Source: Candidatus Acidulodesulfobacterium ferriphilum (GTDB taxonomy: Bacteria; SZUA-79; Acidulodesulfobacterales; Acidulodesulfobacteraceae). Taken from it: a DNA stretch of 64,000 nt. The notes beneath the pieces were generated by a model. The model ran no database searches and was not told where the DNA came from. It saw only the letters and a program-made list of their open reading frames with translations. Made by a program: the position numbers and the translations under genes. Shown one piece after another: positions 1 to 64,000 of this stretch. Numbering within the stretch: the stretch's first letter is position 1; each line of letters starts with the position of its first letter. Location of the stretch: the NCBI GenBank assembly GCA_004195035.1, contig SGBD01000001.1:186001-250000 (forward strand), in the 5' to 3' direction.

Positions 1-1190
1 ATAAAATATATTTTGAAAAATCGGCTCTTTCAAAATATAAAGAAGAGGCGGTAAGCGGCGCCGTGGAGGTTATGAGAAACAGGATCGACCAGTTTGGCTT
101 AGTCGCTCCAAAAATTGCCAGACAGGGCAAAAATTTAATAGTCGTGGAACTGCCCGGCGTCAAGGATGTTAAACAGGCCGTTAAGCTTATAGGAAAAACC
201 GCAAGATTAACATTTAAATTAGTTGACGATAAACACAGCCTGCTAAAAGCATTAAACGGAAAAATCCAGAAAGGAGACGAAATTCTTTACCATACAACCT
301 ACAACAAATTTTCTCATAAAACGACAAAAAGGCCGTATCTTATAGAAAAGCCGATTTTAATGAGCGGGGCCGAAATTTCAAGCGCAAATGTCCAGATAAA
401 CCGTTACAATCAGCCTATTGTCGAGGTCGCTTTGAATTCGGACGGGGCAAAAAAATTTGGGGATATAACTACAAAATACACGGGCAAAAGGCTTGCCATT
501 ATACTCGACGACAATGTAATCTCGGCTCCTGTTATAGAAGAACCCATACTGGGCGGAAACGCTTCTATTTCAGGAAGATTTACCATGGCTCAGGCTAATA
601 ATCTCGCAATAGCCCTTCGTTCCGGGGCATTACCCGCTCCGGTAAAAATAATCCAGAATGAAACGGTAGGCCCTACTCTGGGGGCAGACTCCATACATGC
701 GGGCATACTTGCCGCCATTGTCGGAACTATCTTAGTTATCGGATTTATGATATTTTATTACAAACTATCGGGATTAATCGCAGATTTTGCCCTTCTTGAA
801 AATGTATTATTCCTTATGGCCGCTCTGTCCTTGTTCGGCGCGACCTTGACTCTTCCCGGCATCGCAGGAATAATTCTTACTATAGGTATGGCGGTTGATT
901 CGAATGTCCTCATTTTTGAAAGGATAAGGGAGGAATTAAGAGAAAATAAACCGGTGGTTATTGCTATCGAAAACGGGTATAACAAGGCATTTTTTACGAT
1001 TTTAGATTCTCATGTCACCGCTCTTATAACCGCCGCCGTCTTATTCTATTTTGGTTCCGGTCCAGTAAAAGGCTTTGCCGTAACATTATCTCTCGGCATT
1101 ATTATAAATCTGTTTACTTCGTTAGTCGGCACAAAAGTTATATTCGACATTATATCGAACAAAAGGGAACTTAACAAATTAAGCATTTAA
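1..1190 (+). CDS. secD: SecD, protein translocase subunit (5' end outside window)
   Basis: This is the membrane subunit of the SecDF complex, which uses proton motive force to pull proteins through SecYEG. The frame is open from base 3, so the N-terminus lies upstream of the window; about 395 codons are visible. The segment around bases 60-110 reads as the family's conserved VEVMRNRIDQFGL block of the first periplasmic domain. After a second periplasmic region come five hydrophobic segments (about bases 690-1170) with the conserved GMAVDSNVLIFERIREE loop. secF follows after 25 bases, the usual secDF order. The identification is very secure. Confidence 0.96.
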   Translation, partial: KIYFEKSALSKYKEEAVSGAVEVMRNRIDQFGLVAPKIARQGKNLIVVELPGVKDVKQAVKLIGKTARLTFKLVDDKHSLLKALNGKIQKGDEILYHTTYNKFSHKTTKRPYLIEKPILMSGAEISSANVQINRYNQPIVEVALNSDGAKKFGDITTKYTGKRLAIILDDNVISAPVIEEPILGGNASISGRFTMAQANNLAIALRSGALPAPVKIIQNETVGPTLGADSIHAGILAAIVGTILVIGFMIFYYKLSGLIADFALLENVLFLMAALSLFGATLTLPGIAGIILTIGMAVDSNVLIFERIREELRENKPVVIAIENGYNKAFFTILDSHVTALITAAVLFYFGSGPVKGFAVTLSLGIIINLFTSLVGTKVIFDIISNKRELNKLSI

Positions 1191-1215
1191 TTCTAATTCA
1201 AGGAGTTAAAAAAAA

Positions 1216-2121
1216 TTGGAATTTATAAAAAACACAAATTTTAATTTTATCGGCAAAAAAAAATATTCGTTCGTATTATCGTCTATTCTTGTAGTACTCG
1301 GATTAATCGAATTAATTACGATGATTTTAGGCACGGCAAGAATCGGAATAGATTTTACCGGCGGGCTGTCTTTGCAGCTTTCGTTTCAACATAAAATATC
1401 CGTCGCGGATGTCAGGAAGGAACTTCTGTCAAAAGGGTTTAAAGATGTAAAAATCGTTAAAATAAAGGGTAAAAACGATATTATAATCCAAACTAAAGCG
1501 GTGGCCAAGGATTTAAATAAATATACGGATGAAATAAAGACAACTGTACAAAATGCCTTTAAAAACAATCCGTCCAAAGTGTTAAATAATGAAATGATCG
1601 GTCCCTCCGTCGGTAAAAAATTAGCTAAAGACGCTATTGTCGCAATTATAATATCGATTATTGCAATCATACTTTATATAACATGGAGATTTGAATTTAG
1701 ATTCGGCCTTGCCGCCGCTATCGGTCTTGCCCACGATGTCCTTGCGCTTATGGGAATTATTTTTATTTTTCAGAAAGAAATAACCCTTCTTGTTATTACG
1801 GCTATTTTAACCGTTGCGGGTTATTCCCTTACCGATAAAGTCGTTGTTTTTGACAGAATTAGAGAAAACTTGAAAAAAAGAGCGGAGAAGACAGAGCAAA
1901 TTAATTTAAATGACCTGGTAAATAAAAGTATAAACGAGGTTTTGACAAGAACTGTCGTTACATCGCTTACGGTAATCTTAGTGGTTTTATCTTTGTTTTT
2001 CCTCGGCGGCATAGTTCTTCATGACTTTGCTTTTACATTATTATGGGGGGTTTTAATCGGGACATACTCTTCGATATTCATCGCAAGCCCCGTAATGATT
2101 ATGTTAAACGAAAATAAATAA
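1216..2121 (+). CDS. secF: SecF, protein translocase subunit
   Basis: SecF is the partner of SecD in the SecDF motor at the inner membrane. The start is a TTG at 1216, chosen because AGGAG lies at 1201-1205 with a 10-base spacer and no better start exists. The protein is 301 residues, a normal length. Residues about 20-40 form the first membrane segment, followed by the signature GIDFTGG near residue 45; the periplasmic loop and five further membrane segments follow, with DKVVVFDRIREN near residue 210. recJ starts 8 bases downstream, suggesting one transcription unit. Confidence 0.96.
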   Translation: MEFIKNTNFNFIGKKKYSFVLSSILVVLGLIELITMILGTARIGIDFTGGLSLQLSFQHKISVADVRKELLSKGFKDVKIVKIKGKNDIIIQTKAVAKDLNKYTDEIKTTVQNAFKNNPSKVLNNEMIGPSVGKKLAKDAIVAIIISIIAIILYITWRFEFRFGLAAAIGLAHDVLALMGIIFIFQKEITLLVITAILTVAGYSLTDKVVVFDRIRENLKKRAEKTEQINLNDLVNKSINEVLTRTVVTSLTVILVVLSLFFLGGIVLHDFAFTLLWGVLIGTYSSIFIASPVMIMLNENK

Positions 2122-2129
2122 TTTAAAAT

Positions 2130-4223
2130 ATGCAAAAAAATTATGTTGAAGAACATATAGAAGAATATCTAAAAAAAACATTTGCTCAAATATACCCAAC
2201 CGCTTCAAATACCACCCTTGTATCTTTAGTCCTGAAAAGAATTAATTCACAGTTAAACTTCGATCCCTTTTTTTCGGAAGAATTTTGCAAAGATGAACCC
2301 GCCAAAGCTCCCATAGATAACTACTTAAACAACTTTGTATCTAACTATTTAAGTCCGTCCCTAAAATCTTTGAGCGACCCTTTTCTAATTAAAGACATGG
2401 ATAAGGCTGTAGAGCGTATAGCTAAAGCGTTAATAGAAGATGAAAACATTTGCATTTATGGGGATTACGATGTGGATGGAATAACTTCGACTTCCTTTCT
2501 TGTTTCTTTTTTAAGGGAAATAAAAAACCTGATGAAGGCAGGCGGCAATGACAACACTATTTTTTATAAATTGCCCGACAGAATAAAAGACGGTTATGGA
2601 CTTGGAATAGAACCGATTAACGAGATTTATGATTTCATAAATCAAAAGGGCGGTAAACCTCTATCCTTACTGATAACCGTCGATTTAGGCATAACGAATG
2701 TTAGAGAGGTATCGTATGCAAATTCAAAAAATATAGATGTAATAATATGCGACCACCACGAAATTCCTGTTAAAATGCAGGCTTCCAAAAATAACGACAA
2801 ATTATTATCTGAAGAAGAAACATGCTTCGAGGAAATTTTGCCCGATGCGTATGCGATACTTAATCCCAAGCGAAAAGGCGATAGGTTTCCTTTTAAACTT
2901 TTACCCGGGGTCGGCATTGCCTTCAATTTGGGAATTGCATTAAGAAAACGGTTGGTGATAAACGGTTTGATTAATACCCGCCCGGACGAGGTTCGCGCCG
3001 TGCTGAACCTTAAGGATTATCTCGATATCGTCTGCCTAGGCATTATAGCGGATATAGTTCCTATGTACGGGGATAACAGGACGCTCACATATTACGGATT
3101 AAAGAAAATTAACGGCAGCCCCAGACCTGGCATAAAGGAGCTTAAAAGGATTTGCGGCCTCCACTTTGACAATGTTAACGAATCTGATGTTGCATGGAAA
3201 ATCGCCCCAAAAATTAATGCGTCCGGCAGGGTCTCAGACCCGTCCATAGCCGTTGAACTTTTAACGCAAAAAGACCCTGAAGATGTCTATAGGCTCGCTC
3301 AGGAATTGGAGGCCGCCAACAGAAAAAGACAGGCGCTTGAAGACATTTGTTTTAACGAGGCAATAAGTCAAATTAACGAAAAAAACTTAAAGGAGGACGG
3401 CGCTCCAATCCTCATTTTAAACGGGCAGTCATGGCATCCCGGCGTTATCGGCATTGTTTCGTCAAAATTAGTCGATTATTTACAAAAGCCCGTTTTACTT
3501 CTTACCGGTTATAAAGACAGCGTATATATCGGCTCTGCCCGGTCTTGCGGCAATATCGACATTTATGCGTTTTTAAAAAATTACGAATCATTTTTTGCCA
3601 AGTTCGGAGGGCATAAAATGGCTTGCGGGCTCACAATCAAAAAGGGGCAGAGTTTCGACGGCTTTATGTCTTGCATTTCCAAAAATGCCGTCCGAATTCC
3701 CGAACCCGATGTTAATCTCAATCCAGATTATTTAAACAATTCCACCCCCGAAGGTAGTAAAATTCTTGATTACGATGAAGAAATCGATTTAAACGCCGTC
3801 GTCAAAAAAGATTTAACGGGTTTAATTAAGCTGATGTCCCCGCACGGACCTTTGAACGAACAGCCAAGATTTTTGATCAGGGATATTACCCTTTTAAATA
3901 TCAATAAAAGAGAGTTTAAAAATAAAAACGCAAATTCAAAAAAGAACGGTTTATTTAACTGTTATTTTACGCTTAATATCGAAGGTTCTTCCTGTAACAA
4001 CAATATAAAACCCAAGGCATTTTTATTTAATAAGAGCAAAGCCTTCATGAGTACCTTCGGGAAAGTGATGGAAGGAAGGAGCGGTAAAAGCGGTGAATAT
4101 GAAACTACGGGAAGCATTTTCGGCGATTACGATAAAGACAGCGATTATAAAAATAAAATTCCCGTTAACGGCATTATATTCGAATTTTTTAACGGATATA
4201 TTAAAATACTAAATTTTATTTAA
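2130..4223 (+). CDS. recJ: Single-stranded-DNA-specific exonuclease RecJ
   Basis: RecJ degrades single-stranded DNA 5' to 3' in recombination and mismatch repair. The 697-residue protein shows the DHH-family phosphoesterase motifs: DYDVDGITST near residue 111, which binds the catalytic metals, and DHHE near residue 207. The DHHA1 nucleic-acid-binding domain follows, with GGHKMACGL near residue 492, and a C-terminal OB-like region completes it. The length is somewhat above the usual 560-600 because of loops near residues 210-230 and 560-690. It lies 8 bases after secF, a frequent secDF-recJ arrangement. Confidence 0.95.
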   Translation: MQKNYVEEHIEEYLKKTFAQIYPTASNTTLVSLVLKRINSQLNFDPFFSEEFCKDEPAKAPIDNYLNNFVSNYLSPSLKSLSDPFLIKDMDKAVERIAKALIEDENICIYGDYDVDGITSTSFLVSFLREIKNLMKAGGNDNTIFYKLPDRIKDGYGLGIEPINEIYDFINQKGGKPLSLLITVDLGITNVREVSYANSKNIDVIICDHHEIPVKMQASKNNDKLLSEEETCFEEILPDAYAILNPKRKGDRFPFKLLPGVGIAFNLGIALRKRLVINGLINTRPDEVRAVLNLKDYLDIVCLGIIADIVPMYGDNRTLTYYGLKKINGSPRPGIKELKRICGLHFDNVNESDVAWKIAPKINASGRVSDPSIAVELLTQKDPEDVYRLAQELEAANRKRQALEDICFNEAISQINEKNLKEDGAPILILNGQSWHPGVIGIVSSKLVDYLQKPVLLLTGYKDSVYIGSARSCGNIDIYAFLKNYESFFAKFGGHKMACGLTIKKGQSFDGFMSCISKNAVRIPEPDVNLNPDYLNNSTPEGSKILDYDEEIDLNAVVKKDLTGLIKLMSPHGPLNEQPRFLIRDITLLNINKREFKNKNANSKKNGLFNCYFTLNIEGSSCNNNIKPKAFLFNKSKAFMSTFGKVMEGRSGKSGEYETTGSIFGDYDKDSDYKNKIPVNGIIFEFFNGYIKILNFI

Positions 4224-4254
4224 TTTTTAATTTTTAATTTCATTTTTTGCATAT

Positions 4255-5196
4255 ATGTTTTTTACAAAACTTTTTACGGCTGTCGAGATTGACTACGATC
4301 ATTTTAAAATACTTGAAGTCGTAAAAAAGGGGCGCGGCTACTTTCTGAACAATTTTATCAACGCTAAACTTCCAGGCTTAAATCATCCCGATATTAGCGT
4401 GAGCGCTATTAATCTTAACAAATTAATGAACGACAACAAAATAAGCAAAAATAATGTATTTGCGAATATTAACGACGATGCCGTTCACAGTTACAATTTT
4501 TATCTACCCGATATGCCCCGGAACGATTTAAATAAAGCGGTGGAATATGAAATAAAAAAGCTTATTCCCTTCCCTATATCTTCCTGCATATTCGATTACA
4601 TATTCGTCAAAAACGGTTCAACCCTTAACATAACCGCATTTGTCTCTAAGGCGGACGATATAAATAACTTCAAAGAAATATTTGCAAAGTCCGATATCAA
4701 ATTAAAATCAATCGAATGCAAAACCGCTTCAATTTATAATAACATTATGTTTTTAAGCAATAATAAGGTCGATCATTTATTGTTGTGCGATATTGGCGAG
4801 AAGGCGGCAAAAATTGTTATTATCAGAGATAATGCAGTTAATTTCGAAAGGACGATAGAAGGAATTGATCTAAAAGATCTAAATGAGGACGAATCATCGC
4901 TTTTAATCGGGGATGAATTAAAAAAGACCGTAGATTTTTATTTTGCGGGAAAATTTATCGCTCCGATAGACGGTATAATAATAACAGGCATTTATTCGGG
5001 AAACGAAGACTTTAACGGCAAAATAAAGGACATGATGCGCCTAAAAACATATTCTGTTTCGATTATCAGCCTGTTAAAAGAAAGAAAAATATTTTTATCA
5101 AAAAGGTTAGTAAAATATAATATAAATGAAAACTATGATTTCTTTAAGCCTCTTGAAGAAATGTGGACAACCTTCGGCCTAATCGTTAACAGATAA
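4255..5196 (+). CDS. pilM: Type IV pilus assembly protein PilM
   Basis: This is an actin-like cytoplasmic ATPase-fold protein of the pilus alignment complex that docks on the N-terminal tail of PilN. The 313-residue product opens with a beta-rich AVEIDYDHFKILEV segment and has PilM-like features: VEYEIKKLIPFP near residue 100 and LLCDIGEKAAKIVII near residue 180, matching the phosphate-1-type DIG turn. pilN starts 2 bases after its stop and pilO follows, fixing the assignment by context. The sequence is divergent and a general secretion GspL-like role cannot be excluded from sequence alone. Confidence 0.85.
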   Translation: MFFTKLFTAVEIDYDHFKILEVVKKGRGYFLNNFINAKLPGLNHPDISVSAINLNKLMNDNKISKNNVFANINDDAVHSYNFYLPDMPRNDLNKAVEYEIKKLIPFPISSCIFDYIFVKNGSTLNITAFVSKADDINNFKEIFAKSDIKLKSIECKTASIYNNIMFLSNNKVDHLLLCDIGEKAAKIVIIRDNAVNFERTIEGIDLKDLNEDESSLLIGDELKKTVDFYFAGKFIAPIDGIIITGIYSGNEDFNGKIKDMMRLKTYSVSIISLLKERKIFLSKRLVKYNINENYDFFKPLEEMWTTFGLIVNR

Positions 5197-5198
5197 AA

Positions 5199-5786
5199 AT
5201 GAAAAAGAAAAACGGCAATAAAACAAGGATTAACTTATTACCCGCTGCCGATAAAGAAAGGTTTATAAAAAATAGAAAAAAGGCAATAATACTTTCTATA
5301 ATTATCGCATATGGATTTTTTATCTTTTTGCTGGATTTTACGGCATACCTTGAAAACAGCTCAAAAAGAATTTATATTTCCGGGCTAAACCAGAAACTAA
5401 CGCTGATGAAAACCAAAAATCTTCTCAATAAATCGCTTGAATCGGCAATAAATAGCAGAAAAAATCTTAAAAACACAATCAAAAAAAGGATTTTAATTAT
5501 AAAAAATCTTGAAAAATTTAAGGTCGCATGGAATAAAAAAATAGGAGACATGGTTCAGGCTTCGCCTTCGGGGGTTTGGATGAGCGGACTATTGCTCCAA
5601 AAAGGCGTTATTACGATAGAGGGAAACTCCATTTCTCTTAATGGAATTTCTATATACATGGATAGATTGAAAACAACGAATATGTTTAAAAAGGTTATTT
5701 TAACCGATGCGGGCAGGGAAATTATCGGCGGAAACACCTTTTACCGCTTTCAATTGAAAGCAACTTTAACTCCGGTTATAAAATAA
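5199..5786 (+). CDS. pilN: Type IV pilus assembly protein PilN
   Basis: PilN is a bitopic inner-membrane protein that links cytoplasmic PilM to periplasmic PilO. The N-terminus carries the family's PilM-binding INLLP motif (residues about 12-16), then one membrane segment (about 28-48), a coiled-coil stretch and a ferredoxin-like periplasmic domain. The length (195) is typical. It begins 2 bases after pilM and is followed by pilO. Confidence 0.9.
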   Translation: MKKKNGNKTRINLLPAADKERFIKNRKKAIILSIIIAYGFFIFLLDFTAYLENSSKRIYISGLNQKLTLMKTKNLLNKSLESAINSRKNLKNTIKKRILIIKNLEKFKVAWNKKIGDMVQASPSGVWMSGLLLQKGVITIEGNSISLNGISIYMDRLKTTNMFKKVILTDAGREIIGGNTFYRFQLKATLTPVIK

Positions 5787-5804
5787 AAGAGCAAAAGCAA
5801 AAAA

Positions 5805-6395
5805 ATGAATTTATCTGAAGAATTAAAAAAAATTCCGGGCTATTTAAGGACAAATAAAATAGCCGTCGTTATTTTAATGATATTTGTATTTATATATCTT
5901 GTAAATCAAGATTTGTTTTTAAATAACGCGAGTAATACTTTGAAAACAAATAACGGTACTATAATAAGGCTTAATGATAAAATTAGAACATTAAAAAATA
6001 TAACCGTATCTTTAACGAATGAAAAAAATAGCTTGTTGAATCTTAAAAACCAGATAAAAAGCCTGAAGGCGGAGTTAAAAAAGGAGAGGACAAAACTCCC
6101 AAAAACCTTTATGGTCTCAACATTAATAAAGGAGATTTCTAAAAGCGCCCCGACATCTAACTTTATTATCGAAAAAATAGATTTTGGAAAACCGGTTAAA
6201 ACCCTGGGCGTGACGGCCCTGCCGGTCAGCATTTCAATCGCCGGCGGCTTTAACAAGTCGATAAAATTCGTTAAAAATATAAATTCGTTAAAAAGAATTT
6301 TTGTAATAGATTACATATCCGTTAAAGCAAGCAAAAAATCTTTTCCCGACATTAAAGCCGATATAAAAGGGACTGTTTTTTCTATGCAGGATTAG
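5805..6395 (+). CDS. pilO: Type IV pilus assembly protein PilO
   Basis: PilO pairs with PilN in the periplasm as part of the alignment complex between motor and secretin. The 196-residue protein has a short cytoplasmic tail, one membrane segment (about residues 19-40), a long coiled coil (about 45-100) and a small alpha/beta periplasmic domain, the standard PilO layout. It ends inside the 3' end of the convergent tatC gene (14-base overlap). The usual next genes, pilP and pilQ, are present but on the opposite strand beyond tatC. Confidence 0.87.
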   Translation: MNLSEELKKIPGYLRTNKIAVVILMIFVFIYLVNQDLFLNNASNTLKTNNGTIIRLNDKIRTLKNITVSLTNEKNSLLNLKNQIKSLKAELKKERTKLPKTFMVSTLIKEISKSAPTSNFIIEKIDFGKPVKTLGVTALPVSISIAGGFNKSIKFVKNINSLKRIFVIDYISVKASKKSFPDIKADIKGTVFSMQD

Positions 6396-7272
6396 AAGCC
6401 GGGGCGGGCTTTTTTTTCATCCGCCATATAATAGAAGATATTAAAATGCTTATCTCATACATCGAATATAACGGAACCGCTATAAAAAACATCGTAACTA
6501 TATCGGCATGAAAAGCGGCAATAATAAGGCTTAACAGTAGAGCCCATTTCCTGTATTTTTTTAAAAAATGGGGTTTAAGTATGCCCGCTAAGGAAAAAAG
6601 GGCAGATATTAACGGAAGCTCGAATATTAAGCCGAATATAAGGCTTAACCTTAATGCAAAATTGATATAATGGGTTAGATTGATAAGGGGGGATAAATTA
6701 GGGCTTTGATAGCTTAACGAAAAGTTAATAACGGCAGGCCAGATGTACAAAATCATAAACATCATCCCCGCAATAAAAAATAGCGTCCCGAAAAATAAAA
6801 AGGGGACAAGATACATTCTTTCTCTCTTTAACAAACCGGGCTTTATAAATTGCCATATTTCAAACAGTATGAACGGGAGGGCTATCATAAATCCAAGGAT
6901 AAGGGAAACCTTGACCTGCATAAAAAACGGCTCCAACGGTCTTGAATAGTGTAAAATGTGTTTTACGAATTTCTTCGGCGTTTTATTTAAGCCAAAGGTA
7001 TAATAAGCGAACGGAGCGTCTTTTTTGATTAATACCTTTGCATATCCCGATAAATATGTAATATAGGTTGGTTTATTTAAAGGAAGTTCTATAAAGTTAA
7101 TGGCGGTATAAGACAGATGCCACGAAAACCCCATTCCGATAACAAGGGCGATAAAAATATAGATTATCCTTTTTCTTAATTCGGAAAAATGCTCCAGAAA
7201 AGCCATCCTGCCTTCTTCATTTTTAGCGCTCCCGCCTTTCCCGCTTTTTTCTTTTTTTATATTATCCTTCAT
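6382..7272 (-). CDS. tatC: Sec-independent translocase subunit TatC
   Basis: TatC is the receptor of the twin-arginine pathway, which exports folded, often cofactor-containing proteins. The conserved FLEHFSELRKR motif lies at residues about 25-35 ahead of the first membrane segment, and six hydrophobic segments follow. At 296 residues it is longer than the usual 240-260; the extra length is a hydrophilic N-terminal tail and an enlarged first periplasmic loop (about residues 70-115). The start directly abuts the pilQ stop, so it is co-transcribed with pilQ and pilP. tatA/tatB are not in the window. Confidence 0.95.
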   Translation of the reverse strand: MKDNIKKEKSGKGGSAKNEEGRMAFLEHFSELRKRIIYIFIALVIGMGFSWHLSYTAINFIELPLNKPTYITYLSGYAKVLIKKDAPFAYYTFGLNKTPKKFVKHILHYSRPLEPFFMQVKVSLILGFMIALPFILFEIWQFIKPGLLKRERMYLVPFLFFGTLFFIAGMMFMILYIWPAVINFSLSYQSPNLSPLINLTHYINFALRLSLIFGLIFELPLISALFSLAGILKPHFLKKYRKWALLLSLIIAAFHADIVTMFFIAVPLYSMYEISILISSIIWRMKKKPAPASNPA

Positions 7273-8670
7273 CTAATTTACTATTTTAGGGGATATGAAT
7301 ACCATTAGCTGCTCTTTCGAAACGCTTCTATTCCTTGAAGAAAACAGGTATCCGATAACCGGTATGGTGGATAAAAATGGAACGCCGTTATTGGAATGGG
7401 ATTTATCGGTATATAAAATCCCGCCGATAACTAAGGTGGAATTATTTTTAACCACGACGGTGGTTGTAACGCTTTTATTGTTAACAGCCGGAAATCCGTT
7501 TACCTCTTGTCCAAAATTAGGCTCAGAATTTGTAACGGTAATATTTAGCAGTATATTATTTTTACTTTCGACTATCGGTGTAACGGTTAATGTAAGCCCG
7601 AGCGTGATAGTTTGAAGCGTCGATGTTACGGGTTGCTGGGTTATAATCGTGGTACCGCTTGTTCCGCTTGCAGGTGTCGTAGAAGGGCCTGAAGAGGTAT
7701 AGGCCACATAATATAATGTTACCCCTGAATTTATCGTGGCAGGTTGTCCGCTTACGACGGAAACATTCGGAGAGGCGATAATCTTATCCCATCCTAACTG
7801 CTGCCCGGCGGAAAGCTGGGCAGATATAAGCCCGAAATTTTGCCATGCCGTTCCAATGCTTATATTGCCATAATTTGACCCCGCAGCAGAGGAAACCGCC
7901 CCGGAAAATCCTGTCGGACTTCCTAATGTGCTGGTGACCGTATTTGTATTAGGGCTTATTCGCGGGGTAAAAGACCATGCTACGCCTAAATTCCTGACAA
8001 AATTATCCGTCACGTCCACTATTCTTGCATTTAAGAGAACAACCCTTTTTTTGACATCCATGCTTTTTATAATTTTCCTTATTTTTGTGATATTAGAAGG
8101 AATATCGTAAACAAGTATCGAATTTCCATGGGGGGAAGCATAAGCCTTTGCCCCTGTCGGTAAAATCGGCGTTAAAACGGGAAGAACATTTTTAGCCTGT
8201 ATGTATTTTAAATTTATCCTGTAATCGACATAGCTATTTGTGAGCGAAGACCGCGGACCGATAAATAAAATCCCGTTACTGACGCTATAACCCAAATTCC
8301 CCGCCTTAAAGATAATGGATAAAGCGGACGGCAGCGGAACCTTCCGTATATGCAATGTGACATATCCTTTTACCGAACTGCTCAGAACATAATTAAGATG
8401 AAATTTGTAGGCTATTCCTATTATCAGAGGTCTTAAGGGAATATCGTTGCCCTCTATCGTAATTCTTTTATCGGGCAGCTTGATCCCGTTTATGCGGTAT
8501 ATATCGTAAGAATTGTTATAATTGTTAAAACCAAAGGAAAATTTGGCAGTTATGGATATTATTAATATGAAAACAATAAAGATAAAAAAAGGGATTACGG
8601 TAATATGCTTAAGTTTAACCGGCATATTTTTTTTATCTGCTTTCAGTGAATTATTTTTTAAATCCTTCAT
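7273..8670 (-). CDS. pilQ: Type IV pilus secretin PilQ (short form)
   Basis: This is the outer-membrane ring that lets the pilus cross the outer membrane. The 465-residue protein has an N-terminal hydrophobic export segment (about 25-45), an STN-like domain (about 70-150), one secretin N-domain with the IHGNSILV-type strand near residue 180, and the C-terminal secretin domain. The latter ends with the family hallmark GVPFLSTIPVIGYLF near residue 440. It is short for PilQ (often 650-900 residues) because AMIN domains and extra N-domains are lacking. pilP overlaps its start by 20 bases and tatC abuts its stop. Confidence 0.88.
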   Translation of the reverse strand: MKDLKNNSLKADKKNMPVKLKHITVIPFFIFIVFILIISITAKFSFGFNNYNNSYDIYRINGIKLPDKRITIEGNDIPLRPLIIGIAYKFHLNYVLSSSVKGYVTLHIRKVPLPSALSIIFKAGNLGYSVSNGILFIGPRSSLTNSYVDYRINLKYIQAKNVLPVLTPILPTGAKAYASPHGNSILVYDIPSNITKIRKIIKSMDVKKRVVLLNARIVDVTDNFVRNLGVAWSFTPRISPNTNTVTSTLGSPTGFSGAVSSAAGSNYGNISIGTAWQNFGLISAQLSAGQQLGWDKIIASPNVSVVSGQPATINSGVTLYYVAYTSSGPSTTPASGTSGTTIITQQPVTSTLQTITLGLTLTVTPIVESKNNILLNITVTNSEPNFGQEVNGFPAVNNKSVTTTVVVKNNSTLVIGGILYTDKSHSNNGVPFLSTIPVIGYLFSSRNRSVSKEQLMVFISPKIVN

Positions 8671-9118
8671 ATCGCACTAATAAAAGTTTCACGATTTTTC
8701 CATTTTCTAATTTAATGGTAACGGCTTTGGACGATATTCCGACAACCGTTTTCCCCACAATCTTAGAACCTATATAATAAGGCTTATCGTTAATTATTGC
8801 AACATTTTTATTTGGATTCGAACTGCTGACTATTGCTTGCAGGGTTATGCCGTTTAACGGATTTTCTATGCGGTTTTTATATTGCTTCGCTTTAAAAGGG
8901 GATATAAAGGGATTTTTTAGCCCGAAACAAGTCCTTGTGCTTATAAACTGGGATAAAATTGCAGCTATAATAATCAAAAAAATCGAGAATGAGCCCCGAT
9001 AAACTTGACCCTTTCGCTTTCGCGCTCCGCCGCCCCCACCCGCGTCTTCGGCATGCGAAGACGGACACGCGGATGCAGTCATATAAAGTTTCTTCGAAAC
9101 TTTGTTTTCCTTTTTCAT
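8651..9118 (-). CDS. pilP: PilP-like pilus lipoprotein/linker with unusual N-terminus
   Basis: PilP connects PilNO to PilQ. The last about 95 residues fit the PilP/GspC-like beta-domain: LKNPFISPF, then NPLNGITLQAIVSS, DKPYYIGSKIVG and a final AVTIKLENGKIVKLLL strand. The overlap with pilQ supports the call. The start is ATG at 9118 because no alternative start exists before the membrane segment (about residues 44-60). Residues about 12-40 are odd: they are rich in Gly, Ala and Lys/Arg and are encoded by a GC-rich stretch carrying two perfect hairpins (9043-9063 and 9085-9103). This looks like an inserted palindromic element read in frame. No lipobox is obvious. Confidence 0.72.
   Translation of the reverse strand: MKKENKVSKKLYMTASACPSSHAEDAGGGGGARKRKGQVYRGSFSIFLIIIAAILSQFISTRTCFGLKNPFISPFKAKQYKNRIENPLNGITLQAIVSSSNPNKNVAIINDKPYYIGSKIVGKTVVGISSKAVTIKLENGKIVKLLLVRYEGFKK
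9043..9103. repeat. Twin-hairpin GC-rich insert in the 5' part of pilP
   Basis: Two perfect inverted repeats lie 21 bases apart: CGTCTTCG/CGAAGACG (9043-9050 and 9056-9063, 5-base loop) and AAAGTTTC/GAAACTTT (9085-9092 and 9096-9103, 3-base loop). The stretch from about 9008 to 9077 is much richer in G and C than its surroundings and encodes a low-complexity peptide. A palindromic repetitive element tolerated inside a reading frame is the simplest explanation; there is only one copy in the window, so this is inference. Confidence 0.5.
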
Positions 9119-9204
9119 CTTTTCGTTAATTAAATGTAAGATAAAGAATAATATGAATTATTATAACAAAAAAATGGAATTAGGAATTAGATTTTTTATA
9201 AAAA

Positions 9205-9245
9205 GGTCATGCTTTGAAATTTTTATTAAATTTTAAGGCATGACC
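9205..9245. terminator. Long hairpin terminator between tusA and pilP
   Basis: An 18-bp stem (two G-T wobbles) with a 5-base loop is followed on the - strand by five T residues, as expected for a Rho-independent terminator of tusA. On the + strand it is followed by TCTGATTTTTTT, so it may work both ways. It separates tusA from the pilP-pilQ-tatC unit. Confidence 0.75.
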
Positions 9246-9277
9246 TCTGATTTTTTTATATATAAATTTAAGCTTTA

Positions 9278-9511
9278 TCAAGATTTTTTGACATAAAACT
9301 TAAATTTTCCGCCCTCTTCCATCGATTCTAAAAGTTCGTTGCCGGTTCTTTTGCACCAGGCCGTCATATCGTTTTTAGAACCGGGATCGGTTGAGATTAT
9401 CTCCAAAACCTGTCCTGAACTCATCGTGTCGATTTCTTTTTTGGTCTTAACAATCGGCAATGGGCACGATAAACCGCTTGCGTCAAGAGTTTTGTTGGGG
9501 GATACTGCCAT
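9278..9511 (-). CDS. tusA: TusA/SirA-family sulfur carrier protein
   Basis: This is a small (77-residue) sulfur-relay protein that carries persulfide sulfur on a conserved cysteine for tRNA thiolation or dissimilatory sulfur metabolism. The signature LSCPLPIVKTKKEI is at residues 14-27, with the CPxP active-site cysteine. The start is well placed: GGAGG lies just upstream of the ATG. It stands alone between a terminator and a MITE-like element, so no partner reveals which sulfur pathway it serves. Confidence 0.92.
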   Translation of the reverse strand: MAVSPNKTLDASGLSCPLPIVKTKKEIDTMSSGQVLEIISTDPGSKNDMTAWCKRTGNELLESMEEGGKFKFYVKKS

Positions 9512-9616
9512 AATGTTACCTCCTTAAGAATATACATTATTAAATTTTCAAAACTTTTTCAGTTTATTACTTATTCTCAGAAAAGTCAATAAAGTTTTTA
9601 CCCCCTTGCAATCTCT

Positions 9617-9778
9617 CAAAATTGCCGATAGAAATTTATTTTTCTGGATTCCTGCTTTCGCAGGAATGACACCCAACGGGTGAACTTTTAAAATCCCTCA
9701 AAGTCATTCCCGCGAAAGCGGGAATCCAGTATTCTTAATGCATTACAATATGTTTAACAATCTCTATCGGCAATTTTT
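9617..9778. mobile_element. MITE-like inverted-repeat element, copy 1
   Basis: A 162-bp non-coding element. Its termini are inverted repeats (AAAATTGCCGATAGA at 9618-9632 and its complement at 9763-9777). Inside lie two short hairpins: CTGGATTCCTGC...GCAGGAATGAC and GTCATTCCCGC...GCGGGAATCCAG. The right one matches the ATTCCC-N8-GGGAAT pattern of Neisseria dRS3 repeats. TTGCAATCT occurs on both sides (9606-9614 and 9777-9785), a candidate target duplication. The same element occurs at 19727-19888. No transposase is encoded. Confidence 0.85.
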
Positions 9779-9829
9779 GCAATCTTTTGTTCCATTGTTT
9801 TTATATCGGTAATCTGATATAATTGCGCT

Positions 9830-10579
9830 ATGAATCTAAGCATACTTATATTTATAGCCGTTTTTTCCGTAGCAGTTATCGAGCTAAGCGAAGTGGCCGC
9901 AATAATATTCGTCGTCGGCGAGGATATCGGTTTATCGAGCGCTCTTGCCGGAGGAATAGCAGGATTTTTCGGCTCATTGCTCATTCTTTTTATAGGCGGC
10001 ATAACCCTTATAAGATCCGTTCCCATTTCTACCGTCAAATTAATAATAGCGGTTATTCTGCTTGCCATAGGACTGTATTTTTCTTACAAATTGCTCAGTT
10101 TCATATTTTATCTGACGCCGTTTTCATCAAAATTAGGAGGAAAACCGCTTTTTAAAAAGATGGAAACCGCTTCCGTCACGCATAAAAAATGCTCGCCCAA
10201 ATCCTTCTTCGTTGCCTTTAGCGCGGTTATAGTAGAGGCTTTCGAGGTCGGCGTGGTAGCCGTTCCGTTTGCAATTACGGACAATCAATGGATTCCGGTA
10301 ATTTCCTCGCTTGTTATCAGCTCCTGTCTTATCTTAATCTTATCTTTACATTTAAGAAAATACTTTAAGAAGATTCCCTCTCACTGGATTAAAGGCATAG
10401 CATCCGTTTTGCTTATCAGTTTTGCAATCTACTGGGGCTTCCAGGGTTTAAAGATTAACATAGAGGACGAAGACTTAATTTTAATTATTCCTGCCGTCGG
10501 CGTGGTTTTATTTATACTTTCATTATTATTAGATAAAATTGGGTATAAAGTTAAAAACAGAAAGGGTAACTTAGCCTGA
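9830..10579 (+). CDS. Polytopic membrane protein, COG4280-like
   Basis: A 249-residue protein with about seven hydrophobic segments and an apparent internal duplication: VIELSEVAAIIFVVGE near residue 16 and VEAFEVGVVAVPFA near residue 130, each with paired glutamates inside a membrane helix. That pattern recalls metal or ion transporters of the LysE/TerC/GDT1 kind, and the sequence most resembles the uncharacterised COG4280 group. No substrate can be assigned. Its 3' end overlaps the convergent rodZ-like gene by 9 bases. The right end of the MITE-like element lies 51 bases upstream, inside the likely promoter region. Confidence 0.7.
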   Translation: MNLSILIFIAVFSVAVIELSEVAAIIFVVGEDIGLSSALAGGIAGFFGSLLILFIGGITLIRSVPISTVKLIIAVILLAIGLYFSYKLLSFIFYLTPFSSKLGGKPLFKKMETASVTHKKCSPKSFFVAFSAVIVEAFEVGVVAVPFAITDNQWIPVISSLVISSCLILILSLHLRKYFKKIPSHWIKGIASVLLISFAIYWGFQGLKINIEDEDLILIIPAVGVVLFILSLLLDKIGYKVKNRKGNLA

Positions 10580-11365
10580 AGCGGGGGAAGTTTTCTGCTT
10601 CTTTGGATTAGGGTTGGCAGGGTTGACCTCTTTGCTCTTAGCGGGAAAATTTAAAGTTATAACTTCCTTTTCTTTGCCCAATTTTCCCAGACTCTTTCCG
10701 TTATAATTCAGGCGGATTCCGCCCGCGTTTCCTATTTTAATCCTCATGTCCTTTTTTGCCTTCCATGTTTCGACATCTCCAGGATATAACATATAAGTTT
10801 TTTGCCCTTTATCATCTATCCTGACGGCAACCCATGTTTTTTTCGTCACACTTCCTTTTAATATAACGGCGTATTTTAAAATACTTTTTTTTCTTTTCTT
10901 TAGATGCCTGCCGGGCGCTATTTTTGGGGACAAACGAAATGAAGTAACGGCTAAACCCCGATGTTTAAACTTAAAAAATTCAAAAACCTTCATGGACGCA
11001 AAAGACAAAATTATAATAACTATAGCTGCAGTTATAGTTATTATAATTCTTTTTTTAAATTTGTACGATATTTGCTTTTCTTCCTTAAACCTCATACCTA
11101 GAATATCTTCGACATTTTTATCCTTAAAACCTTCTTTAAGCTGCGGCTCCAATAGGCTGAAAGCGTATTCCTCGTCGGCTCCTACCGTTTTGCCTATTAA
11201 TTTAATATACCCTTTTAATATTTGCGGCGAAGAAAATAAAGAAAAATCATTTTTCTCGATAGTTTCGATATACTGGGGTCTTATTTTTGTTATTTCGGAA
11301 ATTTTGCCGTAAGTCAACCCGCTTTCTTCCCTTTTTAATTTAAAATATTCCCCTATCGTTTCCAT
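10571..11365 (-). CDS. rodZ: RodZ-like helix-turn-helix membrane protein
   Basis: RodZ ties the MreB cytoskeleton to cell-wall synthesis. Residues 1-75 form an Xre-type helix-turn-helix beginning METIGEYFKLKREESGLT, with the RodZ-family RPQYIETIEKNDF segment. A basic KFKKR stretch and one membrane helix (about 108-127) follow, then a periplasmic beta-domain of the DUF4115 type (about 160-245, TWVAVRIDDKGQKTYMLYPGD). The 264-residue length is normal. The adjacent TPR lipoprotein gene upstream mirrors the common pilF-rodZ pairing. The membrane helix is encoded by a perfect 16-bp palindrome. Confidence 0.86.
   Translation of the reverse strand: METIGEYFKLKREESGLTYGKISEITKIRPQYIETIEKNDFSLFSSPQILKGYIKLIGKTVGADEEYAFSLLEPQLKEGFKDKNVEDILGMRFKEEKQISYKFKKRIIITITAAIVIIILSFASMKVFEFFKFKHRGLAVTSFRLSPKIAPGRHLKKRKKSILKYAVILKGSVTKKTWVAVRIDDKGQKTYMLYPGDVETWKAKKDMRIKIGNAGGIRLNYNGKSLGKLGKEKEVITLNFPAKSKEVNPANPNPKKQKTSPASG
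11009..11048. repeat. Perfect 16-bp inverted repeat inside rodZ-like gene
   Basis: Arms 11009-11024 and 11033-11048 are perfectly complementary around an 8-base loop (GCTGCAGT). The repeat encodes the Ile/Thr/Ala-rich membrane helix of the RodZ-like protein. It may be a chance result of AT-rich isoleucine codons or a structured RNA element. Confidence 0.6.
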
Positions 11366-11384
11366 AAGTTTGTAATATTTTTAA

Positions 11385-12164
11385 TTATTTAATTTTTTTT
11401 AAATAATCAAACGATTTTATCCCAATCTCGCTGCTCCCGTATTGTTTGTAAATAGAATTAAAAATTACTTTTGCTTTATTATATTTTTTAAGTTTAAAAT
11501 ATATTATGCCTTCTTTATATTTTGCGGGAATAAAAAATACATCTATGCTTAAAGCCTTCTTGAAATTAAATAAACCGCGATTTAATCTCCCTTTGATAAA
11601 ATAAAATTCTCCAAGATAATAATAAGTTAGAAAATAGTTTTTATTCAATGACTCTGAAATCAATAGCAATTTTTTTGCCTTTTCTAATTTATTTTCCTTA
11701 ATGTAAATTCTTGCAAGCTGGGTATAGCTATTATAAGGCCGATTATAAAACGGGTTTTTCAATGCCATTTTTAGGTTGATTTTAGCCATTTTATAGTTAT
11801 GTTTTTTTATGTAAATAAGCGCTAAGTTATAATACGCATCGGAAAATTTTTTATCTGAATCAATCGCCCTTTTCAAGTTTATTATAGCTTTACCCTCCCT
11901 ATGCGTCATCATATAAACCATTCCGATAGCATTGTAATTTTTTGCCGAATACGGATTTAGTTTCTTTGCTCTGATAAATTCCTGCATCGCCTTTACATAG
12001 TTTTCATTTTGATAATACCCGACACCGAGCTTATAATAAAGGTTTGATTTAAGTTTATTCGTCTCGGAAACCTGGGACAGCCCGCAACCGTATAATACGG
12101 CGGATAAACCTGTTATTAAAAGGATTATATAAATTAATTTTAAACGATTATTTAATCTAAACAT
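11385..12164 (-). CDS. TPR lipoprotein, PilF/PilW-like
   Basis: A 259-residue secreted lipoprotein: a basic start and hydrophobic segment (about residues 8-26) end in the lipobox LYGC, and the rest is a run of about six tetratricopeptide repeats (YYKLGVGYYQNENYVKAMQEF near 43, YNAIGMVYMMTHREGKAI, YYNLALIYIKKHNYKMAK and further). PilF/PilW/Tgl pilotins have exactly this architecture and promote secretin (PilQ) assembly. That role fits the pilus genes nearby and the rodZ-like neighbour 19 bases downstream, but TPR proteins are functionally diverse. Confidence 0.75.
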   Translation of the reverse strand: MFRLNNRLKLIYIILLITGLSAVLYGCGLSQVSETNKLKSNLYYKLGVGYYQNENYVKAMQEFIRAKKLNPYSAKNYNAIGMVYMMTHREGKAIINLKRAIDSDKKFSDAYYNLALIYIKKHNYKMAKINLKMALKNPFYNRPYNSYTQLARIYIKENKLEKAKKLLLISESLNKNYFLTYYYLGEFYFIKGRLNRGLFNFKKALSIDVFFIPAKYKEGIIYFKLKKYNKAKVIFNSIYKQYGSSEIGIKSFDYLKKIK

Positions 12165-12197
12165 AATAAAAGAATAATATCATTAATTAAATTAAAT

Positions 12198-13109
12198 TTA
12201 AAGTGAAAGCTCTCCGAAATATGTCATATCCCTAAACTTCTTAAACCTGTCCTTAATCTCGTCCATTTTTATTGCCAATAGCCTGTCCACCGAAAAATCC
12301 TCGACGGCAAAAGAAGCCATAATGTTTCCGAAAACAAGAGCCTTTTTTAAATTTTCGAACGACATATCGCCGGTGTTATCTATATACCCCAAAAAACCCC
12401 CCGCAAATGAATCGCCCGCCCCGGTCGGGTCTTTAATGTCTTCTAAAGGGTAAGCGGGAACAATAAAGAAATGGTCGTCTAAAAACATTGTGGCTCCGTA
12501 AGCCCCCCTTTTTAAGATTAATATTTTTGCCCCAAAATTATGTATGGCTTTAGCGGCTAAAAATATGGACGACTCACCCGTCAAAAGCCTTGCTTCCGAC
12601 TCGTTTATAATAAAAATATCGGATTTTTCGATTACTTTGATAAGTTTTTCTCTTTTTCTTTCAATCCAAAAATTCATAGTATCGAGAGCAATCAATTTTG
12701 GCGAATTCATCTGGCTTAAAACATCAAACTGAATATCAGGGTCTATGTTGGCAAGAAAGAGCGTGTCATTTTTAAAGCTATGAGGCACCACCGGTTTAAA
12801 AGAAGAAAAAACCCCGAGGTCCGTTTCTAATGTTTCTGGGTCTGACAGGTCGTATCCGTATCTCCCTTCCCAGTGGAAAGTCGTCCCCTTTTCCGTCTTC
12901 AAACCGGTAATATCGATTGACTTGTCCTTAAAAATATCTAAATATGTTTGATTAAAATCGTCGCCTATTACCCCTATTATTTTCACATCGGTGAGAAACG
13001 AGGACGACAGGGAAAAAAACGAGGCCGAACCGCCGAGAATATTATTCATCTTCTTAAACGGCGTTTCGACATTATCTAAAGCTACAGAACCGACAACAGT
13101 TACAGCCAT
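12198..13109 (-). CDS. PfkB-family sugar/nucleoside kinase
   Basis: A 303-residue ribokinase-fold kinase. The N-terminal NNILGGSASFFSLSSSFL matches the substrate-binding Gly-rich motif, and DPTGAGDSFAGGFLGY near residue 230 is the PfkB signature carrying the catalytic Asp and anion hole. The substrate is not evident. The gene follows mtnP in the same - strand run, and PfkB kinases beside MTA phosphorylase are often adenosine kinase-like, which would fit purine salvage. Confidence 0.88.
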   Translation of the reverse strand: MAVTVVGSVALDNVETPFKKMNNILGGSASFFSLSSSFLTDVKIIGVIGDDFNQTYLDIFKDKSIDITGLKTEKGTTFHWEGRYGYDLSDPETLETDLGVFSSFKPVVPHSFKNDTLFLANIDPDIQFDVLSQMNSPKLIALDTMNFWIERKREKLIKVIEKSDIFIINESEARLLTGESSIFLAAKAIHNFGAKILILKRGAYGATMFLDDHFFIVPAYPLEDIKDPTGAGDSFAGGFLGYIDNTGDMSFENLKKALVFGNIMASFAVEDFSVDRLLAIKMDEIKDRFKKFRDMTYFGELSL

Positions 13110-13141
13110 TTGCCACTCCCTAAATTAATATAAATTTTTAT

Positions 13142-13171
13142 TCCTTAATCCCGTGTTAGAAAGATTAAGGA
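13142..13171. other. Intercistronic hairpin between mtnP and pfkB-type gene
   Basis: TCCTTAATC (13142-13150) pairs with GATTAAGGA (13163-13171) around a 12-base loop. On the - strand it follows the mtnP stop and is followed by ATAAAAATTTA rather than a clean T-run, so it is more likely an attenuating or mRNA-stabilising hairpin than a strong terminator. Confidence 0.45.
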
Positions 13172-13180
13172 CATTAAATA

Positions 13181-14050
13181 TCACTTCCCGTATAAATTAA
13201 AAATAGCAAGCCTTTCCAATGTCCTTTTCGGAACATCGTTTTTTGCGGTAACTACCGCCTGCTTAAGGGACGACCCACATTCACACTCCCTTTCTTCAAA
13301 GTTCATTATCTTAACCGCTTCTTTAATTATATTTTTAGCCTTTTGGGCATTTTCGTTAAGAATCTTAAGTATCATATCGGCGCTGACATTGTCTTCCTCC
13401 TCGTGCCAGCAATCGTAATCCGTTGACATAGCAATCGTGGCATAACAAAGTTCGGCTTCTTTGGCGAGTTTAGCCTCCGTCGCATTTGTCATCCCTATGA
13501 CATCGAAATTGCCGCTTTTATAGAAAAAAGATTCCGCTTTTGTGGAAAATTGCGGACCTTCGATGCAAAAATATGTCCCTTTATCATGGTAAGGCATCCC
13601 CAAAGATTTACACGAATTTACCACAACTTTTCTTAAGTGCGGACAAACGGGTTCGGCCATCGAAACATGCGCAACCAAGCCATCTCCGAAAAAGGTATTC
13701 TTTCTGTTCTTTGTGAAATCGAAAAATTGGTCGATAATAACCATATCGCCTGGCTTAATACCTCTCTTAAGGCTTCCGACCGCGCTAACGGATATAATTT
13801 TTTTAACCCCTGCCGCCTTAAGCGCATAAATATTCGCGGCATAATTTATCTCCGAAGGCAAAATTCTGTGCCCTTTTCCATGCCTTGGGATAAAGACAAG
13901 CTCTTTCCCGTCTATTTCTCCGAAAACCAATTTATCCGAAGGACTGCCGAACGGCGTGTCAAAAGACTCCTCCTTTATATTTTTTAACCCGTCCATATGG
14001 TATAATCCGCTGCCGCCGATTATTCCCAATACATCTTTACTTTCATTCAT
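13181..14050 (-). CDS. mtnP: S-methyl-5'-thioadenosine phosphorylase
   Basis: MTAP cleaves methylthioadenosine to adenine and methylthioribose 1-phosphate, recycling the by-product of polyamine or ethylene-type reactions. The protein opens with [12 protein letters not shown] (phosphate-binding) and carries [33 protein letters not shown] and [18 protein letters not shown], the trimeric PNP/MTAP signature. I start at 14050 (MNESKD) because GGAGG lies about 10 bases upstream; a start at 14086 would add a Gly-rich tail made from the ribosome-binding region itself. The length is 289 residues, typical. Confidence 0.93.
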
Positions 14051-14099
14051 TATTTCCATACCTCCGCCCCAACCCATCGGGGGCATTATTGTGGCTTTA

Positions 14100-14741
14100 T
14101 TATAAAATTTTTTTGTTTTTCATATAGCAGACTAACCGTTCCTTTGTATTATTATCGCCTTCTCTCACCATTATAACTTTCTTTTTTTCGATTCTTATTA
14201 TCGTAGATGCGCCCCCTGTAAGTTCTCCGCCGTCTATCAGCACAATTTTTTCTTCAAATCCCTTGGAAACCCTTTTTATGCTTTCGAAATCCGCTAAACT
14301 ATCTTCTCCCGAAATATTCGCGCTTGTCGCGGTTATCGGAAAGTCTATTTTGTTAAACAGCATTTCGGGAAAAGGGTGCGGCGAAATCCTCGCCCCGACA
14401 AATTCCGAATCAGAAGTAAACAAATATTTGCCGCTTATTTTAGACTTAAAAAGTATAGTTAAAGGTCCCGGCCAAAATTTTGAAATAATATCCTCTTCCT
14501 GCCTGCCGACATAAGCTATATTAATCAACATATTTAAATCTTTAACTAATACGGGAAGCGGTTTTGTAAAATCCCTTCCTTTAATATCGTAAATCATTTT
14601 TACCGCAGCGTTGTCAAGAGCATTAGCCCCTATTGCGTATGATGTTTCGGTCGGATAAATCAAAATGCCGGATGAACTTAAGTGTTTCCCGATATCTATA
14701 TAATCATTTTCGGTTAAACTGTTCTGGCTATATATTTTCAT
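14100..14741 (-). CDS. tsaC: Threonylcarbamoyl-AMP synthase (Sua5/YrdC/TsaC)
   Basis: This enzyme makes threonylcarbamoyl-AMP from threonine, bicarbonate and ATP for the t6A37 modification of ANN-decoding tRNAs. The YrdC-type fold is visible from [17 protein letters not shown] (residues about 25-41), [13 protein letters not shown], the [12 protein letters not shown] strand and [12 protein letters not shown] near residue 145. At 213 residues it is a single-domain form, without the Sua5 C-terminal domain. It lies between mtnP and a small transporter gene in the - strand run. Confidence 0.92.
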
Positions 14742-14755
14742 TTAATATTCTTCTC

Positions 14756-15205
14756 TTATTTAGCGTTATTATCTTGATGGGACGAGACTATCAAATAAAC
14801 CCCCGAAAGAGTAATAAATATTCCTGCCCATCTTAATAGCGGTATGGATTCATGGAGGGTAATCGCTGCAAGTATCACGGTTAAAATAACCCCGATGCTC
14901 ACAAACGGATATGCCGCTGATAAGTCGATTTTCGATAACACGCTGATCCAGAAAAACATCGATATCAGATATAAAGCAATACCTATGATTACAAATTTAT
15001 TCGTAAAAATAATAAGCAAAATTTTGATAATTTTCAAACAGGAGCTTAACAGGTTTAAAGGTATATTAGAACCCGTTGCGGTTAAATGGATATTTTCCTT
15101 TAAACCGTTCATTCCGTATTTCATGGAAAGCTGCGCAAAAACTCCCGTAAAAATAGAAATTGCCAGATTAACATATATGGAAGGCTTTAATTTAATTTTT
15201 GACAT
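14756..15205 (-). CDS. Small EamA/SMR-type transporter
   Basis: A 149-residue protein with four hydrophobic helices. The pattern FFWISVLSKIDLSAAYPFVSIGVILTVILAA followed by HESIPLLRWAGIFITLSGVYLI is that of the drug/metabolite transporter superfamily, half the size of a full EamA protein, as in SMR and ArnE-like subunits. It would act as a dimer in the inner membrane. The substrate is unknown. It is 14 bases from tsaC and 33 bases downstream of purE, in a tight - strand run. Confidence 0.8.
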   Translation of the reverse strand: MSKIKLKPSIYVNLAISIFTGVFAQLSMKYGMNGLKENIHLTATGSNIPLNLLSSCLKIIKILLIIFTNKFVIIGIALYLISMFFWISVLSKIDLSAAYPFVSIGVILTVILAAITLHESIPLLRWAGIFITLSGVYLIVSSHQDNNAK

Positions 15206-15238
15206 AAATTTTCTCCCCGCCGCCTTAAAGATAAAAAC

Positions 15239-15742
15239 TCAGACCTGGCGGGCCGACTTTGAATTTAGTTCGTTATCCGCCTCGATGACGGATTCTTCCA
15301 TTTCTTTTCTGTATTTTTTAAGTTTTTCAGTTAAGCCCGCATTATTAACGGCAAGAATGGAAACTGCTAAAAGGGCGGCATTTGTTGCCCCACTTTTACC
15401 GATGGCGGTAGTTGCCACAGGAATGCCCGAAGGCATTTGGACAATGGACAGCAAACTATCGAGGCCGTTCAGGGCGGAAGAATTAAGAGGGACGCCGATA
15501 ACAGGGATTACGGTTAAAGCGGCTATGACTCCGGGGAGATGAGCGCTCATCCCTGCAGCCGCTATAATTACCTTGGTGCCGCTTTTTTCGGCAGATTCTA
15601 TCAGCCCGATAGTTCTTTTAAGCGACCTGTGCGCGGATGAAACATGAATTTCAAAGGCGGTATCAAACTTTTTTAATACCTGAACCGCCCCCTCCATCTC
15701 GGTTAAATCGTTCTTAGACCCTACGATAATTAAAACTTCCAT
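15239..15742 (-). CDS. purE: N5-carboxyaminoimidazole ribonucleotide mutase
   Basis: PurE moves the carboxyl group of N5-CAIR to C4 in purine synthesis. Visible family motifs are GSKNDLTEM at the N-terminus (class I usually GSxSD; here Asn replaces Ser), VSSAHRSLKRT near residue 37, AAAGMSAHLPGVIAALT near 61 and GVPLNSSALNGLDSLLSIVQMP near 83. At 167 residues it is a normal class I enzyme. purH and purD lie on the opposite strand a few hundred bases away; purK is absent from the window. Confidence 0.94.
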   Translation of the reverse strand: MEVLIIVGSKNDLTEMEGAVQVLKKFDTAFEIHVSSAHRSLKRTIGLIESAEKSGTKVIIAAAGMSAHLPGVIAALTVIPVIGVPLNSSALNGLDSLLSIVQMPSGIPVATTAIGKSGATNAALLAVSILAVNNAGLTEKLKKYRKEMEESVIEADNELNSKSARQV

Positions 15743-15810
15743 GACATCTCCCTTTTATTATGTATTAATTCTAATTATCGGTTATTGCGCAATTATCAAG
15801 CAGTAAGCTT

Positions 15811-15924
15811 TTATTTTTTTGTTACCGGCGATTGAACGCCATAGCCTTGCTTTGCGGCAAGATAGCCTGTGGTTCCCGCAAGACCGCCGACAAGCAGAAG
15901 CGCGCACCCTGTTAGAAAATTCAT
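15811..15924 (-). CDS. Possible 37-residue membrane peptide
   Basis: A short open frame between purE and purH encodes a peptide with one Gly/Ala/Leu-rich hydrophobic segment (about residues 5-24) and a polar tail ending SPVTKK. A cysteine at residue 7 might be lipidated if the segment works as a very short signal. Its GC content is higher than the flanks, which argues for coding, but no ribosome-binding site is visible. The 290-base purE-purH gap holds nothing else that I recognise. Confidence 0.4.
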   Translation of the reverse strand: MNFLTGCALLLVGGLAGTTGYLAAKQGYGVQSPVTKK

Positions 15925-16060
15925 AGTAAAAAAAATTAAAAATAATAAAACCCAAAGTTTCAATCTTTTCATTTGAAATAAATATTTAAAATTAGTAAAA
16001 TTAATAAAATTTTTTTATATTCTACTATATAATATTTTAAAATCAAAGGAAAATTTACTT

Positions 16061-17668
16061 ATGCTCAAAAAAAGATATGCGCTTATATCCGTTTATGATA
16101 AAACAGGTGTTGTGGAACTTGCAACCCACCTCGAGATAGACGGTTATACCGTTATCGCGACAGGAAATACCTATAATACATTAAAATCTGCTGGAATAAC
16201 GGATTTAAAAAGAATAGACGAGATAACAAATTTTCCCGAGATAATGGATGGAAGAGTTAAAACATTGCATCCCGTTATTTTTGGAGGAATTCTGTCAATC
16301 AGGGACAACGAAAACCATATAGAAGATATGAAAAAAAATAATATAAGCCCCATCGATTTCGTTGTCGTAAACCTGTATCCGTTTAAAGAAATGAAAGATA
16401 AAGATATAACATTCGAAGAAAAGCTTGAGTTTATCGATATAGGCGGCGTCTCTTTAATAAGGGCGGCGGCAAAGAACTTCAGGCATGTTTCGGTAGCGAC
16501 AAGCCCTGCTTACTACCCTGATATAATAGAATTTCTTAAAAACAAACAGGAAATACCGCAAGAAATCAAAAAGGTGTTTGCATATGAGGCTTTTAAACTT
16601 ACGGCAGAGTATGACAGTGAAATTTCCAATTTTTTAGGTTCAAAAAAAGAAAAAAAGGATGTAGTTTTTAAAGGAGAGTTGAATCTGAATCTTAAAAAAT
16701 TATCGCCTTTAAGATACGGTGAAAATCCCCACCAAAAAGCCGCATTTTACGAGGCGGAGTTTGAAGAAGATTTAAAGGAAATTGCAGCAAACGAACAAAA
16801 GAGGGACGATTACCCCGCTTTCAAAAAGATCTCGGGAAAAGATATCTCATATAATAACCTGTTAGATATAGATTCAACCTTCAATATAATAAGGGATTTT
16901 TATGCAGCGGACGATTGGTTCTCCGTAATCGTGAAACATACCAACCCTTGCGGAGCCGCATTAAGTAAAACATCTTTAAAAGATGCATTCCTTAAGGCAA
17001 GAAAGACCGACGAGATTTCATCTTACGGAGGGATAATAGGTTTTAATAAGAAGGTGGATAAAGAAACCGCCCTCGAAATCAAGCCGTTTTTTGTTGAAAT
17101 TATTTTAGCCCCGGGTTATAGCAGGGATGCCATAGAAATTTTAAAAACCAAGAAAAATACGATAATCGTCGAGTATTTTACCGATTATATTCTTAAAAGA
17201 GATAAATTTTCTTTACGGAGCGCTTCGGGCGGGGTTCTTGTTCAGGAAAAAGACGATGCGCCGGAAAATACGCTTTCTTTTAAAACGGTTACGGATAAAA
17301 AGGTGGACGATTATTTATTAAACGACCTGATTTTTGCGTGGAAGATTGCAAAACATGTCAAATCCAATGCCATAGTTTATGCGAAAGATTGCGTTACCAT
17401 GGGAATCGGGGCAGGACAGATGTCGAGAATAGACAGCGCTAAATTTGCTTATCAAAAAATGAAAGATTCTTACGGGGATGTCAGGGGTTTCGTTATGGCT
17501 TCGGACGGATTTTTTCCATTTAAGGATTCCGTGGAATATGCTGGTAAGATAGGAGTTATCGGGATAATAGAACCTGGGGGGTCAATCAGGGATGACGAGG
17601 TTATCTCCGAGGCGGATAAATTAAATATCCCGATGATATTTACAAACATAAGGCATTTTAAACACTGA
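16061..17668 (+). CDS. purH: Bifunctional AICAR transformylase/IMP cyclohydrolase
   Basis: PurH carries out the last two steps to IMP. The N-terminal cyclohydrolase (MGS-like) domain starts RYALISVYDKTGVVELA and has DGRVKTLHPVIFGGIL near residue 63. The C-terminal transformylase domain has LRYGENPHQKAAF near 220, the KHTNPCG active-site segment near 291 and GAGQMSRIDS near 447. The length (535) is normal. A gap of 142 bases separates it from purD. Confidence 0.96.
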   Translation: MLKKRYALISVYDKTGVVELATHLEIDGYTVIATGNTYNTLKSAGITDLKRIDEITNFPEIMDGRVKTLHPVIFGGILSIRDNENHIEDMKKNNISPIDFVVVNLYPFKEMKDKDITFEEKLEFIDIGGVSLIRAAAKNFRHVSVATSPAYYPDIIEFLKNKQEIPQEIKKVFAYEAFKLTAEYDSEISNFLGSKKEKKDVVFKGELNLNLKKLSPLRYGENPHQKAAFYEAEFEEDLKEIAANEQKRDDYPAFKKISGKDISYNNLLDIDSTFNIIRDFYAADDWFSVIVKHTNPCGAALSKTSLKDAFLKARKTDEISSYGGIIGFNKKVDKETALEIKPFFVEIILAPGYSRDAIEILKTKKNTIIVEYFTDYILKRDKFSLRSASGGVLVQEKDDAPENTLSFKTVTDKKVDDYLLNDLIFAWKIAKHVKSNAIVYAKDCVTMGIGAGQMSRIDSAKFAYQKMKDSYGDVRGFVMASDGFFPFKDSVEYAGKIGVIGIIEPGGSIRDDEVISEADKLNIPMIFTNIRHFKH

Positions 17669-17810
17669 TTTTATCTCTTAATCAAGCAATGAAAAATATT
17701 TTAGATACTCCGATGTTAAGCAATTTTCAGTTTTATCGGGCTTTGAAACATTTTTAACGGTTCCACCCACAATTTTAAATTTTAGTTAAAGGAAAGGCAA
17801 AAACATATCT

Positions 17811-19088
17811 ATGAAAATTCTTATTATAGGTTCAGGCGGAAGGGAAAGCGCCATAATTCATGCCGTTAGAAATTCAAGGATTGATACCGAAGTGTATTGC
17901 GCCCCCGGCAATGGCGGTACATTAGATAATGCCGAAAATATAATGATAAAGCAGGATGACATAAGCGGTCTTGTTGATTTTGCAAAAAATAACAAAATAG
18001 ATTTAACGATAGTAGGTCCTGAAATACCCCTGTCTCTGGGGATAGTCGATGAATTTACGGCAAACGGCCTGAAGATATTCGGTCCGAATAAAAAAGCATC
18101 CCTTTTGGAATCCTCTAAGGAATACGCCAAAGATTTCCTTAAAAGAAATTCCATAAAAACAGCGGATTACCGGTCATTTACGGATTTTACCTGCGCATCA
18201 AACTTTGTCCTGAAAAAACCTCATCCTTTAGTTATTAAGGCGAGCGGGCTTGCCGCCGGAAAAGGGGTTTTTATTTCCAACAGCGTTGAGGATTCCAAAA
18301 GTATCTTAGATTCTATTTTTAATAAAAATATTTTCGGGGAAAGCGGAGAAACGGTCATTGTCGAAGATTACTTAGACGGCTTCGAGCTTTCGTATATGGT
18401 AATTACCGACGGTATTTCTTATAAGCCTCTCGCCACCAGCATGGACTATAAAAAGATATTAGACGGGGATAATGGCGAAAATACCGGAGGAATGGGGGCC
18501 GTTTCTCCTAATCCATTCGTTTCGAGAGATTTGGAGGATAAAATTAATAAAACCATAATAGAACCTGCTTTGGAAGGGCTTAAGAAGGAAGGCGTGGATT
18601 ATAAGGGCGTATTATATGCAGGGGTTATGATAAAAGGCGGCGATGTTTATGTTCTCGAATTTAATGTCAGGTTTGGAGACCCCGAAACCCAGGCGATACT
18701 CATAAGGCTTAAATCTGATATAATAGATCTGTTTCTAAGCGTGATAAATGAAAATTTAAAAGACTATACGCTTGAGTTTGACGACAATAAATCTATTTGT
18801 CTTGTTTTATCATCACTGGGCTATCCGAAAGATTATAAAACCGGCTACGAGATTTCATTCGGCAATTTGCCTAATCTATGCAGGGATAACAGCGCGGATT
18901 ATTATATTTTTCATGCCGGAACAAAAAAAATAAACGAAAAATATTACACAGACGGCGGCAGGGTTTTAAATGTTTGCGTTAAAGGCAAAACGCAAGGCAT
19001 CGTGGACAAGGCTTACGAAATTGCAAAAAATATAAAATTTGAAAATAAATATTATCGAAACGATATAGGGAAATCGCTTTTTAAATAA
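17811..19088 (+). CDS. purD: Phosphoribosylamine-glycine ligase (GARS)
   Basis: PurD joins phosphoribosylamine and glycine using ATP. The 425-residue product begins MKILIIGSGGRESAI and shows the ATP-grasp features IKASGLAAGKGVFI near residue 144, the NTGGMGAVSPNPF loop near 224 and VLEFNVRFGDPETQAIL near 280. The start at 17811 is preceded by AAAGGA. gmhA follows 16 bases later. Confidence 0.96.
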   Translation: MKILIIGSGGRESAIIHAVRNSRIDTEVYCAPGNGGTLDNAENIMIKQDDISGLVDFAKNNKIDLTIVGPEIPLSLGIVDEFTANGLKIFGPNKKASLLESSKEYAKDFLKRNSIKTADYRSFTDFTCASNFVLKKPHPLVIKASGLAAGKGVFISNSVEDSKSILDSIFNKNIFGESGETVIVEDYLDGFELSYMVITDGISYKPLATSMDYKKILDGDNGENTGGMGAVSPNPFVSRDLEDKINKTIIEPALEGLKKEGVDYKGVLYAGVMIKGGDVYVLEFNVRFGDPETQAILIRLKSDIIDLFLSVINENLKDYTLEFDDNKSICLVLSSLGYPKDYKTGYEISFGNLPNLCRDNSADYYIFHAGTKKINEKYYTDGGRVLNVCVKGKTQGIVDKAYEIAKNIKFENKYYRNDIGKSLFK

Positions 19089-19104
19089 AATATTACATTA
19101 CATT

Positions 19105-19677
19105 ATGGAACATTTAATAATAGAAAGATTTAGCGATGCGCAAAGGCTTTTGGAATTAACGGCCTCGGACAGGGAGGCTATAAAGACGATAAGCAAAATA
19201 TCCAGAGCCATCGAAGGCGCCTATAAAAACGGCGGAAAAATTTTTATTGCGGGAAACGGCGGTTCGGCCGCCGACGCCCAACACATAGCCGCAGAACTTG
19301 TCTCAAGGTTTTACAAAGAAAGAAGGGCGCTTCCCGCGGAAAGCCTTACCGTTAATACTTCCAATTTAACCGCAATTGCCAACGATTATGATTTTTCCAA
19401 GATATTTTCGAGGCAATTAGAGGCAAACGGCCGCAAAGGAGATATATTCTGGGGCATATCGACATCGGGAAACTCGAAAAACATAATATCGGCTATTATA
19501 AAAGCTAAAGAACTCGATATGAAGATTATCGGTTTTACGGGAAAAGACGGCGGCGAAATGGCAAATATGTGCGACTTTATAATAAAAATTCCTTCCAAGG
19601 ACACGCCGAGAATACAGGAAAACCACATTCTAATCGCCCATATTATATGCGAGATAGTCGAGCTTGCTTTCGAATAA
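19105..19677 (+). CDS. gmhA: Phosphoheptose isomerase GmhA
   Basis: GmhA converts sedoheptulose 7-phosphate to heptose 7-phosphate, the first step to the ADP-heptose of lipopolysaccharide inner core. The SIS-domain features IFIAGNGGSAADAQHIAAELVSR (residues about 48-70), ISTSGNSKNII and GFTGKDGGEMANMCD are visible, as is the RIQENHILIAH segment with metal-binding residues. The length (190) is typical. It supports a Gram-negative cell envelope. A MITE-like element separates it from argS. Confidence 0.93.
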   Translation: MEHLIIERFSDAQRLLELTASDREAIKTISKISRAIEGAYKNGGKIFIAGNGGSAADAQHIAAELVSRFYKERRALPAESLTVNTSNLTAIANDYDFSKIFSRQLEANGRKGDIFWGISTSGNSKNIISAIIKAKELDMKIIGFTGKDGGEMANMCDFIIKIPSKDTPRIQENHILIAHIICEIVELAFE

Positions 19678-19726
19678 GCCGATGACGACTTCGGCAGATA
19701 AACCTGAACCTGAATCAAAAAAGGCT

Positions 19727-19888
19727 CAAAATTGCCGATAGAAATCTTTGAAACTGTTTCAACATATTATAAATTCTGGATTCCTGCCTACGCAGGAATG
19801 ACGCCTGTTGGATGAAAAGTTAAATTCAGGGATTGTCATTCCTGCGTAGGCAGGAATCCAGAAAAGAAATTTTCTATCGGCAATTTTG
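19727..19888. mobile_element. MITE-like inverted-repeat element, copy 2
   Basis: The second 162-bp copy of the element at 9617-9778. Its 16-bp terminal inverted repeats (CAAAATTGCCGATAGA at 19727-19742 and its complement at 19873-19888) are perfect. The inner part holds two complementary arms (CTGGATTCCTGCCTACGCAG and its mirror), so it can fold almost end to end. AAAGGCT flanks both sides (19720-19726 and 19891-19897), a candidate target duplication. Its right end lies 14 bases before the argS start, so it supplies argS's upstream region. Confidence 0.87.
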
Positions 19889-19902
19889 GGAAAGGCTGAA
19901 AT

Positions 19903-22107
19903 ATGGATATTTTTAAAGAAAACTTAATTTCGTTTATTATACCGTTTATTAAAGAAAAAAATAAGCAGGATATTGACCCGCAAGAGGCCGAAAAACTTAT
20001 TAAAACCCCGCCGGACAGTTCTTACGGAGATTATTCCGTTGCCTCTTATTATTTAACCAAATACGGTTTTAAAGGCAAAGCCGAGGATGCCGCTTCGGAA
20101 CTTCTAAATTATGCGCAGGCTAATTTTGAGCAAATAAAAGATTTCTTTAACAAGATAGAAATAAAAGGTCCTTATGTTAATTTTTTTGTCCATAAAGAAA
20201 AATTTATCGGGGTTATCGTAAAAAATGTTTTAAAGCATAACAGCAACTACGGAAGAGGGCTCCCCCGCAAACCCGAAAAGGTTATTATAGACTTTTCGTC
20301 CCCGAATATAGCAAAACCTTTTGGGGTAGGACACCTGAGGTCAACCGTCATAGGAATGAGCCTTGCCAACATTTATGAATTTTGCGGGTATAATGTCTTA
20401 AAAATAAACTATCTCGGTGATTTTGGAACCCAGTTCGGCAAATTGATTACGGCATTCTGCGTTTTCAAAAAAGGGTTTCCGTTAAGCGAATTTAAAGAAA
20501 AGCCGATAGAATTTCTTTACAGGCTGTATGTTCAATATCATAAAGAAATAGAAGACCCTTCTTCTCGAAGAACGGATGCCCGCGAAAAAATAGAGGAATG
20601 GGGAGAGGAAGGGAAAATAAAGCCCGTCCTGGGCGCGGCTATGTCGTGGTATGCTTTTTTGGAAATGGATGCGCGGACAAGATTTAAAAAATTGGAATTT
20701 GCTATGGGCAAAAGCGGGAAAGGAATCGAAGATTTTTTAAAAGATAGCGAAGAAAGAGGGGGCGCGGCTAATACGAATTTGGATGCAAATCTTTCCGGCG
20801 TCGGGGGCGGCGAAGAGAACCCGTCCGAAATTTATGATAAATATACTGCGGCCATAAATATAGATTCTATAAATCCTGCCTATTGCGACAGACTCTGCGG
20901 ATATGAAAATAGCAACGGCGAGGGTGAGTTAATCTTGTGGAAACTGTTCAGGGAACTTAGTATAAACGAATTTAAGCGCATATATTCTATTCTTGGCATA
21001 TCATTCGATGTTTACGAGGGGGAGTCCCTGAGCGCGGAATTTGCCGGCGAAATCGTAAAAATTTTGTCGGAAAGCGGGCTGGCATCGGAAAGCGAAGGCG
21101 CCGTCATAGTGCCTTTGGAAGATATAAAAATCCCCGCTCTAATTGCGAAAAGCGACGGGACATCCCTGTATTTTTCGAGGGATATAGTTACGGCTATTTT
21201 AAGGATGGCGAAATTTCGCTACGACAAGATGATTTATGTCGTCGGTTCGGAACAATCCCTTCATTTCAACCAGCTTATCTCTGCTTTTGCGCTACTGAAA
21301 AAGGAATCGGGCAGGTTTGAAAAATACCCGCCGCTGCAAAAATATATTGCAGGTATAGGCGGCAGGCTCGTCCATGTTAAGTTCGGCAGGATAATCGGCA
21401 TGTCCACCAGAAAAGGCAACCTTGTGTTTTTAGAGGATTATATCAACGAAGCGAAAGCGAAAGCTATGGAGAAATTAAGCGAAAGGACGAATGTTTCCGG
21501 CATGGATGCGGAAATAGGACTATCGCAGGAATTAAAGGAAGAAGCGGCGCTTAAAATAGGTCTGGGCGCCGTAATATTCAACGACTTAAAAACCAGGCGC
21601 AATATGGATGTCAACTTTAACTGGGATAATGTTTTATCCTTCGAGGGGCAGACAGGGCCGTATCTTCAATATACGGCGTCAAGGATAAACAGCCTTATAA
21701 GCCGGCTAACCAAAGGGGGCGGCAACGGCGCAAGTCCCGCAGAAAACGGCACAAACGATACGGCGTTTAATGCTTTTGCCGGTATTAAGGAAGCCGGAAC
21801 TCCGTCAGACAACACATTTTCCGTATCCGAAAAGGATAACGACTTTAATGAAATATATCTTATCGCCAAGCAGATTTCCATTTTTAAAGACAGCATAGAA
21901 ACAGCGTTAAATTTAAACGAACCGTCTATTATAAGTTCATATATTCTGGAATTAGCGTCCCTTTTTAACAAATATTATCAAAATTACAGGCTGATAGGCC
22001 GGGATTACGAATACATTAAACCCCGCCTTTATCTGCTGGCGGCAATTAAGATAGTTTTAATCAATGCCTTAAAACTTCTTTGCGTGCCGATTCTTGAAAA
22101 AATGTAA
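19903..22107 (+). CDS. argS: Arginyl-tRNA synthetase (long form)
   Basis: Class I synthetase charging tRNA-Arg. It has the N-terminal additional domain, the HIGH-type motif GVGHLRST near residue 143, the Rossmann fold, the KMSKS-type loop GMSTRKGN near 498 and a C-terminal anticodon-binding helical domain ending LLCVPILEKM. At 734 residues it is much longer than the usual 550-600. Two low-complexity insertions account for much of this: around residues 280-315 (Gly/Asn/Ser-rich) and around 605-650 (Gly/Asn/Ala-rich). They look like surface loops; the catalytic motifs are intact. Confidence 0.95.
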   Translation: MDIFKENLISFIIPFIKEKNKQDIDPQEAEKLIKTPPDSSYGDYSVASYYLTKYGFKGKAEDAASELLNYAQANFEQIKDFFNKIEIKGPYVNFFVHKEKFIGVIVKNVLKHNSNYGRGLPRKPEKVIIDFSSPNIAKPFGVGHLRSTVIGMSLANIYEFCGYNVLKINYLGDFGTQFGKLITAFCVFKKGFPLSEFKEKPIEFLYRLYVQYHKEIEDPSSRRTDAREKIEEWGEEGKIKPVLGAAMSWYAFLEMDARTRFKKLEFAMGKSGKGIEDFLKDSEERGGAANTNLDANLSGVGGGEENPSEIYDKYTAAINIDSINPAYCDRLCGYENSNGEGELILWKLFRELSINEFKRIYSILGISFDVYEGESLSAEFAGEIVKILSESGLASESEGAVIVPLEDIKIPALIAKSDGTSLYFSRDIVTAILRMAKFRYDKMIYVVGSEQSLHFNQLISAFALLKKESGRFEKYPPLQKYIAGIGGRLVHVKFGRIIGMSTRKGNLVFLEDYINEAKAKAMEKLSERTNVSGMDAEIGLSQELKEEAALKIGLGAVIFNDLKTRRNMDVNFNWDNVLSFEGQTGPYLQYTASRINSLISRLTKGGGNGASPAENGTNDTAFNAFAGIKEAGTPSDNTFSVSEKDNDFNEIYLIAKQISIFKDSIETALNLNEPSIISSYILELASLFNKYYQNYRLIGRDYEYIKPRLYLLAAIKIVLINALKLLCVPILEKM

Positions 22108-22139
22108 TAATATAATTATGTAATGTAATTATGTAATGT

Positions 22140-23141
22140 ATGTCAACAAACCTTGAAATAAAAGACCTGACCGTAAGATTGTATCCCAAAAAATATGCGG
22201 GCAGATATATAAATGTGATCGATTCCGTGGATTTATATGTGAACGGCGGCGAAATTGCGGCCGTCGTCGGGGAATCAGGGAGCGGCAAATCGTTTTTAGG
22301 GCTTTCCATTATGAGATTAAACCCGCCCAATGTCTCCGAAGTAGTTTCCGGTTTTGTTAAAATAAGATGTCCGGCAGAAAAAGAGGCACTGGACATTATA
22401 AGGTTAAATCCAAAAAATCTCCCCTCAGTGAGGGGCAGGTTGGTATCTATTGTATTTCAAGACCCTAATACTTCGCTAAACCCGGTCATTAAAATAGGGG
22501 AACAGATTACCGAGGCAATATTTGCCCATAAAAAAATAAGCAAACCAGAGGCAAAAGAAATTGCAATTTCTTATCTTAACCGTATGAACATCGACGGGAA
22601 GGCAAGGTTTAACGCATACCCTCATGAATTATCTGGGGGTATGAGGCAGCGGGTTATGATTGCAATGGCTATGGTGCTTAATCCCTGTTTTTTAATCGCC
22701 GACGAACCCACCACGGCGCTAGATGTTACCACATCCTTACAGGTTTTAAGCCTTATCGAAAAGATAAAACTCGAATCGAATCTGGGAATTATTTTTATAA
22801 CGCACGACTTAAGCATTGCAAAAAATATATCCGATAAGATTTATGTATTTTATGCCGGACAGGTAATGGAATCCGGAAAAACGGAGGAAATTATGGATAA
22901 CCCTTTGCATCCCTATACAATTTCTTTGATTAACAGCGTCCCCTCTTTAGCTGCGGATTATATGCCGAAGCAAAAGCTGTTTACGATACCGGGTTATTTG
23001 ACAAGAGATGATTTTGCGGAAGGAAAATGCAGGTTTTATGCCAGATGTTTTAAAAGGGATGAAAATTGCTTAAAAAACATCCCCTTAAACGGAATAAACG
23101 GGGAAAGATTTGTCAGGTGCGTCAAATGGAAAAAGAAATAA
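22140..23141 (+). CDS. Opp/Dpp-type ABC transporter ATPase (D subunit-like)
   Basis: Nucleotide-binding subunit of a peptide/nickel-type ABC importer. Walker A GESGSGKS (residues about 44-51), Q-loop near VFQDPNTSLNP, signature LSGGMRQR near 163, Walker B LIADEPTTALD, and the C-terminal Opp-type cysteine-rich segment (CRFYARCFKRDENC). The next gene encodes the F-type partner. No permease or binding protein is in the window, so the substrate is unknown. Confidence 0.9.
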   Translation: MSTNLEIKDLTVRLYPKKYAGRYINVIDSVDLYVNGGEIAAVVGESGSGKSFLGLSIMRLNPPNVSEVVSGFVKIRCPAEKEALDIIRLNPKNLPSVRGRLVSIVFQDPNTSLNPVIKIGEQITEAIFAHKKISKPEAKEIAISYLNRMNIDGKARFNAYPHELSGGMRQRVMIAMAMVLNPCFLIADEPTTALDVTTSLQVLSLIEKIKLESNLGIIFITHDLSIAKNISDKIYVFYAGQVMESGKTEEIMDNPLHPYTISLINSVPSLAADYMPKQKLFTIPGYLTRDDFAEGKCRFYARCFKRDENCLKNIPLNGINGERFVRCVKWKKK

Positions 23142-24124
23142 TCTTAAATGTCTTAAATCTCTCAAAACATTACAAATATTATAAGTCCATATTCGATATT
23201 AAAAGGGATGTTATTAAAGCGGTTGACGACATAACCTTCGGGGTATTTAGAAATGAGATTTTTGCGGTAGTCGGGGAAACGGGCTGCGGCAAATCCACCC
23301 TTGCTAAATTGATTACGGGTTTAATAAGCAAGACCTCCGGAGATATTTATTACGATGGAGAATTATTAGATTATAAAGATAAAAAGAAAAACTTTAGGAA
23401 AAAAATCCAAATAGTTTTTCAGGACCCCTATTCGTCGTTAAATCCAAAAAAAAAGATATATAAGATAATTTCTTATCCCGCCGTTAAGAACAATATTATC
23501 AAAAAAAAGGACAGGTCTGATTTTGCCGCATCTTTACTAAAGAATGTAGGATTGGATGAAGAAATCCTGTACGGCTATCCTCACGAATTATCGGGGGGGC
23601 AAAGGCAAAGGGTGGGAATAGCAAGAAGCCTTTCCGTAGGTCCGGAGCTTCTAATTCTCGATGAACCCGTATCCGCTCTCGATATGTCCATATCGGCGCA
23701 GGTTTTGAATCTTCTTATGGATTTACAGGCGCATGATAAGATGAGCTATATCTTTATAACCCATGATTTAAAGATAGTAAGGCATATTGCGGACAGGGTT
23801 TGCGTTATGTACGGCGGAAAAATAATGGAGATTTCACCGTCTGCGGATTTTTTTAAAGAACCTGCCCACCCTTATTCCAATATCCTTTATAATTCGATGC
23901 TGCCTTATAAGTTTAAAAAACAGTTAAATTTTACGGATTTAAACGGAAAAAACACGGCATCGGGTTTAATCGGCAAAGAAAAAGGGGCAGAAAAAGGATG
24001 CGCATATTTTAAAAAATGCTATGCTTCAAAAGAAATATGCGGGAAAAATGAACCGCCGTTAAAAGATGTCGGGGATAACAGGATGGCAAGCTGTTTTTTT
24101 CCGTTTACTCATCAGGGTCTTTAA
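23126..24124 (+). CDS. Opp/Dpp-type ABC transporter ATPase (F subunit-like)
   Basis: Second ATPase of the pair. I choose ATG at 23126, overlapping the previous gene by 16 bases; a longer frame begins at 23066 but its extra residues are merely the shifted end of the upstream gene. Walker A GETGCGKS lies near residue 52, VFQDPYSSLNP near 98, LSGGQRQR near 156, Walker B LLILDEPVSALD, and the Opp-type tail CAYFKKCYASKEIC. Together the two would energise one importer. The 3' end overlaps the convergent dksA-like gene by 20 bases. Confidence 0.9.
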   Translation: MEKEIILNVLNLSKHYKYYKSIFDIKRDVIKAVDDITFGVFRNEIFAVVGETGCGKSTLAKLITGLISKTSGDIYYDGELLDYKDKKKNFRKKIQIVFQDPYSSLNPKKKIYKIISYPAVKNNIIKKKDRSDFAASLLKNVGLDEEILYGYPHELSGGQRQRVGIARSLSVGPELLILDEPVSALDMSISAQVLNLLMDLQAHDKMSYIFITHDLKIVRHIADRVCVMYGGKIMEISPSADFFKEPAHPYSNILYNSMLPYKFKKQLNFTDLNGKNTASGLIGKEKGAEKGCAYFKKCYASKEICGKNEPPLKDVGDNRMASCFFPFTHQGL

Positions 24125-24668
24125 ATGTGCTGTCCTCATCTATCAGGGATAAGTGCCTAAGATTTTCGATATAATCGTCCGCCGCCTGCATCTTGCCTTC
24201 CTCTTCGGCGCGGGATTGGCAATTTATACATAAATTAGAATAAGGAATTACTTTCAGCCTTTTTTTTGAAATCGGCTCCCCGCATTCGTCGCAAACCCCG
24301 TATGTTCCTTCTTTTATTTTGAGAAGAGCATTATCTATTTCCCTTACTTTTTTTCTTTCCCTATCCCCGAGCATATATGATAGTTCACGATCTCTTTCGT
24401 TTGATGCAATATCATAGTTATCCCCCTGGTATTCGGAAGAATCTTTTGACGAACCCTCTTTAATGCTTGCATCTATCTCCTTAAAAATTGCCCTTTTCAT
24501 GAGGGTCAGGGTTTCCTTTATTTCCCCGAGTTCTTTATCCGAAAACACGGCTCCGGCCGGGTGATTTTCAATTTGATTCTCCTTAAGAATAGTTTTATCT
24601 TTATCTTTTGCCGCCGATGCCTTTTTTGCAGGCACATGTTTATCCTTTGCTATTTTTTTATTTTTCAT
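24105..24668 (-). CDS. DksA/TraR-type zinc-finger protein
   Basis: The C-terminal half is DksA-like: a coiled-coil region with DIASNERDRELSYMLGDRER, then the four-cysteine zinc finger CDECGEPISKKRLKVIPYSNLCINC. DksA proteins enter the RNA polymerase secondary channel and tune transcription with ppGpp. The long N-terminal extension (about 55 residues, Lys/Ala-rich) resembles the DksA-type general stress proteins. I place the start at ATG 24668 with GGAG 8 bases upstream; ATG 24674 or TTG 24686 are possible. Confidence 0.87.
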   Translation of the reverse strand: MKNKKIAKDKHVPAKKASAAKDKDKTILKENQIENHPAGAVFSDKELGEIKETLTLMKRAIFKEIDASIKEGSSKDSSEYQGDNYDIASNERDRELSYMLGDRERKKVREIDNALLKIKEGTYGVCDECGEPISKKRLKVIPYSNLCINCQSRAEEEGKMQAADDYIENLRHLSLIDEDSTFKDPDE

Positions 24669-24809
24669 TTTCATTTCTCCGCTCAAAAAAATTTTACTTT
24701 TTAAAAATGTTGGTTTAGTATATATTTAATGAAATGTAAAAGCAAGTCTAAAGTTGAGGCCAAAGTTGAGGCCTATGGTAGAGACCTATAAGCGCGGGGA
24801 GGCAAAATA

Positions 24810-26294
24810 ATGGAATCTATAAGAGTTTATGAATACGGCTATGACAATAAAAAAGAGGGCGGGATAAGAACGCCTTATCAAATAGACAGGGATAGAATAA
24901 TCCACTCTAGCGCATTCAGGAGGCTTCGCAACAAGACTCAGGTTTTTGGGGTTTTTACTCTGGATTATTATAGAACAAGGCTTACGCATTCACTCGAGGT
25001 TTCCCAAATAGCCCGCTCCATTGCATCGAACATGAACAAAAAATACGGTTTAAATATAGATATAGACCTTATAGAGGCAATTTCCCTTGCCCACGATATA
25101 GGGCATCCCCCGTTTGGGCATGTGGGAGAATCTATTATAAATGAAAAACTAAAAGGAATTACCGATGGAGAGTGCGGTTTTGAGGCAAATGCCCAGAATA
25201 TCAGAATACTTAATTTTCTCGAAAAAAAGTTTTACGACAAGGATAAAAATAAAATATATGGACTGAATCCGTCTCTAAAAACGATTGACGGAATATTAAA
25301 ATATAAACTGCCCTATTATTTATCGGATAAATCGAAACATTTTATATACGACGGCGATATTTTTATACTGGAACGGCTCCACGGAAAAAGCTTTATAGAA
25401 TTTATAGAAAAAAATTTTCATTATATAAATAAACATGAAAACAAAAATATTAAGGAAGAATTTTTTGAGGCTTCAAGATGCTTGGAATGCCAGATATTGA
25501 ATGCCGCGGATGACATAGCGTATGCGACGCACGATTTAGAAGACGGGGTCGAGTCGAAACTTATAGGCGTAGATGGTCGTTTAAAAGTCAAAAGATATGT
25601 GAAGGAAGGCGGGTTTCTTGCCGGGGATTTAGCGGGAATAGAGTCCGGAATAGATAAATTTTTTAACGGCCTTAAGGATATATTTGGATCCTTTAACGAT
25701 AACGGAAGGGCGGCGCAAACAGAACGGAGCGGAACCAGGCGGAGCCCGCATCATGCAGGTGATAACATATACCCCGCTATGTGTCGAATTAAAATAAAAA
25801 CCGATTTAAAGGAATTTTTTTCAAGATACATATCTAAATTTATTTTAAACATAGATATAGAAGACAGGGAAAAATACATCGGCCGGGGCAAAAACGATTT
25901 AATTAAAAAAATCCCGCTCGATTTTAAAAACGACTCATATAAGTATAATCTTATCTGGAAAAATGAGGTTAATGTCGAGATCAAGGCGCTAAAACAAATT
26001 TCATACAGGCTTGTTATGGAAAACAAGGATATACTGTTAAACAGATATAAGGTTAAAAACATTATAGAAAAGTTATTTTGCGTATTTTCGGATAAAAACA
26101 ATCTGAAGCTTTATCCCGACGATTTTCAGGAGTTATATGAAAATGGATTTTACGGCGGATTCGGAAAAAATGGATTTTATGTAATGTGCGGCGATTATAT
26201 TAGCGGCATGACTGATATATATGCCGTTAAGCTGTACTCGGCGTTATTTGAAGCCAAGAGTTTTCCGGGTATTTCTTCTTCTATCGAATCGTAG
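24810..26294 (+). CDS. dgt: Deoxyguanosinetriphosphate triphosphohydrolase-like protein
   Basis: An HD-domain hydrolase of the dGTPase family, which cleaves dNTPs to nucleoside and triphosphate. The family start region IHSSAFRRLRNKTQVF (residues about 31-46), RLTHSLEVSQIARSIA with the first His, and SLAHDIGHPPFGH near residue 92 with the HD pair are all present, as is the AADDIAYATHDLEDGV segment near 230. The length is 494. A polar insertion sits near residues 290-318. It stands alone ahead of the rubredoxin genes. Confidence 0.9.
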   Translation: MESIRVYEYGYDNKKEGGIRTPYQIDRDRIIHSSAFRRLRNKTQVFGVFTLDYYRTRLTHSLEVSQIARSIASNMNKKYGLNIDIDLIEAISLAHDIGHPPFGHVGESIINEKLKGITDGECGFEANAQNIRILNFLEKKFYDKDKNKIYGLNPSLKTIDGILKYKLPYYLSDKSKHFIYDGDIFILERLHGKSFIEFIEKNFHYINKHENKNIKEEFFEASRCLECQILNAADDIAYATHDLEDGVESKLIGVDGRLKVKRYVKEGGFLAGDLAGIESGIDKFFNGLKDIFGSFNDNGRAAQTERSGTRRSPHHAGDNIYPAMCRIKIKTDLKEFFSRYISKFILNIDIEDREKYIGRGKNDLIKKIPLDFKNDSYKYNLIWKNEVNVEIKALKQISYRLVMENKDILLNRYKVKNIIEKLFCVFSDKNNLKLYPDDFQELYENGFYGGFGKNGFYVMCGDYISGMTDIYAVKLYSALFEAKSFPGISSSIES

Positions 26295-26377
26295 TTCCTC
26301 CTTTAATGCCTTTAAAAAACGGTAAAAATTTGGTATAATTTAACTGTAAGGAAAAAGGAGGCAAAGAGGACGATAAT

Positions 26378-26580
26378 ATGATAAATATACAAACTAAAAA
26401 TGATATTCAAAATATAACGGATAAAGATAGATATTTATGCGAGACATGTCCTTACATTTATGACCCCGAAAAGGGGGATCCCGAGGGCGGAATCGCCCCC
26501 GGAACGCCGTTCGAAGATATACCTGATGTTGGCTATGTCCGATATGCAAAATGGACAAGACCCATTTTGTAAAAATGTAG
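26378..26580 (+). pseudogene. Rubredoxin gene disrupted by a one-base deletion
   Basis: The first 49 codons encode a good rubredoxin start: [19 protein letters not shown] and [11 protein letters not shown]. After that the frame runs into 16 unrelated residues. Reading from 26527 in the next frame restores the missing half, [17 protein letters not shown] with stop at 26578-26580, so the lesion is a single missing base at about 26527. All four iron-binding cysteines exist across the two frames. An intact rubredoxin gene lies 180 bases downstream, so this is one half of a tandem pair. A sequencing error is the alternative. Confidence 0.85.
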
Positions 26581-26759
26581 GGAAACGCGAATTTTATTAA
26601 ATTTCTCCCCCTTCTCTTATTAAGCTAAGGCTTATTAAGGATGGGGGATAGAAACCTCGATGGCCGGCGCGGGTCGAATTATCATTTGCAATGCGAAGAT
26701 AATTATGATATTATTTTGATTATTGCGCTTAATTACCGCGCTTAAAAAGGAGTAAATCA

Positions 26760-26948
26760 ATGGCAAAATCCGAAGAGCTTGCGCTGCCTAAATATCAATG
26801 CGATGTTTGCGGATATATTTATGACCCCGAGGTTGGGGATTCCGTTGGGGGAATAGAACCTGGAACGCCGTTTGAAGATCTTCCCGACTACTGGGTTTGC
26901 CCTATTTGTGGCGCCGATAAGACCCATTTTCAACATTTTACGGGATAA
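26760..26948 (+). CDS. Rubredoxin
   Basis: A 62-residue one-iron electron carrier. Two CxxC knuckles, [14 protein letters not shown] and [11 protein letters not shown], and the conserved [14 protein letters not shown] are complete. A clear AAGGAG precedes the ATG. Rubredoxins serve oxygen and peroxide detoxification in anaerobes. The DsbA-like gene starts 37 bases downstream. Confidence 0.96.
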
Positions 26949-26985
26949 AAATTTTTTCCTTGACTTTACATTAAAATATATTAAT

Positions 26986-27672
26986 ATGTTTAATATGTTT
27001 AGAATATTACCATCCAAATTATTTATATTTAAGCAAATAACATTCGTCATTATATTTTTATTTCTCGGCTTGGCATTTTTAAATAATGCCGGTTCCAGAG
27101 CCTACGGTTTTTCCTATAAAAATTTTGTCAAAACGGTTAATAAATACCGGCAGGAAGGAAATCCAAACGCAAATGTTACGGTTATCCTGTATTCTGATTA
27201 CCAGTGCCCGTGGTGCAGAAAATTTGAAGAAAAAGACCTTCCATATATAATTAAGGACTATGTTAAAACAGGGAAAATCCTTATGGAATACAGAGACTTT
27301 CCGCTTACGCTGATTCATCCCTATGCTTTCAAGGCGGCAGAGTATGCGGACTGCGCGGCGACTCAGGGAAAATATTTGCAGATACGGAGTCTTTTATACC
27401 GCCGTCAAAATAATTGGAGCGCTGTAGGAGATTTATATTATTTCCTTAAAACCTATGCCAAAGGAACAATAAACCTTAAAAAATTGGAATCCTGCGTTAA
27501 AAGCGGTCTGCCTGAAAGACTTATAAAAAGCAATATGGCCGCAGGAACACGATTAAGGGTCACGGGGACGCCGACTCTTTTTATATACAGGGGGCTTATA
27601 CTTTATAAAAAACTCGTAGGATACCGTCCATATTCCCAGATAAACAAAATACTCCAAAACACCGTAAAGTAA
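26986..27672 (+). CDS. DsbA-family thiol-disulfide protein, exported
   Basis: A thioredoxin-fold protein of the DsbA/DsbG type acting outside the cytoplasm. After a short basic tail, residues about 17-36 form an uncleaved anchor or signal segment. The active site is SDYQCPWCRKF (CPWC near residue 75), and TGTPTLFI near residue 200 holds the cis-proline. The insertion between them is helical, as in DsbA. I start at ATG 26986; an upstream in-frame start at 26872 would lie inside the rubredoxin gene and only adds a shifted copy of it. Confidence 0.9.
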   Translation: MFNMFRILPSKLFIFKQITFVIIFLFLGLAFLNNAGSRAYGFSYKNFVKTVNKYRQEGNPNANVTVILYSDYQCPWCRKFEEKDLPYIIKDYVKTGKILMEYRDFPLTLIHPYAFKAAEYADCAATQGKYLQIRSLLYRRQNNWSAVGDLYYFLKTYAKGTINLKKLESCVKSGLPERLIKSNMAAGTRLRVTGTPTLFIYRGLILYKKLVGYRPYSQINKILQNTVK

Positions 27673-27681
27673 GATTTAAAT

Positions 27682-28497
27682 TTATATATTTCCCGTAATA
27701 TAAATATGTTTATCCCCGCTGTTATCGGGAATATTCTTGAAACCCTTTATAAATTTGGAAACTAGCATCTCCGTTTTAACAAGCGCCTCTTCTATTTTTA
27801 AACCTTTCGCAAGATATGCCGTTAAGGCTGCGGAAAAAGCGCACCCTGTGCCGTGAATTTTTTTATCTAATTCAATTCTTTCGCTTTCGTTAACAAAAAA
27901 GTGGTTTCCCGAATCCAGTATGATGTTGTATATTTTGCCTTTATTAAGATTTGCGTTAATATGCGACCCTTTTATTATAATGTTCTTAATCCCCGGCATA
28001 TTTTCTTTAATTCTTTTCGCCGCCTTTTTCATTCCGTTTAAATTATCAATCTTTTCTCCTGAAATCAATTCCGCCTCCATGATATTCGGAGTGATAACCG
28101 TTGCAAGTTTAAATAACGGCATTAAAAAATCGGGATAACTGCTATCCTTCATTATAAGCCTTTTATTAGAGGTTGAAATATGCACGGGATCTATTACGAC
28201 AATCTTGACCGTATATTTATTCAGGTATTTGCTTAATGTCAAGCTTTGCTCTTCACAGGCTATAAGCCCTGTTTTGACGGCATCAACTTTGAAATAATCA
28301 AAAACGGCCTTAAGCTCCATATCGAAAAAACCTTCCGAAACCGGCATTATCCCGTAGATGTTATCGGGATTTTGCGCCGTCATAGCGGTTATTGCCGACA
28401 GCCCAAATATTTTAAGCCTTGAAAATATTTTGGCATCCGATGTTATTCCAGCCCCGCCCGAACCGTCAAAACCCGCTACCGATAAAGCCTTTATCAT
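27682..28497 (-). CDS. thiD: Hydroxymethylpyrimidine/phosphomethylpyrimidine kinase
   Basis: ThiD phosphorylates HMP and HMP-P for thiamine synthesis. The 271-residue protein begins with the family's ALSVAGFDGSGGAGITSDAK (usual form AGSDPSGGAGIQADLK), then AITAMTAQN, VITPNIMEAELISGE near residue 138 and HGTGCAFSAALTAYLAKG near 225 with the ribokinase-type anion hole. thiC and thiE lie 15 kb away in the same window. Confidence 0.93.
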   Translation of the reverse strand: MIKALSVAGFDGSGGAGITSDAKIFSRLKIFGLSAITAMTAQNPDNIYGIMPVSEGFFDMELKAVFDYFKVDAVKTGLIACEEQSLTLSKYLNKYTVKIVVIDPVHISTSNKRLIMKDSSYPDFLMPLFKLATVITPNIMEAELISGEKIDNLNGMKKAAKRIKENMPGIKNIIIKGSHINANLNKGKIYNIILDSGNHFFVNESERIELDKKIHGTGCAFSAALTAYLAKGLKIEEALVKTEMLVSKFIKGFKNIPDNSGDKHIYITGNI

Positions 28498-28541
28498 TTT
28501 TTCACCTTTTCACCGACCAGACCCATAATTAAAAATTCCTC

Positions 28542-30311
28542 TCATCTTAACTTAAGCTTGTAATCCCTTATGTCTTTAAAAATATTCATTACTTCGCTTG
28601 CGCTTCTTGTATTTAAAATATCCGCCTTTTTTGCCCAACCCTTTCTGGCGGCATTTACCCCGTAACCGGCAAAATAAATGCTTGAAACATTGTGGGCGTC
28701 TGGATTTATCGCGATTAGCACCGATTTTGAAACTGCCTCTTTAATGTGTCTCCAATCGATGTCAAGCCGCTTTGGATTGGCGTTTAACTCGATAATAGTT
28801 CTATATTTTGAGGCGTAATCCAATACTTTTGAAACATTCACGGCATACCCTTTTCTTTCCAAAAGCAGCCTCCCCGTTAAGTGCCCTATCATGGTAGTAT
28901 ATGGATTCTTAACCGCATTTATGATTCTTTCCGTCATCTGGGCTTCGGGCATATTAAATTTAGAGTGAACCGACGCTATGACGAAATCAAGCATGGAAAG
29001 CGTTTCGTCATCGTAATCCAGACCGCCGTCCGCCAGTATGTCGGATTCTATTCCCTTGAAAATTTTAATTTTGCCCTTATATTTATCATTTAGCCTGTCT
29101 ATATACTCAATTTGGGATCCTAAATTCGACCTGTCAAGCCCGTTGGCGTAATGCGCCGAAACCGAATGATCCGAAATTCCGACATATTTATAGCCGTTTT
29201 TCAAGGAAGCTTTTACCATATCCTCTAAGCTGTCTTTTCCATCAGTATATGTGGTATGAACATGAAAAATACCCTGCAAATCCTTTTCTTCGACAAGTTC
29301 GGGGATGCCGCGGCTCAAGGCGGCATCAATCTCGCCCGTGCCTTCTCTTAATTCGGGTGGAATAAACTGCATTCCAAACACATTATAAAATTCGATTTCA
29401 TTTGCAACCTTAACTTTATTGGAGGCATTGTCAATGCCTCTATCTCTAAATATTCCGTATTCGTTTATTTTATAGCCGTCTTTTTTTACCAATGTCCTTA
29501 GCTCCTCATTGTGAAGCTTGGAGCCGGTAAAGTGGTGAAGGGCATACACGAAATCCTCGTCTTGAACTATACGCAAATCGACATGGATGCCGCTTTTTAA
29601 AATAACGCTGATTTTGGTTTCTCCCGTGGATTCAATCCTTAAAACCTTATCGTAATTTACAAATCTTTCCGTAAAGACTTGTTTGTCTTTTTCCTTGACC
29701 GAAGCAACAATATCTATATCCCCCACCGTTTCCATCTTCCTTCTCAATGAACCGGCTATCGCAATAACACCTGCAAGTTTATAAGGCGTATTTTTCAAAT
29801 AATCTACAAAGGCCGAAGCCTCTTCCTGAGCAAAAACATATAAAAATCTCTGGCTGAATGTCCTGTATTCTTCAATAGATTCCTTTAAATTTTCTATCGT
29901 TTTTTCGCCAAAACCATGCATTTTTGTCAGTTTATTCGATAAAATCGCGTTATAAAGGCCGTCTATACTCTTTATATGGAAATTTTCATATAGCATATTT
30001 GCCTTTTTTGGCCCCAATCCTCTTAGCTTAATTAACTCTAATACTCCCTGAGGGATTGAACCTGCAAGCTCGTCATAATAGGCAAGATGTCCTGTTTTTA
30101 TAAGCTCCTTTATTTTTAAAGAAAGATCCTTCCCAATTCCCGGAATATTAATTAAACCGTTTTCTCCTGCTATATCCGAGAGGCTTTCGCCCAGCTGATT
30201 AATAACGCGCGACGCATTTAAATAAGCGCGTATCTTGAAAGGATTTTCCCCCTTTATTTCGAGAATCTCGGCAATTTGCTCGAAAACCCTTGCAATTTCA
30301 CTATTTGTCAT
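28542..30311 (-). CDS. polX: DNA polymerase/3'-5' exonuclease PolX
   Basis: Family X polymerase for base-excision and gap repair. Residues 1-70 are the beta-polymerase N-terminal domain, followed by helix-hairpin-helix units (IPGIGKDLSLKIKEL near 53; LRGLGPKKANMLY near 95; MHGFGEKTIENL near 130). The palm has AGSLRRKMETVGDIDIVAS near 183 with catalytic aspartates. The C-terminal third is a PHP nuclease domain beginning FHVHTTYTDGKD near 345, with GISDHS, KGIESDI and INPDAH. The length (589) is typical. Confidence 0.95.
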   Translation of the reverse strand: MTNSEIARVFEQIAEILEIKGENPFKIRAYLNASRVINQLGESLSDIAGENGLINIPGIGKDLSLKIKELIKTGHLAYYDELAGSIPQGVLELIKLRGLGPKKANMLYENFHIKSIDGLYNAILSNKLTKMHGFGEKTIENLKESIEEYRTFSQRFLYVFAQEEASAFVDYLKNTPYKLAGVIAIAGSLRRKMETVGDIDIVASVKEKDKQVFTERFVNYDKVLRIESTGETKISVILKSGIHVDLRIVQDEDFVYALHHFTGSKLHNEELRTLVKKDGYKINEYGIFRDRGIDNASNKVKVANEIEFYNVFGMQFIPPELREGTGEIDAALSRGIPELVEEKDLQGIFHVHTTYTDGKDSLEDMVKASLKNGYKYVGISDHSVSAHYANGLDRSNLGSQIEYIDRLNDKYKGKIKIFKGIESDILADGGLDYDDETLSMLDFVIASVHSKFNMPEAQMTERIINAVKNPYTTMIGHLTGRLLLERKGYAVNVSKVLDYASKYRTIIELNANPKRLDIDWRHIKEAVSKSVLIAINPDAHNVSSIYFAGYGVNAARKGWAKKADILNTRSASEVMNIFKDIRDYKLKLR

Positions 30312-30449
30312 AATATTCTAATTTTGACGGCATCTTTTTTGATGACATTTTTAATAACATTGTAAAATTTATTGTTATAATATATAATAAAAGGGTAAAA
30401 AGAAGCAAATAAATATATATTCTAATAACTATATAATATAAACTAATCT

Positions 30450-30770
30450 ATGGGGCTTTTATATAATTTTATTCAATTTATTTTCAGCGCTTTAAATTTT
30501 ATTCTCTGGGCTTATATGTGGATAATTATAATAAAAGCCCTGCTTTCCTGGGTCAATCCCGATCCGTATAATCCCATAGTCCGGTTTATAAATGATATTA
30601 CGGAGCCGGTTTTAGAAAAAGTAAGAATAATATTGCCGCTGGGAAATGTTATGGCTTTTGATTTATCTCCGATTATAGTAATTTTAATAATATATTTTAT
30701 TCAATATATTTTACGGTATGTCGAATATTATTATGTATTGCCTTTAATGTTCACTAATTATTTACGCTGA
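30450..30770 (+). CDS. YggT-family membrane protein
   Basis: A 106-residue inner-membrane protein with two or three hydrophobic helices and the YggT pattern ALLSWVNPDPYNPIVRFINDITEPVLEKVR near residue 32. The exact function is uncertain; the family has been linked to osmotic stress and, in Gram-positives, to cell division clusters. The divIVA gene 98 bases downstream matches that common YggT-DivIVA neighbourhood. Confidence 0.9.
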   Translation: MGLLYNFIQFIFSALNFILWAYMWIIIIKALLSWVNPDPYNPIVRFINDITEPVLEKVRIILPLGNVMAFDLSPIIVILIIYFIQYILRYVEYYYVLPLMFTNYLR

Positions 30771-30868
30771 CATTAATTAAGTTATGTTATATTATAATTA
30801 ACTGGCCGCGCAGTGAAATTTAATTTATTAATTTGTCCAACTAAATTTAAAAAACAGGGGGGAGCGGC

Positions 30869-31624
30869 ATGGAACTTTCTCCATTAGAAATTAGGTCACA
30901 AAAGTTTTCGAAAAAGATTAAAGGATATGATGTAACCGAGGTCGAAAATTTTCTTGACATCGTATCGAAAGACTTGGAAAAGCTTTACGGAGAATACTAC
31001 AACTTAAAAGAAGAACTTGTTAAGAAGAACCAGGAGATTGCGGATTATAAGGAAAAAGACAAGTCCATAAGCGAGGCAATTCTCATGGTCCAATCCGTTT
31101 CAGGTGACATAAAAAAAGCGGCAATTTCCGAAGCAGAAAGCATTAAAAATAATGCGCTTATCGATGCAAAAAAAATAATAGGCGGCGCCAATGCGAAATA
31201 CATTGAAATAGTAAATAATATTAATGATTTATTAAACAAAAGACTTATAATAATCAGCTCTATAAAAAATCTGCTTTCTACAAATATTAATCTAATCGAA
31301 CAGGAAGCAAGAAGAAAAGTCGAAATTTCTTTTATTCCAGAGCAAGTAAAATTTGAAAATGCGGGTAATAACGGAAACACTAATGAAAATGAAAACACTT
31401 TAAAAGAACCTGCTGAGCCTGCTGAACCGGAACCTGTTCTTGTCCGGGAAGACAAACAAATAGAAAAGCAAATACGGGAAGATGTGGAGCAGGAAGACAA
31501 CGAACTTTTCGAAAGCAATAACGAGCCGCCTAAAAATAAAGAACCTGAAGAAAAAGACGAAAGAAAAGATTTGGAAAAAGATTTAGACGAGTTATTGAAA
31601 GGCGTAAACAAATTTTCCCTTTAA
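30869..31624 (+). CDS. DivIVA-domain protein
   Basis: The N-terminus, PLEIRSQKFSKKIKGYDVTEVENFLD, is the conserved DivIVA membrane-curvature-binding domain, followed by a long coiled coil (about residues 35-165). The tail (about 170-251) is very acidic and Pro/Glu-rich, ending DELLKGVNKFSL. DivIVA proteins mark poles and division sites. It has a good GGGGGAG ribosome-binding site. The length is 251. Confidence 0.9.
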   Translation: MELSPLEIRSQKFSKKIKGYDVTEVENFLDIVSKDLEKLYGEYYNLKEELVKKNQEIADYKEKDKSISEAILMVQSVSGDIKKAAISEAESIKNNALIDAKKIIGGANAKYIEIVNNINDLLNKRLIIISSIKNLLSTNINLIEQEARRKVEISFIPEQVKFENAGNNGNTNENENTLKEPAEPAEPEPVLVREDKQIEKQIREDVEQEDNELFESNNEPPKNKEPEEKDERKDLEKDLDELLKGVNKFSL

Positions 31625-31685
31625 AGCGAAAAAGGTTCAAGCCGCCCGCAGCCGTATATATTTTTTCGTTATATTAATCTTGCAT

Positions 31686-33014
31686 TTATAGCCAGTTATG
31701 CGGCAAAACGGTTATTATACCGAGAATAACCATTGCCGCGCTTAAAAGTCCTACTCCCGCAAGCGCCGGTTTGGAATAAGCATAATCTCCGAGAATTTTT
31801 TTATTTCCGGCAAGCGCTATTAAAAAACCTAAAACAACGGGAAGAATGAATCCGTTAAATGCTTCCACATCCACCATTATAGTGACAAGCGGAAGGCCCG
31901 GAATAAGAACAAGCATAGCCGAAATAAAAATTAACGCGACATATACGAAGTAAAAGATTTTTGCCTCGCTAAATTTATGATTCAGGCTGTGTTTGTACCC
32001 CCATGTCTCGCCTGCCGCCCATGTAAAAGCCATAGAAACCACAAAGGCGGCAAGCAGGCTTGAACTGTAAAGCCCTATTGCAAAAAGAAGCCCTGCATAT
32101 TTCCCCGCCAAAGGTATTAAAGATGTTCCGATTGCTTGTGCCGTTGAGGGTTTAATGCCTGCCTTAAACAATGTAGCTGCGGTCATAACTATTACCGCAA
32201 TCATAAGAATCTGCGTTGCTATACTGCCAATCAAAGTGTCCGTTTCGGCCAGCTTGACATCTTTTTTGCATAAATTTTTATCGACCGTCGCGCTTTGCTG
32301 ATAATAAATCATCCACGGCATTATGACGGCGCCTGCATTTGCGGCTATGAGCCAGATATAATCTTTATTATGTAACGGCTGCTTTGCAAATAAACCGTTA
32401 AAAATTATTTCATGGATATCGGGGTGGGCAAAAATTGCAGCAGGTATAAATACGAATCCGGATAAAGAAAAAATAAGAGCTATATTCTCGGCTTTTTTAT
32501 AACTTCCGGTAAAAACCACGAAAAGCAGTATTAAAAAACTAATTCCAACCGTATAAACCTTTGGTATTCCAAATATTTCCCCGCTTGCGGCAATTCCCGA
32601 AAACTCGGTTATCAACGCGGAAAAAACGACAAGAAAAAGTGTTATTGTGGCAAACATAGCCCACTTTTCACCGTAAAATTCTCTTATAAGTTCTCCATGC
32701 CCCTTTCTGGTAACACAGCCAAGCCTCGAGGTCATGGATTGAACAAGATAAAGTATAGGAATTAAAAGGATTTGAAGCGGTATTAGTTTATATCCCCAGT
32801 TAGCCCCTGAAACACCCGCCGTTGTGATAGAGCCTGCATCCATATCCGCTATCATAACAATAAATCCCGGTCCTAAAACCTTAAAAAAATGGAGTGTCCT
32901 GTAAAAAATTCTTTTATATCTATATCTATGCCTTTTTCTGCTTCTTTCTCCCCCGCCCTCTTTTTCCGTTATATTTTCTTTAACGCCGTTATCTTTTGTC
33001 ACCCTGTTGTTCAT
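31686..33014 (-). CDS. NRAMP-family divalent metal transporter, divergent
   Basis: A 442-residue SLC11/NRAMP protein with about eleven hydrophobic segments. The first helix, GPGFIVMIADMDAGSITT (residues about 49-66), aligns with the canonical DPGN metal-binding turn but reads DAGS: the Asp is kept, the Pro and Asn are lost. In helix 6 the metal-binding Met is kept but the usual MPH reads MPW (AVIMPWMIYYQ). Canonical MntH should therefore not be assumed; the substrate could be another divalent ion such as Mg2+. A 10-bp hairpin lies 19 bases upstream of its start. Confidence 0.88.
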   Translation of the reverse strand: MNNRVTKDNGVKENITEKEGGGERSRKRHRYRYKRIFYRTLHFFKVLGPGFIVMIADMDAGSITTAGVSGANWGYKLIPLQILLIPILYLVQSMTSRLGCVTRKGHGELIREFYGEKWAMFATITLFLVVFSALITEFSGIAASGEIFGIPKVYTVGISFLILLFVVFTGSYKKAENIALIFSLSGFVFIPAAIFAHPDIHEIIFNGLFAKQPLHNKDYIWLIAANAGAVIMPWMIYYQQSATVDKNLCKKDVKLAETDTLIGSIATQILMIAVIVMTAATLFKAGIKPSTAQAIGTSLIPLAGKYAGLLFAIGLYSSSLLAAFVVSMAFTWAAGETWGYKHSLNHKFSEAKIFYFVYVALIFISAMLVLIPGLPLVTIMVDVEAFNGFILPVVLGFLIALAGNKKILGDYAYSKPALAGVGLLSAAMVILGIITVLPHNWL

Positions 33015-33033
33015 TGAATTAGAAACTCCTTCT

Positions 33034-33056
33034 AAAATTTTCCGAAGGAAAATTTT
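33034..33056. promoter_or_regulatory. Perfect 10-bp hairpin in 5' leader of the NRAMP-type gene
   Basis: AAAATTTTCC (33034-33043) and GGAAAATTTT (33047-33056) flank a 3-base loop. On the - strand it sits just before the AAGGAG ribosome-binding site of the transporter gene. It could be an operator or a leader hairpin; no known metal-riboswitch consensus was recognised. Confidence 0.4.
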
Positions 33057-33288
33057 CTTTATTGGAATATGTCATAACGGATAAAATACATTACTAAAAT
33101 TGTAATGTATTTTCCCTTTTAAGTATTATATAATTATTTTTATTTGTCAAGGAAAAAAAATTTAATATAATTTGGTAAATTTTTTTATTTGTGATATACT
33201 TTTATTGTAAATATTGATTTCACCATAGCACCGCATATAATATAATATAATTTTAAAGGCTTAATAAGATTTAACCTAAACATTAAAA

Positions 33289-34716
33289 ATGAAAATACTG
33301 CTTATTCAACCGGATAATAAAAACACTATCGGACTTAACAATGTCGCTTTAATCGAGCCGACGGGCCTTGAAGCGATTGCCGGAAGCTTTTTGAAAGACG
33401 GTCATAATGTTCATATAGTGGATTTAAGGGCCGTAAATAATAACGCCGATAAGTATTTAGAAGATGCGATAAAAGAATTCAAACCAGATGTTTTTGGCTT
33501 TTCATGCTCATTTACCCCTGATGTTTATAGAACGATAGAACTTGCAAAAAGGGTAAAAAACGATTATGGGGCAAGGTTTGTTTTTATCGGCGGACATCAT
33601 GTTTCCGTTTATCCTGTGGATTTTAATATAAAAGAAATCGATGCAATAGTTATAGGGGAGGGTGAGCAAACTGCCGTCGAACTCGTAAGGGCTTTTTCCT
33701 CAAATACTCCATTATCTTTGATTAAAGGCATCATTTACAATGAGAACGGCAGTCAAATAAAGACCGAGCCCCGCGAATTAATTAAGAACATAAACGAGCT
33801 TCCGTTTTTTGCAAGGAATCTTACCCGTGAATATAGAAAAAATTACTATCTCGGTATAAGAACATCGTTAGCCTGCCTTGAAACCGCAAGGGGCTGTCCC
33901 TTCAAATGCGATTTTTGCAGCGTCTGGAATTTTTACAGGGGTTCTTACAGGTCTAAGTCTCCCGAACGGGTTGTTGCTGAACTCAAAGAAATTAAAGACG
34001 ATTATATTTTAGTCACAGACGATAACTTTTTTAGCGATGTTAAAAGGGCTAAAAGAATAGGCGAGCTTCTAAAAAAGGAAAAAATTCATAAATTATACAC
34101 AATTCAAGCGCGAAGCGATACTATCGTTAAACACCCCGAACTCATTTCTCAGTGGAAAGAATTGGGGCTTTCCAACATTTTCATAGGTTTTGAAAGCGTC
34201 GATGACGAAAAGCTTAACAGCATTAACAAAAGCAACTCTTCTCTTAATAATGAAAAAGCTTATTACATCGCCAAAGAGCATGATGTAGCCGTCACGGCTT
34301 CATTTATAGTTTCCCCCGACTTTACAAATTTAGATTTCAAAAAATTAATCGATTTTGTAAAAAGGCTTAAGATAAGCGTTCCCGCTTTTTCGGTTCTCAC
34401 GCCTCTTCCCGGAACCAAGCTGTATGATAAACTTAAGGAAAAGTTGACAATGCTCGATTATAATTATTTTGATCTTTTTCATCCCGTTTTAGACACTTAT
34501 TTATCTAAAGCCGAATTCTTTAAAGAATTTTCAAATCTTTACAAGGCTTCATATAAGTCCTTGAATTTAAGGGCTAACGATGTCTTATTCGTTATAAAAT
34601 ATCTCATAACGGGCAAGATGCCTTTGAATCATATGTTTAAACTAAAAAAGTCCATGAAATTACTATCGACTCCATCCACATATGAAAAATGTTTGCTTGC
34701 GAATAACGCAAGTTAG
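33289..34716 (+). CDS. B12-binding radical SAM protein, HpnR-like
   Basis: The first about 140 residues form a cobalamin-binding Rossmann domain (FGFSCSFTPDVYRTIELAKR, FIGGHHVSVYP, IVIGEGE). The radical SAM core starts at CPFKCDFCSVWNFY near residue 203, supplying the three cluster cysteines. Features such as VTDDNFFSDVKRA, IFIGFES and ASFIVSPDFTNLDF recall the hopanoid C-3 methylase HpnR group of class B radical SAM methylases, as I remember it. That assignment is tentative; a different lipid or metabolite methylase is possible. No hopanoid genes lie nearby. Confidence 0.82.
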   Translation: MKILLIQPDNKNTIGLNNVALIEPTGLEAIAGSFLKDGHNVHIVDLRAVNNNADKYLEDAIKEFKPDVFGFSCSFTPDVYRTIELAKRVKNDYGARFVFIGGHHVSVYPVDFNIKEIDAIVIGEGEQTAVELVRAFSSNTPLSLIKGIIYNENGSQIKTEPRELIKNINELPFFARNLTREYRKNYYLGIRTSLACLETARGCPFKCDFCSVWNFYRGSYRSKSPERVVAELKEIKDDYILVTDDNFFSDVKRAKRIGELLKKEKIHKLYTIQARSDTIVKHPELISQWKELGLSNIFIGFESVDDEKLNSINKSNSSLNNEKAYYIAKEHDVAVTASFIVSPDFTNLDFKKLIDFVKRLKISVPAFSVLTPLPGTKLYDKLKEKLTMLDYNYFDLFHPVLDTYLSKAEFFKEFSNLYKASYKSLNLRANDVLFVIKYLITGKMPLNHMFKLKKSMKLLSTPSTYEKCLLANNAS

Positions 34717-34849
34717 TCTAAAGCCCCTCATTAAAACTTTTAAAGACGCCGCTTTATAAATTATTGCAAAATTAATTATTGCAAAATTATTTTTCAAATA
34801 TTATAATAGTTTCTTTAAATATTTGCTTACTTTTAAGGAGGATTTTATA

Positions 34850-35215
34850 TTGAAGAAGAAAAATTTTTTAAAGGAAATCGAACATCAGTTTCCCAAAAAA
34901 TATGAAACCGTCGTTATTCTTAATCCCGATATGGAAGAACTAAAATTCAACCAGTTTTTGGATAAGGTTAAGGAAATAATGTCGAAAAACGGCGCCGAAT
35001 TTTTAGATTTTAACGATTGGGGAATCAGAAAGCTTTCATACGACATTAAGAATTTTAATAGAGGAAAATTCGCGGTGATACATTTTTCGGCTAAGGGCTC
35101 CTTTATTCAGGAACTTGAAAGAAACTTAAAGATTATAGAAGACTGCATTAGATTTCAAACCGTCTTATATACAAAAAACCTTGAAACCGTTAAGGAGGAA
35201 GTGGTAAATGAATAG
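34850..35215 (+). CDS. rpsF: 30S ribosomal protein S6
   Basis: S6 binds with S18 to the platform of the small subunit. The start is TTG at 34850, preceded by AAGGAGG at 34835-34841; an earlier TTG at 34823 would lie ahead of that site. The 121-residue protein has [19 protein letters not shown]-like [18 protein letters not shown] and IRFQTVLY. It overlaps rpsR by 8 bases, opening the rpsF-rpsR-DUF2232-rplI-dnaB operon. Confidence 0.95.
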
Positions 35216-35483
35216 GTCGCCTCGCAAAACTACAAAACCGGCAGGGACACATTTTATGCGCAGAACATACATGAGAAAAAAAGTGTGCAGATTTTGCGCC
35301 GATAGAAATTTAAAAATCGATTATAAGGATTCCAAGCTTTTGAGAAATTTTGTTACCGAAAGAGGAAAGATAATGCCCAGAAGGATCACGGGCAATTGCG
35401 CTTATCACCAGAGAAGAGTCGCAAAAGCGGTCAAAATGTCTAGAATTGTTTCTATAATGCCATATACATCTATTAATGTTTAA
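35208..35483 (+). CDS. rpsR: 30S ribosomal protein S18
   Basis: A small basic ribosomal protein. [33 protein letters not shown] is the family core, with [21 protein letters not shown] behind it. The KVCRFC motif resembles the zinc-type S18. The start overlaps rpsF, with GGAGG inside the rpsF 3' end. The 91-residue length is normal. Confidence 0.97.
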
Positions 35484-36498
35484 GATTAAAACCTTTTTTT
35501 CAGGTTTATTATTATCGTTTTTACTTTTTTTATTTTTAATGGACTCGATATATTCCGGGGGTTATGCTATTATAAATCCCTTTTTGTATCTATATTTCAG
35601 CATTACCTTAATATTGCTGTTTAGAATTATCGGTGCTAAATCGATTATACCGATATCTATCGCGGCACTTTTTGCCGTTATATTTTTATCTTTCACTCAA
35701 AATAGCGGTAAATTGCCGGGTTATTTCGGCCATAGTTTTGAAAACGGCCTGTTTATATTGGCATTAATAATTCAACTATTAGTATTTGTTCTAATACCGT
35801 ACATTTTTTCTATTTTAATTTCAAAAAAAATTAGTCTGGCGAAATCGATTTATTATCCTGTATCAACCGTATTCTTTATAATTTTTGCTATTGCGGTTGG
35901 CTACTTATATTATAATAAAATCGATATCCATTCTTTATTAAACTTTTATTCCAATACTATATTAAAAAATATGATGGGCGTTTATAAGCAAATAGGCATT
36001 ACATACCTTACCACTGCAAAAATGCGGCCGATAATTTCAAAATTGCTTACGGATGTGCTGCTGCTCCTCCCGTCTATAGCTGTAACGCTTTCATGGATGG
36101 GGCTCTGGTTCAGCTTTATAATACTCAGAAAATTTTCTAAGAGAAAACCCTCGGATTTTTTTAAAAATAATGAAAACTTATCCTTATGGAAATCGTCCGA
36201 TTTTTTTATATTGTTTTTATTATCCGGCTTTATAATTGCAATATTTGCGAGCGGCATATATAAATTTATAGGATACAATATAATTTTTCTGGCGTCGTCC
36301 GTTTATTTAGTTCAGGGATTAACGATAATATCTTTCTTTTTTAACAAGTTAAATTTAAATTTATTTTTAAAAACATTGACTTACATCTTAATTATTTTAT
36401 TTAATAATCCGCTGGTAATTTTCGTTATTTTTATGGGGATATTCGATATATGGTTTAATTTTAGAAAAATTGAATTAAATAAAGGGGGTTCTAACTGA
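35476..36498 (+). CDS. DUF2232-family membrane protein
   Basis: A 340-residue polytopic protein with about eight hydrophobic segments, lying between rpsR and rplI with an 8-base overlap into rpsR. Proteins of this size and position are the YybS/DUF2232 group, of unknown function and common in deltaproteobacterial and Gram-positive S18-L9 clusters. Assignment rests mainly on context and membrane topology. Confidence 0.78.
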
Positions 36499-36501
36499 GA
36501 T

Positions 36502-36945
36502 ATGAAGGTAATACTCAAAGAAGATATTCAGGATTTAGGCACAATGGGTGATATGGTAAATGTTGCGGATGGGTATGGAAGAAATTTTTTATTACCCAAA
36601 AAACTTGCCATTCCCGCCACCAAAGTTAACATTAAAACAGTGGAACATGAAAAAAGGCTTATTAACAAAAGAAAGGGAAAAATCCTTAGCGAGGTTACGG
36701 ATATTAAAAATAATCTTGAAAAAGCGGAGATTAATATCGCCGCCAAGGTAGGGGAGAACGATAAGATGTTCGGCTCTATAACCTCTATGGATATAGAAGA
36801 TAAACTTAAACGACTCGGCTTTAATATCGATAGAAAATCTATTATGCTGGACAGTCCCATAAAAGATTTGGGTATTCAAACCGTTAAGATTAAGCTCCAT
36901 CCTGAAATCATAGCCGAAATTAAAGTCGATGTGGTTCCAGAGTAA
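36502..36945 (+). CDS. rplI: 50S ribosomal protein L9
   Basis: L9 binds 23S rRNA with its N-domain and has a long connecting helix. Residues 1-50 match the signature MKVILKEDIQDLGTMGDMVNV and DGYGRNFLLPKKLA; the helix follows, then the C-domain (FGSITSMDIEDKLK). The length of 147 is normal. It begins 3 bases after the DUF2232 gene; dnaB follows after 10 bases. Confidence 0.97.
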   Translation: MKVILKEDIQDLGTMGDMVNVADGYGRNFLLPKKLAIPATKVNIKTVEHEKRLINKRKGKILSEVTDIKNNLEKAEINIAAKVGENDKMFGSITSMDIEDKLKRLGFNIDRKSIMLDSPIKDLGIQTVKIKLHPEIIAEIKVDVVPE

Positions 36946-36955
36946 AGTCTGAAAT

Positions 36956-38362
36956 ATGGCTATAAAAAATAAAAAGATAGTTTTTAATAATAACGGCTCA
37001 CCATCCTTAACCGATAATAATCTCAAAATTGTACCTCCAAATTCTTTGGAGGCTGAGAAGGCTTTAATTTCCTCTATACTAATCGATAATTCTCAGGCAA
37101 ATTCGGTACTGGGAAGTATTATGCCCGAAGATTTTTATGACACGGTCAACGCAAGGATTTTCAAAGTACTTGTATCATTGGGCGAAAAAGGCGAACCCAT
37201 CGATATAATAACCATTTTAAATGCGATACAAAAAGAAAGGGATTATTCGCAATATTTTTCGGATTTTGATTTAAGCGCCTATTTAACGACATTGTATGAA
37301 ATGCCGGCAGGTCTTTTTAATGTTGAGCAATATGCAAAAATAGTAAAAGAAAAATCTATATTAAGAAATCTGATTAATGCGTCCAATAAAGTCAGGCAAA
37401 AATGCTATGAACAGCGTGATGATGTTGACGACATAATCGATTTTTCGGAAAAAACTATTTTTGATGCCACGGAAAAAGATTCGTCCAAAAATTATGTCGA
37501 GGTATATCCTTTAATAGTCAACTATTTTACAAAACTTTCCTCTAAAAAGAATGATGATAGCGATATTACTGGAGTGCACAGCGGTTTTCAGTATCTCGAC
37601 GAACTAACCAACGGCTTCCAGCCTTCTGACCTGATAATTATTGCTGGAAGGCCTTCCATGGGCAAAACCGCCCTTTCCCTTAGCATTGCCAAAAATATTG
37701 CCGTAAAAAAAATTCCGGTTGCGTTTTTTTCTCTCGAGATGTCCAAAGAACAGCTTGCAACAAGGCTTTTATCTTTAACTGCAAAAATAGATTCTTCCAT
37801 GTTAAGGCGTGGGAGAATTCACAACCCCGACATCGAAAACATACATAAAGCGCTGGAAATGCTCGAGGATATTCCTATTTATATCGATGACAGCGCGGGC
37901 ATTACCGTTACCGAGTTAAGGGCTAAAACCCGCAGGTTAAAAAGGGAAAAGGGGATAGGGATTGCAATCATCGACTATCTCCAGCTTATGAAAGCCTCGC
38001 CTAATATTGAATCCCGGGAGCAGGCTATCGCCGATATTTCGCGTTCTTTAAAAAGCCTTGCAAAGGAACTGAATATACCTGTGATTGCCCTATCCCAATT
38101 AAACAGAATGGTCGAATCCAGACAGGATAGAAAGCCGCAGCTTGCCGATTTAAGGGAGTCCGGCGCCATAGAGCAGGATGCCGATTTGATTATGTTTGTT
38201 TATAGGGAAGAGGTTTATAAAAAAGATACGGAGAATAAAGGCATAGCGGAATTGATTATCGGCAAGCAAAGAAACGGTCCGACGGGCATAGTAAAACTTT
38301 CTTATACCGACAAATACACATCTTTTGAAAATCTTGCTTACGAGGAAGACAGTTATATCTGA
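36956..38362 (+). CDS. dnaB: Replicative DNA helicase DnaB
   Basis: The hexameric 5'-3' fork helicase. The N-terminal collar domain (about residues 25-130, SLEAEKALISSILID) is followed by the RecA-like motor, with Walker A AGRPSMGKTALSL near residue 232, VAFFSLEMSKEQL, Walker B IAIIDYLQLM near 340, and GAIEQDADLIMFVYREEVY near 400. At 468 residues with no intein, it closes the ribosomal operon. Confidence 0.97.
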   Translation: MAIKNKKIVFNNNGSPSLTDNNLKIVPPNSLEAEKALISSILIDNSQANSVLGSIMPEDFYDTVNARIFKVLVSLGEKGEPIDIITILNAIQKERDYSQYFSDFDLSAYLTTLYEMPAGLFNVEQYAKIVKEKSILRNLINASNKVRQKCYEQRDDVDDIIDFSEKTIFDATEKDSSKNYVEVYPLIVNYFTKLSSKKNDDSDITGVHSGFQYLDELTNGFQPSDLIIIAGRPSMGKTALSLSIAKNIAVKKIPVAFFSLEMSKEQLATRLLSLTAKIDSSMLRRGRIHNPDIENIHKALEMLEDIPIYIDDSAGITVTELRAKTRRLKREKGIGIAIIDYLQLMKASPNIESREQAIADISRSLKSLAKELNIPVIALSQLNRMVESRQDRKPQLADLRESGAIEQDADLIMFVYREEVYKKDTENKGIAELIIGKQRNGPTGIVKLSYTDKYTSFENLAYEEDSYI

Positions 38363-38387
38363 AGGATGGGAAGGATTTGTATAATAA

Positions 38388-39371
38388 TTAATCGCAATGC
38401 CGCGCTATACCCGCGGCGCCCACAATTCCTCCGTTTTTGCCAAGCACGGGCTTTACTATTCCGAGATGCGATATGGAAGCCTTAAGCGCCCTTTTGTTAA
38501 CCTCTTCTACGGTAATATCGAATAAAGCGGGGATGCCGTCTATCACACCGCCGCCTAATATTATCATACATGGATTTATTAAATTTACAACGGTTATAAC
38601 CCCGTCCGCTAAGTACAACCCTGTTTTTTTAACAATATTAATTGCATTATCGTCTCCGTCATAATACGCTTTAGCAATAGTTTCGGCGCTAATATTGCCT
38701 ATTTCCCCCGCTATCTTAATAATTTCCCTAAAACCGGCCTTATCCTTTAAGGCCAGTTCCTTTGCAATCTCTGCAATTCCCCATCCGCCTGCATAAGCTT
38801 CTAAGCAGCCGTTATTGCCGCATGTACATTTTCTGCCCCCTGAAACTACTACAATATGCCCTATCTCACCGGCGGCATTTGAACAACCGGAAATCAACCT
38901 GCCGCCTGTTACAATCCCCGAACCTATTCCCGTGCCGACAAAAATACATACAAGATTATCTTTGCCGATTCCAGCCCCCCATTTCCATTCGCCGTAAGTA
39001 ATAGCGGTTAAATCGTTTACGACAACGGCGCTTAAGCCCGTCTCCTTTTCCAATATCGTTCTCAAGGGAACATCGCGCCAATTTAAATTCGGAGAAAATA
39101 AAACATCTCCCGTTTTTTCATTTATCTGTCCGGCAATACCGACGCCAATTCCCGAAATAGCATATCTCGTATTTTTTTTTAGAAAACATTTTAAATTTTC
39201 CATTATAAATTTAACCTGTTTTGAAGGCGGAACAGGCATGGCAGGCGTCTCATTGATAAATTCATTATGGAAAGATTTAGAATCTTCGTCTATCACGGCT
39301 CCGCTTTCATCTACAATGCCGAGCCTGAGATTCGTTCCGCCGATATCCGCTCCAAGATAATATTTTTTCAT
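38388..39371 (-). CDS. ROK-family sugar kinase (glucokinase-like)
   Basis: A 327-residue ROK kinase. ADIGGTNLRLGIVDESG (residues 6-22) is the phosphate-1 ATP site, VVNDLTAITYGEWKWG contains the catalytic Asp near residue 119, and CTCGNNGCLEAYAGG near 185 is the ROK zinc-binding motif. Glucose is the likeliest substrate, but ROK enzymes include other hexose and N-acetylhexosamine kinases. Confidence 0.92.
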   Translation of the reverse strand: MKKYYLGADIGGTNLRLGIVDESGAVIDEDSKSFHNEFINETPAMPVPPSKQVKFIMENLKCFLKKNTRYAISGIGVGIAGQINEKTGDVLFSPNLNWRDVPLRTILEKETGLSAVVVNDLTAITYGEWKWGAGIGKDNLVCIFVGTGIGSGIVTGGRLISGCSNAAGEIGHIVVVSGGRKCTCGNNGCLEAYAGGWGIAEIAKELALKDKAGFREIIKIAGEIGNISAETIAKAYYDGDDNAINIVKKTGLYLADGVITVVNLINPCMIILGGGVIDGIPALFDITVEEVNKRALKASISHLGIVKPVLGKNGGIVGAAGIARHCD

Positions 39372-39429
39372 ATGATCATGCTATTCCTCCAACCTATTTC
39401 CGTCCAAAGACGCTGCGGAAAGGACATTA

Positions 39430-41667
39430 TTAATCTATTTCAACCTTCTTGCCGGAGCAGGAACCTACAATTCTGTTTCTCCCGCTGTTTTTTGCTTCGT
39501 AAAGAAAATCATCCCCTGCTTTTAACATGTCGTCAACACTCTTAATATCCTCATCCGGCAATGAAGCGATGCCGATCGAAACGGTAATCTCTTTTTCTAT
39601 CGGGGTAAATTTGAAATCCTGTATTATCTTTTTTATCTTTTTAGCCGCTTCGATCGCATTTTTAAAATCGGTTTGAGATAAAATTATCACAAACTCCTCT
39701 CCCCCGTATCTTACGGCAATATCGATATTCCGCGTATTTTTACTTAAAAGGCTTCCTAATTTTGCCAGAACTATGTCTCCAACCTTATGTCCGTAAAAAT
39801 CATTGATAGACTTAAAATGATCGATATCTATAATTAATATTGACAGGCTGTTGTTGAATCTTTTAGCTTTATCGAATTCTATTTCTAGCGCTTCATTTAG
39901 TTTTCTCCTGTTATAAAGCCCGGTAAGTTCATCCGTTATGCTGAGTTCATTAAGTTTTTTATGTAATCTTGAATTATCTAAGGCTACCGAAAGCTCTTTT
40001 GCGGCATGTTCTAAAAATGATATATCCTCCTCATTGAAACCGTGAATACTTGAAACGGTTAAAACGCCGATATTCACATCCCCTACATAAAGAGGGAACC
40101 ATGCAATATCCTTTGGAAATACCTCGCAAAAACCGTAATCTATCGCTTTCCCGGCTCCGCCGTTCTCCAAAAGCGCATCTTTTAAAAGGACGGCATTTTC
40201 CGGAATATCGTGAAACCATACAGTTTTCTTTTTTGAAAGACAATGCCCCGTGATTCCCTCATCTGCCTTTATTTTATTGGCAACAAATTTTCTTATGCCG
40301 TAAAATTTCCATGGAATTAAAAAGCCTTCCGAATTATCGCCGTATGTGCCGATATTGCCGTCTTGACCTGTCAAAACAGTGCCCTTTTCGTAAATATATA
40401 TAATACCCGATGAAAGATTTAATAACTCCTCTAAAATATTTAAAGCGGAAGATATTATCTTCTCGAAATCTAACGAACCGACTAAAAAATCGGAAAAGAT
40501 ATTATATTTCCGCATCCTTTCTTCCCTGTCCTTGACGGTTTCGGCCATTTCGGTAAAGCCCTTGCCGATACTTTCAAATTCATCGTTTGTTTTTATTATA
40601 AGTTTTGTATCAAGGTCCCCTTCGGTAAAATTTTTTATCGCCTTCGTTATGGCAAATATTGGATTCAAAGTATCTTTCGAAGCAAAATAAGATATAATGA
40701 AGGACATAATTAAACCTATGATAATAATTACCACGGCATAAAAAGCGGTTTTTCTGAAAATAGACAGGTATTCTTTGTTTGAAATAAAAACAGCGATAGA
40801 ACCTATAACCTTATCGTCTATATTTTTTATAGGATGAAAGGCGGCAAAAATATCCTCGCCGCCATAGTTCATCTCTCCGATAAAATTTTTCCCCTCAAGA
40901 ATTTTTCTATGTATAGAATCGGGAAGTTTTGAACCTATTCCAAAAACATTCCCTGGAATTTTTAATGTTGCAAGACATACCTGCGTATTAAACACTGAAG
41001 CAAAAACAGCCGTGTTTAAACGGTATTCATTATAAATCGTTTCCGGCAAGTAACCGTTGCCGTTTAAATTAATGAGTCCGAATATCGAGCCTATTACCTT
41101 GCCGTTATGTATAAACGGAACGACGGTAACCAAAAACATATTAGACTCGTCATTGGCAATCTTAATACCCATTCTTGTCAATACAATCTTTCTAATCAGC
41201 GCGGTTTTAACAACGGGAAAACCCGTATGAAAAACATTAAAAATCATTCCGCCCAAAGACGGCTTAAATCCAAGGGCGCCGGAAGTTGAAGCCAAAAGAC
41301 TGCCCCTGTTATCCGTAATTCCTATATAGCTTGCAAAACCGAAAGCATCCTTATAAGACTTAATCAGACTGTTTATAAAAGGAATATCTTTATGCGTAAT
41401 CGCATTAATTAAATAAGGGTTGTATGAACTTATTAAGAAAGCACCCTTGAGACGATTTCCCTGCGAATAATAAATTCTTTGGGCGCCGTTTAATGTGATT
41501 TTAACTTTATTTAAGCTCGCTTTTTTTGTTTGTTCCTTAAAAATAAATGTGTTGGCGACCGCAAGAAGCGTCAGGGGTAATAAAACGGCTAAAGAAAATG
41601 AAAGCACAAATTTCTTTTTGATGCTCATTTTGGGCCTAAAGCCCGTTGAATATTCGATATTAGACAT
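39430..41667 (-). CDS. Membrane diguanylate cyclase (Cache-HAMP-GAF-GGDEF)
   Basis: A 745-residue sensor that should make cyclic di-GMP. Order: membrane helix (about 18-38), a large extracytoplasmic sensor, probably double Cache (about 40-310), second helix (about 315-335), HAMP with KNFTEGDLDTKL, a GAF-like domain (about 385-560), and the GGDEF domain (about 580-740). The active site reads RYGGEEFVII near residue 655, a catalytically competent GGEEF. No RxxD inhibitory site is obvious five residues before it. It stands alone and no target is evident. Confidence 0.92.
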   Translation of the reverse strand: MSNIEYSTGFRPKMSIKKKFVLSFSLAVLLPLTLLAVANTFIFKEQTKKASLNKVKITLNGAQRIYYSQGNRLKGAFLISSYNPYLINAITHKDIPFINSLIKSYKDAFGFASYIGITDNRGSLLASTSGALGFKPSLGGMIFNVFHTGFPVVKTALIRKIVLTRMGIKIANDESNMFLVTVVPFIHNGKVIGSIFGLINLNGNGYLPETIYNEYRLNTAVFASVFNTQVCLATLKIPGNVFGIGSKLPDSIHRKILEGKNFIGEMNYGGEDIFAAFHPIKNIDDKVIGSIAVFISNKEYLSIFRKTAFYAVVIIIIGLIMSFIISYFASKDTLNPIFAITKAIKNFTEGDLDTKLIIKTNDEFESIGKGFTEMAETVKDREERMRKYNIFSDFLVGSLDFEKIISSALNILEELLNLSSGIIYIYEKGTVLTGQDGNIGTYGDNSEGFLIPWKFYGIRKFVANKIKADEGITGHCLSKKKTVWFHDIPENAVLLKDALLENGGAGKAIDYGFCEVFPKDIAWFPLYVGDVNIGVLTVSSIHGFNEEDISFLEHAAKELSVALDNSRLHKKLNELSITDELTGLYNRRKLNEALEIEFDKAKRFNNSLSILIIDIDHFKSINDFYGHKVGDIVLAKLGSLLSKNTRNIDIAVRYGGEEFVIILSQTDFKNAIEAAKKIKKIIQDFKFTPIEKEITVSIGIASLPDEDIKSVDDMLKAGDDFLYEAKNSGRNRIVGSCSGKKVEID

Positions 41668-41830
41668 AAAAACGCGTATTATTTTGTTATTTTTATGAAA
41701 CCTAACTATCGTTTTATAATTTTATCAGAACTATTGCAATAAAAATGTTTAAATTTAAATTTCGTCGGTTCATTGCCGAAAATTAAGCCTATGGGGCGAA
41801 ATGGGCAGGCAGGCATGCGAAAGCAGGGTC

Positions 41831-42850
41831 TTAATCCTTTATTAAACTAACGGCAAACTGTTTTGCAGTCCTGCCTGAACGCGAACCCTTTATAATTGCA
41901 AAGTTAATTGCGTCCTTTCTTACCTGATCCATATTAATGCTCGAGATTTTAATATCATATTTTTTTAAATACATTTCTACTATTTTAAGGTAAACTTCCC
42001 TGTCAAAGCTGTAAAGCCCGTATGTCAAACCAAATCTGTCGCTTAAAGAAAGGCCTTCTTCGACCTCTTCTTCCGGATGAATAAAATCGCCGTTTGATAT
42101 TTCCGGAGAAAATTTTTCCGTAGTAAGATGGCGTTTATTGGATGTTGCGTAAATAATTATATTTTCAGGAAGCTCGTCTAATCCGCCGTCGAGAACGGAT
42201 TTAAGCTTTTTGTAAAACAGTGAATCCGCATCAAAAGCAATATCGTCAAAAATCAATATAAACCTGTAAGGTTTTGTTTTAATGATGGTGATTAACTCAT
42301 AGATAAATTCGGCGGTATCTTCCACAATCTCGATAAATTTAATTTTAGATATATAGGGTTCTTCGCCGAAAGATTTTGCGATAGCCCTGACAAGGGAAGA
42401 CTTTCCTGTTCCCCTGTCGCCCCATAGAAGCACATTGTTGGCGGATTTCCCCGACGCAAATTTAATAGTATTTTGAAAAACATCCTTGATTATATTATCT
42501 ATCCCGATGAAATCGGCCAAAGACAAGGATTTAGACCTTGAAACGTCTTTGGAACGAAAATCGGTTATAGGTTTTAAAACACATTTATCGTTTACCTTAA
42601 AAAACTTAAAAGACCCATGCGATTCAAAATCTTCGGGGGTGTATTTTATAATCTCAAACTCGTAACCCTGCTTGCTTAAATCGCGCGATTTATAATTGTT
42701 ATATATTTCGGAAATTAAATTGTTTGTTTTTTGAATTTCCTTGATTAACAAAGAAAAAAAATCCCTGCCGTCAATTTCGCTTAAGAGGCTATAATCAAAT
42801 TTATCCATTTTTCGCAGTAATCCATGCCTGCCTTTATTTAAAAGAGGCAT
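41831..42850 (-). CDS. DUF815-family AAA+ ATPase
   Basis: A 339-residue P-loop ATPase. Walker A WGDRGTGKSS lies near residue 145, Walker B FILIFDDIAFD near 200, followed by YATSNKRHL. The arrangement matches DUF815 (YifB-unrelated, function unknown) ATPases. The start at 42850 overlaps the thiC stop by 17 bases; an alternative ATG at 42808 (MDKFDY) avoids the overlap. Translational coupling with thiC is plausible, but a role in thiamine synthesis is not. Confidence 0.86.
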   Translation of the reverse strand: MPLLNKGRHGLLRKMDKFDYSLLSEIDGRDFFSLLIKEIQKTNNLISEIYNNYKSRDLSKQGYEFEIIKYTPEDFESHGSFKFFKVNDKCVLKPITDFRSKDVSRSKSLSLADFIGIDNIIKDVFQNTIKFASGKSANNVLLWGDRGTGKSSLVRAIAKSFGEEPYISKIKFIEIVEDTAEFIYELITIIKTKPYRFILIFDDIAFDADSLFYKKLKSVLDGGLDELPENIIIYATSNKRHLTTEKFSPEISNGDFIHPEEEVEEGLSLSDRFGLTYGLYSFDREVYLKIVEMYLKKYDIKISSINMDQVRKDAINFAIIKGSRSGRTAKQFAVSLIKD

Positions 42851-44132
42851 TTAATTTTATAGAGCAATAAGAAGAACACATAGAGCAAACCTTGTCGTCT
42901 TTAAGGGGTAAAGAAGCCCTCATCTCTCTTGCTTTTTCCGGGTCTATCGAACTTTCGTACTGGGCTTCCCAATTCATTGCGCGCCTATTTTTACTCATAT
43001 CGATGTCTTTTTCCATTGCGCCTTTCACGCCCTTTGCGATATCCCCTGCGTGCGCCGCAATCTTAGCCGCAATGACACCCTCTTTAACATCCTCCGCCGT
43101 TGGAAGCCTCAGATGCTCCGCAGGAGTAACATAACATAAGAAATCGGCGCCCGCTCCGGCGGCTATTGCCCCGCCTATCGCGCTTGTGATATGATCGTAG
43201 CCAGGAGCAATATCCGTAACAAGCGGTCCTAAAACATAAAACGGAGCGCCGTTGCAAAGGCTTTTTTCCAATTTTATGTTTGTCTCCACCTGATTTAACG
43301 GAACATGTCCGGGGCCTTCTATCATAACCTGCACGCCTTCTTCCAAAGCCTTTTTCTGAAGCTCTCCAAGAGTAATAAGTTCCGAAATTTGAGCCCTGTC
43401 CGTCGCGTCGGCAAGGCTTCCGGGTCTTAATCCGTCGCCGAGGCTTAACGCAACATCGTTTTTTTTTGCAATCTTTAAAAGCCTGCCGTATTCTTCGTAA
43501 AGCGGATTTTCCCTGTTATTCCTTATCATCCACGAAGCAATCAAGGATCCTCCCCTTGAAACTATTCCCATAATCCTTGTCTGCAGGTTCATCTTTCTCA
43601 CGGCTTCCAATGTTAACCCGCAATGAACGGTAATAAAATCGACGCCTTCTTCGCACTGCCTTTCGATAACTTCAAAAAGGTACTCCGGGTCAAATTTATT
43701 TATATTAGAACCTGAATCTGCGCCACCGGCTCCTATCGCGGGCTGGAATGCCTCATATAACGGAACGGTTCCCACCGGCACGCACGAGTTTTTAATTATC
43801 TCCCGCCTGAATTCCACAATATTTCCTCCCGTGGATAAATCCATAACGGCGTCCGCGCCGCTATGGATTGCCGTAAAGAGTTTTTCCAATTCCGTTTCGA
43901 TATTATAATTGTCCCCCGACGAACCGATGTTTGCATTTACTTTTGTTTTTAAACCTCTGCCTATCGCAAGCGGTTTTATATTTCTGGCGCGGTTTTTCGT
44001 TATAACGGTATGTCCGTTCATTATGCCTATGCGAATCTCTTCGGCTGAAACGCCTTCCATTTTCGCGCAATATTTCATTTCATCCGTTATTATATTATTT
44101 TTGGCAGATTCTATTTGATTCATTTGATTCAT
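42834..44132 (-). CDS. thiC: Phosphomethylpyrimidine synthase ThiC
   Basis: The radical SAM enzyme that rearranges aminoimidazole ribotide to HMP-P. The 432-residue protein is the short form without the N-terminal extension. Motifs include SGADAVMDLSTGG near residue 92, FITVHCGLT near 165, SLGDGLRPGSLADATD near 231, EGPGHVPLNQ near 273 and YDHITSAIGGA near 313. The C-terminal cluster motif reads CSMCSSYC. A GGAGG precedes the ATG. I looked upstream for a TPP riboswitch and saw none. Confidence 0.96.
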   Translation of the reverse strand: MNQMNQIESAKNNIITDEMKYCAKMEGVSAEEIRIGIMNGHTVITKNRARNIKPLAIGRGLKTKVNANIGSSGDNYNIETELEKLFTAIHSGADAVMDLSTGGNIVEFRREIIKNSCVPVGTVPLYEAFQPAIGAGGADSGSNINKFDPEYLFEVIERQCEEGVDFITVHCGLTLEAVRKMNLQTRIMGIVSRGGSLIASWMIRNNRENPLYEEYGRLLKIAKKNDVALSLGDGLRPGSLADATDRAQISELITLGELQKKALEEGVQVMIEGPGHVPLNQVETNIKLEKSLCNGAPFYVLGPLVTDIAPGYDHITSAIGGAIAAGAGADFLCYVTPAEHLRLPTAEDVKEGVIAAKIAAHAGDIAKGVKGAMEKDIDMSKNRRAMNWEAQYESSIDPEKAREMRASLPLKDDKVCSMCSSYCSIKLNASFK

Positions 44133-44240
44133 ATATTTTCCTCCTATTTTTATATTATATCATTCTTTGCATTTTTTATAAACCTTTTAAGAGCAGGGAC
44201 GGTAAGGGGGCGGGATAAATATTGATATATTTTTGGATAT

Positions 44241-44855
44241 TTAATTTAAATTATTGGATAAAAATTTAACGGCATCATAAATATTGTCTGCCTTGAGAAT
44301 TCCCGATTGAACTGCAATATATTTGGCCCCGGCATCTCTAATTTTGCTTATATTATCCCTGTTAATGCCGCCCAGCGCAAAAACCGGTATTTTTGCCGAA
44401 TTTAGAGCCTTCCTTAGCAAATCCGTCCCCTGTTCGAAGTCCTGATTTTTAGTTTTAAAAATCGGGCTGAATGTTACGGCGTCCGCACCTGCATCCTGTG
44501 CCGTTATTATCTCTTCAATGGAGTGGGAAGAATAAAATACCTTAAGATTTTTGATTTTTTCTTTAACGGCGCTAATCGGAATACTATTTTTGTTTAAATG
44601 AACGCCATATGCGTCAAGAGCCGATGCGACATCGATCCTGTCATTTACAAAAAGCTTCACATCCTTGTATTTATCTATTATTCTTTTAATCTTTTCCCCT
44701 AATGCGATAAATTCTCTAATGCCGACATCTTTTTGCCTTAGTTGAAAAGCTTTTATTCCGCTGTCAAAACATTTATTTAAAGCCTCTAAATAATCTTTTT
44801 CGCTCGCAAAGAAATTTTTATCGCCGATTAAATAAATATTAAAATTAAAGTTCAT
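44241..44855 (-). CDS. thiE: Thiamine phosphate synthase
   Basis: ThiE joins HMP-PP and thiazole phosphate. The TIM-barrel features AFQLRQKDV near residue 36, LFVNDRIDVASALDAYGVHL near 64 and AVTFSPIFKTKNQ near 125 are clear, with ALGGINRDNISKIRDAGA near 160. At 204 residues it is normal. It lies 108 bases upstream of thiC in the same direction; with thiD this gives most of the pyrimidine and coupling steps. Confidence 0.93.
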   Translation of the reverse strand: MNFNFNIYLIGDKNFFASEKDYLEALNKCFDSGIKAFQLRQKDVGIREFIALGEKIKRIIDKYKDVKLFVNDRIDVASALDAYGVHLNKNSIPISAVKEKIKNLKVFYSSHSIEEIITAQDAGADAVTFSPIFKTKNQDFEQGTDLLRKALNSAKIPVFALGGINRDNISKIRDAGAKYIAVQSGILKADNIYDAVKFLSNNLN

Positions 44856-45011
44856 AAAAACCCACCTACACCTTATAAAACCTTATTAATTATATATTTT
44901 GGATTTTATATTGTCAATTAAAGTATTTTTAAAGTTAGGCAGGATTATTAAATTAAATGAAATGAAATGAACAATAATTAATATTATTCAATAATTATTA
45001 TTAAATTTATC

Positions 45012-45039
45012 TTGCATTTTATTTTTTTTATGCTAAAAT
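45012..45039 (+). promoter_or_regulatory. Candidate sigma-70 promoter for rubredoxin-like gene
   Basis: TTGCAT (45012-45017), 16 bases, then TAAAAT (45034-45039), about 66 bases ahead of the start at 45106. AT-rich context makes chance matches easy. Confidence 0.35.
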
Positions 45040-45105
45040 CAAAGTAACAGCGAGCAATCCTAACCTAAACTAAAACTTAAATAAATTTTATTACGGAGGT
45101 ATCTT

Positions 45106-45438
45106 ATGAAGTGGAAATGTTCCGTTTGCGGTTATATTCATGACGGCGACTCGGCGCCGGATGTTTGCCCAAAATGTGGATCGCCGAAAGAAAAATTCGA
45201 AAAAATTGCTCCGGATGTCGAGCAGCTTATTGATCGTTCAAGAAAGACCAATCAATTACACATGGATTTAACGCATATATTAACCAAGATTATTGCAATT
45301 TCGGAAGAAGGCATAGCGGATAATCTTGACCCCAATTGTTTAAGCATATTCCAGAAGGCAAAAAAAGCCGCCCATGAATTGAGGCAGATGTCAAAAGCCG
45401 AGATAGTCGCTCATATAAGCAAGCAAAAATGGGGTTAA
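45106..45438 (+). CDS. Rubredoxin-like domain protein
   Basis: A 110-residue protein. The first 35 residues are a rubredoxin-type zinc or iron knuckle pair (MKWKCSVCGYIHDGDSAP and VCPKCGSPKEKFEKI), as found at the end of rubrerythrins and in reductases; the rest is helical with no motif I recognise (HMDLTHILTKIIAISEEG). It may be an electron carrier or a redox-sensing partner. GGAGG precedes the ATG. Confidence 0.85.
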   Translation: MKWKCSVCGYIHDGDSAPDVCPKCGSPKEKFEKIAPDVEQLIDRSRKTNQLHMDLTHILTKIIAISEEGIADNLDPNCLSIFQKAKKAAHELRQMSKAEIVAHISKQKWG

Positions 45439-45497
45439 TCGCACAGTTCATTTAACAGCGGCGGGTCTTATCCTATAGACGGCGTTACAAATTTCAA

Positions 45498-45542
45498 CCC
45501 CTTTATCTAAAGTTTTTTATAAGGTAAAGGGGCTGAAGTATT
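45498..45542. other. Hairpin downstream of the rubredoxin-like gene
   Basis: CCCCTTTA (45498-45505) pairs with TAAAGGGG (45535-45542), and three further pairs including a wobble extend the stem inward. It lies about 60 bases after the stop at 45438. No T-run follows, so intrinsic termination is doubtful. The rest of the gap to 45695 shows nothing else. Confidence 0.4.
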
Positions 45543-45695
45543 TATTAATCCACTTTTTTAAATTCAATAAATAAATTAATGAAAAAAATGAAATTAACAT
45601 ATTGCTATTTTGATATATTTTTGTTAATATACTTAGGATAAAAATATGCAATACTTTAATAATTAATAAATTTATTAAGTTAAGGGGGGAACCAA

Positions 45696-45842
45696 ATGGA
45701 GGACAACAAACATTTTGTCAGAGTAATGTGGGTTGTGGTTGTTATCAGCATTATCGTTATAGTCGGGCTGGGCATTTTTGCCGCAACGGGACTAAACTAC
45801 TCTTTCCCTGATTTAACCAAAATACTTCCTTTTAAACTTTAA
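45696..45842 (+). CDS. 48-residue single-pass membrane peptide
   Basis: A short frame with a strong purine-rich ribosome-binding site (AAGGGGGGAA at about 45682-45691). The peptide has a charged head (MEDNKHFVRV), a Val/Ile-rich membrane helix (about residues 11-31) and a short tail. No family is recognised. It is the last gene before tRNA-Lys and island 1. Confidence 0.65.
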   Translation: MEDNKHFVRVMWVVVVISIIVIVGLGIFAATGLNYSFPDLTKILPFKL

Positions 45843-45899
45843 AATTTAATTAATTAAATTTTAAAGTTTAACTTGTCCTCCGAATATTCAAACTTTTTT

Positions 45900-45975
45900 G
45901 AGCCGCTAGCTCAGCTGGTAGAGCACCTGACTTTTAATCAGGTGGTCGTGGGTTCGACCCCCGCGCGGCTCACCA
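45900..45975 (+). tRNA. tRNA-Lys (anticodon TTT)
   Basis: The full cloverleaf is visible: acceptor GAGCCGC/GCGGCTC, D-arm GCTCAGCTGGTAGAGC, anticodon arm CCTGA-CTTTTAA-TCAGG, T-arm with TTCGACC, and encoded CCA. Its 3' half from 45931 is repeated exactly at 50357-50404, so the gene is an integration site whose 3' end was restored by the island. Confidence 0.97.
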
Positions 45976-45978
45976 CTA
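45931..45978. repeat. att-like repeat, left, island 1
   Basis: A 48-bp sequence from the tRNA-Lys anticodon loop through CCACTA, identical to 50357-50404. The identity breaks immediately on both sides. Confidence 0.92.
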
Positions 45979-46029
45979 AAATCAAGGCTTCACAGCATAT
46001 TAAAAATAATTAATTTTTTTGACTGTGCC

Positions 46030-46212
46030 CTATTTTGTGCAAGATTTTTCAAATTCCTGTATTCTTTCTTCAACTTCCTTAATAGTTTGATTGAAGCCCT
46101 TCCTGGAGATACTTGTAGTCGTAATGCTTCCATCAATTTTTTTTAGCTCGACGTATTGGTTGTGGAGCTCCTTATTTAATTCAAATTTTATTTTTTTATA
46201 AGATATGCAGTT
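46030..46212 (-). pseudogene. Gene fragment (C-terminal about 60 codons), unknown
   Basis: An open stretch without any start codon, bounded upstream by a stop. It encodes a charged, helical tail (ELHNQYVELKKIDGSI and NQTIKEVEERIQEFEKSC). It looks like the remaining end of a larger gene. No family is recognised. Confidence 0.35.
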
Positions 46213-46272
46213 TTATGTCTTTTGCTATGCAGTTTTGGTTAATTTAAATAAATGGATAGAGATATCTTACCT

Positions 46273-46373
46273 ATCTACAACAGTAGAAATTATTCAATAT
46301 TTTTAAACTCTTCTTTACATGAAGCAAGTTTTCTAACATCTACAACAGTTGTAATTTCCAAAAGTTGATGATA
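46273..46373 (-). CRISPR. Degraded type V-A (Cas12a-type) CRISPR mini-array
   Basis: On the - strand, 46308-46273 is a 36-base unit starting GTTTAAA and ending in the 19-base Cas12a crRNA handle AATTTCTACTGTTGTAGAT, identical to the handle used by Francisella Cas12a. A second, degenerate unit at 46373-46338 keeps ACTGTTGTAGAT at its 3' end but its stem is broken (17 of 20 handle-region bases match). Between them is a 29-base spacer (46309-46337), the length typical for Cas12a. No cas gene is in the window, and no third repeat was found. Confidence 0.78.
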
Positions 46374-46479
46374 CCGATAAAATAAAATTTATTTGTAAGT
46401 TTTTATTATATTTTGTATAGTTTCAATAACTTTTGCACCTTAAAGATAAATCCAAATAAAACATTACAATTAGAATTTT

Positions 46480-46614
46480 TTACCTATTAAGTAAGTTATT
46501 TTTAATGTGTCGCAATCTATGTTTTCCGTGACCATTAAGTCGGTTATCAGAAATCATTACCAACTCTTCCATCCCTTGCTTTGATGTTCTAACCCAGAAA
46601 GCTAATATCGTCAT
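46480..46614 (-). pseudogene. N-terminal fragment of an Ntn-hydrolase-like (proteasome-related) protein
   Basis: A 44-residue frame. Residues 1-30 (LAFWVRTSKQGMEELVMISD and NRLNG) resemble the start of small bacterial proteasome-like Ntn-hydrolase proteins, which usually begin with a similar strand and SDSRLxG. The continuation is lost, so it is a remnant. The family link is from memory and uncertain. Confidence 0.4.
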
Positions 46615-46677
46615 AATTTAATTTTATTAAACACAGAATAATAAATTTACGAACCTCAATAAGACATTATAATTTTT

Positions 46678-48092
46678 TTAGGATTTATGAGCTATAAGAT
46701 GCAAAAGATGAAGCAATAATGGATTAACGTTGGATTTTATTATAAAAATAAAATAAATTGCCAAGAGTATTAATTTGAATAAAAAGCGCGATAATGATGA
46801 TTTTACATGGTATTTTCTTTTCAAGAAGACATCAAAAATGCATGCTCCGATTAAAATTGTAATGGCCAAAATAATTTCATATATAAAAGGAGGCCATCCT
46901 GGCAAAAAAATATAAAGGAAAACATTTATAATTACGGGACCAAATATTAAAAGCGCTACCAACCAAGAAGGAATTTCCCCTATTTCTTTTCTGCCTTTCA
47001 AATTGAATACATTTAACAATTGGTATGAAAAAATAAAAACAATTACGATAAGATAAACTACAAAAGCAACAATAATTTCTGCAATTGTATGCCAATTTAT
47101 TTCTTTTAGTGAAATACTGTAAAACTGTTGAATAAATCTACTAAAAACCAAATATATTATGCCGAACCAGGAGAAACTGATAAAAAAGTTTTTAAACGAC
47201 TTGCTATTAATCCATTCTATTATTTTTGAATTAAAATTATTAATCTTACCAGATTCTACACTGCTCTTATCCCCATCAGACATCATTTCACCATCCCCCT
47301 TCTTTTTCCGATTTAATAACCCCTCAAAAAAATTAAATATCCTTTTACACCAAAAATCGTTCTTTTTTATAAACTTATTCAATTCTTTAACGCTTTTATT
47401 GCCTGATTCTATTATGGTTTTTGAAATTTCAAGCATCGACTCGTGAAACTCCAAGTTTTTCTTGGCTAAAGCATGAATATTAAAAAATCCGTAATAAGAG
47501 TAAAGGTTATTCAGAATATCTTTTTCCGATATATTCCAAAACTTAGAATTTATTTCATCATTACTCTTATTATTCTCTATCAAATCAAGCAATAAAGCAT
47601 TTGTCATCCCATAAAATCTGATAACCGGAACGGATGCGTTGTCCAGTAAACCAATGTCTTTTTTTAAAGAATTCTTAACATAAAAAATATCTTCGTTTAC
47701 AACAAAAGAAAACCGATAAATAGGAGTAGTGCCTAAGTATTTAATCGTGGATTTAAATTCCTCTGGCTCTCTTATATATTTTTCAAAATATCCATCTAAT
47801 TTTTCAACTGACATTTTTAATTCTTTAATTTTATCACTTAACGCTTCGATATATTTTCTTTTCGCAATAATATCCAGTAAAGCACTTATCTCGCCCTTAA
47901 AGGCATAAGCCGTGGCGAGTTTTTGCTTCACATGGCGATAATGTTCTATATAAAGAGATACTCCCCCAGTAATAAAAGCGTAAAAGCGCCGACGATTAAG
48001 CCGGCTACGCCTAATAGCGGTGCAAGCCATGCATCATGTCCGTTGATAATGGAAACATATAAATGGGCAGGAATATGTGTTGGGTTCGGCAT
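46678..48092 (-). pseudogene. Membrane protein gene with a one-base frameshift, function unknown
   Basis: The main frame (to 46678) encodes a coiled segment, then four to five hydrophobic helices in the last third (about residues 275-445 of the downstream frame). Its natural start appears to be ATG 48092 in another frame: that frame gives an extracytoplasmic tail and a membrane helix (WLAPLLGVAGLIVGAFTLLL) before running out. The two join at a run of five G (47963-47967), after which the sequence continues EHYRHVKQKLATAYAFKGEI. One base must be gained or lost. It could be a true lesion, a phase-variable tract or a sequence error. No family is recognised. Confidence 0.65.
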
Positions 48093-48278
48093 TTTGATAA
48101 TAAAATAAATTAATTAAATTAAAATTATCCTATTCTCAAAATATAATTTTTTATTACGGAAGTCAACCTGAAATTTAGACTAAAAAAATAAGGCTTGATG
48201 CCAATAAACACATAGCTTTGCGGATTTTTTGTCCCGATTCGGGACACTTTTGCCTGTTCTACCAGCAATTATGCTGGT

Positions 48279-48395
48279 TATAAAATTATTTTTTGGCTTA
48301 ACCAGGCATCCGACGATTTAAGAACGGCCCAGGATTATATAGAAACAAGGCATAAGAAATATTGTCCAACTGGAAATTGTGATTTAAATTCATAA
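48279..48395 (+). pseudogene. HEPN-domain-like fragment
   Basis: A frame without a start codon, encoding FWLNQASDDLRTAQDYIETR and a short tail. This resembles the first helix of HEPN proteins, which pair with MNT nucleotidyltransferases in toxin-antitoxin systems. Only this stretch remains. The rest of the 48093-48452 gap holds a 7-bp hairpin at 48230-48246 and nothing else that I recognise. Confidence 0.35.
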
Positions 48396-48452
48396 AAAAG
48401 GGCATATTATCTGCGTTTAATAGATTATTGAAATATGTTATAATTAATTATT

Positions 48453-48854
48453 ATGGAAAATATACAAAAATTTAGTTTTTTAAATAAGTTAGATAGCTTA
48501 TTGCCGGAATCGTTTGGAGATATTGCTAATATAAAACGTTTCCATAAATACCTTTTTGGCGAATTCATTTTAAACGAAAATTCTGTTAGAGAAGCCCAGG
48601 CTTTCATTAATATCCCTATAATCAAAGAGTCATTAGAGAGAGCGGCCACGTATTATTATGCTTTCAGATATATATTTTATGATAATAAATATTACGGTGG
48701 AAGACCCAATAAAGAGCTTGAAAAACTCGTCGAAAACGGGATTGTCAAACTTAAGACTCCGGGAACGGTTAAATTAAGAGAATTCAAGGAGAATAGAATC
48801 GTATGGACGAAAGTTCTTCACGAGATTCCATTGAAAGAGTTAAAAAACTCGTAG
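48453..48854 (+). CDS. Hypothetical protein paired with nucleotidyltransferase
   Basis: A 133-residue cytoplasmic protein with no recognised motif; charged and helical (ANIKRFHKYLFGEFILNE, RAATYYYAFRYIFYDNKYYG). Its 3' end overlaps the next gene by 52 bases, so the two are translated together. By position it would be the antitoxin or partner of the AbiEii-like nucleotidyltransferase that follows, but this is inference from gene order only. Confidence 0.65.
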   Translation: MENIQKFSFLNKLDSLLPESFGDIANIKRFHKYLFGEFILNENSVREAQAFINIPIIKESLERAATYYYAFRYIFYDNKYYGGRPNKELEKLVENGIVKLKTPGTVKLREFKENRIVWTKVLHEIPLKELKNS

Positions 48855-49396
48855 ATTTTTTGGCTAAAAATACCGACGAGAACATCGATATTATAGTGGT
48901 CGGTGGAACCGCTATGTCTTTTTATGGGGATTATAGAACTACAAGAGATATCGATGCTGAAATATTAAATTGCCCTGAGAATATTTATAAAACTTCATTG
49001 GAATATCTAAAGGAAAACAAAATTCAATTTAACATAGATGAAGATTTTGATGGTTGGGGTATGGTTCCAATGCCAGAAGGGTATAGAGACCGTGCTACCC
49101 AGATTTATAAAGAGGGCAATATCACTGTAAAAACATTAGAGCCGGTCGACTTTATCATTTCAAAGTTAAGAAGGGGAGCAGATATTGATATCGAGGATAC
49201 CGAGAAGATTGCGACCCGTTATAACATCGATGAGCAAACTCTAAGGGAAAGGGTATCTAAGATAAACTTTATAAACACTGAAGAAACCTTTTGGTTTAAG
49301 CAGAGACTTGAAAGATTTATTGATGAAAAAGTATTGCAACGAGATAGAGAAACACCTGACCAGAAAAACACCCCGGATACGGATATCGATTTTTAA
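48803..49396 (+). CDS. Nucleotidyltransferase, AbiEii/DUF6036-like
   Basis: A 197-residue protein of the polymerase-beta nucleotidyltransferase fold: IIVVGGTAMSFYGDYRTTRDIDAEIL (residues about 30-55) has the GG and D-x-D catalytic motif. This N-terminal layout is that of AbiEii-type toxins and DUF6036 proteins; LEPVDFIISKLRRGADIDIED is a typical later segment. It is likely one half of a toxin-antitoxin or abortive-infection pair. The start lies inside the upstream gene. Confidence 0.82.
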   Translation: MDESSSRDSIERVKKLVDFLAKNTDENIDIIVVGGTAMSFYGDYRTTRDIDAEILNCPENIYKTSLEYLKENKIQFNIDEDFDGWGMVPMPEGYRDRATQIYKEGNITVKTLEPVDFIISKLRRGADIDIEDTEKIATRYNIDEQTLRERVSKINFINTEETFWFKQRLERFIDEKVLQRDRETPDQKNTPDTDIDF

Positions 49397-49695
49397 ATTA
49401 TTCAAACCGACATTTTAATTTTATGGTCAGAATGCCCATCATGCGCACAAAAACGCGCCACGATAAAAAATGAGACGGAGTTTCTAACTGGTTAATGGAA
49501 ACTACCTAAATGATATTTAACCGGCCTTAAAAAGCAAATGCGGCGGTCTTTTCTCGGCAAAAAGGCAAAAATTCCATGTTTTTGTATATTTGAAGAATTT
49601 ATAAAAATTATATCCGTAAAATTTCCTCGAGGGAATTTAAAAGTTTGTGGTATAATATTTTATACAGAGGCAAAAAACATAAGATAAATAAAAAG

Positions 49696-49911
49696 ATGAA
49701 AACCAACACAATTACTATAAGCGGCGAAAGATATGAAGCTATCGTGAAAATAGCTGAAACCAAAGGAACTTCTTTGTCCATTGTGGTCGAGGAATTATTA
49801 AATAAGGCGATTGAACAGGAAGAAGACTCCAGGTTATTAAATATCGTCAAAAAAAGAAAGAAAGAAAACGAATCCTGCGCAACAATATCCCACGAAGAAG
49901 CCTGGAGATAA
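49696..49911 (+). CDS. RHH-type antitoxin
   Basis: A 71-residue protein from ATG 49696 (an upstream in-frame ATG at 49645 lies in the likely promoter). The start TNTITISGERYEAIVKIAE and the following VVEELLNKAIEQEE resemble ribbon-helix-helix antitoxins that bind DNA and neutralise a RelE-type toxin. The stop is one base before the toxin start. Confidence 0.7.
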   Translation: MKTNTITISGERYEAIVKIAETKGTSLSIVVEELLNKAIEQEEDSRLLNIVKKRKKENESCATISHEEAWR

Positions 49912-49912
49912 T

Positions 49913-50182
49913 TTGTTTACGCTAAGATATTATCCCGCCGTAAAAAAAGACATTAAAGAATTAGATAACCGGCACAGAGATAAAATCAAAAAAGCAATAG
50001 AAGAAAAACTACAGGTTTCGCCGCAAAGCTCCGGCATCCCGCTTAAAGGCGATTTATCGAATTGCTATAAATTAAGAGTGGGCGATTACAGGGTCATTTA
50101 CGAGATTCAAGAAAATGAAGTTACGATACTGTGCATAAAACACAGAAAAGACGTTTATAAAACTGCCGTTAAAAGAATATAG
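49913..50182 (+). CDS. RelE/ParE-family toxin
   Basis: An 89-residue protein from TTG 49913, with GGAG five bases upstream. YYPAVKKDIKELDNRHRDKIKKAIEEKL, then PLKGDLSNCYKLRVGDYRVIYEI and CIKHRKDVYKTAV are the RelE-like mRNA-interferase fold, with the basic residues of the active site. It is coupled to the antitoxin gene upstream. The pair sits just inside the right repeat of island 1. Confidence 0.88.
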   Translation: MFTLRYYPAVKKDIKELDNRHRDKIKKAIEEKLQVSPQSSGIPLKGDLSNCYKLRVGDYRVIYEIQENEVTILCIKHRKDVYKTAVKRI

Positions 50183-50356
50183 TCCGAAATTTTTCCCCGT
50201 GCGTTAATTTAATCGCACTGCAACGATTTTGCAACGCTCCACGCAAAAAAACGGCAAAATCGGAGTGATTACGCGGAATTGCCGGAAAGCGGTAAAACCT
50301 TTTATTATCTGCAAAAACAGGCGGAAAGTCGGTTTGTTAATTTTACTTGAATTAGC

Positions 50357-50404
50357 CTTTTAATCAGGTGGTCGTGGGTTCGACCCCCGCGCGGCTCACC
50401 ACTA
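50357..50404. repeat. att-like repeat, right, island 1 (tRNA-Lys 3' half)
   Basis: Identical to 45931-45978 over 48 bases. It contains only the 3' half of the tRNA, so it is not a functional tRNA gene. Confidence 0.92.
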
Positions 50405-50406
50405 TT

Positions 50407-50970
50407 TTAAACATTTTTAAGATATTCTGTTTTTTGAATATCTCCTTGCGGTAAAGAATCGGTAAAGTTTTTTTCAAAATCCTTATTATCTAATACTTTC
50501 ACAGCATTTTGTATATGCGCCGAAGCTAAATGACTGTATCTTAAGGTCATAGTAATTGATTTATGTCCTAACAACTCCTTAACGGTCGTTAAATCTACCC
50601 CGCCCATAACAAGCCTGCTTGCGAACGTATGCCTTAAGTCGTGAAAGTGAAAGTCTAAGATGTGCGATTTTCTAAGCACCGATGTAAGCCCTCTTTTAAA
50701 ATCATAATAAGGCTTTAGTGTTTTAGGATTTAAAAGACATAATCGTATTTTATATGCCTTGCAATGCTCGGTAAAGCGTTATACAACATCTGGTTTATCG
50801 GAATTTCCCGCCGTTCGCCGTTCTTCGTTTTATCAAGTAAGGTTAACCGGTTCCTTAATCCCTGTCCCAGGTAAGTTTAAGTATCTCCGATTTTCTCATT
50901 CCTGTATTTAAAGCAGTTATCACGATAGGCTTTAATAAGGCTCGCAATGCGATATAAGCCTTTCTGTTTA
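50407..50970 (-). pseudogene. Tyrosine recombinase (integrase), truncated and frameshifted
   Basis: Reading the - strand from about 50970, three frames in turn give integrase core segments: KPIVITALNTGMRKSEILKL (first catalytic Arg), then NGERREIPINQMLYNALPSI, then LDFHFHDLRHTFASRLVMGG and ELLGHKSITMTLRYSHL with the His-x-x-Arg, His and nucleophilic Tyr. At least two frameshifts separate them and the N-terminal half is missing. The gene lies between the right repeat of island 1 and the left repeat of island 2, so its owner is unclear. Confidence 0.85.
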
Positions 50971-51019
50971 AATGTTTTTATAGCGGGAAAATGTCTTACT
51001 TATTGCTATTTACTGCGGT

Positions 51020-51072
51020 TTTTTAATGGAGCCGGCGATAGGAATCGAACCTACGACCCGCTGATTACGAAT
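51020..51072. repeat. att-like repeat, left, island 2 (tRNA-Thr 3' part)
   Basis: Identical over 53 bases to 56356-56408: five T, AA, then the tRNA-Thr 3' half up to the anticodon loop. It is a tRNA fragment, not a gene. The following gap to 51396 is AT-rich with no feature that I recognise. Confidence 0.92.
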
Positions 51073-51396
51073 GCGGGCTTAAAAATAACATAAACTGCGC
51101 ATCTACGCTTATTATCTTGATTTAAAGCAATTTTGATTTATGGTATTTTATGGCGGTTTGTGGCGGTTTTTAGAAAATTTTACTACCAATTTACTAACAA
51201 TCCTTTTATGGATTTTTACTTATATAATCTTCTCATGCACTAAAAAGTTGAAACTATTTGGCAAATAGATTTGCCCCTTCTTTTTATGCTATTTGAATTA
51301 AAAATTTATTGACAAACAACACTCCACAGCTTCTTTTTTTAAACACCAATAGCCGTCAGGGGCTTTTAAAGGATTACCCTATAACTATAATGTCAT

Positions 51397-51822
51397 CTAC
51401 TCTTTATATCTATATAATGATATATCATATCCCCAATCCGGATTGGAGGCTATGATTTCTTTCTCTTGATTTTCGCAATTATGCCCATAAAATTTAACTT
51501 CATAAATATATTCTTTAGATAATTGCGTTGCTTCTATATGTTTAACTTTTTTTTCTTTTATAAACCTTGATAGTGTATTAGAAAAATATCTGGGCAACGA
51601 ATCCCCCTTGCTGCCGGTTCCACTCCCGCCAAGCGTCTTTTTAATATCATCAAAATCTTCTTTGTAGTTCTTGCAAAATTCTATTGCAATTTGATAAGCG
51701 GTTAGATAAACGTATCTGCCAAAATGAGGTGCATAATCTTTTGGCTCCACATCTTTAAGAATTTTAGTAATTTTTTCTTCTAATTCATACTTTGTCCATA
51801 TTGATTCTTCCGATTCCTGCAT
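51397..51822 (-). CDS. Hypothetical protein of island 2
   Basis: A 141-residue protein. Visible features: an acidic, helical start, then HFGRYVYLTAYQIAIEFCKN (about residues 33-52) and a Gly-rich GGSGTGSKGDSLPRYFSNTLSRFI (about 66-90). The tail is beta-like. The Gly-rich part does not match a Walker A. I do not recognise the family. Possible promoter for leftward transcription in 51823-52024, which otherwise holds nothing visible. Confidence 0.6.
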   Translation of the reverse strand: MQESEESIWTKYELEEKITKILKDVEPKDYAPHFGRYVYLTAYQIAIEFCKNYKEDFDDIKKTLGGSGTGSKGDSLPRYFSNTLSRFIKEKKVKHIEATQLSKEYIYEVKFYGHNCENQEKEIIASNPDWGYDISLYRYKE

Positions 51823-52024
51823 AACTCCTCTTCTTAATTTTAAGATTTTTAAATTGATTAAATCATAGATCGAAACGGTAAGCCTAAAAAGCCCTGCTAC
51901 AAAAAATTTAACTTGCCCGAAAAAGTTCCGGCTTATATCAAATAAGTTAATTTATAAATAAATATTTGATTATACCTTAATTTCTATTGAAAAATATAAG
52001 TTTATTTTCAATTAAATATTATAC

Positions 52025-53044
52025 TTACAAATGATTAATTACAAACTCCACGCTTGCACGCTTATATATACTTGGTATACCATTAGGTATATTACCAGTT
52101 TTATTATAATTATCTTCTTGCGTTTTATTTCTAAAGTTATAAACGGAATATTCGGGACTATTTTTTAAATTATTATCTTTTATTATGCGATAAATATCAT
52201 GGCGTTTAGCATCTGTTTTTTTCTTTTGAATTTCATTTATTAAATCCTGGCAAGATAATGGATATTGTTCCAATAAATTTTCTTTCTTTATTTTTATTAC
52301 CTCAATAGAATTAATCGGATGAACATCTCCAACCAATTTTAGTGCGGTAGCACCGTTTTTTTCGACAAATGAACCTTCTTTTAAAAAACTAATTTTTTTC
52401 ATTAACTCTTCATCTATAACTAATATTTGTCGTTCATTTTTTTCAATCAAACCTTTCTCAGTATCAAGAATAACAGCATTTGAAGGTCCAACATTTGAAA
52501 TTTTCTCTATCAATTTTAAAAAATTTTTATTGTTATTATACATTCTTTTATATAGAATATTATTTAATTCTGTATATAATATTTTTTGAGTTCGCCCCCC
52601 GTATCTGAAATAAATATCACCATCTTTTATAATTGAGTCTCTACCTTCGTTTTTTTTGGCAATTACCGGTTTTTCTTTACATTCATCTATATAAAATATA
52701 CCAAATTTATTGCCGTTAAATTCATAAGGATATTGTTTCCAATTTATTGCAGGTGCAAATATTTCAATTAATGAACCGGATATTATCCCAGGATCAATTT
52801 TTTCAAATTGATCTATTGATTTTTTATTTAATCCAGTTAATTTTCGCGGACTATCTGTTACGCCAAATATAATAAATCCACCCTTATTATTAGAAAAAGC
52901 CGCAAAATCACGAAAATATTCAGCTAAATTACTTAAATTAAATTGTTCTTTAAATTCTAAATATTCACTCTCACGATGATATAATGTGTTATCGGATCTA
53001 AGCTTTAATAAATCCGCTATTATTTGATGAAATGTTTTAGGCAT
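52025..53044 (-). CDS. AlbA_4/Schlafen-type putative DNA-binding protein
   Basis: A 339-residue protein. Residues about 20-150 match the AlbA_4 (divergent AAA_4/Schlafen-like) domain: ESEYLEFKEQFNLSNL, then DFAAFSNNKGGFIIFGVTD. The later half (about 210-330) has a winged-helix look. Such proteins are frequent in defence islands and are thought to bind nucleic acid, but the precise role here is unknown. Confidence 0.8.
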   Translation of the reverse strand: MPKTFHQIIADLLKLRSDNTLYHRESEYLEFKEQFNLSNLAEYFRDFAAFSNNKGGFIIFGVTDSPRKLTGLNKKSIDQFEKIDPGIISGSLIEIFAPAINWKQYPYEFNGNKFGIFYIDECKEKPVIAKKNEGRDSIIKDGDIYFRYGGRTQKILYTELNNILYKRMYNNNKNFLKLIEKISNVGPSNAVILDTEKGLIEKNERQILVIDEELMKKISFLKEGSFVEKNGATALKLVGDVHPINSIEVIKIKKENLLEQYPLSCQDLINEIQKKKTDAKRHDIYRIIKDNNLKNSPEYSVYNFRNKTQEDNYNKTGNIPNGIPSIYKRASVEFVINHL

Positions 53045-53141
53045 ATTTATTCATTTAAATAAAAAATATCAAATTATTCTTTCTTATTCTTAATTGAGCT
53101 ATTTTAATATCATTACTTCTTAATATTTTAAGTCTACAAAT

Positions 53142-53509
53142 TTATTTTTTATTTTGTTTTTGCTGCCCATACCAATAGCCGATTAAAGCACCAAGAAGGC
53201 TGCCTGTTACATCTTTTGAAATAATATGCAAATAGCCAAAAATACCAATAGCGGCAAGGACTGCTATGCCAAAAATAGGCTATAAATGGCTGCTCTATAT
53301 GAATATTTAGTTATAACTGGCTTATTTTTTGACCATGAATCAATTGCATTTGAAATTGATTCAATTAAACTTTTATTATCTAGAAATTCAAAGATATAAT
53401 CAAGAAAATTTGAGGCATCGGCAGTTTGTTCCGGTTCTTGATTGTCAGTAGTAGTTATTTTTATTGCTTCTGGTTTGTCGTTTTTAGATTTATCGATATT
53501 TTCTCCCAT
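53142..53509 (-). pseudogene. Small membrane protein gene with a one-base frameshift
   Basis: The upstream frame gives 81 residues, starting with a polar, acidic tail and ending near KYSYRAAIYSLF. The next frame continues with FGIAVLAAIGIFGYLHII and GALIGYWYGQQ, two membrane helices, to a stop at 53142. The shift lies at a run of five A/T (53271-53275). Either the gene is broken or one base is miscalled. Family unknown. Confidence 0.65.
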
Positions 53510-53597
53510 CTTGTTTTTAATCTCTCCTATCTTTCTACTTCTGGTTATCTTATCACAATGATATTAGTTTTCTTTTAAATTATTATTACTTTCCGCT

Positions 53598-54029
53598 TTA
53601 GTTGTTGTTTTTATCAGGTTTTGCATCTCTCCTCTCTTTTTGTTTCTGTTGTTTTTTTAATATAGTTTGCTGTATGGAATCTATACAATTGTTTACCGAA
53701 TCGATAAGGTTTTCATCATTGTAGCTATATATTTTCTTAATTGACACAATTCTCTTTTCAAGTTGTGAGATAGCAGAAAAATGAGTAATTTTTTCATTTT
53801 CGGGAAAAAAATAATTAATATCCGCATGAAAAAAATCAGCAAGCTTAAAAAGATAATCCAGTGCTATTTTAGACTCGCCCGTTTCAAACTTAAATATTTG
53901 AGTATCGCTAATATCTAATAAATCGGCGATAGTTCCTTGAGATACTTTAAGTTCTTTTCTTTTCTCCCTAATTCTCTTTCCGATAAATTTAAATAAGTTA
54001 TCGTCTTTGCTTTTTTTCTCTTTAACCAT
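53598..54029 (-). CDS. XRE-family transcriptional regulator
   Basis: A 143-residue protein. Residues about 10-65 form a helix-turn-helix: FIGKRIREKRKELKVSQGTIADLL and DISDTQIFKFETGES. The C-terminal part is helical and lysine-rich. Placed divergently from the methyltransferase with operator-like repeats between, it probably controls the restriction-modification genes in the manner of a C protein, though it is longer than typical C proteins (about 80 residues). Confidence 0.82.
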   Translation of the reverse strand: MVKEKKSKDDNLFKFIGKRIREKRKELKVSQGTIADLLDISDTQIFKFETGESKIALDYLFKLADFFHADINYFFPENEKITHFSAISQLEKRIVSIKKIYSYNDENLIDSVNNCIDSIQQTILKKQQKQKERRDAKPDKNNN

Positions 54030-54030
54030 A

Positions 54031-54116
54031 TTTTCACTTTAATATAAAATAAAAATAAAATTATTTCATTAAAGTAATAATTAATTTGACATACTTATCA
54101 TTAAAGTGGTATTTTG
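54031..54116. promoter_or_regulatory. Operator-like repeats and promoter between XRE and methyltransferase genes
   Basis: Three ATTAAAGT sites: one on the - strand near 54042-54031, one in TTTCATTAAAGTAATAATTA (from 54064) and one in TCATTAAAGTGGTA (54098-54111). TTGACA (54086-54091), 18 bases, TATTTT (54110-54115) forms a rightward promoter whose spacer contains the third site, so binding there would block it. The same motif recurs at 56122-56164. Bases 54117-54389 hold no other feature that I see. Confidence 0.6.
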
Positions 54117-54389
54117 TAAATATTGTTTGCATTATCTTTTTAGAATTTTAACATAAATATGACATAGGAAAAATTAATATTCGGAAAATTAGTAATAGTG
54201 CGGTTTTTAAAACCTGCGTTCGCATAAGTTTAATAAAACTGTAATAGATTTGTAACAAAAAATAAACATAAAATTCATACTACTGCATTATTTTATTTGA
54301 TATAATATTTTTATGTCTAAATAAGGATGAATTATAAATTAATAAAAAATCAATCAAATTAATTTTAAATTAAACTAAAAAATATTTAA

Positions 54390-55244
54390 ATGGAAAATAC
54401 GGCTAAAAAAAATATTGAATATTATCTTAACCAAGTTTACCTTGAAGATATAATGGTTCTTCTAAAAAAACTTCCGGCTCACAGCGTCGATATGATTTAT
54501 GGAGACCCGGATTACAATGTTGGAATAAAATACGGCGATAAAACCTATACCAAAAACTTTGACGAATATATTGAATGGTATATTAAATTAGCCGCCGAAT
54601 CGTTAAGAGTTTTAAAGGACACAGGAAATATGTTTTTAATCAACTATCCCAAACAAAACGCACATGTCAGGGCAAAATTCTTAGATAAGGCATGCCATGA
54701 AGTTTATGATTATGTTTGGGTGTACAATACAAATGTGGGGCATACCCCGAAACGATTTACCACAGCCCACAGAAGCATATTGCATTGCATAAAAACTAAA
54801 AATAACAAATTTTATAAAGATAATGTAGCCGTTCCTTATAAAAATCCTACGGATAAAAGAATAATGCAAAATATGGCAAACGGTTCAAAAGGAAGGATGC
54901 CTTACGATTGGTTTTATTATGATTTAGTTAAAAACGTCAGCAAAGAGAAAACGTTTCACGCCTGCCAGATACCGCAAAAGCTCTCAGAAATGTTGCTCAA
55001 GTCCTGTACGATGCCTGGAGATATTGTTTTAATATTATTTGGAGGGAGCGGCTCGGAAATAGAAATTTGCAAAACACTAAATAGACAATTTATTTCTTCC
55101 GAAATTGACGAGAAATATTATAATATGATTCTTGACCGGTTAAATAACGGTAAAATTGACGAAAAATATCGGCTAAATATAAATAACCGCGAAATTCAAA
55201 GGGGAATATCTACTATTTTGCGTCAACCCGATTTGTTAAAATAA
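54390..55244 (+). CDS. DNA methyltransferase (amino-type, beta-class order)
   Basis: A 284-residue restriction-modification methylase. The catalytic motif IV is near residue 38-42 as GDPDY (usual form DPPY or SPPY; the middle Pro is replaced by Asp), and the SAM-binding motif I equivalent LFGGSGSE is near residue 215, the order of beta-class N6-adenine or N4-cytosine enzymes. The region between carries target-recognition sequence. It lies convergent with the neighbouring candidate restriction gene (14-base gap). Recognition sequence unknown. Confidence 0.88.
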   Translation: MENTAKKNIEYYLNQVYLEDIMVLLKKLPAHSVDMIYGDPDYNVGIKYGDKTYTKNFDEYIEWYIKLAAESLRVLKDTGNMFLINYPKQNAHVRAKFLDKACHEVYDYVWVYNTNVGHTPKRFTTAHRSILHCIKTKNNKFYKDNVAVPYKNPTDKRIMQNMANGSKGRMPYDWFYYDLVKNVSKEKTFHACQIPQKLSEMLLKSCTMPGDIVLILFGGSGSEIEICKTLNRQFISSEIDEKYYNMILDRLNNGKIDEKYRLNINNREIQRGISTILRQPDLLK

Positions 55245-55258
55245 TATTTAGTATATCG

Positions 55259-56068
55259 TTAAATATATAAATATGGGGTTAGCCATTCCAATATTTCGCT
55301 TCGTTTCGGAACGCAAATTCCTTTTGAATTTATGAGCCTTTGTATTATATCGAGAATATTATTATGGTTTATATTTTTAGGATTATCTTTTTTAGCTAAG
55401 ACATGTTCGACAAAATCGAAAGCTAAACATGGAATTGCTATGCAACTTAATAAAGTATTTATTCTGCCGATATTAAAGCGCGCATTATTATTAAAATCCG
55501 GCTTATTTGAAATCATATGATATTTATCGTCTTCATTCCAACCTAAAATATCTAAAAAATTTAAAAAACCTAATAAACCATAAGAACCAAAGCAATCCTT
55601 GCAATTCTTTTCTATATCTTCAATGCAATTTAAAATTTGACGGTTGGGCGCATATCTTAATTTTCCGCCTTCCATTTCCTTAAAATCAAGCATATAAGCC
55701 AATCGATATATTAACGTAAGTAATTTCTTGAATTGACCTTTATTCGTCAAAGATACCTTTAAAATAATATCAAATATTTCGTTAAAACTTAATAAGCCGA
55801 CGCCGCTAACCATAGGGGTCATGTCATAAAGATTAGGATTTTCGGGACGAAAGACCTCTTTTCCAGGTTTAAGGAAATATACTTCGATATTATTTGGTAA
55901 AACACTGATAACATGTTCTTGAGGGTTTTCCCGGGTTCCACTTTTAAAAGAAATCGCTTCGTTAAGTCTTTTGAGTCTTTTTTCTTTAAGTTGCGATTTG
56001 TTTTCCCTGTCTAACCGGCTTCGACCCGTTTGCAATTTTGTTTTTAAAACATTTTCGCAATCATTCAT
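55259..56068 (-). CDS. Candidate restriction endonuclease partner
   Basis: A 269-residue protein I do not recognise by sequence. It lies 14 bases from the methyltransferase stop, convergently, within the same island and shares its operator-like motif, so a restriction enzyme is the best guess. Visible features: a basic start, IEVYFLKPGKEVFRP near residue 63 (an acidic-x-x-x-x-Lys pattern that could hold metal ligands), and helical body. No PD-(D/E)xK signature is certain. Confidence 0.6.
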   Translation of the reverse strand: MNDCENVLKTKLQTGRSRLDRENKSQLKEKRLKRLNEAISFKSGTRENPQEHVISVLPNNIEVYFLKPGKEVFRPENPNLYDMTPMVSGVGLLSFNEIFDIILKVSLTNKGQFKKLLTLIYRLAYMLDFKEMEGGKLRYAPNRQILNCIEDIEKNCKDCFGSYGLLGFLNFLDILGWNEDDKYHMISNKPDFNNNARFNIGRINTLLSCIAIPCLAFDFVEHVLAKKDNPKNINHNNILDIIQRLINSKGICVPKRSEILEWLTPYLYI

Positions 56069-56121
56069 GAACTCTCCATATCCACAATAAGAATAAAATT
56101 TTTGTACTGAAATTTATTATA

Positions 56122-56164
56122 ATTAAAGTTTCTAATAAAATCCTTTCATTAAAGTGGTAATTAA
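56122..56164. promoter_or_regulatory. Operator-like repeats upstream of the candidate restriction gene
   Basis: ATTAAAGT occurs at 56122 and within TTTCATTAAAGTGGTAATTA (from 56144). The longer site matches the one at 54064 in 19 of 21 bases and the one at 54098 in 14 consecutive bases. It lies about 55-95 bases before the start at 56068. The remaining gap to 56355 shows nothing else. Confidence 0.6.
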
Positions 56165-56355
56165 GAATATACGATTGTACTAATATTGTTAGAATACTGC
56201 GACATGCCTCACTGATTTTGCTTGGAGTTCAGGGATAGCTTTGTTAGGACAAAGTCCCCCCCTAAATAAGATGGATTAACGGAAATAATGCACAAACTTA
56301 CAATATTAAACGGGGGGGTGAAAATGAAGGAAACGCCGAACCTGCGAACCCTTTG

Positions 56356-56408
56356 TTTTTAATGGAGCCGGCGATAGGAATCGAACCTACGACCCGCTGA
56401 TTACGAAT
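56356..56408. repeat. att-like repeat, right, island 2
   Basis: A 53-bp copy of the sequence at 51020-51072, forming the 3' part of the intact tRNA-Thr gene on the - strand. Confidence 0.92.
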
Positions 56409-56437
56409 CAGCTGCTCTACCCCTGAGCCACGCCGGC
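56363..56437 (-). tRNA. tRNA-Thr (anticodon CGT)
   Basis: Cloverleaf on the - strand: acceptor GCCGGCG/CGCCGGC, D-arm GGCTCAGGGGTAGAGC, anticodon arm GCTGA-TTCGTAA-TCAGC, T-arm with TTCGATT and encoded CCA. Its 3' end is the integration site of island 2. Confidence 0.96.
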
Positions 56438-56439
56438 GG

Positions 56440-57141
56440 TTATATAACTCTTTTTGCATTTTTAATAAAATTAAGCTTATCGGTTTTATCTTCTATTTCT
56501 TCTGCTAAACGGTTTATTAAGTTCTGGATGTTTTCAACATTAAAGTTATTAAAATCTTCGTTTAATTCCTTAACTTTTTCATCAAAAAGCATTGCGGATA
56601 TCGGGCCTAAGCTCGAGGAAAAAATATCTTTGATAGCATTTAATTTATCGATAGGTACTATTTTGAGAGTTTTAGTCTCGCCCCACTTTGTTTCACCCAG
56701 TAAGGAACTGAATATATCCTCATCCTGAGAACTAACTCTTTTTTCGTGTATATCGGTCAAAGGTGTTGAGGAAAAACTTTCAATAGATTGATTGACTATT
56801 TTTATAAACTCGCTTTCAAGATATGATGTCTCCATTTTAAGCAGGTTCACATTGGAATTTTTCTGACTTACGATAAAAATAAAACCGCTTCCAAATCCGT
56901 TTACGATAATATTTTGCTCTTGAAAATTAAGATATAATGATTGTATATCGATAGAAGAAATGGAATACGAAGCAAAAAGTTTGCTTATTTCCGACGAAAT
57001 TTTATTAATCGCTTCGGGGGTAATATTTTCATCTTTAGAATCAAATCTTAAAACTTCACCGTCAAGCGATGATATTGCACAGGCTTCTACGCCCGAAATT
57101 TTGAGTATTTTATCGATTATACTTTTGTCCTTGTCATCCAT
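56440..57141 (-). CDS. Roadblock/LC7-like protein
   Basis: A 233-residue cytoplasmic protein. The first about 110 residues have the roadblock/LC7 pattern: IIDKILKISGVEACAISSLDGEVLRF, then a central helix and YLNFQEQNIIVNGFGSGFIFIVS, a fold used by small-GTPase regulators (MglB-like) and other scaffolds. The second half is helical and unassigned. It follows another roadblock-like gene 48 bases upstream, forming a pair. The precise role is unknown. Confidence 0.68.
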   Translation of the reverse strand: MDDKDKSIIDKILKISGVEACAISSLDGEVLRFDSKDENITPEAINKISSEISKLFASYSISSIDIQSLYLNFQEQNIIVNGFGSGFIFIVSQKNSNVNLLKMETSYLESEFIKIVNQSIESFSSTPLTDIHEKRVSSQDEDIFSSLLGETKWGETKTLKIVPIDKLNAIKDIFSSSLGPISAMLFDEKVKELNEDFNNFNVENIQNLINRLAEEIEDKTDKLNFIKNAKRVI

Positions 57142-57189
57142 AAAAGTATATATGACCTATAAATTATACAATATTGGCTATAACAGCCG

Positions 57190-57876
57190 CTATGCATTTT
57201 CAAGTAATTTAACCGCTTCTATCTGGGTTTTAAGAGGTTGAACCGTTGGGGAAACCTTTATACTATACAATATGTTTTTATTATTAATAATTATCTTTTT
57301 ATAATTGCCTGCCTCGCATACGGTACTTTTAAGATTTTTAAAATTTAATATGTCGCCCAATTCTTTTGATTGGTTATATAAAAATATGGAATCGGCGGAT
57401 TCAAAATCTGGGTCTTCGACATCTTTGGAATACAAAACCTCTCCGTCCGGCCTTACCGCCAAAATACCTTCTACCCCTGAAATCTTTGCCAGACCTTCGC
57501 TAATTTTAGCAACTAAGGCTGTATTTATTTCGGCTGCCGCGCTTAAATCCGAAACATCCGGACTTTTAACTATTAACGGTTCATCTTCTTCATTAATACC
57601 TGCTTCGCTGATCAATTCAATAATTTCATCGAAAGATTTATCTAATGTATTTTCGGGGGCCGGCTCTCCGATACTAACCTGAATATTAATCTGCCCCTCT
57701 AAATCCTTTAATTCGCGAAAAGCGTCTATATCTTCTTTGAGATCAAAAACTGCCTTTGTTATCTTGCCCTCATTATAATATATTAACCCGCTTTTGTCTG
57801 CTATCTCAAATGAAAGTCTTATATTATCGAAACTATAAAACTGGTCCAATTGATATTTTATATCTTCAAGTATCAT
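57190..57876 (-). CDS. Roadblock/LC7-like protein (C-terminal domain)
   Basis: A 228-residue protein. The last about 100 residues (LVAKISEGLAKISGVEGILAVRPDGEVLYS and later KKIIINNKNILYSIKVSP) resemble the roadblock domain of the neighbour; the first 110 are acidic and unassigned. The pair may act together, possibly in motility or polarity given cheZ nearby, but that is speculative. Confidence 0.6.
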   Translation of the reverse strand: MILEDIKYQLDQFYSFDNIRLSFEIADKSGLIYYNEGKITKAVFDLKEDIDAFRELKDLEGQINIQVSIGEPAPENTLDKSFDEIIELISEAGINEEDEPLIVKSPDVSDLSAAAEINTALVAKISEGLAKISGVEGILAVRPDGEVLYSKDVEDPDFESADSIFLYNQSKELGDILNFKNLKSTVCEAGNYKKIIINNKNILYSIKVSPTVQPLKTQIEAVKLLENA

Positions 57877-58197
57877 TTTATTTTATTGAAAAAATATTAG
57901 TTAATAATAACAAAATTTAATCAAAATATTATTAATTTATTAAATATATATTTTTATCTATTTATTATTTATAATAATATCAAAAAAAATTTACTTAAGC
58001 AAATAAATTCACTTCGACTTTGACTCGGTCTAAGGTTTAAAATGATAAAATAATAATATATTACAATTTTCTCAGATGTTAAACATCTTATATCTTTATT
58101 TTAGAAAATGTCAATTGTAAATTCAATAATTTATTTAATATAATAAATAAATTATTGATGAAAAACCGTATAATAGAATGGAAAATGGGGATTAATT
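57877..58197. other. AT-rich intergenic region, no feature seen
   Basis: A 321-base region between the roadblock-like gene and tRNA-Glu. It is extremely A+T rich with short AT runs; I saw no open frame, hairpin terminator or RNA motif that I can support. It probably holds the promoter of the leftward genes. Confidence 0.5.
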
Positions 58198-58274
58198 TGG
58201 CGTCCCCAACGGGATTCGAACCCGTGTTGCCGCCGTGAAAGGGCGATGTCCTGGGCCGGCTAGACGATGGGGAC
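58198..58274 (-). tRNA. tRNA-Glu (anticodon TTC)
   Basis: Cloverleaf on the - strand: acceptor GTCCCCA/TGGGGAC, anticodon arm TCGCC-CTTTCAC-GGCGG, T-arm with TTCGAAT and encoded CCA. No repeat of its 3' end is found nearby, so it is not occupied by an island here. Confidence 0.96.
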
Positions 58275-58336
58275 AATAAATGATAAAGAAATACTATACT
58301 ACCAGATAGCTATGAAAAAAGCAAGGAAAAAATATA

Positions 58337-58903
58337 TTAAAACCCTAATTCGCTCAATATTGAATTTACATCGTTTTGGGCAATCTTTTGATTATCTAAG
58401 ACTAAATCGTTTAATTTGCCGTATATTTCCTGTTTCCTTTCGATGGTAAGCTCTTTAGCCTCAACCTCAGAATCGACCAACACCTTCAGGAGTTTTATCT
58501 TTGTTTCGTTCAAAGTGTTCTGTATCTTATAAAGTTTTTGTCCGGTTAAATCTTGAAATGAAAGAAGGGCTAACACATCCAGAATCTTATCGATATTTTT
58601 TTTGTTAAGTTCTTTTAAATTGATCAGACTTTCTTTAATTTTTTTTATGGGATTAAGGTCGATGAGGCTGCATAGACTTTTATCTATAACACCGGAGTTT
58701 TCGTTTATATCATCCAGTAGATTCATTATATTATTGGCGGCCTTTTCAGTCTCTTTAATAATATCCGAAATTCCGTCCTGCGCAAGTGGAATACTCTCGG
58801 AACTCTCTTTTACCGGTTTTTTTAAATCCCCGATCTTTTTTGTGGCATCGTCCACAACCCTTGCAAGATCTTTAAGTTCGGCCAACATATCGTCTATCGC
58901 CAT
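58337..58903 (-). CDS. cheZ: CheZ-like phosphatase of CheY
   Basis: CheZ dephosphorylates the chemotaxis response regulator. The 188-residue protein is helical, with LLSFQDLTGQKLYKI near residue 115, matching the catalytic FQDLTGQ (Asp and Gln) of CheZ, and a C-terminal QNDVNSILSELGF, matching the CheY-binding tail (family form VDDLLDSLGF). No other chemotaxis gene is in the window. Confidence 0.88.
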   Translation of the reverse strand: MAIDDMLAELKDLARVVDDATKKIGDLKKPVKESSESIPLAQDGISDIIKETEKAANNIMNLLDDINENSGVIDKSLCSLIDLNPIKKIKESLINLKELNKKNIDKILDVLALLSFQDLTGQKLYKIQNTLNETKIKLLKVLVDSEVEAKELTIERKQEIYGKLNDLVLDNQKIAQNDVNSILSELGF

Positions 58904-59084
58904 AATACCGCCCTGTTAATTTTTTATATATAACTTATATATAAGTTAAAAATATTAATATTTTTGATTTAAATATTAGATTGTAAATAAACGGCTTTAT
59001 TATTTGAATTCCTCTAATTTATACAATAATTTATATTAAAAAACAATTAATTTTTCACAACTCGGCGATTTTATTTTATATTGC

Positions 59085-59657
59085 CTACCGGATACTAAGA
59101 AGTTTGTCCGTAATTCCGTATAACGCCCCTTTTGAAATCTCGCCCACCCAGTGAAACATAATATACCCGCTTTTTGAGATAAAAAATGTTTGCGGTATTG
59201 CGTTCACGCCGCCATAATTACTTATTACGCTCGAGCTTGCATACACGACAGGATATGTCATATCGTAAAGTTTAGTAAAAGACTTAACTCCGGACACATT
59301 GTCGTTAACATTTATTCCGACCACAATCACTCCCTTTGATTTATAAGACTTGTAAAAATTTTCGAGCATCGGGATTTCTGCCCTGCACGGCGGACACCAT
59401 GTTGCCCAGAAATTAATTATAACCACGTGACCTTTAAAACTGCTTAGTGAGAAATCGGTATAGCCTGAAACGGACGGGTTAAGCGCCCTCAATGTAAAAT
59501 CAGGAGCTTTTTCTGGTTTTGCATTTGCGCTTGCACTCGAAATGTAAACTAAACTAAAAAGCAAAAACAAAAAAACTATTATTTTAATTTTAGTCTTAAC
59601 TCTATTCATATGAGGTTGACTCCTCCTGTCCTGCGAACTGCTGAATTCCGTTTCCAT
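59085..59657 (-). CDS. TlpA-like thiol-disulfide protein
   Basis: A 190-residue exported thioredoxin-fold protein. A membrane or signal segment (about residues 25-42) precedes the domain; FWATWCPPCRAEIPML near residue 90 holds the WCPPC active site and GGVNAIPQTFFI near 152 the cis-proline. Such proteins reduce disulfides in the periplasm, for example in cytochrome c maturation. ATG 59657 has GGAGG upstream; ATG 59609 is an alternative that would give a shorter signal. Confidence 0.92.
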   Translation of the reverse strand: METEFSSSQDRRSQPHMNRVKTKIKIIVFLFLLFSLVYISSASANAKPEKAPDFTLRALNPSVSGYTDFSLSSFKGHVVIINFWATWCPPCRAEIPMLENFYKSYKSKGVIVVGINVNDNVSGVKSFTKLYDMTYPVVYASSSVISNYGGVNAIPQTFFISKSGYIMFHWVGEISKGALYGITDKLLSIR

Positions 59658-59721
59658 TTAAGTCCTCCAAAAATAATTTTTTAAATTATAATCATACTTA
59701 AATATTTTTATTATTTATAAT

Positions 59722-60195
59722 CTATCTTTTGCTCTTGATTATTCTTTCAACCTCTCTTTTCTGCTCCTTTTCCTTTATAGATGCCCTTTTGTCGTAAATC
59801 TTTTTTCCTTTGACAAGGGCTATTTCCACCTTTGCCCTGCCGCTTTTTAAATATATTTTTAACGGAATTATTGTAAGATTTTTTTCTTTTGTTTTGCCGT
59901 AAAGCCGCATAATCTCATTTTTATGTAATAGCAAAACCCGCGTTCTAAGGGGGTCTTTGTTTTCTCTTACAGCCTTTTCATATGGGCTGATATGAACATT
60001 CAAGAGAAGCGCCTCGCCGTTTTTTATTACGACATATCCGTCGGAAAGATTTACTTTCCCTGATTTTATGGATTTAATCTCCGGTCCGTATAGCGCAATA
60101 CCTGCCTCATATTTTTCTAAGATTTCATAAAGAAATGATGCCTTTCTATTGTCAGACAGGATTTTAATATTAGATTTATTAGGTTGATGGGACAT
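59722..60195 (-). CDS. smpB: SsrA-binding protein SmpB
   Basis: SmpB delivers tmRNA to stalled ribosomes. It has the family's ILSDNRKASFLYEILEKYEAGIAL start, EIKSIKSGKVNLSDGYVV near residue 43, LLLNVHISPYEKA near 70 and the basic tail KGKKIYDKRASIKEKEQKREVERI. The 157-residue length is normal. The ssrA gene lies 80 bases upstream on the same strand. Confidence 0.97.
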   Translation of the reverse strand: MSHQPNKSNIKILSDNRKASFLYEILEKYEAGIALYGPEIKSIKSGKVNLSDGYVVIKNGEALLLNVHISPYEKAVRENKDPLRTRVLLLHKNEIMRLYGKTKEKNLTIIPLKIYLKSGRAKVEIALVKGKKIYDKRASIKEKEQKREVERIIKSKR

Positions 60196-60275
60196 GGCTA
60201 TATGAATGATACAAAATTATTGAGAATAAGCCTCACCGAACTCCGTTTTGCCTGAGAGTTGCGTGAAGGGAATAA

Positions 60276-60630
60276 TGGTGGAGGCGGCGGGAGTCGAACC
60301 CGCGTCCGAAGATTTAACACTAAAGCATCTACATGTTTAGTTTATTCTTTAAATATGGCTTCAAAAAGCAAAGAATAAACAAAACCTCTTTTCAGCCATC
60401 CTTTAAAGAGTTCGGTGTAAAAGTAAAGGAAACTTTTACGCTATAACCTGCAGTTGTCGTCTTTGAATTTTGCAGGTGGAAATTTCAAAGACGTTAGCCG
60501 ATTAAGCGGCTAATGCGTAATCGTAATTGTCTGCGATTATGTTTATGCTTCGAATGATTAACGAGCCCACAAAGCGTCCTCGACATGCAGCTCACAGCCT
60601 TAATATCACCGTCGAAACCGTTACGCCCCC
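60276..60630 (-). ncRNA. ssrA: tmRNA (ssrA)
   Basis: The 5' end GGGGGCGTAACGGTTTCGAC and 3' end with TTCGACTCCCGCCGCC plus CCA form the tRNA-like part (one G-U pair in the acceptor). On the - strand the resume codon GCA at 60534 starts the tag ADNYDYALAA, with TAA at 60504-60502. The tag ends in the usual ALAA degron. It is a single-piece tmRNA of 355 bases. Confidence 0.96.
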
Positions 60631-60768
60631 ATATTATGTTATTAATTATATCATCCGGTATATTAATAGTCAAATTCTTAATCCACCGTATTTATTTTAA
60701 TTTTACCTGTAATGTTATATAATTTATAAAATTATTTAATTAAAAAATAAAAAGCGGGGCGGTAAAAG

Positions 60769-61527
60769 TTGAAAGAACTCCTGTACATAAAAAAAATTGC
60801 GGAACTCAAGCGGGTTTGCAACATTGCTTTCGATAAAGACCTTATAGATACCCACAGCGGAAACATAAGCATGGGGATAGATAAAAACCTCTTAATTACA
60901 AAAACTGGAAGGAGCCTGATTGATTTAAAGCCGCAAGATTTTACCGTTGCCCCCGTAATAAAACCGGAAAAAGAAGACGGTGGAAATGTTCCTGCCGCCG
61001 CAGCGGCAAAAATCCGTAAAACGGCGGGCGGCAAAGATGATAACAAGGATAATAATGATAACGGCGGCGCTTCGTCGGAAATCGATATTCACCGGTTTAT
61101 ATTAAGAAGTTTCCCGAATTCGACGGTTTTTCATTCTCATCCCGTAAACGCAATCGCTTTAAGTTTAAGCCTTCATAAAAATACGGATAATAACAAGAAA
61201 AAAGGGAACGGATTTAAATCCGTCCCCTTTTTTCTTGAAAAACTTTATAAAAAATATCCAGAATTAGACGAAATAACACCTCTTGATTTTGAATCGGCTT
61301 ATTTTTTTCCTAAAATATATGTTTTCCCGCTTGATTTTACCCTGGACATTAAAACAAAAAATCTAAGAATAGATTTTGAAGCAAAGGATATATTTAAAGA
61401 AAACGGGGTATTCATGATAAAATCCCACGGCTCTTTCTCGTGGGGAAATACGCCGCTTGATGCTTTGAGATGGACGATAATGCTGGAGGCCTCGGCGAAA
61501 ATTATTTTAAAATGCTTATCTTTTTAG
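60769..61527 (+). CDS. Class II aldolase/adducin-family protein
   Basis: A 252-residue protein from TTG 60769, with a GGGGCGG ribosome-binding site. LKRVCNIAFDKDLIDTHSGNISM opens the fold, and HRFILRSFPNSTVFHSHPVNAIALS near residue 110-135 holds the zinc-binding HxH of fuculose-aldolase-like enzymes. The final HGSFSWGNTPLDALRW supplies another metal His. A hydrophilic insertion sits near residues 67-100. Substrate unknown. Confidence 0.85.
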   Translation: MKELLYIKKIAELKRVCNIAFDKDLIDTHSGNISMGIDKNLLITKTGRSLIDLKPQDFTVAPVIKPEKEDGGNVPAAAAAKIRKTAGGKDDNKDNNDNGGASSEIDIHRFILRSFPNSTVFHSHPVNAIALSLSLHKNTDNNKKKGNGFKSVPFFLEKLYKKYPELDEITPLDFESAYFFPKIYVFPLDFTLDIKTKNLRIDFEAKDIFKENGVFMIKSHGSFSWGNTPLDALRWTIMLEASAKIILKCLSF

Positions 61528-62334
61528 CGCCCTGCTAAGCTCCCTCATCCTGTCTATTGCCGTTCCCGATTCTTCCCTTATCTCTTTCCCTACAAGAGAT
61601 ATAAAAACATCCGAAAGCGTCGGAATTTTCCCGTTCTTTGATTCGACTAATTTTTTTAACTCTGAAGGGGTGTCTATTGCTATAATCCTGCCGTTATCTA
61701 TTATAGCTATTTTGTCGCAGTTTTCGGCTTCCTCGATATAATGCGTGGTAAGAAATATGGTTGTTTGCTCTTCTTTTCTCAGTCTATCGATAAAACCCCA
61801 CATATTTATCCTTGTCTGAATGTCGAGGCCCACCGTAGGCTCGTCAAGAAATAAAACGGACGGGGAATGCAGGAGCCCCCTTCCGACCTCGAGCCTTCTT
61901 TTCATGCCGCCAGATAACAGCTTCACGGGCTTATCTTTATAATTATATAAATCTATAAAATTCAGCATATAGTCTATTCTTTCTTTAATGCGTTTTTTAT
62001 CCATACCGTAAAGTTTTGCATGAAAATTAAGATTTTCATAAGCGCTCAGGTCATTATCGAGGGTCGGGTCCTGAAATACAAGCCCTATGGATTTCCTTAC
62101 ATCTTTTCTGTTTGTGAGGGTATTATAACCATTTATATATGCAATGCCGCTTGTTTGACGAACCAAAGCGCACAGAATCTTTATAGTAGTTGTTTTTCCG
62201 GCGCCGTTCGGCCCCAAAAAGGCAAAAAATTCGCCTTTATTTACGCTAAAAGATATATCATTTACAGCAACTATATCCTTATATTTTTTAACTAAATGCT
62301 CGACCAGTATGGCAAATTCAAAATTAACCGGCAT
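61516..62334 (-). CDS. ABC transporter ATPase, ABC-2/drug-type
   Basis: A 272-residue nucleotide-binding protein: Walker A GPNGAGKTTTIKIL near residue 38, VFQDPTLDNDLS near 85, signature LLSGGMKRRLEVGR near 138, Walker B VLFLDEPTVGLD and TTHYIEEAENCDKI. This is the DrrA/NodI-like group that pairs with an ABC-2 permease. No permease is adjacent in the window. The 3' end overlaps the convergent aldolase-like gene by 12 bases. Confidence 0.9.
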   Translation of the reverse strand: MPVNFEFAILVEHLVKKYKDIVAVNDISFSVNKGEFFAFLGPNGAGKTTTIKILCALVRQTSGIAYINGYNTLTNRKDVRKSIGLVFQDPTLDNDLSAYENLNFHAKLYGMDKKRIKERIDYMLNFIDLYNYKDKPVKLLSGGMKRRLEVGRGLLHSPSVLFLDEPTVGLDIQTRINMWGFIDRLRKEEQTTIFLTTHYIEEAENCDKIAIIDNGRIIAIDTPSELKKLVESKNGKIPTLSDVFISLVGKEIREESGTAIDRMRELSRALKR

Positions 62335-62487
62335 AACGACCTCTCGCTTTTAAACATGAAATTTATATTTTCTGGTTCACCTTTTATTGCGCATTATTGA
62401 ATAATATTATAAAATATAACATTAGCATAGTAAAACATTAATTTCGCAAGAAAGTTCCGATTTAACGATTTAAAAATATTAATTTTT

Positions 62488-62862
62488 ATGGAAAAAGAAT
62501 CTATAGTTCTTCTCGGGCATGGTTCAAGGAGAAGCGAAGCAAATAATATACTTAAAAGCATAGTAAAAATAATCAAGCCGAAGTTTCTTGGAATTAATAT
62601 AGAATACGCCTTTTTAGAGCTTGCGGAGCCTAATATCAGGGATATTATAGAAAAATTAGCCGCAAACCGCTATGATTCTATATATGTCATACCGTATTTT
62701 TTATATTCCGGAAACCATGTGTCCAGAGATATTCCAGAGATATTAGGCGAGTACAGGGAAAAATACCCTGATATCAAGTTAAAATTAGGAGACTATCTTG
62801 GAATTGACGAAAGATTAGCGGAACTTGTAATGGAAAGAATCGAATCCATAAAATTAGCTTAA
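62488..62862 (+). CDS. Small CbiX/SirB-type chelatase
   Basis: A 124-residue one-domain protein. IVLLGHGSRRSEANN opens with the family's His near residue 11, and YVIPYFLYSGNHVSRDIPE near 75 has the second His. Short CbiX-type proteins insert cobalt or iron into sirohydrochlorin for B12 or siroheme. Whether this one uses Co or Ni/Fe cannot be told from sequence. Confidence 0.85.
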   Translation: MEKESIVLLGHGSRRSEANNILKSIVKIIKPKFLGINIEYAFLELAEPNIRDIIEKLAANRYDSIYVIPYFLYSGNHVSRDIPEILGEYREKYPDIKLKLGDYLGIDERLAELVMERIESIKLA

Positions 62863-62866
62863 GCAG

Positions 62867-64000
62867 GTGAAAAATATTTTCAATAATATAAATATAAACA
62901 ATATAAACAAACTCTACGACCTTTACCTTAAATCCGAACAAAACCGTTTAATAAAGCGTAAAGACGCCTCTCTGAACGCCGTCATTGTTTTTCCAAACTA
63001 TTACGGCGTTGCAATGTCAAATTTAGGCTTTTTAAGGGCATACGAATTAATTAATCAATCCGGCTTTATATCATGCGACAGGGCTTTTTTGCAGGATGAC
63101 ACATCAAAAGGCATCATATCCTTAGAAACCGGAAAAAGGCTCCAAACTTACGACCTTATATTTTTTTCTTTAAGCTATGAAAATGATTTTTATAATATTC
63201 TTTCAATTTTAGATGCCGGACAAATTCCGTTTTTATCCGCGGATAGAGACAAAACATTTCCGCTTATTATGGCAGGAGGAGTAATCGCTTTCTTAAACCC
63301 TGAACCTGTCGCCCCCATTTTTGATATGTTATTCGTTGGAGAGGCTGAGGCGATATTCCCTGATTTTTTTAAAAATATTGAAAAGCATAATAGAATATCG
63401 CTAAAAAAAAATAAGAATGAAATTATAGAAGATTGTGGAAAAATTAGCGGTATTTATGTTCCTGCCGCTTATCAATTTATATTTGACGCTAAAAAAGTAA
63501 ATGTATTGAAAGAAATTAAAATCCTTCCCCGTTTCCCCGAAAAAATAAAACGAAGATGGGCGGGCAAAGATTTTATTTCTTCTTCGGCTATTACCACAAA
63601 ATTTTCCGAACTCAGCAACATAAATATGATCGAAATAGAACGGGGATGTAAAAGGGGGTGCCGTTTTTGCAGCGCGGGATATATCTATTTGCCGTTAAGG
63701 GAATCTAAACCCGATGATGTTTTAAAAACGATTGAATCGCTAAATGAAAACGAGAAAGCGGGGTTTGTGGGATTAGGCACAATGGACAGTAAAAATATCA
63801 GGAGGTTTATGGAGTTTTCATTGAACTCCAAAAAACCCTTTTCGTTATCGTCGATAAGGTTTGACTGCCTCGACGAAAATAATTTGAATTTAATAAAAGA
63901 AACTGGTTTAAAGACGATAACGCTCGGCATAGAAACGGGTTCTTCGAGACTTAAAAGATTGATAAACAAAGATATAAAAAATGAGGAAATAATAATTGTC
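62867..64000 (+). CDS. Radical SAM protein with N-terminal B12-like domain (3' end outside window)
   Basis: The frame is open from GTG 62867 to the window end (378 codons visible). A B12-binding-like N-terminal region contains PNYYGVAMSNLGFLRAYELI and a GGVIAFLNPEPVAPIFD strand near residue 155. The radical SAM core has EIERGCKRGCRFCSAGYIY near residue 258, with the CxxxCxxC cluster cysteines. It resembles the group annotated as radical SAM/B12 family of unknown function (TIGR03960-like); this is from memory. The start four bases after cbiX suggests co-transcription. Confidence 0.85.
   Translation, partial: MKNIFNNININNINKLYDLYLKSEQNRLIKRKDASLNAVIVFPNYYGVAMSNLGFLRAYELINQSGFISCDRAFLQDDTSKGIISLETGKRLQTYDLIFFSLSYENDFYNILSILDAGQIPFLSADRDKTFPLIMAGGVIAFLNPEPVAPIFDMLFVGEAEAIFPDFFKNIEKHNRISLKKNKNEIIEDCGKISGIYVPAAYQFIFDAKKVNVLKEIKILPRFPEKIKRRWAGKDFISSSAITTKFSELSNINMIEIERGCKRGCRFCSAGYIYLPLRESKPDDVLKTIESLNENEKAGFVGLGTMDSKNIRRFMEFSLNSKKPFSLSSIRFDCLDENNLNLIKETGLKTITLGIETGSSRLKRLINKDIKNEEIIIV

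Follow-up and report, generated by a model that had tools for sequence, protein, structure and literature searches.

The 64-kb window analysed here (64,000 nucleotides of a contig of Candidatus Acidulodesulfobacterium ferriphilum) harbours, on an island integrated at a tRNA-Lys gene, a short CRISPR array of type V-A form. This array is probably a worn copy of an orphan mini-array that is carried as cargo by tRNA-integrating elements and belongs to an anti-cas12a lineage, and an array directed against cas12a is the most likely ancestor of the copy in the window. The CRISPR observation as such is confirmed by the anatomy of the locus, which on the - strand from 46373 to 46203 follows the order R1 - S1 - R2 - S2 - truncated R3 and resembles the end of a type V-A array (Table 1). 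The Cas12a handle AATTTCTACTGTTGTAGAT occurs without mismatch at 46291-46273 and folds into the canonical 5-bp stem with a 4-nt loop (-4.8 kcal/mol), which bears out the 36-base repeat that an earlier, sequence-only reading had placed at 46308-46273. A variant of the handle with two substitutions, AATTACAACTGTTGTAGAT, lies 65 nt upstream of it (46356-46338), a spacing equal to one 36-nt repeat plus one 29-nt spacer; its stem is shifted (-1.1 kcal/mol) and the canonical stem-loop is not formed, in keeping with the 29-base spacer and second, decayed repeat described before. That reading had overlooked the third, truncated repeat (46217-46203) and the second guide between R2 and R3. With repeats ending in a handle, exact in R2 and twice substituted in R1, the 65-nt spacing, two guides and a truncated R3, the locus has the makings of a type V-A array. 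About 20 extra nucleotides between S2 and R3 resemble, as read from the alignment, a partial duplication of R3. At up to three mismatches the handle matches the window twice, both times in the array, where 0.24 matches are expected by chance.

Table 1. Coordinates of the mini-array and of the surrounding tRNA-Lys locus, in positions of the window
Feature	Position	Strand	Remarks
tRNA-Lys(TTT) gene	45900-45975		its 3' part lies in att copy 1
att copy 1, 3' part of tRNA-Lys(TTT) gene plus 3 nt	45931..45978	+	48/48 identical to 50357-50404
Integrated island with mini-array, 4426 bp including one att copy	45979..50404		48-bp direct repeats at ends
Remnant of 66-aa gene, tRNA-proximal end of the element family	46042..46200	-	start codon lost
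R3, truncated terminal repeat without handle, CATAAAACTGCATAT	46203..46217	-	common to G016; similar to truncated last repeat of G025
S2, second guide, AGGTAAGATATC...TTTAAATTAA	46239..46272	-	apparently homologous to G016 S2, diverged
R2, repeat, 36 nt, GTTTAAAAATATTGAATAATTTCTACTGTTGTAGAT	46273..46308	-	exact Cas12a handle; same handle in the Cas12a arrays of G017 and G025
S1, spacer, 29 nt, GTTAGAAAACTTGCTTCATGTAAAGAAGA	46309..46337	-	no target found
R1, decayed repeat	46338..46373	-	two handle substitutions break the stem; 5' half unrecognisable
att copy 2	50357..50404	+	identical 48-bp direct repeat

The array had been assigned to a mobile island at a tRNA, a view upheld by the identical 48-bp tRNA-Lys copies at the island ends and by the sister genome G010, from which the island is absent. 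There, L103 12227-7955 matches up to window position 45978 and L103 8002-7434 matches from 50357; since both flanks are joined with a single att copy, the island is a segment that was either acquired or lost. The gene remnant between the array and the tRNA shares 63% identity over 54 aa with a 66-aa protein of the related genome G025, for which no Pfam match was obtained.

The remaining cargo of the island includes a 450-aa protein adjoining the mini-array (46678-48030) that has C-terminal hydrophobic segments and no match in Pfam, NCBIfam or PADLOC. Two pairs of genes are candidates for toxin-antitoxin or abortive-infection modules, namely a DUF6036 nucleotidyltransferase with a 133-aa neighbour (48453-49396) and a ParE-type toxin with a DUF6290 partner (49645-50182). 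A defence library gave no match to the three island proteins at 46678-48030, 48453-48854 and 48803-49396. Just outside the island, at 50407-50679, lies the C-terminal fragment of a tyrosine integrase whose full 361-aa gene is present in G010 (L103 6867-7952); the fragment is left over from a second, tandem island at tRNA-Lys. Further along (54390-56068), a type II DNA methyltransferase stands beside a 269-aa protein without a PADLOC match, possibly a restriction-modification pair.

The sequence-only reading had noted that no cas gene lies near the array, and for Cas12a this holds across the whole assembly, which is 97% complete and in which Cas12a was detected neither by HMM nor by protein search; the same HMM does detect Cas12a in the relatives G017 and G025. 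A search of the rest of the genome for cas12a and matching arrays, as had been proposed, likewise returned nothing, the handles of R1 and R2 being the sole matches at up to two mismatches genome-wide (reversed control: 0). The array is therefore an orphan without cognate cas genes in its genome, and what would make up a type V-A CRISPR-Cas system is lacking, as there is neither cas12a in the locus or genome nor a leader before the first repeat; the leader common to G025 and G017 has no counterpart upstream of R1. A promoter-like site was not seen on the - strand within the window, and an Rfam scan reported only tRNAs above threshold. Further cas12a alleles were sought among close relatives, where only G025 and G017 have one, plus one distant match at 28%, and in IMG/VR, where none was found. 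In G009, a stretch of about 95 aa interrupted by stops matched weakly (E=0.003, 13.9 bits), which was taken as noise.

The comparison with related elements drew on 30 genomes for the whole phylum, all of one family. In G025, the order at a tRNA-Arg gene is membrane gene - cas12a - array - 66-aa gene - tRNA, with a Cas12a of 1180 aa (TIGR04330, 1152 bits) on an element that also carries a TrwC-type relaxase and ParA. In G028, the membrane gene, the 66-aa gene and the tRNA follow each other and the slot is empty. In G016, at tRNA-Lys, what is left of the membrane gene is followed by a two-spacer mini-array and then by remains of the 66-aa gene, and cas12a is detectable neither in this slot nor elsewhere in the genome; mini-array and 66-aa gene remnant likewise stand at tRNA-Lys in the window. 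The stretch with the truncated R3 is identical at 18/20 positions between the window and G016, and the last repeat of the G025 array, also truncated, resembles it. Given the same tRNA-Lys slot, the 66-aa gene remnant and the near-identical R3 stretch, the arrays of the window and G016 are, on this comparison, orthologous in position and form, and the form is common to two genera; these two are the only mini-arrays known. Conservation is 91% in the repeats and 81% in flanking DNA (p=0.12), a difference that is not significant and gives no support to selection on the handles over the flanking DNA. Common ancestry of the two arrays, S2 included, finds support in these alignments. For S2 itself it is supported but not proven: the match between the two guides reaches p of about 0.001 against random genomic segments and 0.006 against shuffles, and rests largely on an identical AT-rich tail of 10 nt. 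Homology of the window S1 to the G016 S1 was unsupported (p 0.09-0.23).

Two further handle matches were set aside. In G012 there are further mismatches in the handle and no second repeat, which was taken as chance, and the match in G004 does not mark a mini-array, as it lies in a spacer of a different CRISPR array. This array (L054 1000-2000, G004:C7) has 30-nt repeats CTTTTAACCCCACATATATTAAATTAATAC and adjacent spacers against the same element family, one of which matches the membrane-protein gene of the family (91% over 34 nt to L073), and the next starts with the Cas12a handle CTACTGTTGTAGAT.

The connection to cas12a comes from the guides of G016. TTTV is the established PAM of Cas12a and may not be that of the G025 and G017 enzymes; guides were anchored at the TTTV sites of the cas12a genes of these two genomes and p was determined against shuffles. 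The G016 S1, TTTACGTCCCCAACCTGCCAAAAGACT, matches 25 nt on the antisense strand of the G017 cas12a, immediately behind TTTA, in an alignment that contains a single mismatch and a single inserted base. For the G016 S2, AGTTTAATGTTCCTATAACTTTAAATTAA, the match is on the sense strand, immediately behind TTTC and at codons that are the same in the cas12a genes of G017 and G025; the guide codes for FNVPITLN, and all its differences from cas12a in that stretch are synonymous. The targets lie in the coding region, at gene positions of about 2000 (antisense) and 2300, over about 24 nt. In the anchored test, S1 reached p<0.0005 and S2 p=0.0025, and the 13 spacers of complete arrays and both window guides were unremarkable (lowest other p 0.038). 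Judged by these alignments, both G016 guides derive from a cas12a gene, and the G016 array has the spacers of an anti-cas array, matching cas12a beside a TTTA and a TTTC PAM. Identity to the two known alleles is 15-16/20, with a 1-nt insertion in S1, so that cutting of these alleles by the G016 guides is uncertain; as the fit is imperfect, the true target allele is presumably unsampled.

The guides of the window behave differently from those of G016. The anchored test on the G017 and G025 genes gave no cas12a match for S1 or S2 (p>0.9), and the cas12a matches with a PAM that would mark an anti-cas array are thus lacking in the window guides themselves. Protospacers were found in none of the 30 phylum genomes at up to three mismatches, with or without a PAM, a search that targets as diverged as those of G016 would escape. 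Exact 18-20-mers had no match in IMG/VR, and the search of plasmids and phages suggested by the sequence-only reading produced chance-level matches only. Within the window, PAM-plus-seed matches of the guides were not in excess of chance. In one frame S1 reads LENLL, like the G025 Cas12a, but this candidate was rejected (p=0.5, no PAM). Since the window guides lack the cas12a match that their G016 orthologue has, the window copy appears to be a decayed relative rather than a working member of the lineage.

The array had earlier been described as either a relic or a cargo mini-array that uses the Cas12a of a rival. For the lineage, the second option gains support from the G016 guides and their TTTV PAMs; for the window copy a decayed remnant is now likelier, because no match to the guides was found, one of the two handles is damaged and the adjacent gene lacks its start codon. 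Within this family, a complete Cas12a system or else a mini-array lacking cas12a, as in the window and G016, occupies the slot beside the tRNA. In the proposed mechanism, the short RNA of the ancestral mini-array would have had no nuclease of its own, Cas12a being brought in by a rival element. We infer that the incoming Cas12a would process the RNA and load the guides by their handles, and that the guides would then direct the loaded enzyme at the very gene that encodes it, with the result that the incoming element is cut or loses its Cas12a. Also inferred are that the array is transcribed, that a foreign Cas12a processes the RNA and cuts cas12a, and that the element benefits. The window copy has probably lost the ability to target, because R1 is broken and the guides match nothing, and R2 could possibly still occupy an incoming Cas12a as a decoy, if its RNA is made. 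More broadly, and tentatively, elements may compete through this one slot, some carrying Cas12a with an array and others a nuclease-free mini-array of 'suicide guides' that aims the Cas12a of the rival at cas12a; the window would then hold one such mini-array in another genus, its perfect handle perhaps serving as a decoy.

The main rival explanation, possible though rather unlikely, is that the mini-array is the plain relic of a lost Cas12a locus. A complete locus would have occupied the slot as in G025, cas12a and the leader would have been deleted, and the tRNA-proximal end of the array would now be decaying; in G016, the spacers derived from cas12a would then be no weapon but the product of self-targeting acquisition, which favoured the loss of cas12a. 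Such a history would account for G025, where Cas12a and an array fill this slot in the same orientation and the last repeat is similarly truncated, for the damage to R1, the 66-aa gene and the neighbouring integrase of the island, and for window guides without a target. It fits less well with the lack of any cas12a trace in the window genome or in G016, with the lack of leader similarity with a mini-array form common to two genera, and with cas12a matches in 2/2 spacers of G016 versus 0/13 spacers of complete arrays.

Less probable still is an RNA anti-CRISPR (Racr), in which a handle-bearing RNA titrates the incoming Cas12a and the sequence of the guide is irrelevant. Solitary type V-A repeats on mobile elements do inhibit Cas12a, as reported for the solitary repeat units RacrVA1-3 (PMC10651486), and the window array likewise has a Cas12a handle, lies on a mobile element and is not accompanied by cas genes. 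The handle of R2 is perfect though the guides match nothing, and a single handle without an array was found in 8/8 IMG/VR contigs (L084-L091, all matched by AATTTCTACTNTTGTAGATAG) over the stretch examined. However, the array of the window is not a single solitary repeat: it comprises two to three repeats at array-like spacing with spacers and a truncated end repeat, is orthologous to an array with cas12a-matching guides, which titration would not need, and lacks a promoter-like site on its strand.

A regulatory RNA of the CreA/CreR kind, which would guide Cas12a to repress a promoter, is very unlikely. Such RNAs have been described for type V-A (PMC12737573), and a degenerate first repeat with a single short guide would suit one, but cas12a is absent in cis and from the genome. 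A partial guide match to a toxin or cas promoter was not found, the PAM-plus-seed matches being at chance level in the window and the rest of the genome holding none at up to three mismatches over longer stretches, and the G016 guides match the coding region of cas12a and not its promoter. That the repeats are chance palindromes and no CRISPR at all can be dismissed, because, even if a handle with two mismatches is weak evidence by itself and a handle-like match inside a coding gene of G020 was taken as chance, an exact handle with a second one at array spacing and the synteny with the orthologous G016 array and with the Cas12a locus that fills this slot in G025 refute it.

The anti-cas12a reading has its closest known parallel in Escherichia coli, where incoming plasmids with the cognate cas genes are subject to interference by orphan type I-F arrays that have anti-cas spacers (Almendros et al., 2016, as described in PMC8616872). 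In both cases the array is an orphan, the cognate Cas is absent and spacers, here those of the G016 sister copy, match genes of the cognate system. Unlike the E. coli arrays, the present one is of type V-A and has only two spacers; it sits on a mobile element integrated at a tRNA, in a slot where related elements have Cas12a, and an anti-cas guide can no longer be recognised in the window copy. From the complete Cas12a arrays of G025 and G017, with which it shares 36-nt repeats, the same handle and a truncated last repeat (and, in the case of G025, orientation and slot), it differs by the lack of cas12a and leader and by the decay of R1 and the spacers. Short orphan arrays on plasmids have been proposed to be relics or to use Cas proteins in trans (PMC9071438); here, in contrast, a sister copy reveals what its guides match, namely the cas12a gene. 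If the G016 reading is true, anti-cas orphan arrays would be known not only in type I-F of E. coli but also in type V-A, on mobile elements. With a single-protein effector the trick would be minimal, since no more than two repeats and two guides would be needed to disarm a rival. Since a sister element holds Cas12a in the same slot, a single site would allow weapon and counter-weapon to be compared. The window copy would be an example of such an array in decay and cautions that not every lone Cas12a handle is functional.

Handles outside arrays were also observed next to start codons. In G023 (L082 1541-1559) and G013 (L083 2972-2990), an exact Cas12a handle lies 5 nt before the ATG of a hicA toxin gene and adjoins the remnant of a gene from this element family; possible explanations are another remnant of the slot, a Cas12a-sensitive leader or an operator for HicB. 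Among the IMG/VR contigs, L086 and L087 have an ATG within about 20 nt after the handle.

Follow-up and report, generated by a model that had tools for sequence, protein, structure and literature searches.

The two copies of a 21-base motif in a restriction-modification (RM) locus of Candidatus Acidulodesulfobacterium ferriphilum are probably operators of the adjacent XRE regulator, and the switch as a whole was probably captured from a conjugative or replicative mobile element, where it served as a repressor circuit. On sequence grounds, the regulator belongs to an XRE family found at Rep/ParAB, type-IV-secretion and excisionase promoters. A single XRE protein very probably binds its own promoter, the methylase-facing promoter and the front of the putative restriction gene (R), because the boxes are kept in three loci together with xre and the box type tracks the recognition helix. 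The captured circuit would coordinate xre and exchangeable cargo, the methylase and the nuclease, and may work like a C-protein system while having another source. The identity of the operators, the arrays with their promoter-like elements, the gene order and the exchange of an operator along with its regulator are read from the sequence.

The window, which is the whole analysed stretch of 64,000 nucleotides, contains the locus as an island. Two 53-bp repeats of the 3' part of a tRNA-Thr gene bracket R, the methylase, xre and the cargo, as listed here.
51020..51072, + strand: left end repeat, a 53-bp copy of the tRNA-Thr 3' part
51397..53509, - strand: cargo on the xre strand, downstream of that gene
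51397-51822, - strand: cargo ORF of 141 aa
52025-53044, - strand: cargo Schlafen/AlbA_2 gene
53264-53509, - strand: cargo ORF of 81 aa
53598..54029, - strand: xre regulator, 143 aa, with a helical C-terminal extension (HTH_3 at residues 20-74, Pfam 9.2e-11)
54390..55244, + strand: beta-class DNA methyltransferase, 284 aa, motif DPDY (PF01555, 6.1e-33; PADLOC MTase_II, 448 bits)
55259..56068, - strand: putative restriction gene R, 269 aa, convergent (tail-to-tail) with the methylase
56356..56437, - strand: right end, with the tRNA-Thr(CGT) gene at 56363-56437 and the second 53-bp repeat copy at 56356-56408

The xre gene diverges from the methylase and heads the same-strand run of exchangeable cargo, while R lies last on the right. 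The AF2 model of the XRE protein has a mean pLDDT of 81. Within the window's island there is no T4SS or rep gene, and xre faces the methylase instead. The 81-aa ORF seems, by eye, to run on in another frame into a short membrane-like segment (53138-53509), so the gene may be broken or frameshifted. Just beyond the left repeat lies a C-terminal integrase fragment (50407-50679, identified by reading the translation). A related tRNA-Thr region in two further genomes, G010 and G008, adjoins integrase-like sequence, and no R relative was matched in either.

The methyltransferase expected of a type II RM system is thus present (PF01555, PADLOC MTase_II). R is without a known family and consequently owes its restriction label to synteny. 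No match to R was obtained in Pfam, NCBIfam or PADLOC, and comparison with PDB sequences gave nothing below E 0.09. Plasmids and phages yielded no relative, viral contigs gave four pattern matches and no relative, and the search of genome contigs returned only the already known related loci. The single-sequence structure model is unusable (pLDDT 38.7). In complete related loci R always stands tail-to-tail with the methylase, and it is this constant pairing that suggests R as the putative cognate endonuclease.

Relatives of R occur in 3 of the 30 phylum genomes, the window's own included: at G020:C14, at G007:C32 and C63 (two parts of one gene at contig ends), at G007:C45 and at G007:C51. The methylase is 94-96% identical at the first three of these loci and 89% identical at G007:C51, for R the corresponding figures are 93-95% (near full length) and 81-82%, and xre is 77-79% identical. 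The cargo changes from locus to locus. Downstream of xre, G020 carries a DUF3644 gene (PADLOC PDC-S19) and a SIR2/nSTAND protein, and C45 carries, immediately after xre and on its strand, the PARIS-like genes AriA and AriB (L036, 918-3181; PADLOC 2.5e-31 and 2.2e-16). G007:C51 has neither an xre beside the methylase nor such boxes before it. More distant methylases, 63-67% identical, were seen at L041-L044 paired with other partners, so that one methylase type appears with partners showing no similarity. At L042, L043 and L044 the partner belongs to DUF6996/DUF6997 and shows, by eye, an EGKN stretch resembling a PD-(D/E)xK motif, and R gave no match to these partners in shallow alignments. In the Thermus phage phiLo (L111, MH673673.1), a methylase 74% identical adjoins genes annotated as putative restriction endonucleases.

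The control elements, including both motif copies, occupy the gap between xre and the methylase and the gap before R.
54036..54043, - strand: box 1 (ATTAAAGT), which overlaps the xre promoter in its -10/start region; kept in three related loci and in T4SS-type arrays
54041..54069, - strand: xre promoter-like site ATGAAA-N17-TATATT (9/12 in the consensus scan, weak alone)
54064-54084, + strand: motif copy 1, TTTCATTAAAGTAATAATTAA, overlapping the xre -35, with box 2 (ATTAAAGT) at 54068-54075
54086..54115, + strand: divergent promoter-like site TTGACA-N18-TATTTT facing the methylase, with box 3 (54100-54107) within its spacer
54298..54306, + strand: extended -10 TGATATAAT near the methylase start, also conserved in G007:C51, where xre and the boxes are lacking
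56117..56155, - strand: R promoter/operator unit, with -10 TATAAT (56121-56116), box 4 (56122-56129) and box 5 (56148-56155)
56144-56164, + strand: motif copy 2, TTTCATTAAAGTGGTAATTAA, containing box 5

The first-pass annotation had reported the motif pair at 54064 and 56144, and both copies are indeed there, identical at 19 of 21 bases. They are the sole matches in the window when up to three mismatches are allowed, and 100 shuffles gave a mean of 0.08 matches and never two. The 14-base core that was said to overlap the TTGACA-N18-TATTTT element (TCATTAAAGTGGTA) does lie inside the promoter-like site, and the additional ATTAAAGT sites described beside both copies are found at 54036-54043 (- strand) and 56122-56129 (+ strand). 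The bare 8-mer ATTAAAGT is not enriched in the window (11 sites against 8.0 expected, with 14 of 100 shuffles as high); five of the 11 sites fall inside the two gaps. The original proposal would have been refuted by a motif common across the genome, and this is not the case: in the 1,873,120 bases scanned (97% complete), the 18-base core has two exact occurrences, both at the island, none with one mismatch and one with two. Among the 30 phylum genomes, occurrences with at most one mismatch outside RM loci are at chance level, since they number five against four for the reversed control pattern. A search of the homologous loci found the boxes kept in all three related loci that retain xre. The box proposed earlier, ATTA-N6-TAAT, did not hold up as a conserved operator feature, being carried by 7 of 37 boxes, and it is replaced by WTTAAAGT as the conserved core. 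A short dyad, CWTT.AAAG, is a possible form of the box, with C preceding W in 16 of the 37.

The array between xre and the methylase is better kept than its surroundings in the loci with xre (G020:C14, G007:C32, G007:C45). Over 54030-54120 the identity is 87/91 in G020 and 83/91 in C45, compared with 95/111 and 84/111 in the stretch that follows and with 365/450 and 351/447 in the xre gene. The C45 array has a 2-base deletion, and a plausible promoter, TTGCAT-N17-TATATT, remains. A consensus scan of this gap yielded six promoter-like sites versus 4.7 in shuffles, and because the scan is so close to the shuffles, the promoter calls lean on conservation across loci. They are uncertain at all array sites, given the A/T richness. 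Over some 90 bases the array aligns with those of T4SS type (BLAST E 2e-10, searched in a small set), and the -35/box/-10 layout of the 54086-54115 site is shared with Rep- and T4SS-type arrays in the alignment. As with the mobile-element XRE repressors of this phylum, the divergent promoter-like site of the window carries a box between its -35 and -10. The search pattern used for mobile elements had a spacer of 17 and missed this promoter because its spacer is 18.

In the R promoter the -10 is good and the -35 poor, and the weaker of its boxes has a strong one just upstream; no sigma-70-like site upstream of R reached the threshold of the consensus scan. A 39-base pattern, drawn from the sites themselves, matches eight places in the 30 genomes and none with the reversed control. 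These are four R promoters of RM loci (in C45 with an ORF between), two xre arrays and two second arrays heading a transfer operon, so that the unit is confined to RM R genes and two mobile elements. G020 and G007:C63 carry the R-side unit unchanged. It matches the xre-promoter arrays of Rep elements at 38/44 and 37/44 positions, where the best of 100 shuffles reached 30 and 33. In C45 the unit precedes an extra 123-aa ORF upstream of R, its boxes are 26 bp apart, and a third follows 31 bp on; this 26 + 31 spacing is that of Rep-type arrays. The 123-aa ORF is related (60%, 45 residues) to one located behind the second array of a mobile element. In G007:C51, the 94 bp before R are 97.9% identical to the array of a different XRE, whose gene lies some 11 kb off on that contig, and on the opposite side of this array is a transfer operon with TrbI.

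Relatives of the regulator (E <= 0.001) are present in 21 of the 30 genomes, and their neighbourhoods were read in 20 regions, where the ParA, ParB and transfer gene names come from translations, except for TrbI, the coupling protein and the excisionase. In L091 and L092 (also L095 and L097), xre diverges from an HTH_36 replication-type gene followed by ParA and ParB. In L093, L094, L096, L098, L106, L107 and L109, it diverges from a 71-77-aa HTH gene with transfer-type genes, and in L099-L105 and L108 from outer-membrane-like proteins. Intact elements have two arrays, the first next to xre and the second at the head of the transfer operon. Four T4SS-type elements (G003:C15, G004:C66, G007:C81, G024:C69) show a second divergent box-bearing promoter 2-4 kb from the first, which in G003 heads an excisionase-like gene (Tn916-Xis, 2.5e-5). 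The RM xre genes are 45-55% identical to those of Rep and T4SS operons and, in a midpoint-rooted tree of 20 rows, form one clade inside a group with them (96/96).

Box type and recognition helix go together. Among 26 XRE relatives, at least two WTTAAAGT boxes within 230 bp upstream are found in 8 of the 9 with a DISDTQI/SYTQIYHYE-type helix and in 0 of the 17 others, where the helix grouping was defined after the sequences had been seen, the lineages that are independent are few, and the nine, which are not independent loci, comprise four RM loci, two Rep loci, two with T4SS-type boxes and L072, which has no boxes. Relatives with other helices have other upstream repeats. The relatives at L099-L105, which face the outer-membrane-like proteins, have an NVAYTQ-type helix, and several carry a near-perfect palindrome, ATTTAAGTTTAACTTAAAT, upstream.

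From this arrangement we infer the binding of XRE, the methylase-first timing, the autoregulated xre-type promoters and the control of R. XRE dimers would occupy the WTTAAAGT boxes. On entry into a naive cell, which holds no XRE, the divergent promoter would be open and would add to constitutive expression of the methylase. Rising XRE would then shut this promoter through box 3 and hold the xre-type promoters, which would drive xre with its cargo as well as R, at an autoregulated level. R would consequently rise after methylation, as with C proteins. The earlier suggestion that one regulator coordinates the locus is borne out in part: predicted XRE sites with conserved boxes stand at the xre, methylase-facing and R promoters, and from these coordination may be deduced. 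The methylase also has a promoter-like site of its own, TGATATAAT, which is probably an XRE-independent promoter; as this stretch near the methylase start is conserved in a locus without xre and boxes, the regulator cannot be the methylase's only control. In addition, xre heads the cargo run.

A rival account treats XRE as a plain repressor of the island, with the methylase, R and cargo silenced in the settled state and released by stress or entry, and with no activation of R. Transfer and excision promoters of mobile elements are normally repressed, and these boxes occupy such promoters in the mobile elements. Moreover, boxes overlap core promoter elements in the island (box 1 the xre -10, box 3 the divergent spacer and box 4 the R -10). 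However, a box just upstream of a poor -35 lets some HTH_3 proteins activate, and box 5, like box 2, is in this position. Constant silencing would also leave the restriction system without a function, and the plain-repressor account is considered doubtful.

It is unlikely that XRE regulates itself alone, with the R-side boxes being relics of the element's second array that exert no control of R. The R-side unit does resemble a remnant of the array that heads the transfer operon in intact elements, and its third box is gone in the window. Its boxes are conserved at 58 of 60 positions against 46 of 48 in the adjoining bases, which is not clearly higher and makes a relic possible there. However, each of the four R-side units compared (window, G020, G007:C63, C45) retains both boxes, their 26-bp spacing and the -10, while the farther flanks of the window and G020 diverge (38/44 over 56069-56112; 92/117 over 56221-56330). 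In C51, the array was replaced by that of another XRE and not lost.

It is very unlikely that XRE is a classical C protein, belonging to a known family of type II controllers and differing in its box. Fold comparison puts its HTH domain level with C.AhdI (Z 11.8 across 69 residues, 1.6 Å) and C.BclI (Z 11.5), its profile matches the C.BclI chain (28.5 bits, 9.5e-6), and the divergent order of xre and methylase with a separate R resembles Kpn2I (PMC6237814). However, HTH_3 regulators of other function tie with the same fold, ImmR and P22 c2 lie within about 2 Z units, and the PADLOC Control_protein matches (17.9 bits, 6.6e-4; 16 bits) are weak, other HTH models scoring far higher. Within the phylum, its relatives are found at promoters of mobile elements and not at RM genes. 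Chance likeness within A/T-rich DNA, with which the lack of enrichment of the bare ATTAAAGT would agree, is extremely improbable in view of the shuffles, the whole-genome scan, the conservation and the 39-base unit without control matches in the 30 genomes.

The captured-circuit reading can be extended, tentatively and somewhat short of probable, to the phylum. Its defence islands may be built on the repressor circuit of conjugative elements, with the methylase on the entry-fired promoter and the nuclease and exchangeable cargo (PARIS-like, SIR2/nSTAND, Schlafen/AlbA) on the repressor-side promoters. A settle-or-transfer switch would have become a protect-first, cut-later switch, and an exchange of the repressor would bring an exchange of the R operator, as in C51. 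If this is true, C-protein-like control would have arisen here separately. Intermediate stages in the rise of an RM controller circuit can be compared directly in these loci. Some elements are intact and have both arrays. In C51 the RM pair adjoins a transfer operon and R is under the array of another repressor. In C45 an additional element gene separates the array from R. The window and G020 are compact islands flanked by tRNA. The arrangement yields testable predictions as to which operator belongs to which regulator, and it points to one regulator for an RM system and its exchangeable defence cargo.

Two usual features of C systems are lacking here. The C box is defined as a GACT/AGTC-type sequence upstream of the regulator gene in PMC3758141 and PMC5282649, other box types being described for further C classes (PMC4321490); the sequence before xre is WTTAAAGT and not of the GACT/AGTC type. 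Regulator and R do not share an operon, as the methylase separates them and their upstream regions are separate. Because these two features fail and the sequence relatives are mobile-element regulators, the system is filed as a variant of RM control and not as a C protein. The first-pass view of a C-like XRE with an ATTA-N6-TAAT box changes in two points: the box is WTTAAAGT, occurring in arrays of 2-3, and the protein is a member of a mobile-element XRE family and not simply a larger C protein. Among the open-licence papers listed in the literature search, none was recognised from its title or the opening of its abstract as describing a mobile-element repressor that controls an RM system in this way.

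Several known systems share parts of the design. ImmR of ICEBs1 and P22 c2, considered as PDB matches only, have the HTH_3 fold, and relatives of this xre are divergent to replication and transfer operons; in contrast, there is no sequence family assignment beyond the HTH domain, and xre is here wired to the methylase, R and defence cargo. RptR (PMC12255303) represses a defence island of RM and other defence genes through repeated short boxes conserved across genomes. However, it is a single-domain four-helix protein of 79 aa with a TAGCTA box and a Type I RM system, and does not belong to a mobile-element repressor family. The EcoRV/Esp1396I-type C proteins are likewise small HTH dimers with strong and weak sites at their own, methylase and R promoters, for which a delay of R has been proposed (PMC6237814, PMC3758141), and EcoRV C activates from a distal high-affinity site (PMC6237814). 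The present system differs in its 143-aa regulator, WTTAAAGT instead of GACT-type boxes, R outside the regulator operon and mobile-element repressor ancestry. Kpn2I, as outlined in PMC6237814, also departs from the regulator-R operon: its regulator, C.Kpn2I, diverges from the methylase, its three genes are transcribed separately and a regulator site lies at the methylase promoter. Its R, however, is expressed constitutively and its C site is found inside the C gene, whereas in the window the boxes precede R and occupy the xre promoter. The C.Csp231I/C.EcoO109I class (PMC4321490) comprises HTH proteins with a C-terminal extension whose site centres are about 33 bp apart (15-bp sites, 18-bp spacer), compared with 30-33 bp for boxes 2-3 here; these proteins differ in having 98 aa and CTAAG-N5-CTTAG sites. 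The absence of C.Csp231I among the matches listed in the profile and fold comparisons of xre does not speak against a likeness. Taken by analogy, the captured circuit would work like a C-protein system, being nearest to Kpn2I in gene order and to C.Csp231I in site spacing and C-terminal extension.
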